Below, one piece after another: positions 1 to 27,464 of a DNA stretch of 27,464 nt. A model generated the notes under the pieces. It did no database searches, was not told where the DNA came from, and saw nothing but the letters and a program-made list of their open reading frames with translations. The translations under genes were made by a program, and so were the position numbers. Positions within the stretch are counted from its first letter, which is position 1. Each line of letters begins with the position of its first letter. This DNA comes from Candidatus Aerophobetes bacterium Ae_b3b (lineage in GTDB: Bacteria > Aerophobota > Aerophobia > Aerophobales > AE-B3A), in contig NJBP01000027.1 of the NCBI GenBank assembly GCA_005223085.1, positions 1-27,464 on the forward strand, in the 5' to 3' direction.

Positions 1-456
1 ACTAAACTCTAGCGAAAGACCGGTCAAGCCTACGCCGTAGGCCTAGGAGGCTTATACCAAAGTCCAAACAAAAAATTAACCAGCGGCTTCACTCTCCAAA
101 ATACTGGAACCAAGCTCAAAATGGAAGATAGAGAGCAAGCAGATCCTCTCCCTCAGAATCTCAAACTTGGCATCTCTTATAAGCTCCTTAATAGCAACCC
201 TCACAGCCTCATCTTCGGCTTCGATATTGATAAACCCACTGCTTCCGACACCGATACAGCCCTAAGTCTAGGCACAGAATACTGGTACCGGGGTCTCATA
301 GCTCTTCGCTTGGGATACCTAAACAAAGAAGGAAATGTAAAAGGAATGACCCAAGGCATAGGCATCAGCTATCGTGGATATCAATTAGACTTTGCCAACA
401 TCCCCTGGGGTGAATTAGGCAACGTTCAGCGAATATCTTTAACCATAAAATTCTAA
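1..456 (+). pseudogene. C-terminal part of a PorV/PorQ-like outer-membrane beta-barrel protein, with an in-frame stop
   Basis: The frame ending at 456 reads as amphipathic beta strands typical of the C-terminus of PorV/PorQ-family (type IX secretion-associated) barrels. These include a conserved Leu-Gly-x-Glu-Tyr-Trp segment near 265-290, an Ala-Leu-Arg-x-Gly-Tyr strand near 301-318, and a final strand with Gly-Glu-Leu-Gly-Asn-x-x-Arg-Ile-Ser-Leu. Family-like sequence clearly continues upstream of the first ATG at 121 (a Tyr-Ala-Val-Gly-Leu-Gly-Gly-Leu-Tyr strand from about 31), so that ATG is not the true start. A TAG lies in the same frame at 10-12, with no ATG, GTG or TTG between it and 121. 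The gene is therefore either broken by a nonsense mutation or frameshifted close to the window edge. The family match is made by eye from strand motifs, without a search. No intact partner gene is visible. Confidence 0.6.
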
Positions 457-598
457 AGATAAATAGCCACCTTACTTTCTGTTTTTAAAGGCGACCTTAC
501 TATCACTAAGTAATTTGCCCTCTTCTGTGTAAAAGTAAGACATTCATCCTTCTCCTCTCATCTAAAATCCCCATTTTATCAGCATCCCTATTTACAGA

Positions 599-628
599 TT
601 GAGGACATCTTGTCCTCTTTTATATAAT
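599..628 (+). promoter_or_regulatory. Promoter with a 17-bp inverted repeat in its -35/spacer region
   Basis: TTGAGG at 599-604 and TATAAT at 623-628 are separated by 18 bp. A perfect inverted repeat, GAGGACA-TCT-TGTCCTC (601-617), overlaps the -35 and spacer and is followed by TTTTAT. It could be an operator, or a weak intrinsic terminator for upstream transcripts. A second possible promoter, TTGACA at 630-635 with TAAGCT at 653-658, lies just downstream. Assigned from consensus match and spacing only. Confidence 0.45.
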
Positions 629-634
629 GTTGAC

Positions 635-801
635 AAGTCCGCAGGAAAAAGCTAAGCTAAAGCTGAACCCTGGGAGAAAAAAGTCCCTTTGCTCCTTAAA
701 GGAGCCGACAAGGAGTAAGCGATAGGAGAGCAATGAAAACCAGGAGTCGTAGCTCTCCCTCTGCATCCTTGTAGGGGAAACTACACTTTGTTGAAGGAGG
801 T
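635..801 (+). ncRNA. Candidate structured 5' leader upstream of the 65-residue protein gene (class unknown)
   Basis: Between the promoter and the strong Shine-Dalgarno (AAGGAGGTGGAGG, about 795-807) lie some 165 nt with several local stems: CTCCTT-AAAGGAG near 700, GGAGAGC (about 725) pairing with GCTCTCC (about 753) around a 20-nt loop, and GTAG-GGGAAA-CTAC near 772. I could not match it to a riboswitch class, T-box, tmRNA, group I or group II intron from memory. It could be a regulatory leader or part of a mobile-element RNA. Confidence 0.3.
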
Positions 802-810
802 GGAGGAATA

Positions 811-1008
811 ATGGCAAAAAAGAGGGATACTTATAAATATCGTTATATAGTTAAAAGAAGAGTACGTCACAGTGGTATAACAGATAATTTGGAACGAAGG
901 GAAAAAGAGCATCAGCGGAAGTGGCCTGGTGGGCACATTAGAAAGGTTGGATATGTCACCACGGAGGAGGCTGCTAGAGAGTGGGAGGATAAGCAGAAGA
1001 AAGCATAG
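811..1008 (+). CDS. Small GIY-YIG-like single-domain protein
   Basis: The 65-residue basic protein has the core of a minimal GIY-YIG-type fold. A Tyr-Arg-Tyr stretch (residues 10-12) stands where GIY would be. His-Ser-Gly-Ile-Thr (20-24) stands at the YIG strand. It is followed by Asn-Leu-Glu-Arg-Arg-Glu-x-Glu-His (26-34), the usual helix with conserved Arg and His. The C-terminus ends in a Glu/Lys-rich helix. Similar very short proteins of unknown role occur in bacteria, often called hypothetical. Nuclease activity is doubtful because the GIY and YIG motifs are degenerate and the catalytic Glu region is short. The ATG is supported by an excellent Shine-Dalgarno (AAGGAGGTGGAGGAATA before ATG). 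It sits alone behind a long structured leader, so translation or transcription may be controlled by that RNA. It could instead be a nucleic-acid-binding accessory protein of the island. Confidence 0.65.
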   Translation: MAKKRDTYKYRYIVKRRVRHSGITDNLERREKEHQRKWPGGHIRKVGYVTTEEAAREWEDKQKKA

Positions 1009-1026
1009 TTCCGATTAATAAAAAAA

Positions 1027-1050
1027 GGGGAGACTTTGGAGAGTCTCCCC
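1027..1050. terminator. Strong hairpin, terminator-like, better oriented for the minus strand
   Basis: GGGGAGACT (1027-1035) and AGTCTCCCC (1042-1050) form a perfect 9-bp stem with a 6-nt loop. On the plus strand it is preceded by six A and not followed by a T run, so the U-tract would lie on the minus-strand transcript. It still follows the 65-residue gene closely and may end its message. Confidence 0.5.
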
Positions 1051-1078
1051 GAAGCAAAAATTGAATCTGAAAACGGTA

Positions 1079-1198
1079 AATAATTATATCACTTCTTATA
1101 ATCAAGTCTTTAAGGAACTCTTGGGTTGGATTCCTTAATCAATTTAATTGGGATTGGTTTGCTACGCTTACCTTTAAAGGTTTACCAAAAGTAATTTA
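1079..1198 (+). pseudogene. Possible fragment of a rolling-circle Rep-like (HUH) protein
   Basis: In the frame ending at the TAA at 1196-1198 a short open stretch encodes Asn-Trp-Asp-Trp-Phe-Ala-Thr-Leu-Thr-Phe-Lys near 1147-1180. That resembles motif I (Phe-x-Thr-Leu-Thr) of HUH-type replication initiators. No HxH or Tyr motif follows, and there is no start codon with a ribosome binding site. If real, it is a small relic of a plasmid- or phage-type replication gene abutting the recombinase. The call rests on about ten residues. Confidence 0.2.
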
Positions 1199-1201
1199 AC
1201 T

Positions 1202-1729
1202 ATGCCCTACCAATACAAAAGAGAACCCTTAAATAATGATGAAGTAAACAGATTAACCAACGCCTGTGATACTTTCCGGGAGAAGTTTGTTGTCTGGACG
1301 CTTTTAGATACAGGTCTAAAACTCTCAGAGTTTGCCAACCTTAAAAAAGATAATATCCAGTGGCAGGAAAGAAGATTAGTTATTTATGGAAAGGGTGGTC
1401 CTTACGGTAAAAAGACAAAAAGAAGAATCATCCCGATGACCGAGAGGGTCAGAAGGTTAGTGGAGTATCACTTTGCCGAAAACAATGGTATCGGGGTAAC
1501 CAAAAGAACAGTTGCAAGGATAGTAAAGAAGGTAGCTGATAAAGCTGGAATCTCAAAACCCGTCTCTCCTCATGTTTTACGCCATACCTTCTCAGTTAAC
1601 TGCATCAAAAGGGGGATCTCCACCAGAGCCCTTCAAACGTTACTTGGTCATGATAGATTGATAACTACTGAACTTTATCTTAATTTATCACCAGAGGATG
1701 CTATCAGGGAGTTTTTAAATAAATGGTAA
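1202..1729 (+). CDS. Short tyrosine recombinase (catalytic domain only), catalytic Arg I replaced by Lys
   Basis: The 175-residue protein is essentially one XerC/D-like catalytic domain. The N-terminal SAM-like core-binding domain of typical 290-400-residue integrases is missing. Visible motifs are Thr-Gly-Leu-Lys-Leu-Ser-Glu (37-43), the beta-hairpin Lys in Gly-Lys-Gly-Gly (63-66), His-Val-Leu-Arg-His (124-128), Leu-Gly-His (148-150) and the nucleophile Tyr159 in Thr-Thr-Glu-Leu-Tyr. In active members the residue after Thr-Gly-Leu is Arg; here codon AAA gives Lys40, while His124, Arg127, His150 and Tyr159 are kept. It may be impaired or specialised. No clear Shine-Dalgarno precedes the ATG. 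The next gene is the TIR-like effector, about 100 bp downstream on the same strand, which suggests one cassette. Family assignment is secure; activity is not. Confidence 0.85.
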   Translation: MPYQYKREPLNNDEVNRLTNACDTFREKFVVWTLLDTGLKLSEFANLKKDNIQWQERRLVIYGKGGPYGKKTKRRIIPMTERVRRLVEYHFAENNGIGVTKRTVARIVKKVADKAGISKPVSPHVLRHTFSVNCIKRGISTRALQTLLGHDRLITTELYLNLSPEDAIREFLNKW

Positions 1730-1827
1730 GTAAAAGTCAGAAATTAAGATCCGTATTACTAAATAAAAAAATAAAACCAGTAGATTTTTTCAGTAAATAC
1801 ATAAACATTTTAATCCAAAGGTGAATT

Positions 1828-2667
1828 ATGACTTTTTATCATGTTAGAATTACACAGAAATCAAATAGAAGTAACGATGAAACTAAGGTTAATCTAACTG
1901 AGGAGGAATTGAAATCACGTTTTTTAGAACCATATGAAAAAGGTAAACCAATAATTATTAATGGTAAGACGATTACGATGGATGATCTAGAGAGGATACG
2001 GATTAGTAAGAGTAATCAACCCGCTGAATCTCTTATCGAAGAAATAAAACGTGAAGAAGCAAGTAGTTCTGTTGTATTCATTGGTGGTCCTTCATACGAA
2101 TGGGAAGCTGCTGACAAGGCTGAGGATGTCACTGATGATTTCATAAAGGGGTCACTCGGTTATAAAAAGAAAGAATATTTAAACCAAAAAAAGGGGCAAC
2201 CGAGTCCAATCACAACAAATAAAGTTTTTGTAGTCTACGGACATGATCACGCACTAAAAAACGATTTAGAGATATTTCTTAAAAATATAGGATTAGAGCC
2301 TATTGCATTACATAGGCAACCTGATGAAGGTTTAACAATAATCGAGAAATTAGAAAAATATACCGATGTGCAATACAGCTTTGTTTTACTTACTCCTGAT
2401 GATGTTGGTTATTCTATAGAGGAACTCCAAAAACTCGAAAAAGGTAGAACCTTAGAATACAGAGCCAGGCAAAATGTTATCTTTGAATTTGGATATCTTA
2501 TAGGAAGATTAGGTAGAAATAGAGTTTGTTGTATTTACAAGGAAAAAGTTACTTTGCCAACAGATATATCTGGGTTATTATATAAAAAAGTAAATACTTC
2601 AATAGAAGACATAGGATATCCCATTATAAAAGAATTAAAAACCGCGGGCTATCAACTTAACTTGTAA
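1828..2667 (+). CDS. TIR-like (CAP12/Pycsar effector-type) putative NADase
   Basis: Residues 132 to about 255 match the TIR-like domain once called predicted nucleotide-binding protein (PF10137 type). They open with Lys-Val-Phe-Val-Val-Tyr-Gly-His-Asp (132-140), then an amphipathic helix, Leu-Glu-Pro-Ile, Thr-Ile-Ile-Glu-Lys-Leu-Glu (170-176), Leu-Leu-Thr-Pro-Asp-Asp-Val-Gly (187-194), and Arg-Gln-Asn-Val-Ile-Phe-Glu-Phe-Gly-Tyr (214-223). In related TIR effectors of CBASS and Pycsar systems the domain hydrolyses NAD+, and a Glu in the helix around 173-176 is the likely catalytic residue by analogy. Residues 1-70 form a second conserved-looking segment (Tyr-His-Val-Arg-Ile, then Gly-Lys-Pro-Ile-Ile-Ile-Asn-Gly-Lys) seen with this family and perhaps used for sensing or oligomerisation. 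No cyclase, Argonaute or STING partner is adjacent. It lies between two recombinase genes, which fits an abortive-infection gene in a mobile cassette. AAAGGTGAATT precedes the ATG. Confidence 0.8.
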   Translation: MTFYHVRITQKSNRSNDETKVNLTEEELKSRFLEPYEKGKPIIINGKTITMDDLERIRISKSNQPAESLIEEIKREEASSSVVFIGGPSYEWEAADKAEDVTDDFIKGSLGYKKKEYLNQKKGQPSPITTNKVFVVYGHDHALKNDLEIFLKNIGLEPIALHRQPDEGLTIIEKLEKYTDVQYSFVLLTPDDVGYSIEELQKLEKGRTLEYRARQNVIFEFGYLIGRLGRNRVCCIYKEKVTLPTDISGLLYKKVNTSIEDIGYPIIKELKTAGYQLNL

Positions 2668-2779
2668 TCCCACACGAACTACCATCTACCTATTCAACTC
2701 GACCCACCAGCCAATAAGTCCAGATAGGCTTAGCGCCTGATTTTAAATAATCTACACTCACCTTACATTCGCATTTAGT

Positions 2780-2876
2780 ATACAAAAGCGAAATATTTTG
2801 CTAAAATGCCTCCTGAGATCCTGAAAAATAGATACCCCAAAAAGCTGAAATTATGGCAAAAATACAAAAGCGAAAT
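2780..2876 (+). repeat. 15-bp direct repeat, one copy inside the start of the second recombinase gene
   Basis: ATACAAAAGCGAAAT occurs at 2780-2794 and again at 2862-2876, where it encodes residues 4-8 of the recombinase. The copies are 82 bp apart. This could be a recombination core site duplicated by an excision event, a binding site for the recombinase, or chance. Confidence 0.5.
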
Positions 2877-3401
2877 TTTAAGGACAGCATCAAGTACCTC
2901 AAAAAAGATGAGTGGGATAAACTAAGAGGCAGCGTTGATAACTATCGGGATAAGCTGATAATTACCTTGCTTTGCGCTACTGGTATGAGAGTCGGGGAGT
3001 TTACCAAGCTCAGGGTGGAGGACATAGACTTCGAGGAGCGGTTCATCAGAATTCCTCCAGAGAATAGCAAGACTGGAGAAGGAAGGACCATCTTCGTGCC
3101 CAGGGAAGTGCTGAGTGATATAACAGCTTATTTGAAGCTAGAGAAGAAGAAAAATGGCAGGCTATTTGACCTGACCACCAGAAGGGTGCAGCAGCTTCTT
3201 AAAAAATACTCTTCCCGGGCAGGAGTGGAGGCCACGCCACATACTCTGAGACACACTCATGTAGTACATAGGCTCTTGGATAAAGTACCAATAACCGCTG
3301 TTCAGAAACAGGTCGGACATAAAAGACTGACTACCACCCAGATCTATAGCGACTTGGCCCCTGAGCAGGTGAGGGCGGCCTATGAGGAGACAACAAGGTG
3401 A
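2853..3401 (+). CDS. Short tyrosine recombinase (XerA/XerD-like), catalytic residues intact
   Basis: The 182-residue protein is again a lone catalytic domain with a short N-terminal extension. All expected residues are present: Arg46 in Thr-Gly-Met-Arg-Val-Gly-Glu, Lys73 in the beta-hairpin Asn-Ser-Lys-Thr-Gly, His130 and Arg133 in His-Thr-Leu-Arg-His, His156 in Val-Gly-His-Lys, and Tyr165 in Thr-Thr-Gln-Ile-Tyr. It is therefore more likely active than the recombinase at 1202. Proteins of this size without a core-binding domain occur in integron-like or archaeal-type Xer groups and in decayed integrases; which applies here is unclear. Its stop overlaps the start of a lipoprotein fragment. Only a weak ribosome-binding site (AAAAGCTGA) lies before the ATG. 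Its codon choice and composition look richer in GC than the TIR-like gene just upstream. Confidence 0.85.
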   Translation: MAKIQKRNFKDSIKYLKKDEWDKLRGSVDNYRDKLIITLLCATGMRVGEFTKLRVEDIDFEERFIRIPPENSKTGEGRTIFVPREVLSDITAYLKLEKKKNGRLFDLTTRRVQQLLKKYSSRAGVEATPHTLRHTHVVHRLLDKVPITAVQKQVGHKRLTTTQIYSDLAPEQVRAAYEETTR

Positions 3402-3547
3402 AAAGAAAATATTTGCTGTTGCTCCTGATACCCTTGGCAGTAGCCTTGAGTGGCTGCCGGAGGAAGCATTTCGCACCACCGCCCCTGCAAGCCCCCAGCA
3501 ACTTGACCGCAACAGCAGTAAGCTCGAGCCAGATCCATCTTACTTAG
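3398..3547 (+). pseudogene. Truncated lipoprotein with the start of a fibronectin type III domain
   Basis: From GTG at 3398, overlapping the recombinase stop (GTGA), the frame gives a classic lipoprotein signal: Lys-Arg-Lys, a Leu-rich hydrophobic core, and the lipobox Leu-Ser-Gly-Cys with Cys at residue 20. This is followed by a Pro-rich linker and Ala-Pro-Ser-Asn-Leu-Thr-Ala-Thr-Ala-Val-Ser-Ser-Ser-Gln-Ile-His-Leu-Thr. That is the first strand of a bacterial FN3 domain, which normally continues with Trp. The frame stops at TAG 3545-3547 after 49 residues. No FN3 continuation is visible in any frame downstream. I read it as the 5' end of a surface lipoprotein gene cut by an insertion or deletion, left beside the recombinase. 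It might express a short lipopeptide, but nothing supports that. Confidence 0.65.
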
Positions 3548-3786
3548 CAAGAATATGGATGTACAATGAGGATTATTTTAGGGTTTTGTGTCCTACTATG
3601 TGGGGAATTCAACACCAGACAAGAAGTTCAGATCACGTTCAAAGGTGTCCAATGGGGCAGGATTGGACGCATAAAATATCGAGTTGTAGCGAAATTTTAC
3701 TCGGCCATACCGTGCTGTACATCTCGATATTAATCAATAGAATTACGTTGTATTAAGTGTGGTAAGTTTTGTCGGGTGCAGGGGGC

Positions 3787-3824
3787 TTGACAATCTGATT
3801 TTTTCTGCTATATATATAGCAGAA
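3787..3824 (+). promoter_or_regulatory. Promoter with a perfect 22-bp palindrome over the -10
   Basis: TTGACA lies at 3787-3792. A TATATA -10 follows after 16 or 18 bp inside the perfect palindrome TTCTGCTATAT/ATATAGCAGAA (3803-3824). The palindrome is placed as a repressor operator, and the next gene encodes an HTH protein that may bind it. Confidence 0.65.
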
Positions 3825-3842
3825 TGTCGAAAAGGAGACGAA

Positions 3843-4193
3843 ATGGCAAATAACCTGCAACAAACGGACGAGGTCAATCTACGGTATGTGCAATTGGCCA
3901 GAAGACACGGCTTAAATCCGGTATGGCTAAGAGAGATCATTGATTTACGAAATCGGGGATTTAATTACTCGCAAATTGCTGAACGCACAGGTATATCCCG
4001 GGAAACAGTTGCGAATTACCTACAGAGACTGAGATCCATGGATCGAAGGGATTACTGGCTATTGGTAATTGGCGCAGGCTTAATTATTGCAGGTGTGGGC
4101 ATAATTTCGTATTTTCTTGAGAGACGTGGATCTTCAACACCACCAAGCGCACCCCCAATACCGACATCGGGTGGCACAAGTAGAACTCAGTAA
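3843..4193 (+). CDS. Membrane-anchored helix-turn-helix protein
   Basis: Starting at ATG 3843, preceded by AAAAGGAGACGA, the protein has 116 residues. Residues about 30-65 form a helix-turn-helix (Gly-Phe-Asn-Tyr-Ser-Gln-Ile-Ala-Glu-Arg-Thr-Gly-Ile-Ser-Arg-Glu-Thr-Val), like resolvase or sigma-region-4 type HTHs. Residues about 74-92 are a single hydrophobic transmembrane helix (Leu-Leu-Val-Ile-Gly-Ala-Gly-Leu-Ile-Ile-Ala-Gly). A short Arg-Arg stop-transfer sequence and a Ser/Pro/Thr-rich tail follow. The HTH would be cytoplasmic with the tail outside. I do not recognise a named family. The strong promoter with a palindromic operator suggests autoregulation. The following gene is an excisionase-like protein 10 bp downstream, so the two probably form the control operon of the island. 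An upstream ORF extension exists but lacks a ribosome-binding site and would span the promoter. Confidence 0.7.
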   Translation: MANNLQQTDEVNLRYVQLARRHGLNPVWLREIIDLRNRGFNYSQIAERTGISRETVANYLQRLRSMDRRDYWLLVIGAGLIIAGVGIISYFLERRGSSTPPSAPPIPTSGGTSRTQ

Positions 4194-4203
4194 GGGTTTT
4201 AAA

Positions 4204-4392
4204 ATGCTAAGTAGAAGACTTATCAGTGTAAAAGAAGCTGCCAAGATGCTTGGTATCAGTATTCATACCTTGTATTCCTGGGTTAGTCAGCGCAAAATAC
4301 CATTTGTCAAGTGTGGAAGAAGGACTGAGTTCGATATAAAAGATCTGGATGCTTGGATTGAGAAAAACAAAACTAGTGAGCAGGAATTTTGA
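4204..4392 (+). CDS. Excisionase-like MerR-type HTH protein (HTH_17/AlpA-like)
   Basis: The 62-residue protein begins at ATG 4204, just 10 bp after the membrane HTH gene, with TAAGGG upstream. It carries the typical small excisionase or AlpA fold: Ile-Ser-Val-Lys-Glu-Ala-Ala-Lys-Met-Leu-Gly-Ile-Ser (residues 6-18), Thr-Leu-Tyr-Ser-Trp-Val, the wing Arg-Lys-Ile-Pro-Phe-Val-Lys-Cys-Gly-Arg-Arg, and Asp-Leu-Asp-Ala-Trp-Ile. Such proteins bind attachment-site DNA and steer an integrase toward excision, or regulate mobile-element genes. It lies next to an integrase relic whose ATG is at 4482, the usual xis-int order. Since the integrase is broken, its original role is probably lost here unless it acts on one of the other recombinases. 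An alternative start further upstream (4117) would overlap the previous gene and lacks support. Confidence 0.8.
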   Translation: MLSRRLISVKEAAKMLGISIHTLYSWVSQRKIPFVKCGRRTEFDIKDLDAWIEKNKTSEQEF

Positions 4393-4481
4393 GTAAAAAG
4401 GCAGGTCATATTGACGGATAGGAACAATTTGTTTAGACTCTTAGTACCTCATAACTTTTTTTCATCTCAAAAGGGTGATTA

Positions 4482-5190
4482 ATGGGAGTATACAAAAAGG
4501 GCATAAACTGGTATATAGACTACTACCTTTAACACGGGAATGAGAAAAAGCGAGATCTTGCATCTCAAGCGGAGCGATATTGACTTCAGGAACAAAATCA
4601 TATACCTCGTACAAACCAAGAACAGGGAAGTAAGGGAAATTCCTATGACCGATTTAGTTTTCAAAACTCTTCTTAAGGTTAGGAAGAATCCTAACAGTCC
4701 TTATGTTTTCTGTAAAAAGGATGGAAGTCCCTATAGAGACATAAGAGGTGGATTTACTAATGCTTTAAAAAGAGCGGGAATAAGAGATTTCCGATTTCAC
4801 GATTTAAGACACACTTTTGCTTCCCATCTGGTGATGGCAGGGGTTGATTTAAAGACAATACAGGAGCTTCTAGGACACAAGACTTTTGAGATGACTTTAA
4901 GATATTCTCATCTTTCTCCGGATCACAAACGCCGTGCTATAGAGATTCTAGGACGACGGATGGACACTATATGGACACCAAAGGTGAAAGCCAAAGAAAA
5001 AACAAGATTTGCAAACTTGCCAGAGTTTAGGTATAATGAGGATTGGGAAGGATATGCCGGAGTGGCGGAATCGGTAGACGCGCTGGACTCAAAATCCAGT
5101 GGGGTTTATCCCCCGTGTGGGTTCGACTCCCACCTCCGGCACCTTAGCGCGGGAGATTTGTCTCTTTTAGGAAAGCTCTTCTTCCCTTGA
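4482..5190 (+). pseudogene. Tyrosine integrase with internal deletion and frameshift, reading into tRNA-Leu
   Basis: An ATG at 4482 with AAAAGGGTGATTA upstream starts the usual integrase N-terminus (Met-Gly-Val-Tyr-Lys-Lys-Gly-x-Asn-Trp-Tyr-Ile-Asp-Tyr-Tyr). After only 16 codons it hits TAA at 4530-4532. From 4531 another frame carries the catalytic domain, starting abruptly at Asn-Thr-Gly-Met-Arg-Lys-Ser-Glu and continuing with His-Asp-Leu-Arg-His-Thr-Phe, Leu-Leu-Gly-His-Lys and Arg-Tyr-Ser-His. The arm-binding and core-binding domains, normally well over 100 residues, are missing: a deletion fused the two ends out of frame. A shortened catalytic protein of 216 residues could still start at ATG 4540. 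The frame runs through the whole tRNA-Leu gene to TGA 5188-5190, so its last 45 or so residues are translated tRNA sequence. This places the integrase at its own attachment site. Confidence 0.8.
5056..5141 (+). tRNA. tRNA-Leu (anticodon CAA)
   Basis: The acceptor stem GCCGGAG (5056-5062) pairs with CTCCGGC (5134-5140), and the discriminator is A5141. The anticodon stem CTGGA/TCCAG encloses the loop CTCAAAA, giving anticodon CAA. The long variable arm GGGG-TTTA-TCCCC marks it as class II, and the T arm is GTGGG-TTCGACT-CCCAC. CCA is not fully encoded (ACCT follows). It is the integration target implied by the integrase pointing into it. No second copy of its 3' end was seen elsewhere in the window, so the other island boundary lies outside it or is lost. 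Confidence 0.95.
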
Positions 5191-5244
5191 TTATCTTGTC
5201 CCTCAAACACTCTCGTCTACACGAAGGCGCTTAAAAGGGATGAT

Positions 5245-5850
5245 CTACAATTTTCTTTTTGCTGCTTCCAGTTTCTCTAGCTGTTCGTAGAATCGCACGA
5301 TCTCAATTATATGGGCAGCCAATCCCTGGCTGTAGGAGACGATTACCGGGGGACGGAAAGGATCATCGCTGACGCTCAATTGAATAGTATTGCCACTGGC
5401 ATCCTGCCACTGAGCACCCCCTAGAGTGCCCTTTTTTACGTATGGCTTAATTGGCTTTCCGTATTTGGCCGTCAAATCCTTCAGTAACTCGCCTAAGAAA
5501 CGATACTGGTATCCACCAGCCCCCCAGAAATCCAACCTCACCTGGAAAAGGCGGTTGCCAAAAAAATAGAAGGTAACCAGAGCTACCTGCTTAAACGATC
5601 GACGCTGATGGTGAAAAGAGCGTATCAATTTATCTACCGGAAGGATTATAACACCCGCCCGGTAGTGCTCTAGAGGAGAAAAATCTCCGTTAGCAACAAT
5701 ACTTTTCACGTGTTCGGGAGACATTCCCCATAGGGCTCCTTCATATCCATCTATAGGAGAAGCAAAACCCAACGATGCCCATCCCCCAAAAAAGATCAAA
5801 AAAAGAACCACTATCTTCCATTCTTTTAAGTTAATTTTCTCGAGAATCAT
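5245..5850 (-). CDS. Secreted protein of unknown function, paralogue of its upstream neighbour
   Basis: The start is set at ATG 5850, preceded on the minus strand by GAGGAAAAAT; a GTG four codons earlier is less likely because this SD would fall inside the gene. The protein begins with a basic region, a hydrophobic core around residues 11-25 and an Ala-Ser-Pro signal-peptidase-like site. The mature part opens with Gly-Ala-Leu-Trp-Gly-Met-Ser-Pro-Glu-His-Val, and later has Val-Thr-Phe-Tyr-Phe-Phe-Gly-Asn-Arg-Leu-Phe-Gln-Val and Leu-x-Glu-Leu-Leu-Lys-Asp-Leu-x-x-Lys-Tyr-Gly-Lys-Pro. The same three blocks in the same order occur in the gene just upstream, so the two are tandem paralogues in one operon. 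The layout resembles small periplasmic beta-sheet proteins. I do not recognise a named family and give no function. It converges on the tRNA-Leu island. Confidence 0.75.
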   Translation of the reverse strand: MILEKINLKEWKIVVLFLIFFGGWASLGFASPIDGYEGALWGMSPEHVKSIVANGDFSPLEHYRAGVIILPVDKLIRSFHHQRRSFKQVALVTFYFFGNRLFQVRLDFWGAGGYQYRFLGELLKDLTAKYGKPIKPYVKKGTLGGAQWQDASGNTIQLSVSDDPFRPPVIVSYSQGLAAHIIEIVRFYEQLEKLEAAKRKL

Positions 5851-5920
5851 ATTTTTCCTCACTTTCTATCTTCTTCGTCTTATTTGTATCAAAGTAACAC
5901 GAATCAGCTTCCATAAAGTA

Positions 5921-6802
5921 TTATAGCTTCTTTTGCGTTTCCTCTCGTTTAAGCTTTTCTCTTTGGCTTCGAGTCTGGCTGAGTTCGGCCTCCAGAGCCG
6001 TATCAATATAAGAGATCGTAATGCCTGGAAAAAGCAGAGATTTAGGATTAAAAGATAGCTCAATTACGTTAAGTCCATCGCCCAGCCAGAGAGTCCTCGC
6101 CGATTCCTTATTGGGTTCGACCTCCTCCTCAACCGGCTTTCCATGCTTTTCCTTCAGGAGCTCATTTAGGATCTGATAGAAGGAGAACTCGCCCACCCGT
6201 CGATATATTTTCGCCTGAAATAGCTGATTTTTTAAAAAGTAAAAATTAATAGTTACCTTCTGATCGAGAATCTTGTCCTCAAAGTAAAAGAAATCGACCA
6301 GTTCATCGGTGGTACCGGATCCAAAGTCAATCACCGGATGTCCAAGATCAGAAAACTCCTCCTTGGGAAAGGCATCCCTTACCCACTTGGGAGACATTCC
6401 CCACTTCGCCAGGCGGTAACCCTTAATGCTAAGTCTTTCCCTTTGGAGTTCACGGGCTGCTCCAAGGACGCTCAACCCTCTTTCTTCAGCAATAATTTTA
6501 AGGGTCAGTCGTTCAATCTTATTTGTGGCTTGCTGGTCCTCCTTAGCAAGATCAAGGCTCAGAGCTTCCTGGCATCGATAGATTTCTTCAGGAAAGACTT
6601 GGGCCCTTTCATAGAGAAGACGAAGGCTATGCTTTATCTCATCCTCAGTTGCATTCTCTTCCAAGGCGTTCCTTACCAATGCATACGCTTTTACATAGGT
6701 ATTTTTGATGGTTTGAAGGTGAGATTTCCATTCCTGTGACCAAGCTGGACCCATATACTCTAAAAGTAATATTAGAATTAGGTAAACCATGATCTTTTTC
6801 AT
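5921..6802 (-). CDS. Secreted protein with N-terminal helical region, paralogue of its downstream neighbour
   Basis: The 293-residue protein starts at ATG 6802 with AAAGAAGGATAAA upstream. It has a signal peptide (Lys-Lys, then a Leu/Ile-rich core to about residue 20, cleavage near Ala-Trp-Ser-Gln). Residues about 24-130 are charged and helical. The C-terminal half (from about 135) has Leu-Ala-Lys-Trp-Gly-Met-Ser-Pro-Lys-Trp-Val, Ile-Asn-Phe-Tyr-Phe-Leu-Lys-Asn-Gln-Leu-Phe-Gln-Ala, and Leu-Asn-Glu-Leu-Leu-Lys-Glu-Lys-His-Gly-Lys-Pro, matching blocks in the adjacent secreted protein. The C-terminus is a Lys/Glu-rich helix. So a shared Trp-Gly-Met-Ser-Pro domain of roughly 130 residues is fused here to an extra N-terminal helical region. 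The function is unknown. It is probably the first gene of a two-gene minus-strand operon with a 70-bp gap. Confidence 0.75.
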   Translation of the reverse strand: MKKIMVYLILILLLEYMGPAWSQEWKSHLQTIKNTYVKAYALVRNALEENATEDEIKHSLRLLYERAQVFPEEIYRCQEALSLDLAKEDQQATNKIERLTLKIIAEERGLSVLGAARELQRERLSIKGYRLAKWGMSPKWVRDAFPKEEFSDLGHPVIDFGSGTTDELVDFFYFEDKILDQKVTINFYFLKNQLFQAKIYRRVGEFSFYQILNELLKEKHGKPVEEEVEPNKESARTLWLGDGLNVIELSFNPKSLLFPGITISYIDTALEAELSQTRSQREKLKREETQKKL

Positions 6803-6960
6803 TTTATCCTTCTTTGATTGAGAAATATGGGGAGTTTCAGTAAAGGATGTCCCACCTTTATATAACTTAGCTTTTTTTCAGATTTATCTTTAGCAATATT
6901 ATCACCACCCAATAGCTTTGTCAAAAGCCAAAATAGTTAGAACGTTACTTTATAGCACGA

Positions 6961-7015
6961 GGAAAGTGTTAGTATTCACATTAGCATTCAGAAGATCTAT
7001 ACGCGTATCGAGGGA
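6961..7015 (+). repeat. Dispersed repeat, partial copy (5' half)
   Basis: GGAAAGTGTT at 6961 and TATACGCGTATCGAGGG near 6998-7014 match, in order, the minus-strand sequence at 19865-19902 upstream of mreB. The present copy has a short insertion between the two blocks and lacks the half with the -35 box. It contains the 10-bp palindrome ATACGCGTAT (6999-7008). Confidence 0.6.
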
Positions 7016-7068
7016 CTTTCCCCGCAGGAGCCTTATATCAGCCACCTTAACGAGTCAGCTCTGCAGGT

Positions 7069-7130
7069 TTTGAATTTTGGGGGAGCAGTGAGCGAAGCGA
7101 GCGTTGAGGGGGAATATTTTCCCCCTCAAG
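7069..7130 (+). repeat. G-rich hairpin repeat, copy A
   Basis: It reads TTTTGAATTTTGGGGGAGCAG, a variable centre, then TTGAGGGGG (7104-7112) pairing perfectly with CCCCCTCAA (7121-7129) around an 8-nt loop. Copy B at 7191 and a related unit at 8046 share the GGGGGGAGCAG head and the GAGGGGG foot. Confidence 0.65.
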
Positions 7131-7190
7131 GATAGTTGAGGAAAAAGAAAGACGTGATGTCTGAGGAGCAAAGCGACGTGCTCTGCCTGT

Positions 7191-7245
7191 TTTTGAATTC
7201 GGGGGGAGCAGCGCAGCGTCGAGGGGGGATGTTTCCCCCCTTGAG
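7191..7245 (+). repeat. G-rich hairpin repeat, copy B
   Basis: It reads TTTTTGAATTCGGGGGGAGCAG, then a GCGCAGCGTCG centre, then GGGGGG (7223-7228) pairing with CCCCCC (7235-7240) around ATGTTT. It is about 120 bp downstream of copy A and in the same orientation. Confidence 0.65.
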
Positions 7246-7304
7246 ATCCTCACGTCTTTCCCGAGACGAGAAGACGAGCAGAAACAATCCAAAGTCGATA
7301 TACA

Positions 7305-7341
7305 GCGACGGAGGGGAAGAGTCCCGAGATATTTCTTGACT
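7305..7341 (+). repeat. Dispersed promoter-carrying repeat, copy 1
   Basis: A block starting GCGACGGAGGGGAAGAG and ending CCCGAGATATTTCTTGACT recurs on the minus strand at 19835-19870 and 24579-24613 with few changes. All three copies end in TTGAC, usable as a -35 box, and all three point at a gene. Confidence 0.75.
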
Positions 7342-7364
7342 TTTTCAAGACTAGATGTTATTCT
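7336..7364 (+). promoter_or_regulatory. Promoter of the gene at 7444, -35 inside the dispersed repeat
   Basis: TTGACT (7336-7341) and TATTCT (7359-7364) are spaced by 17 bp. The -35 is the last six bases of the repeat. Transcription would start about 75 bp before the start codon. Confidence 0.6.
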
Positions 7365-7443
7365 GTGCCTGATTACACAGAGGAATCTGAGGAATTCAGA
7401 TAATTGACAATCCGCGGCTATGAAAGAAAAGGAGATAAAACCG

Positions 7444-7983
7444 ATGAAAAAAGGTTTATGGGTAAGAGGAGCGGTTCTCTCGTTCATTGTGGTGGTAATA
7501 CTGACAGGGAATGTTTTCGCCGAACAGGGAGATTATGAGAAAATCTTAAAACTCAAAGATGAGATCATCAAGATTCAGAATCAAGGGGAACTCGGATTCA
7601 GAAACTTTATTCTCTGTTCCAAAATAATCACCTTCGGGCACTACGTTGCCTTGCCGGAGCCAAAGGTAAAAGTAGGTACTGAAGAAGTGCTCGTTTATGC
7701 TGAGCCAGCTAATTACTTTACCAACACTCAGGGGGAAAGATATGAGATATGGCTCACACTCGATATGATTGTTTTTGACGAGAATGGCGAAGTGCTGTTG
7801 GAGAAGACCGATGCCCTGTCGGCGCACTTTAACACCGCAACCCCCATACTTGATATCTCCTTTCCCCTCACTATCTATTTGAACACAGTTCCAGTTGGTA
7901 AATACACCTTTAAAGTGGTGCTTCACGACGTGTTGAGAGATACCGAGGCTAATAAAACGGTTGATTTTGAGGTGGTTGAGTAG
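7444..7983 (+). CDS. Secreted protein of unknown function, predicted beta-rich
   Basis: The start is placed at ATG 7444, because AAAGGAG (about 7427-7433) is well spaced from it; the earlier ATG at 7420 has no ribosome-binding site. The 179-residue protein has a signal peptide (Met-Lys-Lys, hydrophobic residues 10-24, cleavage near Val-Phe-Ala). A short helical segment with Lys/Glu (about 30-45) follows. The rest is a beta-rich region with Tyr-Ala-Glu-Pro-Ala-Asn-Tyr-Phe and, near the end, Thr-Val-Pro-Val-Gly-Lys-Tyr-Thr-Phe-Lys-Val-Val-Leu-His-Asp-Val. That last pattern is the kind seen in Ig-like sandwich domains whose final strand carries a Gly-x-Tyr. I do not recognise a family; a periplasmic adhesion or assembly role is only a guess. 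It is monocistronic by spacing and has its own promoter in the upstream repeat. Confidence 0.75.
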   Translation: MKKGLWVRGAVLSFIVVVILTGNVFAEQGDYEKILKLKDEIIKIQNQGELGFRNFILCSKIITFGHYVALPEPKVKVGTEEVLVYAEPANYFTNTQGERYEIWLTLDMIVFDENGEVLLEKTDALSAHFNTATPILDISFPLTIYLNTVPVGKYTFKVVLHDVLRDTEANKTVDFEVVE

Positions 7984-8045
7984 ATGCTGCTCTACATTTT
8001 TTCAAAAGTTTCTTTGGATTGCTATCAAGTGAGATACCGAAAAAA

Positions 8046-8126
8046 GGGGGGAGCAGGCCCGACTTGCTCGAGCAAAGCGAGAGTCGGCTTTACCAATCGG
8101 GCCGTTGAGGGGGGAATTCCGAAGGA
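8046..8126 (+). repeat. G-rich hairpin repeat, copy C (longer centre)
   Basis: GGGGGGAGCAG opens the unit and CGTTGAGGGGGGAATT closes it, as in copies A and B. The centre is longer, with GCCCGA (about 8057) pairing with TCGGGC (about 8097) and an inner stem around GCTCGAGC. It fills most of the 179-bp gap before the next gene. Confidence 0.55.
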
Positions 8127-8162
8127 ATCGGCGAAGCCCTATTTCCATCCTCAAATATCTCG

Positions 8163-8447
8163 ATGTTATTGATTGCCATAATTGTGCCTTTCTTTGTTGC
8201 CTGGTGGATAGCCTCTGATGCTAAGAAAAGAGGCTATACTCAGGGTCAAATTATCGGATGGTTCCTGGGAGTCTGGTTCCTTCTTATCGTATTTTTGCCC
8301 CTTTATCTTATCCTGAGATCCAGGTCAGCCAAACCTACCAGACCAGCCACGGGACCCGGGGTATGCCCCTATTGTGGTAATCTTTTCCAGGGTAAAGTTA
8401 CCTATTGTCCTTACTGTGGGCAGAAACTTGAAGATGACAGCTTGTAA
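8163..8447 (+). CDS. Small membrane protein with C-terminal zinc ribbon
   Basis: The 94-residue protein has two transmembrane helices, residues about 3-17 and 29-50 (Ile-Ile-Gly-Trp-Phe-Leu-Gly-Val-Trp-Phe-Leu-Leu-Ile-Val-Phe), joined by a short charged loop with Asp-Ala-Lys-Lys-Arg-Gly. A Pro-rich linker follows. The zinc ribbon is Cys-Pro-Tyr-Cys-Gly (69-73) with a second Cys-Pro-Tyr-Cys-Gly near 83-87, four Cys in all. Proteins with this two-helix plus zinc-ribbon layout are common and mostly uncharacterised. No good Shine-Dalgarno precedes the ATG; GTG and TTG codons a few residues in are possible alternative starts, but would remove part of the first helix. It is followed 20 bp later by a DUF401 membrane protein, so the two may be cotranscribed. 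Confidence 0.75.
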   Translation: MLLIAIIVPFFVAWWIASDAKKRGYTQGQIIGWFLGVWFLLIVFLPLYLILRSRSAKPTRPATGPGVCPYCGNLFQGKVTYCPYCGQKLEDDSL

Positions 8448-8467
8448 GAAAGGAGTCAAAAGATCCT

Positions 8468-9646
8468 TTGAAGGGGAAGTGGAGCCTGGGAGTATCTATA
8501 CTTTTTATATCCTTGATAGTGGGAATTCTCTTCCGAATGAGCCCGGCTACTATATTAAAAAATATTTTTTTAGCCTCGATTCACCCCACCACTTTACAAC
8601 TATTAGCTCTAATTATATTGGTTATCTTTTTGGGAAATCTCATGAAAGAGAGGGGAAATTTAGAAAATATAGTTTCCTCTCTTGAAGCCATAATCAGGAA
8701 TCGCCGCCTAGGGTCCATCATTCCGCCTGCTTTTATGGGACTTCTGCCCATGCCTGCCGGAGCACTTTTCTCCGCTCCCATGGTGGAGGAATTTGGTAGG
8801 AAAATGGGGGTGAGTTCAGAGAATAAGACTCTTCTAAACTATTGGTTCCGTCATATATGGGAGTATATATGGCCTCTTTATCCATCATTAATTCTAGCGG
8901 CAGCACTTCTCAACGTTAAGGTTAGAGATATTATCCTGGCCCAGTATCCTTTAACCCTGGCCGCTATTGCCGCAGGCTTTATCTTCTGCATGCAAAAGGG
9001 CTCCTACCCACCGTCCTCCCAGCGTCTTAAGCCTCAGAAGAAAACCAAGTTTACTAAGGAGATTCGGGCTCTTGTCTTCAATACCTGGCCAATTCTGGCC
9101 ATAATCCTTCTAGTTCTGATTTTCAAGGTAAAACTGCTTCTAGCCATCCTAACCATCGTATTAATCGTTCTTGCCTCCTCCAAAATGAAAGGACATAAAA
9201 TATTTTTATCTTTCAAAAAAAGTCTTTCTTTATCCATGATTCTTTTGATAATTTCCGTTATGGTCTTCAAAAGAATGTTCGAGGTTTCCGGCGCATTTTT
9301 GGTAATTTCTACCACTTTTAGTGATTGGGGGGTATCTCCTTTAATTATTTTGTTCTTTGCTCCTTTTCTGGCCGGTCTTTTAACAGGAATTACCTCTGCT
9401 TTCGTGGGAATAGCATTCCCTATACTTTTGCCTTTAATGATTAGGAGCCAACCGAACCTGACCTACGCCATGCTTGCCTATGCCGGTGGATTTGCCGGAG
9501 TTCTTCTCTCTCCATTTCATCTCTGTCTTATCGTTACCAGAGAATACTTCAAGGCAGATCTCAGAAAATTATATAAACTGCTATTACTTCCGGTCACCTT
9601 CGTCGTCCTGGTGGCCCTCCTAATCGTAGGGTTAAAAGGGTTTTAG
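8468..9646 (+). CDS. DUF401 family integral membrane protein
   Basis: The 392-residue protein is almost wholly hydrophobic, with about ten membrane segments. It has the family signature Gly-Leu-Leu-Pro-Met-Pro-Ala-Gly-Ala-Leu-Phe-Ser-Ala-Pro-Met-Val (about residues 91-106). A Trp-Arg-His-like motif in Tyr-Trp-Phe-Arg-His-Ile-Trp-Glu-Tyr follows. A second polar-in-membrane segment near residue 310 (Leu-Leu-Thr-Gly-Ile-Thr-Ser-Ala-Phe-Val-Gly) mirrors the first. This double-hairpin plan is like ion-transporter-type secondary carriers; the substrate is unknown for the family. The start is TTG 8468, the only start codon before the first membrane segment, with AAAGGAG about 11 bp upstream; an in-frame TGA lies further up. 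The C-terminus overlaps, on the other strand, the tail of a GxxExxY remnant. Confidence 0.85.
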   Translation: MKGKWSLGVSILFISLIVGILFRMSPATILKNIFLASIHPTTLQLLALIILVIFLGNLMKERGNLENIVSSLEAIIRNRRLGSIIPPAFMGLLPMPAGALFSAPMVEEFGRKMGVSSENKTLLNYWFRHIWEYIWPLYPSLILAAALLNVKVRDIILAQYPLTLAAIAAGFIFCMQKGSYPPSSQRLKPQKKTKFTKEIRALVFNTWPILAIILLVLIFKVKLLLAILTIVLIVLASSKMKGHKIFLSFKKSLSLSMILLIISVMVFKRMFEVSGAFLVISTTFSDWGVSPLIILFFAPFLAGLLTGITSAFVGIAFPILLPLMIRSQPNLTYAMLAYAGGFAGVLLSPFHLCLIVTREYFKADLRKLYKLLLLPVTFVVLVALLIVGLKGF

Positions 9647-9822
9647 GAAAAATTTTAATAAGGATTCAGCCGCAGATTTACGCTGATATTTTCTTTTATT
9701 ATCATATACAAATCTTTTGAACTCTGGTTTTCTACCAAAATTCAATAATAAGCCAACTTCCATAGTTATTGCCTTATTTTTCAACCCAACAAACTCAATA
9801 AACCCAATAAACTCAACAAACC
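9632..9822 (-). pseudogene. C-terminal remnant of a GxxExxY protein
   Basis: Read on the minus strand, the frame ending at TAA 9634-9632 contains Met-Glu-Val-Gly-Leu-Leu-Leu-Asn-Phe-Gly-Arg-Lys-Pro-Glu-Phe-Lys-Arg. This is the C-terminal signature of GxxExxY (PDDEXK_3-type) proteins. The N-terminal Gly-x-x-Glu-x-x-Tyr and nuclease core are missing. In their place is a short tandem repeat of TTTGTTGAG/TTTATTGGG-like units (about 9782-9822). The flanks carry the CACAGATTCACACAGATG-type sequence (about 9830-9855) and the ATCAGCGTAAATCTGCGGC-type sequence (about 9667-9686) that commonly accompany this gene family. So this is a decayed copy. Its last codons overlap the end of the DUF401 gene, which may therefore have taken over a few bases of it. 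Confidence 0.7.
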
Positions 9823-9852
9823 CAAACCGTGTTCATCTGTGTGAATCTGTGG

Positions 9853-11277
9853 CTAAATAGCTACCTTTTCCTTACGGCCACCCCGTAAATATTGATGGAT
9901 CCCCCGGGCCGCTCTTTTTCCTGCTCCCATGGCAGCAATAACTGTAGCAGCCCCGGTAACAATATCTCCTCCAGCAAAAACCTGAGGAATGCTGGTCTGG
10001 CCATTCTCTTCGTTTACCCCAATGTATCCCCAACGATTTAATCTTAACCCAGGGGTTCCCTGAGTCAAAAGAGGATTGGCTCCTTGACCAATGGCCACCA
10101 CTACCGTCTCTAAATCAAGATTAAATTCAGACCCTTTTATAGGTATAGGTCTTCTCCTCCCACTTTCATCAGGCTCACCCAGTCTCATTCTTAGACACCG
10201 CATCCCAGCAAGACGCTTCTTTTCATCTCCTAAAAAAGCTACCGGAATGGTCAAAAGGTGAAATTTTACACCTTCTTCCTCAGCATTCTTTATTTCCTCC
10301 TCGCGGGCTGGCATCTCCTTTCTTGATCGCCGGTAGATTACATAAACCTGCTCTGCTCCCAGTCTCAAAGCCACACGGGCTGAATCCATGGCCACATTGC
10401 CTCCGCCTATTACTCCAACTTTTCGACCAATTTTAATGGGAGTATCATAGGAAGGAAATTGATAAGCCTTCATTAGATTAACCCGGGTAAGAAATTCGCT
10501 GGCCGAATAAACGCCATCTAAGTTTTCCCCGGGAATGTGTAAAAAATGAGGAAGCCCGGCTCCGATTCCTACAAAAACTGCAGAAAATTCATCCTTTAAG
10601 AGGTCCTCAATGATTAGAGTCTTTCCGATTAACACATTAGGACAGATCTTCACCCCTAATTTCTCAATATTCCTTATCTCAATTTCAAGGATGTGCTTGG
10701 GAAGCCTGAACTCAGGTATTCCATACCTGAGAACTCCGCCTGAGCTGTGCAAAGCTTCAAATATAGTGACTCGGTAACCCAGTTTGACCAGATCTGCTGC
10801 TGCTGTAAGTCCGGCAGGACCGGATCCTACCACAGCTACTTGAGCCACTGAAGACGAGGCAAGGTTCTGAGTTACTTTTTTTTCACTGTTTTCCTTCTGC
10901 CTTATTTCCCAGTCGGCGGCGAATCGCTCTAACCTTCCAATGGCTACTGGTTCTCCCTTTTTAGATCTTACGCATTTTATCTCACACTGAGTCTCTTGAG
11001 GACAGACCCTCCCACAAACAGCGGGAAGACTGTTCTTTTCCTTAATCTTTTCTATGGCGGCCTGGAAATTCGCCTGCGCTATGTATTTTATGAAGGCGGG
11101 TATGTCAATTTCTACTGGACATCCTTTTATACAGGGAGGTTTTTTGCATTGTAGACACCTTTTAGCCTCCTCTACCGCCTGCTCGGAAGAATACCCCAGG
11201 GCTACTTCATAGAAACTTTTTATTCTCTTTTTTGGATTCTGCTTGGGCATCCCAACTTTCGTCACTCTATCAGACAT
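9853..11277 (-). CDS. gltA: NADPH-dependent glutamate synthase small-subunit-like flavoprotein (GltD/NfnB type)
   Basis: The 474-residue protein is the FAD- and Fe-S-containing small-subunit type. The Cys clusters are Cys41/44/49/53 (Cys-Leu-Gln-Cys-Lys-Lys-Pro-Pro-Cys) and Cys88/92/98/102. The FAD Rossmann motif is Gly-Ser-Gly-Pro-Ala-Gly-Leu-Thr-Ala (151-159). The second nucleotide-binding motif is Gly-Gly-Gly-Asn-Val-Ala-Met-Asp (about 292-299), followed by Tyr-Arg-Arg-Ser-Arg-Lys-Glu-Met-Pro-Ala. The C-terminal Ala-Gly-Gly-Asp motif is also present. Stand-alone members act as homotetrameric glutamate synthase, as sulfide dehydrogenase SudA, or as the NfnB subunit of the electron-bifurcating transhydrogenase. 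No NfnA-like ferredoxin reductase or large GltB subunit is adjacent, so the stand-alone role is likelier. It lies 59 bp after an Fe-ADH gene on the same strand. A short uORF with a better Shine-Dalgarno overlaps its start. Confidence 0.85.
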   Translation of the reverse strand: MSDRVTKVGMPKQNPKKRIKSFYEVALGYSSEQAVEEAKRCLQCKKPPCIKGCPVEIDIPAFIKYIAQANFQAAIEKIKEKNSLPAVCGRVCPQETQCEIKCVRSKKGEPVAIGRLERFAADWEIRQKENSEKKVTQNLASSSVAQVAVVGSGPAGLTAAADLVKLGYRVTIFEALHSSGGVLRYGIPEFRLPKHILEIEIRNIEKLGVKICPNVLIGKTLIIEDLLKDEFSAVFVGIGAGLPHFLHIPGENLDGVYSASEFLTRVNLMKAYQFPSYDTPIKIGRKVGVIGGGNVAMDSARVALRLGAEQVYVIYRRSRKEMPAREEEIKNAEEEGVKFHLLTIPVAFLGDEKKRLAGMRCLRMRLGEPDESGRRRPIPIKGSEFNLDLETVVVAIGQGANPLLTQGTPGLRLNRWGYIGVNEENGQTSIPQVFAGGDIVTGAATVIAAMGAGKRAARGIHQYLRGGRKEKVAI

Positions 11278-11323
11278 CTAAGATTCCTCGATATTCACAA
11301 TCGGCCTCATTAATTCTCTCCAT
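11270..11323 (-). CDS. Possible 17-residue leader ORF overlapping the flavoprotein start
   Basis: On the minus strand TAGGAGGTCAAG precedes an ATG at 11323. The frame encodes 17 residues (Met-Glu-Arg-Ile-Asn-Glu-Ala-Asp-Cys...) and ends in a TGA at 11272-11270, eight bases inside the flavoprotein gene, in another frame. This is the best ribosome-binding site in the gap. It could be a coupling leader peptide, or the footprint of a small indel that shifted an older start. Evidence is thin. Confidence 0.25.
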   Translation of the reverse strand: MERINEADCEYRGILDV

Positions 11324-11336
11324 CTTGACCTCCTAT

Positions 11337-12455
11337 TTAAATGGTCCACTTAAGAATCTCTCTTAGATCTTCATCACTTGCTTCCCGAGGATTTTTGCTC
11401 ATGCTGCTACTTCTAGACTCAGCAATAATGCTAGGAAAGTGAGCTTCGGTAATTCCGTATGGCCTGAAATTGAGAGGTAGGCCAATCCGCTCCAAAAACC
11501 TTTCTATGGCGTTGGGTAGATCCTCTACCCTCTTAACTCCAATTTTCTTTGCTATCTGAGTAAATTTCTCCGGTCTTGAGATCAGGTTAAATCCCAACAC
11601 ATGAGGTAGGAGAATAGCACAGGCCAGTCCATGGGGAACGCCAAACCGTGCTCCGATCGGGTGCGCCAGTCCATGAACTGCACCAAGGCCAGAATTAGAG
11701 AAAGCCATGGCAGAAAGTAGACTACCCAAAGCCATTTTTTCACGGATCTCTGCATCTTTCCCATTGGCAACAGCTTGAGGTAAATTTTGAAAAATAATCT
11801 CAATGGCTTGAAGAGCCAGAGTATCGGTAATTGGATTTGACGTCCTGGTAACATAGGACTCAAGAGCCTGGGTGAAAGCATCCATCCCGGTGTAAGCTGT
11901 AACTTGAGAAGGAAGAAAAAGAGTTAACTCAGGGTCAACCAGAGCTACTCTAGCTATCATATAGGGACTGCGGATGCTTTTCTTAAGGGAGACCTTTCTA
12001 TCGGTGAGAACAGAATTATTAGTAATCTCTGCTCCGGTCCCAGCGGTAGTGGGAATAGCCACAAAGGGCAGTCCTTCTTTTTCAATCTTCCTACCAGCAT
12101 AATATTCCCAGATTGTACCTGACTGCCTGGCTAGAGAGGCAATAGCCTTAGCTGCATCCATGGCGCTTCCCCCACCCAGGCCAATGACAACATCAGTTTT
12201 TTTTATACGGGCAATTTTAATCCCTTGGTTCACTGTCTCCAGACAGGGATCGTGCTCAACTCGGTCAAAGAGATCCAGGCTAATTCCCTCTTGTTTAATA
12301 ACCCCTGTAACCCTATCCAGAATGCCAGTTTTTCGCATAGAGGAGCGACCGGTTACCAATAAGGCTTTCTTACCTAAAGAACTGAGCTCTTTTCCCAGCT
12401 CTTTAATTACCCCTCGGCCAAAGATAATGCGAGTTGGATACATTAAAAGAAACAT
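11337..12455 (-). CDS. Iron-containing (group III) alcohol dehydrogenase
   Basis: The start is set at ATG 12455, five bases after AGGAG; an in-frame TTG seven codons earlier has no such site. The 372-residue protein has the NAD(P)-binding signature Gly-Gly-Gly-Ser-Ala-Met-Asp-Ala-Ala-Lys (about 94-103 from this start), Pro-Thr-Thr-Ala-Gly-Thr-Gly-Ala-Glu, and the metal-site block His-Gly-Leu-Ala-His-Pro-Ile-Gly-Ala-Arg-Phe-x-x-Pro-His-Gly. In the first metal-ligand block the canonical Asp-x-x-x-His is Asp-Ala-Phe-Thr-Gln, so the second ligand is Gln instead of His, as occurs in some subfamilies. The substrate cannot be told. It probably shares a transcript with the downstream GltD-like gene and is driven by a consensus promoter at 12493-12520. 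The Gln may point to altered metal binding. Confidence 0.9.
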   Translation of the reverse strand: MFLLMYPTRIIFGRGVIKELGKELSSLGKKALLVTGRSSMRKTGILDRVTGVIKQEGISLDLFDRVEHDPCLETVNQGIKIARIKKTDVVIGLGGGSAMDAAKAIASLARQSGTIWEYYAGRKIEKEGLPFVAIPTTAGTGAEITNNSVLTDRKVSLKKSIRSPYMIARVALVDPELTLFLPSQVTAYTGMDAFTQALESYVTRTSNPITDTLALQAIEIIFQNLPQAVANGKDAEIREKMALGSLLSAMAFSNSGLGAVHGLAHPIGARFGVPHGLACAILLPHVLGFNLISRPEKFTQIAKKIGVKRVEDLPNAIERFLERIGLPLNFRPYGITEAHFPSIIAESRSSSMSKNPREASDEDLREILKWTI

Positions 12456-12492
12456 CTTTTCTCCTGTAAGTTCCAAAATGGTTGTCTAACCC

Positions 12493-12520
12493 ATTATAAG
12501 AAAGTAATCTCCTCTGTCAA
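12493..12520 (-). promoter_or_regulatory. Consensus promoter for the Fe-ADH operon
   Basis: On the minus strand TTGACA (12520-12515) and TATAAT (12498-12493) are separated by 16 bp. It lies about 40 bp upstream of the ADH start and diverges from the VapBC promoter. Confidence 0.75.
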
Positions 12521-12618
12521 TTTATCGGTCTTTCCCTGAAAGATCATTTCTCCCTTCAACTCTTCCTCAAACCTGGTAAAACAGCCCAGTTTGACCTGGA
12601 TAGTAGGACAAAAATATT

Positions 12619-12665
12619 TTGACATTACACTCAAGATATGTTATAATTTTGCTAAATAGTATAAC
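12619..12665 (+). promoter_or_regulatory. Consensus promoter and candidate operator of the VapBC pair
   Basis: TTGACA (12619-12624), 17 bp, TATAAT (12642-12647) matches consensus exactly. An inverted repeat GTTATA (12640-12645) and TATAAC (12660-12665) spans the -10 and the start site. This is where an AbrB-type antitoxin would autorepress. Confidence 0.75.
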
Positions 12666-12682
12666 AAACGAAGAGGGTCGAA

Positions 12683-12910
12683 ATGGCTATCGTTAAGACT
12701 ACAGTTAAGGGCCAAATAGTGATACCGGCTGAGCTCCGGAAGAAGTATCACATTAGCAAAGGAACGAGGGTTAAGATCGTGGATAGAGATGGAGAGATTG
12801 TAATTAAGCCACTTCTGACTAACCCTGTTAAGGAGGCAAGGGGTATATTTAGGGAAGGTAGATCTGCACTTAAGGCACTTTTGGCAGGTAGAGCAGAGGA
12901 TGTAAAGTGA
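12683..12910 (+). CDS. vapB: AbrB/SpoVT-type antitoxin (VapB-like)
   Basis: The 75-residue protein has the swapped-hairpin AbrB DNA-binding fold in residues 1-45: Thr-Thr-Val-Lys-Gly-Gln-Ile-Val-Ile-Pro-Ala-Glu-Leu-Arg-Lys-Lys-Tyr, then Gly-Thr-Arg-Val-Lys-Ile-Val and Glu-Ile-Val-Ile-Lys-Pro. The basic C-terminal tail (about 46-75) would wrap the toxin. GAGGGTCGAA precedes the ATG. Its stop overlaps the toxin start, as expected for a toxin-antitoxin pair. By family rule, it represses its own promoter, best together with the toxin, through the inverted repeat over the -10. The target site and partner specificity are inferred from gene order only. Confidence 0.9.
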   Translation: MAIVKTTVKGQIVIPAELRKKYHISKGTRVKIVDRDGEIVIKPLLTNPVKEARGIFREGRSALKALLAGRAEDVK

Positions 12911-13323
12911 TGAATTCTGAAAAAATAGTACTCGATAGCTATGCCGTGATAGCCTATTTTGAAAACGAGGTTGGAGCAAAGAAAGTGGAAGAGCTTTTGT
13001 GGCAGGCGGAATCGGGTAAAAGGTTACTGTTAATGAGCATAATAAACTGGGGTGAAGTTTACTATACTCTGCACCACTCAAAAGGAGAATCTAAGGCGGA
13101 GGAGGGTATACTGACAATGGATCAACTTCCCATTAGCTTGGTAAACGTGGACAGATCAATAACATACCAAGCTGCCAGGTTAAAGGTAAGATACTCTGTG
13201 GCACTGGGAGATTGCTTTGCCGCCGCTCTGGCTATAGCAAATAAAAGCCAAGTATTAACTGGAGATCCAGAATTTAAGAATCTGGAAGGTGAAGTCAGTA
13301 TTAGCTGGCTCAAACCTCTCTAA
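12910..13323 (+). CDS. vapC: PIN-domain toxin (VapC-like ribonuclease)
   Basis: The start is ATG 12910, which overlaps the antitoxin TGA; a GTG one codon earlier is possible. The 137-residue PIN domain keeps all four acidic positions of the family: Asp9 (Val-Leu-Asp-Ser-Tyr), Glu49 (Asn-Trp-Gly-Glu-Val), Asp101 (Leu-Gly-Asp-Cys-Phe-Ala) and Asp119 (Thr-Gly-Asp-Pro-Glu-Phe). These bind Mg2+ for RNA cleavage, often of initiator tRNA or of rRNA in characterised VapC toxins; the target here is unknown. With intact residues and a consensus promoter the module looks functional. It sits between housekeeping operons, away from the integrase island, which is usual for chromosomal VapBC pairs. Confidence 0.9.
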   Translation: MNSEKIVLDSYAVIAYFENEVGAKKVEELLWQAESGKRLLLMSIINWGEVYYTLHHSKGESKAEEGILTMDQLPISLVNVDRSITYQAARLKVRYSVALGDCFAAALAIANKSQVLTGDPEFKNLEGEVSISWLKPL

Positions 13324-13528
13324 CAACCCAAGACAAATCTTGATAACCAACTTTTGCAGGAAACTGACCCTATTAAATTTTTAGAATATCTTGAAATCCG
13401 TAATGTTTGGTTTGCATTAACAACGATCTATGTAAGGAACAGAAAGATTAGTTTTAGAATCACAGATTACACATTTAAATTATAGTTATTTTTGTAACAT
13501 CTGAGCTTGCGCGGCAAAGTATGATAGC

Positions 13529-13572
13529 CGCAACCTTTAGGTTGCGCTGTTTTACGCAGGCTAAAGCCTGCG
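13529..13572 (+). repeat. REP-like palindrome pair
   Basis: CGCAACC-TTTA-GGTTGCG (13529-13546) is followed by CGCAGGC-TAAA-GCCTGCG (13555-13572), both perfect 7-bp stems with 4-nt loops. The second palindrome, flanked by GTTTTA and ACTACC, recurs inverted at 24512-24529. Confidence 0.8.
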
Positions 13573-13600
13573 ACTACCAATTTTTTCATACCAAAGCTAG

Positions 13601-13628
13601 TTGACAGAGAACCCGCATATGATAGGAT
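13601..13628 (+). promoter_or_regulatory. metG operon promoter
   Basis: TTGACA (13601-13606), a 16-bp spacer and TAGGAT (13623-13628). It lies just after the REP-like repeat and about 25 bp before the metG start codon. Confidence 0.55.
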
Positions 13629-13651
13629 GAACTGCAATAAGGGGACAGAAT

Positions 13652-15178
13652 TTGAAGAAAAAATTTTATTTGACCACCCCGGTCTACTATGTTAATGATG
13701 TGCCTCACCTGGGACATGCTTATACCACCATTGCTGCGGATGCCCTGGCAAGATATAAGCGCCTTAAGGGATACGAGGTTCTTTTCCTAACCGGCACCGA
13801 CGAACATGGGGACAAGATCAACCGAGCAGCTAAAGAAAAGGGGGTCACTCCCATTGAACTGGCTGATCAAGTGGTCAGTCGCTTCCAGAATCTCTGGAAG
13901 AAGCTCTCTATCTCCAACGATGATTTTATCCGCACAACGGAGTCCCGGCACACTCAAGTAGTAAGTAAGGTCTTCCAAAGGCTTTATAGGCAAGAAGATA
14001 TCTACCGGGGAACCTACAAGGGATGGTACTGCGTCCCTTGTGAGAGCTTCTGGTTAGAGCCGCAGCTAAGGAATGGAAACCTTTGTCCGGAATGTGGACG
14101 CAAGACTGAAAAAGTAGAAGAGGAAAGTTATTTCTTCAGACTCTCTCGATATCAAAAACCACTTCTGGATTATCTTGAGCACCATCCTGACTTTGTTCTC
14201 CCTCCTAGCAGGAAAAATGAGGTAGTGGAGTTTGTCAAAAGGGGACTAAAGGATCTTAGCATTACCAGACTAAAACTGGCCTGGGGTGTACCCTGCCCCA
14301 TAGAAAAGAAGCACACAATCTATGTCTGGATCGATGCTCTTATCAATTATATCTCAGCCTTAGGATATGGGGCGAATAAAGATAAGTTTTCTATATTCTG
14401 GCCGGCTGATGTTCATTTGGTTGGAAAAGATATTTTGAGATTTCACGCCATTATCTGGCCAGCTCTTTTAATGGCTTTAGGGATAGAACTTCCCCAGACA
14501 GTCTTTGCTCATGGTTGGTGGAAAATGAAGGGAGAGAAGATGTCCAAATCCAAAAAGAACGTCATAGACCCCGAAGAAATTGTGAAACAACACGGAGCAG
14601 ATCAACTGCGCTACTTTCTTCTTCGAGAGGTTCCCTTTGGGCAGGACGGCAATTTTTCTATCCCCCTTTTTATCAAAAGAGTAAATAGCGACCTTGCCAA
14701 TGATCTAGGAAATCTACTCAGTAGAACCATTCCTCTGGTGGTGAGACATTGCGGAGGAAAGGTACCTTCTCCAGCGGACGAAGACAAAATTTTAGAGGAA
14801 AAAATAAAAAAAATCCTTCCCTCACTCGATGAAGCCATGAATATCCTCTCCTTTTCCGAAGCTTTATCTTGCATCTGGGAAATAATAAGATCAGCTAACC
14901 TCTACGTAGATAAATGTGCTCCCTGGAAACTGGCCAATCAAGCCGATAAGCAAAAAAGGCTAAATACCGTTCTTTATAACCTTTCAGAGACTCTGAGGGT
15001 GCTGGCACTCCTAGTTTTCCCTTTCATACCCGTGTCAGCACAAAAAATATGGACTCAGTTAGGAATGGAAGAAGACCTGGGCAGTCAAACTCTGGACAAG
15101 GCTGGGGTCTGGGGTGGATTAAGTCCGGGAACCACGGTAAAGAAAGGACCACCTCTTTTTCCTCGCATTAAGACGTAA
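13652..15178 (+). CDS. metG: Methionyl-tRNA synthetase
   Basis: The 508-residue class I synthetase charges tRNA-Met. Its HIGH box is His-Leu-Gly-His (19-22). The zinc knuckle is Cys-Val-Pro-Cys (about 127-130) with Cys-Pro-Glu-Cys (about 145-148). The signature loop is Lys-Met-Ser-Lys-Ser (about 296-300). The all-helical anticodon-binding domain fills the last 170 residues. There is no C-terminal tRNA-binding (Trbp111) domain, so it is the short form. The start is TTG 13652 with AAGGGGACAGAA upstream. ksgA follows 10 bp later and mtnA 17 bp after that, so it heads an operon whose members all touch methionine, SAM or translation. Confidence 0.97.
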   Translation: MKKKFYLTTPVYYVNDVPHLGHAYTTIAADALARYKRLKGYEVLFLTGTDEHGDKINRAAKEKGVTPIELADQVVSRFQNLWKKLSISNDDFIRTTESRHTQVVSKVFQRLYRQEDIYRGTYKGWYCVPCESFWLEPQLRNGNLCPECGRKTEKVEEESYFFRLSRYQKPLLDYLEHHPDFVLPPSRKNEVVEFVKRGLKDLSITRLKLAWGVPCPIEKKHTIYVWIDALINYISALGYGANKDKFSIFWPADVHLVGKDILRFHAIIWPALLMALGIELPQTVFAHGWWKMKGEKMSKSKKNVIDPEEIVKQHGADQLRYFLLREVPFGQDGNFSIPLFIKRVNSDLANDLGNLLSRTIPLVVRHCGGKVPSPADEDKILEEKIKKILPSLDEAMNILSFSEALSCIWEIIRSANLYVDKCAPWKLANQADKQKRLNTVLYNLSETLRVLALLVFPFIPVSAQKIWTQLGMEEDLGSQTLDKAGVWGGLSPGTTVKKGPPLFPRIKT

Positions 15179-15188
15179 TACATGGAAA

Positions 15189-16010
15189 ATGAAATTAAAA
15201 GAGAAGACGGAGTATCTCTGGGAGAAGTATAATTTTACTCCTAAAAAAGAGCTGGGTCAAAATTTTTTGATCGATCCTGGTATAGTTGATAGGATAATAG
15301 AGAGCTCAAAGCTTACCAAAGCTGATACCGTAGTTGAGGTAGGAGCAGGAACCGGGGTTTTAACTGAGAGGCTAGCTAAGAGTGCCGGGAAGGTGATAGG
15401 AGTAGAAATTGATGAAAAACTATGTCAGATTTTAAAGGAAGAACTTGCCGACTACGATAACCTTAAGATAATCTGTGGAGATATCGAACAGTTTTGCTTC
15501 CAGAAAAGATTTACTCAGTCACAATCAGTTAAAATAGTGGGAAATCTACCCTATCAGATAGCTTCTTCTTTTCTTTTAAATCTTGCCCGAAAGGAATGGA
15601 TCAAGTTTATGGTGGTAATGGTACAAAGGGAAGTGGCAGAAAAACTGCTGGCTAGACCCGGAGAAAAAAAAAGAGGCACATTAACTGTCCTCATGAACTA
15701 CTATACTATTATTAATAGAGTCATTAACGCTCCTCCCCAGGTTTTTATTCCGGCTCCTAAAGTGGCATCCAGTTTAATTAGAATAGATAGAAAGGAAAAC
15801 CGGTTGGCAAAAAATGAGGATCGTTTTATGAGCGTAGTGAAAGGAGCTTTTCGCTTACGTCGTAAGATGCTAGTGAATGCACTTAGTAGCGAGCTGGGAA
15901 AAGACAAAACTCTGATTAAGGAGAGATTGAACCGAATAGGGATCGACGGGAAAAGAAGAGCAGAGGACCTGACGGTGGAGGAGTTCGTCAGAATAAGCGA
16001 AGCGTTGTAG
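15189..16010 (+). CDS. rsmA: 16S rRNA dimethyladenosine transferase KsgA/RsmA
   Basis: The 273-residue SAM-dependent methyltransferase dimethylates two adjacent adenosines near the 3' end of 16S rRNA. It shows Leu-Gly-Gln-Asn-Phe-Leu (21-26), the SAM-binding Val-Glu-Val-Gly-Ala-Gly-Thr-Gly (48-55), Val-Glu-Ile-Asp-Glu (75-79), and the catalytic Asn-Leu-Pro-Tyr-Gln-Ile-Ala-Ser-Ser motif (about 119-127). Full length for the family. Ten bases separate it from metG, and mtnA follows at once, so it is co-transcribed. The upstream GGAAAATGA is a modest ribosome-binding region just after the metG stop. Confidence 0.96.
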   Translation: MKLKEKTEYLWEKYNFTPKKELGQNFLIDPGIVDRIIESSKLTKADTVVEVGAGTGVLTERLAKSAGKVIGVEIDEKLCQILKEELADYDNLKIICGDIEQFCFQKRFTQSQSVKIVGNLPYQIASSFLLNLARKEWIKFMVVMVQREVAEKLLARPGEKKRGTLTVLMNYYTIINRVINAPPQVFIPAPKVASSLIRIDRKENRLAKNEDRFMSVVKGAFRLRRKMLVNALSSELGKDKTLIKERLNRIGIDGKRRAEDLTVEEFVRISEAL

Positions 16011-16027
16011 ATTAAGAGAAAATAAAG

Positions 16028-17062
16028 ATGCCTATTAAAACTATCGAGTGGATAGAAGGGAAGGTTAAAATTATAGATCAGAGTAAACTTCCTCAAAAAT
16101 TGGAGTACATTTATTGTAAGGATGTAGAAACTCTCGGAGAGGCAATTAGCTCCCTTAAGATAAGGGGCGCCCCTGTGATAGGAATTGCGGCAGCTTTTGG
16201 GGTCGTCCTGGGGATAAAGAAGTCTTCTTCTCAGAACTATCTTAGCTTTCAGAAGGAGATAGAAAAAGTCATTGATTACCTGGCGCGTTCCCGCCCTACG
16301 GCGGTTAACCTTTTCTGGTCCTTGAAGCGTATGAGGAACTGCGCAGAAAAGAACAAAGACAAACAGATAAAGGAAATAAAGACCATTCTTGAAAAAGAAG
16401 CACTTCAAATAATGGAAGAAGATAAACGATGTAATCGGCAGATTGGGGAAAACGGAGCACGTCTTATTGAGGATGGACAGACAATTCTAACCCACTGCAA
16501 CGCTGGAACTCTAGCTACAGCTGATTATGGAACTGCCCTGGGGATTATTTACCGAGCAAAACAGAAAGGAAAGAAAGTCAAAGTTTACGTTGACGAGACC
16601 CGTCCTCTTCTCCAAGGAGCAAGACTGACCACCTGGGAACTCCTCCGGGAAGGAATTGAGGTGGTCTTGATCTGTGATGATATGGCTGGACAGGTAATGC
16701 AAGAGGGAAAGATCAATAAGATCTTGGTGGGAGCAGATAGAGTCGCCGCCAATGGTGACGTAGCCAACAAGATAGGAACTTATATGCTGGCGGTACTGGC
16801 AAAGGAGAATGGAATTCCCTTTTACGTAGTCTGTCCTTTCTCCAGCATTGATCTATCCCTACCTTCTGGTAAAGAAATCCCTATTGAGCAAAGAGATTCT
16901 TCTGAGATAACCACCTTTTTGGGAAAAAGGATTGCTCCTCAGGGAGTTAAGACATATAATCCTGCTTTTGATGTGACTCCAGCTATGTACATAAAAGGTA
17001 TAATCACGGAAAAAGGAATACACCAACCTCCTTACGAGAAAAGTCTGCAAAGGCAGGATTAG
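16028..17062 (+). CDS. mtnA: Methylthioribose-1-phosphate isomerase
   Basis: The 344-residue enzyme of methionine salvage converts 5-methylthioribose-1-phosphate to the ribulose form. Diagnostic residues are Arg-Gly-Ala-Pro (46-49), the catalytic Cys157 in Thr-His-Cys-Asn-Ala-Gly-Thr-Leu-Ala-Thr, Glu-Thr-Arg-Pro (190-193), and Asp237 in Val-Gly-Ala-Asp-Arg-Val followed by Gly-Asp-Val-Ala-Asn-Lys-Ile-Gly-Thr-Tyr. These distinguish MtnA from eIF2B subunits; ribose-1,5-bisphosphate isomerase is a close relative and a less likely alternative. It is third in the metG operon. No other mtn gene is present in the window, so the rest of the pathway must be elsewhere or replaced. Confidence 0.95.
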   Translation: MPIKTIEWIEGKVKIIDQSKLPQKLEYIYCKDVETLGEAISSLKIRGAPVIGIAAAFGVVLGIKKSSSQNYLSFQKEIEKVIDYLARSRPTAVNLFWSLKRMRNCAEKNKDKQIKEIKTILEKEALQIMEEDKRCNRQIGENGARLIEDGQTILTHCNAGTLATADYGTALGIIYRAKQKGKKVKVYVDETRPLLQGARLTTWELLREGIEVVLICDDMAGQVMQEGKINKILVGADRVAANGDVANKIGTYMLAVLAKENGIPFYVVCPFSSIDLSLPSGKEIPIEQRDSSEITTFLGKRIAPQGVKTYNPAFDVTPAMYIKGIITEKGIHQPPYEKSLQRQD

Positions 17063-17140
17063 AAGGAGTAAAGGATTAGAGGATTAAAGGGGTAGAGGAT
17101 TAAAAGGCAAAACCAGAGAAAGAATTAGAGGAACAGGAAA
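17063..17140 (+). repeat. A/G-rich direct repeats before gatC
   Basis: The 78-bp gap holds repeated GGATTA-AAGG/AGAGGATTA units (about 17063-17110), a short purine-only minisatellite. It ends in GAGGAACAGGAAA, which serves as the gatC ribosome-binding region. Confidence 0.55.
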
Positions 17141-17434
17141 ATGGCAAAAAAGATTGATCGAAAAGAGGTCAAGTATATTGCTCACCTGGCGCGTCTTCAA
17201 TTAACCTCAGAAGAGGAAGAAAAATTCAGCCGCCAGCTAGGAGAGATCCTGAGCTATGTGGACAAACTGAAAGAAGTAGATACTCGTAATGTCCCCCCTA
17301 CTTCCCATGTCTTTGCTTTAAAGAACGTATTCAGAGACGACAAACAAAAGAAATCTCTTTCCCAGCGAGAAGCCCTGTCTAATGCTCCCAAGAAGAAACG
17401 AAATCAGTTTCAGGTTCCCAAGATAATAGAGTAA
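17141..17434 (+). CDS. gatC: Glutamyl/aspartyl-tRNA amidotransferase subunit C
   Basis: The 97-residue GatC stabilises the GatA-GatB amidotransferase that converts Glu-tRNA-Gln (or Asp-tRNA-Asn) to the amide. Typical features are Val-Lys-Tyr-Ile-Ala-His-Leu-Ala-Arg-Leu near residues 10-19, Glu-Glu-Glu-Glu-Lys-Phe, Gln-Leu-Gly-Glu-Ile-Leu-Ser-Tyr-Val-Asp-Lys-Leu, and the conserved Val-Pro-Pro-Thr-Ser-His-Val. Length is normal. gatA is often next to gatC but is absent here: the following gene, mreD, is on the opposite strand and starts its stop codon the very next base. So gatC is probably the last gene of the metG operon. Confidence 0.93.
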   Translation: MAKKIDRKEVKYIAHLARLQLTSEEEEKFSRQLGEILSYVDKLKEVDTRNVPPTSHVFALKNVFRDDKQKKSLSQREALSNAPKKKRNQFQVPKIIE

Positions 17435-17929
17435 CTAAGCTCTATAGATTCTTTCCTTTCGATGGATTTCTCGCACGAAGAAAATAAGAAAAACTAAAAC
17501 CATGTTATACAAGGAGGTGGACAGCGTAAGGTAGACGATTTTTTCTAAAAAAGAAGAGGAAAGGCGAAAGATAGTTAACCAGGCCGAAAGGATAGCTCCA
17601 TTCAGGATGCTGGTTAGGCCCACCATGAGGAGAATAAAGACGATGTTTTCCTGGTAGACCCTTTCCCTTACCTCGGAGGTGAGAAATCCTACTAAACACA
17701 GAGCAAAGGCGTTTACTCCCAGTAAGGGATAAAAGAAGATATCCTCGAGCAGTCCAATTGTAAAACCGGCTAATAATCCTTCTTTCCAGTCATGGGTCCA
17801 GGCCCATAGAATGAGCAGAATAAAGGGGAAATCTGGCTTACCTCCCCCAAAAGAAACTATCCCCATCAAACCAGCCTCCAGAAGGAAAACCAGACCAAGC
17901 AGAAGGATGAAGACAGCCAATTTTTTCAT
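17435..17929 (-). CDS. mreD: Rod shape-determining protein MreD
   Basis: The 164-residue membrane protein is the third MreBCD subunit, linking the cytoskeleton to peptidoglycan synthesis. It has about five transmembrane helices and the family-typical Pro-Asp-Phe-Pro-Phe-Ile-Leu-Leu-Ile-Leu-Trp-Ala segment near residue 32-43. Gly-Phe-Thr-Ile-Gly-Leu-Leu-Glu-Asp-Ile-Phe (about 55-65) and Gly-Val-Asn-Ala-Phe follow, the Gly-Leu-x-x-Asp signature region. Its start overlaps the mreC stop by 4 bp (ATGA), so they are translationally coupled. It ends directly against the gatC stop, with no terminator between the converging genes. Confidence 0.9.
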   Translation of the reverse strand: MKKLAVFILLLGLVFLLEAGLMGIVSFGGGKPDFPFILLILWAWTHDWKEGLLAGFTIGLLEDIFFYPLLGVNAFALCLVGFLTSEVRERVYQENIVFILLMVGLTSILNGAILSAWLTIFRLSSSFLEKIVYLTLSTSLYNMVLVFLIFFVREIHRKERIYRA

Positions 17930-18735
17930 TTCTTTATGACAAACAGTTCCTCTAGCTTCCCAAAATCTACTGAGGGAACAACCTCCACTTCTTGAAATAA
18001 ACGATTAGGATTCTTTTTGACTCGAGAAATTCTTCCCACCAAAATTCCTTGGGGAAAAAGGCCCCCCAACCCGGAAGTCACAATCTCATCCTCTACCTCG
18101 GCAGAGACTTTGGTTAAAAGATATTTCAACTCACATGCCTTCCCCATACCCTGCAAGATAGCCACATCCCTGGTTCTTTCATTTCTTACCCCTACCTTGC
18201 TCCTCTCATCCAGAATTGTCAGAACTTTGGCTTGATGAGGATAGACCTCAATTACCCTTCCTACCAATCCCTGAGCATTAACCACAACCATCTCCTTTTC
18301 TATCTCCTCTTTTTTTCCTTTTCCTAAAAAAAAGACTTTAAAATAGTCACGAGGGGCATAGGCCACTACCTGGACAGGGAGAAGTTCATAGGGTTGTTTT
18401 TGTTGGAATTCAAGCATCTTCTCCAGTCTCTCATTGGTAGACACCATCCTCTGATAATAATTCTTCTCCTGGAAAACGAGTTGGGCGAGCCGATCCTTAA
18501 GGGCCTTGTTTTCCTCTCTCAGTCTTCTTGAGCCACGGATATTTTCGATGAATTTGACTATGTTGGATTTAACATGAAAACCGGCTGCCGGGAATGACCC
18601 TATTAAGACATAGCTTTTCTCTCTGATTCGGACGACCACATCACTATGGTAGGAGGAAATCAACATTAGAATAGAGGATAGAAAGAGAGACCCAACCAAA
18701 AAAAATATCTTTAAAGAAATTGCTCTTTTAATCAT
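17926..18735 (-). CDS. mreC: Rod shape-determining protein MreC
   Basis: The 269-residue MreC has one N-terminal membrane helix (about 9-27) and a coiled coil rich in Glu/Lys/Arg (about 65-115, Arg-Arg-Leu-Arg-Glu-Glu-Asn-Lys-Ala-Leu-Lys). A periplasmic two-barrel domain follows, with Val-Asn-Ala-Gln-Gly-Leu-Val-Gly-Arg-Val, Thr-Ile-Leu-Asp-Glu-Arg-Ser-Lys-Val-Gly-Val and Val-Thr-Ser-Gly-Leu-Gly-Gly-Leu-Phe-Pro-Gln-Gly. It scaffolds the elongasome between MreB/MreD and PBP2. It lies 10 bp after mreB and overlaps mreD. Length is slightly shorter than E. coli MreC but normal for many lineages. Confidence 0.95.
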   Translation of the reverse strand: MIKRAISLKIFFLVGSLFLSSILMLISSYHSDVVVRIREKSYVLIGSFPAAGFHVKSNIVKFIENIRGSRRLREENKALKDRLAQLVFQEKNYYQRMVSTNERLEKMLEFQQKQPYELLPVQVVAYAPRDYFKVFFLGKGKKEEIEKEMVVVNAQGLVGRVIEVYPHQAKVLTILDERSKVGVRNERTRDVAILQGMGKACELKYLLTKVSAEVEDEIVTSGLGGLFPQGILVGRISRVKKNPNRLFQEVEVVPSVDFGKLEELFVIKK

Positions 18736-18745
18736 CTTGATTTGA

Positions 18746-19786
18746 CTATTCCGACTCAGGGCTGGTTTCTACAGTAGCGAGAAGCTCCCGATTTTCTGAT
18801 AACTTCCCCACCCCCATCACCACCGAAAGAAGAGGTTCCGGGGCCAGCTTCACAGGCAAATGGACTCTTTTAGAAACGTATTTGTCAAATCCTTTAAGGC
18901 AAGCTCCCCCTCCGGTGAGATATATTCCTCTCTCCATTATGTCTCCCGCTAGCTCTGGTGGACTCTCCTCCAAGGTACTCTCTATCATCTCACAAATCGT
19001 GGATACTACCGGAGAAAGAATATTGCTTAACTCCTCAGAATCTATCTCTATCTCATTGGGAAAACCAGTGCTCAAGTCTCTTCCCCTCATCTTCATCTTC
19101 TCATTCCGCGAGGGAGGATGGGTGCATCCTATATTTATCTTAATACGCTCGGCCATCTGTTCACCAACGAATAAATTGTGATTTTCCTTAAGATATAGAA
19201 TTATGGCCTGGTCCATCTCATCTCCAGCTATTCGAACATGTTTGCTTATCACTACTCCGTCGAGAGAGGTTATGGCTGCCTCACTGGTCCCTCCCCCAAT
19301 ATCCACTATCATACTACCCAGAGGTTCAGATATAGGTAAATCTGCTCCAATTACTGCTGCCACTGGCTCATGTACTAGATGAACCTGGCGAGCTCCCAGA
19401 TGGGTAGCTATGTCGACTAGCGCCTTTTTTTCAACCTTGGTAGCTCTTGAAGGAACCCCGATCACCATTTTAGGACCAACTAAACGGTGATAGGGCTGAA
19501 TCTGAGAGATAAAATATTCAACCATCCTCTGGGTTGCATCGTAGTCGGCAACTACTCCATTTTGCAAAGGACGCACAACCACGATATTCTGAGGAGTCTT
19601 TCCCAGCATTTCCTTAGCCTTTTTTCCTACTCCTACAATCCTTCCATCTTTCCGACCTACAGCCAATATAGAGGGCATATTTAAAACAATCCCTTTACCT
19701 TTTGCATAAATCAAGGTACTGCTTGTCCCTAAATCTATGCCTAAATTATCCCCAAATATCCTAAAACTAAAAAAATCTCTAAACAT
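18746..19786 (-). CDS. mreB: Rod shape-determining protein MreB
   Basis: The 346-residue actin homologue forms membrane-bound filaments that guide cell-wall synthesis. Phosphate-1 motif: Leu-Gly-Ile-Asp-Leu-Gly-Thr-Ser-Ser-Thr (about 15-24). Phosphate-2: Ile-Val-Asp-Ile-Gly-Gly-Gly-Thr-Ser-Glu. Adenosine motif: Tyr-Leu-Thr-Gly-Gly-Gly-Ala. Also present are His-Glu-Pro-Val-Ala-Ala and the N-terminal amphipathic Phe-Arg-Asp-Phe-Phe-Ser-Phe for membrane binding. It is the first gene of the mreBCD operon on the minus strand. Its promoter uses a -35 supplied by a dispersed repeat. Confidence 0.97.
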   Translation of the reverse strand: MFRDFFSFRIFGDNLGIDLGTSSTLIYAKGKGIVLNMPSILAVGRKDGRIVGVGKKAKEMLGKTPQNIVVVRPLQNGVVADYDATQRMVEYFISQIQPYHRLVGPKMVIGVPSRATKVEKKALVDIATHLGARQVHLVHEPVAAVIGADLPISEPLGSMIVDIGGGTSEAAITSLDGVVISKHVRIAGDEMDQAIILYLKENHNLFVGEQMAERIKINIGCTHPPSRNEKMKMRGRDLSTGFPNEIEIDSEELSNILSPVVSTICEMIESTLEESPPELAGDIMERGIYLTGGGACLKGFDKYVSKRVHLPVKLAPEPLLSVVMGVGKLSENRELLATVETSPESE

Positions 19787-19812
19787 GGCCTGTATTTCCC
19801 AATTTTAAAGCC

Positions 19813-19840
19813 ATTATATTAACCATAGGGGAAAAGTCAA
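19813..19840 (-). promoter_or_regulatory. mreBCD promoter with -35 at the end of a dispersed repeat
   Basis: On the minus strand TTGACT (19840-19835) and TATAAT (19818-19813) are spaced by 16 bp, about 27 bp before the mreB start codon. Confidence 0.7.
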
Positions 19841-19902
19841 GAAATATCTCGGGATTCTTCCCCTCGATACGCGTATAAGTCTTCTAAATACCAACACTTT
19901 CC
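19835..19902 (-). repeat. Dispersed promoter-carrying repeat, copy 2 (longest)
   Basis: Reading the minus strand it starts GGAAAGTGTTGG, has TATACGCGTATCGAGGGG, and ends CCCGAGATATTTCTTGACT. The first half matches 6961-7015 and the second half matches 7305-7341 and 24579-24613, so this copy joins the two parts. Confidence 0.75.
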
Positions 19903-19930
19903 TGGTATTATCAAGTAAAGTTTGGGTAGT

Positions 19931-19958
19931 TTGCAAAATTTTCGAAAAAATGTATAAT
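19931..19958 (+). promoter_or_regulatory. Promoter of the ppiD-like gene
   Basis: TTGCAA (19931-19936), 16 bp, TATAAT (19953-19958). It diverges from the mreB promoter. AGGAGAGCTAAG precedes the ATG at 19997. Confidence 0.6.
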
Positions 19959-19996
19959 TCTAGGTAACATATTCAGAGACTATTAGGAGAGCTAAG

Positions 19997-21886
19997 ATGA
20001 TATTGCTCGATTTAAGAAAATCAATAAAGCCCATGATGTGGATAATAATTGTAGCTTTTGGCGCCTCCCTACCCCTCATGTATCTACGTTCTAGAACCGG
20101 TGATCAGCAAAAACCTTTAGCTAAAGTTAATGGCGTCTCCATCTCCTATGCAACCTTTGCCAGGAGCTATAGTGATGTCTACGAGAGATACCAACAAACA
20201 TCCGGCGAACAAATTTCACCACAGGTAGAAACCTACTTAAAGTACCAAGTATTGGCCCAGCTCATAACTAACGAAATCCTTCGGCAGGAAGCTAACAGGG
20301 CAAGAATCAGGATAAGCGAGGAAGAACTGACTGAGGCCATCGAAAGAATAATGAGGAGCTTTCCCTCTCGGGAGGCCTTCATGAGATTTCTCAACTACCA
20401 ACACATTTCTTACCGTGACCTGAAAGAACAAATCAGAAAGCAGCTAGCCACAAATGAGCTCACCCAGCGAATTCGGGATAGTGTAGGAGTAACTGACCAG
20501 GAAGTCAAAGACTACTGGTTGCGCGAAAATGAGAAGATAAAGGCTGTCTATATTTATCTTTCTCCTAAAAAGTACGAAAAGGAAGTGGTAGTCAGTCAGG
20601 AGGAGATAACCATCTATTATGAGAAACACAAAGAAGACTTTACTATTCCCGAGAAGGTAAAAGCAGACTATCTTTTAATAAGTTCTGGAGAATTCACCAA
20701 AGAAATCAAAGTCACCGCCAAAGAACTAAAGTCTTACTATGAGGGACATCTAGCCAATTTTGAAATTCCGGAAAAAAGGAAAGCCAGTCATATTCTGATC
20801 AAACTACTCCCTTCGGCGAGTAAAAAGGACGAGGAGAATGCAAAAAAGAAGATAGAAGAGATTCAAAAGAAGCTAGAAAAGGGAGCTGATTTCACGACCC
20901 TGGCCAAGAAATATTCTCAAGATACGCCTTCTGCCGAAAAAGGGGGCGACCTGGGGTTTTTCACCTATACCCAGATGATTCCTTCCTTTAGTAGAGCCGT
21001 TTTTTCTTTGGAAAAAGAAGGTGAGGTCAGTGGAATAGTCAAAAGCCCCTTTGGCTATCATCTAATTAAATTGACCGGGATAAAACAAGCCTATACCGAG
21101 CCGTTTGAGAAAGTAAAATCACGGATCAATAAGCTATTGATAGAGCAAAAAAGCGATGACCTTGCCAAGAAAGAGGCCGAGGGAATGAGGGAAAGGATCA
21201 AAGAAAAAAAGATGACCTTTACCGACTACGTGAAAAAACATCCCTTTCGCTATAACTCCACCCCATTTTTCTCCTCCACGGAAAAAGTTGAAGGCGTTGA
21301 ATGGACCCCTCAATTTAATCAGGTTGCTTTTTCCTTAAAACCCGGAGAAATTAGCTCTGTAGTGCAAATCCCCCAGGGATATTCCATATTGAAACTGGTA
21401 GAACGAAAAACCTCCCGCATTCCGCCATTAAAGGAGATAACCCAAAAAATAAAAGAGAAGGTAGTGGAAGAGAAAGCAAAAAGAACAGCCGAGGAAAAGG
21501 CAAAACAGATACAGAAAGAGATAAAGGTGGGTAAGAATCTATCTTCTCTGGCTAAGAAATTTGGTCTAGAGTATAAGAGTTTAAAATACCTTAAGAGGGG
21601 AGATTGGATAGAGGAGCTCGGTGGCCCAGACCGAGAAAAATTTATGGAGACCGCCTTTTCTCTAGCCAAAGGAGGGGTAAGCTCACCAGTATGGCTAAGC
21701 CAAGGATATTATGTAATACAATTGACCGGAAGAGATCTCTCTCTTGAGGAGTTTACCAAAGAAAGGGAAAAATTTACCCAAGATCTGACTTCCCAGAAGA
21801 GAGCAGAAGAGCTAAATCTCTGGCTTCAAAAAATAAGAGAGAAAGCAAAAATAGAAGACAATTCCAGCCTATTCTTCTCCCCTTAA
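19997..21886 (+). CDS. ppiD: Membrane-anchored SurA/PpiD-type peptidyl-prolyl isomerase
   Basis: The 629-residue protein matches PpiD in length and layout. A short cytoplasmic Lys/Arg segment and one transmembrane helix (about 13-28, Met-Met-Trp-Ile-Ile-Ile-Val-Ala-Phe-Gly-Ala) come first. A SurA-N-like chaperone region starts at Val-Asn-Gly-Val-Ser-Ile-Ser-Tyr (44-51). A parvulin domain lies at about 262-355: Lys-Ala-Ser-His-Ile-Leu-Ile-Lys, then Ala-Lys-Lys-Tyr-Ser-Gln-Asp, Gly-Gly-Asp-Leu-Gly-Phe-Phe, and Phe-Gly-Tyr-His-Leu-Ile-Lys-Leu. Two further degenerate parvulin-like units follow (Pro-Gln-Gly-Tyr-Ser-Ile-Leu-Lys near 460, Ser-Gln-Gly-Tyr-Tyr-Val-Ile-Gln near 575), which lack the His. 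It probably folds or escorts proteins leaving the Sec translocon. Its last 18 bases overlap yajC, a Sec accessory gene on the other strand. Confidence 0.85.
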   Translation: MILLDLRKSIKPMMWIIIVAFGASLPLMYLRSRTGDQQKPLAKVNGVSISYATFARSYSDVYERYQQTSGEQISPQVETYLKYQVLAQLITNEILRQEANRARIRISEEELTEAIERIMRSFPSREAFMRFLNYQHISYRDLKEQIRKQLATNELTQRIRDSVGVTDQEVKDYWLRENEKIKAVYIYLSPKKYEKEVVVSQEEITIYYEKHKEDFTIPEKVKADYLLISSGEFTKEIKVTAKELKSYYEGHLANFEIPEKRKASHILIKLLPSASKKDEENAKKKIEEIQKKLEKGADFTTLAKKYSQDTPSAEKGGDLGFFTYTQMIPSFSRAVFSLEKEGEVSGIVKSPFGYHLIKLTGIKQAYTEPFEKVKSRINKLLIEQKSDDLAKKEAEGMRERIKEKKMTFTDYVKKHPFRYNSTPFFSSTEKVEGVEWTPQFNQVAFSLKPGEISSVVQIPQGYSILKLVERKTSRIPPLKEITQKIKEKVVEEKAKRTAEEKAKQIQKEIKVGKNLSSLAKKFGLEYKSLKYLKRGDWIEELGGPDREKFMETAFSLAKGGVSSPVWLSQGYYVIQLTGRDLSLEEFTKEREKFTQDLTSQKRAEELNLWLQKIREKAKIEDNSSLFFSP

Positions 21887-22180
21887 TTGATTGATGCAAC
21901 TTCTCTGTACTCTTAGCCTAACCTGACTAGCTACCTCTATTTCCACGTAATTTTTTTTAAGCCCAATGATGGTTCCGTAGACACCTCCGGTAGTGACTAT
22001 TTTGTCTCCTTTCTTCAAATTCCTCACCATTTGTTGATGTTCCTTTTGCTTTCTTCTCTGAGGCATAATGAGAAGAAAATAAAAGATTACAAAAATGAGG
22101 ACTAGAGGCATAAGAGTAGTAAGCATGCCTCCTGCTCCCGGTGCTCCCTGCCCATTAATAGCCCAAGCAACTGCATACAC
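21869..22180 (-). CDS. yajC: Sec translocase accessory protein YajC
   Basis: The 103-residue protein has the single YajC membrane helix (about 21-40) ending in Phe-Tyr-Phe-Leu-Leu-Ile-Met-Pro-Gln-Arg-Arg-Lys-Gln-Lys. The small beta domain follows, with Leu-Lys-Lys-Gly-Asp-Lys-Ile-Val-Thr-Thr-Gly-Gly-Val-Tyr-Gly. It binds SecDF and assists protein export. It is the last gene seen in the queA-tgt-yajC cluster, the same order as in E. coli; secD and secF do not follow here, because the next gene is convergent. AAAAAGGAGGTTCAAAGTG lies before its start region, an excellent ribosome-binding site. Confidence 0.92.
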   Translation of the reverse strand: MYAVAWAINGQGAPGAGGMLTTLMPLVLIFVIFYFLLIMPQRRKQKEHQQMVRNLKKGDKIVTTGGVYGTIIGLKKNYVEIEVASQVRLRVQRSCINQLRGEE

Positions 22181-22221
22181 TTTGAACCTCCTTTTTTAAA
22201 CGCCATCTATTTATTGGCATG

Positions 22222-23355
<1,134 letters not shown>

Positions 23356-23390
23356 TTACATATTTTATAATACCAAGGATGGGAAGGAAG

Positions 23391-24428
23391 TCAAATAATG
23401 AGCATAGCATCACCAAAGGATAAAAACCGATATCGCTGCTTTATCGCCTCTCGGTAGGCAGCCAACAATTTCTCCTTACCAATAAAAGCAGCCACCAAGA
23501 GAATAAGGGAAGATCCAGGCATATGAAAATTGGTAAGGAGCGCTTCAACTATCTTGAATTTGTATCCCGGATAGATAAAAAGAGTTGTCCATCTCTCACC
23601 TGATTTGACTAAACCCGATCTCGCAGCCTGTGTCTCCAGAGCCCGCGTGGTAGTAGTACCGATAGCTACTATGCGGTGGCCTTTTTCTTTGACCCGGTTG
23701 ATAATCGCAGCAGCTTCATCATCGATTTTAAAATACTCTCTTGGAACCACGTTTTTCTCAACCGCGGCCTGAGATAAAGGCTTGAAACTAGCCCATCCTG
23801 TGTGCAAGGTAATTTCAACAATATTTATTCGGTCTCTTTTCATGCTCCGGAGTAGAGAAGAAGTAAAATGTAGGCCTGCTGTGGGAGCAGCCACGGCCCC
23901 TTCCTCTCCGGCGTAAACGGTTTGATATCTTTTTCTATCCCGGAAAGTAGGACCGGTGGGTCTTTTAATATAAGGCGGAAGGGGAATCTGGCCTACCTTG
24001 GTCAGAAGCTGCGTGATCTTTTCCAAGGGATTAAATTCAACTATAGCTTTCGAGCCTTCAATTCTATTTATAACCTCTGCTTTGAGTTCTGTTCCCGGGA
24101 AAAAAATCTGACTTCCTCCTTTTAGTCTTTTGGCAGGCCTTAGCAAACACTCCCAACTGCCCACTTTCTTTTCTTGTAGAAGAAAAATCTCAACCTTTCC
24201 TCCGGTTTCTATCTTTCTTCCCCTTAGCCGGGCCGGGATCACCTTGGTGTTATTCAAAACTACCACATCACCCTGGCGGAGAAACTGTCCCAGTTCAGAA
24301 AATCTTCGGTGTTCAATTTCTCCTCTTTTTCTATGAAGCACCATAAGTCGACAACTGTCCCTGGGAGTGAGAGGTTGTTGAGCGATAAGGTCTTTAGGTA
24401 AATGATAATGAAAATCCTCCAATTTCAC
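23391..24428 (-). CDS. queA: S-adenosylmethionine:tRNA ribosyltransferase-isomerase
   Basis: The 345-residue QueA transfers and rearranges the ribose of SAM onto preQ1-tRNA to give epoxyqueuosine, acting right after Tgt. Family marks are Phe-His-Tyr-His-Leu-Pro-Lys-Asp-Leu-Ile-Ala-Gln-x-Pro (6-19), Asp-Ser-Cys-Arg-Leu-Met-Val, Val-Val-Leu-Asn-Asn-Thr-Lys-Val-Ile-Pro-Ala-Arg-Leu, and Ala-Ala-Pro-Thr-Ala-Gly-Leu-His-Phe. The C-terminal Thr-Asn-Phe-His-Met-Pro-Gly-Ser-Ser-Leu is also present. First gene of the cluster; a dispersed repeat with a weak -35/-10 lies about 150 bp upstream. Confidence 0.96.
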   Translation of the reverse strand: MKLEDFHYHLPKDLIAQQPLTPRDSCRLMVLHRKRGEIEHRRFSELGQFLRQGDVVVLNNTKVIPARLRGRKIETGGKVEIFLLQEKKVGSWECLLRPAKRLKGGSQIFFPGTELKAEVINRIEGSKAIVEFNPLEKITQLLTKVGQIPLPPYIKRPTGPTFRDRKRYQTVYAGEEGAVAAPTAGLHFTSSLLRSMKRDRINIVEITLHTGWASFKPLSQAAVEKNVVPREYFKIDDEAAAIINRVKEKGHRIVAIGTTTTRALETQAARSGLVKSGERWTTLFIYPGYKFKIVEALLTNFHMPGSSLILLVAAFIGKEKLLAAYREAIKQRYRFLSFGDAMLII

Positions 24429-24511
24429 CTTTATTCTCCTCTTCTTTCAAACCCTTTAACTTAAGAGTAAGTATTCAGTGAACCCCGTCATTTTTGGTAG
24501 TCGCCGGTAGC

Positions 24512-24529
24512 CGCAGGCTTCAGCCTGCG
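24512..24529 (-). repeat. REP-like palindrome, inverted copy
   Basis: CGCAGGC-TTCA-GCCTGCG, flanked so that its reverse complement reads GTTTTACGCAGGC...GCCTGCGGCTACC, matches the palindrome at 13555-13572. A further CCTTAGCCTGCG half-unit follows to about 24546. Confidence 0.75.
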
Positions 24530-24555
24530 TAAAACCTTAGCCTGCGCACCCTTTA

Positions 24556-24583
24556 AGATTATCATCAGTTTTCTCTTCGTCAA
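24556..24583 (-). promoter_or_regulatory. Possible queA promoter from the dispersed repeat
   Basis: On the minus strand TTGACG (24583-24578) is the end of the repeat. TAATCT (24561-24556) follows after 16 bp. The -10 is a weak match and lies about 130 bp upstream of queA. Confidence 0.35.
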
Positions 24584-24613
24584 GGATATCTCGGGACTGT
24601 TCCCCTTCGTCGC
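24579..24613 (-). repeat. Dispersed promoter-carrying repeat, copy 3
   Basis: On the minus strand it starts GCGACGAAGGGGAACAG and ends CCCGAGATATCCTTGAC, with only a few changes and one base gap relative to 7305-7340. Confidence 0.75.
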
Positions 24614-24813
24614 TATGGAGCCTGTTTTCCATATCTTAGAGACAAATAAGTTGAAACAATTCTTCAGCTTTAATCACTCCCTGTTTAAAATCAGTTATGA
24701 AGTGTCGAATGCTGAACACATGAGTCAAACAAAACTCAGGGGTGAACTTTGAAATCGATAGCTCAACTGCAGGAAATTGCCATGTTAAGCATCACACTAA
24801 GAACCCAGAAGAC

Positions 24814-24841
24814 ATGTACCCTTAAAGTATTTCTGGTACAT
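24814..24841. repeat. Hairpin in otherwise unexplained sequence
   Basis: ATGTACC (24814-24820) and GGTACAT (24835-24841) are perfect inverted repeats around a 14-nt loop, which could be an operator half-site pair or the relic of a mobile element end. Confidence 0.35.
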
Positions 24842-24888
24842 AATTTGCTCAGAAATTCTTTTGGGTAACAAAAAAAATAAAAAAAGGA

Positions 24889-24916
24889 TTGACAAACTTT
24901 TAGACGAGAGTAAAAT
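24889..24916 (+). promoter_or_regulatory. Promoter of the riboswitch-pilB transcript
   Basis: TTGACA (24889-24894), 16 bp, TAAAAT (24911-24916). Transcription would start near 24923, about 30 nt before the aptamer. Confidence 0.75.
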
Positions 24917-24953
24917 AAGGGTGTAGATTTTCAAAACGGGGTAAACATAAAGA

Positions 24954-25041
24954 GGATAACCGAAAAGGGTAAACCATTTGAAAGAATGGGGCGCAAAACT
25001 GCAGACCTTTGAAAGAGGCAGCTGGGTCGCCGAAGTTATCC
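24954..25041 (+). ncRNA. Cyclic di-GMP-I (GEMM-I) riboswitch aptamer
   Basis: P1 is GGATAAC (24954-24960) pairing with GTTATCC (25035-25041). Inside are the conserved GGGTAAACC, the P2 stem CCATT-TGAAAG-AATGG (24974-24989) with its GAAA tetraloop, the GCGCAAA linker, a second arm from ACTGCAGACC to GGCAGC, and the conserved GGGTCGCCGA. These match the GEMM-I consensus in order and spacing. It lies in the 5' leader of pilB, before an intrinsic terminator, so c-di-GMP should control read-through into the pilus genes. Confidence 0.92.
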
Positions 25042-25057
25042 AAAAAGATCACCAGAC

Positions 25058-25088
25058 CCATTCTTTCGTTTGGAAGAATGGTTTTTTT
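25058..25088 (+). terminator. Riboswitch-controlled intrinsic terminator
   Basis: CCATTCTTTC (25058-25067), a GTTT loop, GGAAGAATGG (25072-25081) and seven T (25082-25088). The 5' arm with one extra C (25057-25067) is perfectly complementary over 11 bases to 24980-24990, the loop and 3' strand of P2 in the aptamer. This allows an antiterminator when the aptamer is unfolded. Confidence 0.88.
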
Positions 25089-25138
25089 ATTGATGTCTGA
25101 TTACCTCCCAGCAAAATTAACTTCTAGAGGTTAGGATA

Positions 25139-26860
25139 ATGGCAAAGATTAGTAGACTCAGTCTTACCGATGTCTTACTTAAAGAAGGATTCATCACCGA
25201 GGAAGATTTAAAGAAAGCTGAGCAGCATCAACGGGATAATGGGGGACTTCTCTCCTACGTCTTAGTCAAGCTAGGGTTGGTCACGGAGGAGCAGATTGTA
25301 GTAGGCCTTGCCGAACAGTTAGGAATCCCCCATATGAAGCTTACCCACTATAAATTGGATCCCGAGGTGGTGGAACTCCTTCCTGAGAGAATAATTAGAA
25401 AAGATAAAGTGATTCCCCTCTCTCAATCCGGAAATACGCTCACTGTGGCCACCGCTGATCCTCTCAATGTTTTAATGATTGACGATTTAAAAGCCCTAAC
25501 CGGCTGCAACATTCAGACTATTGTGGCTACCCCTTCCGAGATTGAACAAGTCGTGGGGGACTATTATTCTACCAGAGCCACTATGAACCTGGACAAATTG
25601 ATTGCACAATCTGAAAAAGAGACAGACACAGCAGTAGAGGTAGTTACAGACGAGCAATCGGTGGATCTGGACCAATTAATGAGAGAAGCGGAAGAGGCTC
25701 CCATTATCAGAATAGCCAATTTGATTCTCTCTCGAGCTATAAGGGAAAGAGCCAGTGATATTCACCTCGAGCCTCTGGAGAAGAAGGTAGCGATCAGGTA
25801 TCGGATCGATGGCACTCTTTATCCCATTATAACCCTTCCCAAGAGGGTACAGGATGCGGTGGTCTCCCGAATAAAAATACTATCTGAGATGGATATCGCC
25901 GAACACCGTCTCCCCCAAGATGGAAGATTCAGGGTAAGAGCACATAACCGAGATGTAGACTTTCGGGTCTCTACTATTCCCACCCGGTTTGGAGAGAAGG
26001 TGGTGCTGCGTCTTCTTGATAAAGCGCAACTTACGGGTCTGACCATTGATAAGCTGGGATTGGAACAAAACGTTCTGGAAAAATATCAAAAGGCCATCAA
26101 GCAACCATATGGAATGATTGTTCTTACTGGTCCTACCAGCTGTGGAAAATCCACTTCTCTCTACGCTGCTATTAGAGCCATTAACAGCCCTGACAAAAAT
26201 ATTCTTACCATTGAGGACCCAGTAGAGTACGAAGCTGAGGGAATTAATCAGGTTCAGATCTATGAAAAAATTGGATTGACATTCGCCCAAGCTCTGAGGT
26301 CTTTTCTCCGTCAGGACCCGGACATCATAATGCTGGGAGAAATGAGAGATCTGGAGACAGCCGATATTGGAATCAAAGCCGCTTTAACCGGACACCTCCT
26401 TTTCACCACTCTTCATACCAACGATGCTGCCGGAGCGATAGTCAGATTAGTCAATATGGGAGTGGAGCCTTTTCTTATTTCCGGTGCTCTCACCTTTGTA
26501 GGAGCACAAAGACTCATGCGAAAAGTATGCAAAAATTGTGCCCACTCTTATCACCCTTCAAAAAGACTTCTCCAACAGTTAGAGATAGAAGATCAAGTAG
26601 ATAATAATCTTGTGCTTTACCAAGCAAAAGGGTGCCGTATCTGCAACAATACCGGATATAGAGGAAGAATGGCCGTAATGGAGGCTTTAGAAATTGATGA
26701 TGATATCAAGGAGTTGATCCTCAGGAAAGTCCCGGAGCTTGAAATTAAAAAAACTGCTATTTCCCATGGAATGATTCCTTTAAGGAAAAATGCTGGGACT
26801 AAGGTAATTAGAGGAGATACGACCCCGGAGGAATTAGCCCGGGTAGCCGGAACCACGTAA
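25139..26860 (+). CDS. pilB: Type IV pilus assembly ATPase PilB (GspE family)
   Basis: The 573-residue hexameric ATPase powers pilus extension. An MshEN-type N-terminal domain (residues 8-65) is followed by the GspE-type second N-terminal region. The ATPase core has Walker A Gly-Pro-Thr-Ser-Cys-Gly-Lys-Ser-Thr (331-339; the commoner form has Gly-Ser where Ser-Cys stands), the Asp box near Ile-Glu-Asp-Pro-Val-Glu (358-363), Walker B Ile-Ile-Met-Leu-Gly-Glu (396-401), and the His box Gly-His-Leu-Leu-Phe-Thr-Thr-Leu-His-Thr (418-427). The zinc site is Cys464, Cys467, Cys499 and Cys502. Both MshEN repeats lack the Arg-Leu-Gly signature (Ser-Leu-Thr at 8-10, Leu-Leu-Ser at 37-39), so direct c-di-GMP binding is doubtful. 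The gene is preceded by a c-di-GMP riboswitch and AGAGGTTAGGATA. pilC follows 48 bp later. Confidence 0.95.
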   Translation: MAKISRLSLTDVLLKEGFITEEDLKKAEQHQRDNGGLLSYVLVKLGLVTEEQIVVGLAEQLGIPHMKLTHYKLDPEVVELLPERIIRKDKVIPLSQSGNTLTVATADPLNVLMIDDLKALTGCNIQTIVATPSEIEQVVGDYYSTRATMNLDKLIAQSEKETDTAVEVVTDEQSVDLDQLMREAEEAPIIRIANLILSRAIRERASDIHLEPLEKKVAIRYRIDGTLYPIITLPKRVQDAVVSRIKILSEMDIAEHRLPQDGRFRVRAHNRDVDFRVSTIPTRFGEKVVLRLLDKAQLTGLTIDKLGLEQNVLEKYQKAIKQPYGMIVLTGPTSCGKSTSLYAAIRAINSPDKNILTIEDPVEYEAEGINQVQIYEKIGLTFAQALRSFLRQDPDIIMLGEMRDLETADIGIKAALTGHLLFTTLHTNDAAGAIVRLVNMGVEPFLISGALTFVGAQRLMRKVCKNCAHSYHPSKRLLQQLEIEDQVDNNLVLYQAKGCRICNNTGYRGRMAVMEALEIDDDIKELILRKVPELEIKKTAISHGMIPLRKNAGTKVIRGDTTPEELARVAGTT

Positions 26861-26908
26861 TGGGACCTCAGCAACCCAAAAATATTTGGCAAGGCTAATC
26901 ACCAAAAA

Positions 26909-27464
26909 ATGGCTGCCTATCATTATTTGGCAATAGATCAAGGAGGGAAAAGGGTTAGGGGAGTAATGGAAGCAGATAGTGAAAGGCAGATAGTAATTCA
27001 ATTAAGACCTCAGGGACTGACCATTATCTCAATCAAAAAATCTCCTGGTCTTTCTCCTTCTCTTGCCGGAAGGTCAACTCTTAAGTTAGAGGTTTTCAAA
27101 CCCAGAGCAAAGACAAAAGATATAATTGTCTTCTTTCGCCAATTTGCCACTCTTATTAATGCAGGTCTTCCTATGGTGCAAGCTTTGGCTACTATGATTG
27201 ACCAAACTTCAAACTCAAGCCTGAAGGAAATAATTGGTGAGATAAAAAAAGATGTTGAAGCCGGAAAACCACTGTCCGAGGCCCTGGCCACACATCCCCG
27301 CATATTTCCCCCTCTAGCTCATAATATGGTGAGAGCCGGAGAAATGGGGGGTCTGCTGGATACCGTCCTTACCAGAGTAGCCGAATACCTTGAGTCTATA
27401 GAAAACATAAAAGAACGAATAACTTCGGCCATGCGTTATCCGATCTTCGTTACCTTCATGGCGG
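26909..27464 (+). CDS. pilC: Type IV pilus inner-membrane platform protein PilC (partial, runs off the window)
   Basis: From ATG 26909 an open frame of 185 codons reaches the window end. It begins Ala-Ala-Tyr-His-Tyr-Leu-Ala-Ile-Asp-Gln-Gly-Gly-Lys, typical of GspF/PilC. The first GspF domain follows: Phe-Phe-Arg-Gln-Phe-Ala-Thr-Leu-Ile-Asn-Ala-Gly-Leu-Pro-Met, Val-Glu-Ala-Gly-Lys-Pro-Leu-Ser-Glu-Ala-Leu, and Met-Val-Arg-Ala-Gly-Glu-Met-Gly-Gly-Leu-Leu-Asp. The first transmembrane helix starts at the very end. The protein anchors the pilus base and couples to PilB. The ribosome-binding site is weak, so coupling to pilB on one riboswitch-controlled transcript is likely. Confidence 0.93.
   Translation, partial: MAAYHYLAIDQGGKRVRGVMEADSERQIVIQLRPQGLTIISIKKSPGLSPSLAGRSTLKLEVFKPRAKTKDIIVFFRQFATLINAGLPMVQALATMIDQTSNSSLKEIIGEIKKDVEAGKPLSEALATHPRIFPPLAHNMVRAGEMGGLLDTVLTRVAEYLESIENIKERITSAMRYPIFVTFMA

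Follow-up and report, generated by a model that had tools for sequence, protein, structure and literature searches.

In riboswitches, the switching strand most commonly lies in the first helix, and the link between aptamer and expression platform is poorly understood (PMC10907184). Within the c-di-GMP-I (GEMM-I) class, the Cd1 riboswitch of Clostridioides difficile is a transcriptional OFF switch in which the terminator coexists with the aptamer, while the antiterminator, described with the aptamer-stabilizing 3' strand (strand A), excludes it (PMC9262584). The pilM riboswitch of Geobacter metallireducens, also a GEMM-I element, controls type IV pilus genes through transcription termination, but is a cGAMP-sensing ON switch whose terminator and aptamer are mutually exclusive (PMC9262584). 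In the ZTP/ZMP riboswitch, strand exchange by the platform is directed at P3, an internal helix of the aptamer, instead of P1, and this invasion builds a terminator, resulting in an ON switch (PMC10907184). In the yxjA purine riboswitch, an intermediate central helix is in competition with aptamer and terminator alike, the ligand blocks invasion at P1, and the outcome is OFF (PMC9756952).

The leader described here lies upstream of pilB, a gene for a pilus motor, in a Candidatus Aerophobetes genome. Like Cd1, it is a GEMM-I element whose terminator can form beside the aptamer, and an OFF response is predicted for it; its antiterminator, however, would use the P2 tetraloop and P2 3' strand in place of strand A. 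As in ZTP/ZMP, strand exchange would take place at an internal helix, although in a different aptamer and with an antiterminator as the product, and it would occur at P2 rather than at P1 as in yxjA. The riboswitch is a member of RF01051 by score, and its P2-based platform is a variant for which no description was found in the open-licence literature, an absence that is weak given this limited scope. Comparative sequence and folding energies make it probable that this c-di-GMP-I leader acts as an OFF switch at the level of transcription, with strand exchange taking place at its internal helix P2, a reading in which ligand, direction and kinetics are predictions.

Architecture of the pilB leader

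The window, that is, the whole analysed stretch of 27,464 nucleotides, carries a promoter, a GEMM-I aptamer, an intrinsic terminator and pilB in that order (Table 1). The promoter sequence is also kept in a pilB leader of the same genus (L042).

Table 1. Features of the pilB leader and its surroundings, in window coordinates
Feature	Position	Strand	Basis
Sigma-70-type promoter, TTGACA-16-TAAAAT	24889..24916	+	Consensus scan, 11/12
Riboswitch-terminator cassette, approximate extent, absent in G003	24929..25116	+	Alignment of two pilB leaders; ends +/- few bases
P1 5' strand, GGATAAC, partner 25035-25041	24954..24960	+	Sequence and folding
c-di-GMP-I (GEMM-I) aptamer	24958..25034	+	RF01051, 56.8 bits, full length 1-87
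P2 5' strand, CCATTT	24974..24979	+	Rfam alignment
Putative antiterminator 5' strand: P2 GAAA tetraloop, P2 3' strand and first junction base	24980..24990	+	Exact complement of 25057-25067
TGGGTC, second pairing element of the original prediction, with 25055-25060	25023..25028	+	Exact complement
P1 3' strand, GTTATCC, left unused by the terminator arm	25035..25041	+	Sequence and folding
Putative antiterminator 3' strand, the terminator 5' arm, CCCATTCTTTC	25057..25067	+	Sequence, relatives
Intrinsic terminator hairpin, 10 bp, 4-nt loop, -12.5 kcal/mol	25058..25081	+	Stem 25058-25067/25072-25081
T7 tract of terminator	25082..25088	+	Sequence
Ribosome-binding region, AGAGGTTAGGA, identical in the riboswitch-free leader	25126..25136	+	Leader alignment
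pilB, putative regulated gene (MshEN and T2SSE ATPase domains)	25139..26860	+	Pfam PF05157, PF00437
Start of PilC-like ORF, truncated where the contig stops	26909..27464	+	Translation; family name by eye

Aptamer identity and ligand

The assignment of the element to GEMM-I, made originally from the sequence, holds: the RF01051 match is full length, and its score lies well above the gathering score of 35. In the Rfam alignment, the P2 loop is of the GNRA type (GAAA, 24980-24983), and the equivalents of G20 and C92 (Vc2 numbering) are kept within AGGG and GCCGAA. The usual C22 is replaced by U, which forms a G-U pair.

One GGDEF protein is encoded in the genome, whose assembly is 88.6% complete, and it carries Asp in the motif GHNQGD. 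Asp is the canonical residue at this position, where cGAMP synthases have Ser. The neighbouring gene encodes an HD-domain protein of HD-GYP appearance (HHESYDGRGYP). Because the G20 and C92 equivalents are kept, and the genome combines a GGDEF protein bearing the canonical Asp with an HD-GYP-like neighbour, c-di-GMP is the likely ligand.

Pairing between P2 and the terminator arm

The segment GAAAGAATGGG (24980-24990) and the terminator 5' arm (25057-25067) are perfectly complementary over 11 bp, as originally proposed. When contiguous helices are scored against dinucleotide-shuffled arms, a match of this kind has a chance probability of 0.006; when gappy duplex energies are compared with base shuffles, the value is only 0.05. 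The gappy energies were dropped as a measure, since long internal loops made them uninformative, and contiguous-helix scoring was used. A single 11-mer taken alone is suggestive; the pairing is established because it recurs in relatives.

The terminator is compatible with the aptamer, while the antiterminator is compatible with neither, given the shared strands 24984-24990 and 25058-25067. The mutual exclusion that had been predicted is thus borne out, and corresponds to the logic of Cd1. The terminator 5' arm does not, however, have the aptamer 3' end as its best partner, as a platform of the Cd1 type would; the best partner is the P2 tetraloop with the P2 3' strand. A second pairing had been proposed between TGGGTC and GACCCA (25055-25060), which overlaps the 11-mer match at 25057-25060. 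These two short 6-mers are indeed exact reverse complements, but the pairing gains no support as a conserved element, P2 being the better and recurrent partner: in comparable leaders a match of this type is never the best, with L028 as a possible exception.

Recurrence of the P2 pairing across the phylum

The relatives of the window's PilB come from Candidatus Aerophobetes metagenome-assembled genomes. The original prediction held that homologous pilB leaders should keep the pairing. Those homologues lack the riboswitch altogether, and the paralogous GEMM-I leaders of the phylum consequently served as the test set; 16 leaders besides that of the window show the P2/terminator pairing. Of 17 Aerophobetes genomes, 15 carry GEMM-I elements, and the window's genome has six. 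Aptamers were segmented from Rfam matches, each was assigned the closest strong terminator up to 100 nt away, and the best aptamer partner of its 5' arm was sought. In nearly all segmented aptamers, P2 has six base pairs and is capped by a GNRA loop.

Of the 26 Aerophobetes leaders with a terminator, 17 have the P2 tetraloop and 3' strand as the arm's best contiguous partner; the clostridial control set gives 5 of 76 (Fisher p = 5e-9). Most of the Aerophobetes pairings are in register with the first base of the loop. When only strong pairings are counted, P2 is the partner in 15/15 Aerophobetes and 2/19 clostridial leaders. Strong partners in Clostridia mostly lie at the aptamer 3' end (conserved 3' core, P1 3' strand, P3 3' strand), so that the expectation that GEMM-I usually switches elsewhere than P2 holds in these 76 leaders. 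The comparison rests on two phyla with usable numbers, as Cloacimonadota, with one GEMM-I element in 124 genomes, offered too few for a second outgroup.

Switching through TGGGTC and GACCCA, with the P2 match being secondary, would follow this commoner GEMM-I style, and it could draw on the exactness of the 6-bp match and on a 7-bp version seen by eye in L028. It is nevertheless highly unlikely for the window, where the P2 helix is far stronger (the AT2 fold reaches -26.2 kcal/mol against -28.1 for the aptamer before the arm is complete), and where the relatives favour P2 in the proportion given above. What recurs across Aerophobetes looks like one GEMM-I design, a clade-specific expression platform that has been selected rather than produced by chance, as judged from this recurrence, from conservation of the arm above that of its flanks, and from the preference of arms for their own partners over swapped ones.

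Conservation and covariation

Among 14 non-redundant P2-type leaders, identity is 0.88 for the P2 loop and 3' strand and 0.89 for the terminator arm, a value somewhat inflated by the anchoring of arms through a short motif list. The spacer between aptamer and terminator has an identity of 0.39 (shuffled 0.40), and the flanks stand at 0.52 upstream (shuffled 0.49) and 0.50 downstream (shuffled 0.48). Cognate arm/P2 pairs match better than permuted pairs (p = 0.0026 for all leaders, 0.006 for the P2 type and 0.002 for the non-redundant set), with p-values that are optimistic given the shared ancestry of the leaders.

Tetraloop base 4, P2 3' bases a-d and f, and junction base J1 are paired in 17/17 leaders. 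At junction position J2, both G-C and A-U pairs are seen, with changes on both sides. At P2 3' base e (position 5), the pair is G-C in six leaders and A-U in one, while ten of the 17 have a bulged or mismatched A. In the A-U variant, L013, the terminator is fully re-matched as TTCTATTC. Conservation of the pairing is strong and covariation modest, since most pairs never vary.

The near invariance of the arm and P2 sequences, together with a cassette that has clearly been copied between leaders, could also mean that the pairing was inherited with a recently spread cassette and has no function, termination being controlled otherwise or constitutive; in one version of this reading, the terminator might have derived from a copy of P2. 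This explanation is unlikely. A terminator needs only self-complementarity and its sequence would be free to drift, yet the arm holds its 89% identity while spacer, flanks and downstream sequence are at the shuffled level. Moreover, the match extends to the complement of the tetraloop, which descent from P2 alone leaves unexplained, and L013 has been re-matched.

The loop sequence divides the leaders further: the arm occurs in 17/19 with xAAA or GGAA loops and in 0/7 with GCAA, GTAA, GTGA or GAGA loops, although the latter also form related subfamilies. A second GEMM-I subfamily of the phylum (L002, L003, L017, L022, L029 and L031) has GCAA, GTGA or GTAA P2 loops and a different terminator, approximately AAGCCCGTTCT...AGAAGGGGCTT; a switching strand was looked for in these six leaders and not found.

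Folding energies and predicted switching

Folding was followed through ensemble energies of constrained folds, which leave out tertiary contacts, Mg and RNA polymerase. In the window leader, P2 and the aptamer prevail as long as the arm is incomplete; once the transcript reaches 25068, the antiterminator is ahead of P2 by about 3-4 (3.7) kcal/mol, and this lead is lost once the terminator 3' arm is completed at about 25081. Across the 17 leaders, the terminator 3' arm is complete 16-22 nt after the 5' arm (about 17 nt in the window). When the arm has just emerged, the antiterminator is favoured in 12/17 leaders; in 5/17 it gains no computed advantage over P2 even when its chances are best. The full-length transcripts of all 17 favour the terminator fold. 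Such a profile is the signature expected of an OFF switch that would be decided kinetically, and the P2-based antiterminator originally proposed gains support from folding as well as from comparison.

Without ligand, the nascent terminator 5' arm would invade P2 and pair with its tetraloop and 3' strand. The terminator would be deprived of its 5' arm, and RNA polymerase would read through into pilB-pilC. With c-di-GMP bound, P2 would be held by a closed junction core and by docking of the GAAA loop in P3, the arm would stay free, and the terminator could form within about 17 nt and stop transcription. The ligand would need to hold P2 only during the short interval before the terminator's 3' arm exists.

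The opposite direction, in which c-di-GMP raises read-through, would accord with pilM (PMC9262584) and with the usual promotion of pili by c-di-GMP or cGAMP. For this leader an ON switch is barely plausible, as its aptamer and terminator can coexist and the antiterminator alone excludes the aptamer, which is the OFF logic of Cd1 and not the arrangement of pilM (PMC9262584).

How ligand binding would protect P2 is a separate matter within the predicted OFF switch. Docking of the GEMM-I tetraloop is well established, and from this and the in-register loop complement in the arm we infer that the docked tetraloop is the site blocked against invasion. Blockage at the J2/3 junction is an equally good reading, because in several relatives (L001, L020 and L038) the pairing extends into the ligand-binding junction, to its conserved J2/3 bases. 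In a more far-reaching proposal, tentative and rather doubtful, the ligand gates invasion at the docked GNRA tetraloop itself: docking of P2 into P3, driven by c-di-GMP, would conceal the loop that the platform has to read, so that docking and not P1 stability would signal to the polymerase in a phylum-specific platform. A GEMM-I platform that reads P2 would allow a direct test of whether tertiary docking gates strand exchange, in a well-studied aptamer with about 17 natural variants, and would be a case of a single aptamer class whose switching site has evolved differently from phylum to phylum.

Origin of the cassette and associated genes

In a genome of the same genus (G003, PilB 85% identical), the leader of pilB shares its promoter and ribosome-binding site with that of the window, and approximately 188 bp (24929-25116) containing aptamer and terminator are missing; the empty site corresponds to L042 (1420-1512). 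Eight further Aerophobetes genomes, each with 1 kb or more of sequence before pilB, have no GEMM-I core there. Because G003 and these eight leaders lack GEMM-I, the parsimonious reading is that the window's lineage probably acquired the riboswitch cassette in one piece; its loss in G003 is a conceivable alternative. Judged by these leaders, the cassette is probably not ancestral to pilB. The leader would show that an aptamer-plus-terminator cassette can slot into an existing promoter-RBS leader.

The closest relatives of the cassette (L016, L020, L028 and L001) precede genes other than pilB. As identified by eye, P2-type leaders are followed by genes for secreted repeat proteins, for response regulators and for HD-GYP-like proteins, among others. 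The HD-GYP-like proteins lie downstream of the terminator in L028 and L032, where positive feedback would arise if c-di-GMP shuts off its own phosphodiesterase.

Tandem GEMM-I aptamers are kept between genera, as L004/L005 (contig C9 of the window's genome) and L033/L019 (contig C67 of G002). In both pairs, the first aptamer has a P2-type terminator and the second has none, with the P1 3' strand of the second (AGACC) directly 5' of the start codon (AGACCAATG). This arrangement suggests transcriptional and then translational control in series.

The MshEN domain of PilB spans residues 61-147 (25319-25579 in the window) and belongs to a family known to bind c-di-GMP. Thus, pilB may be under c-di-GMP control at both the RNA and the protein level. 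In the first 5.2 kb of the window, there are three recombinase-like ORFs with integrase motifs recognised by eye (1202-1729, 2853-3401 and 4540-5190), the last of which overlaps a tRNA gene (5056-5141). These ORFs are possibly the remains of an integrated element.
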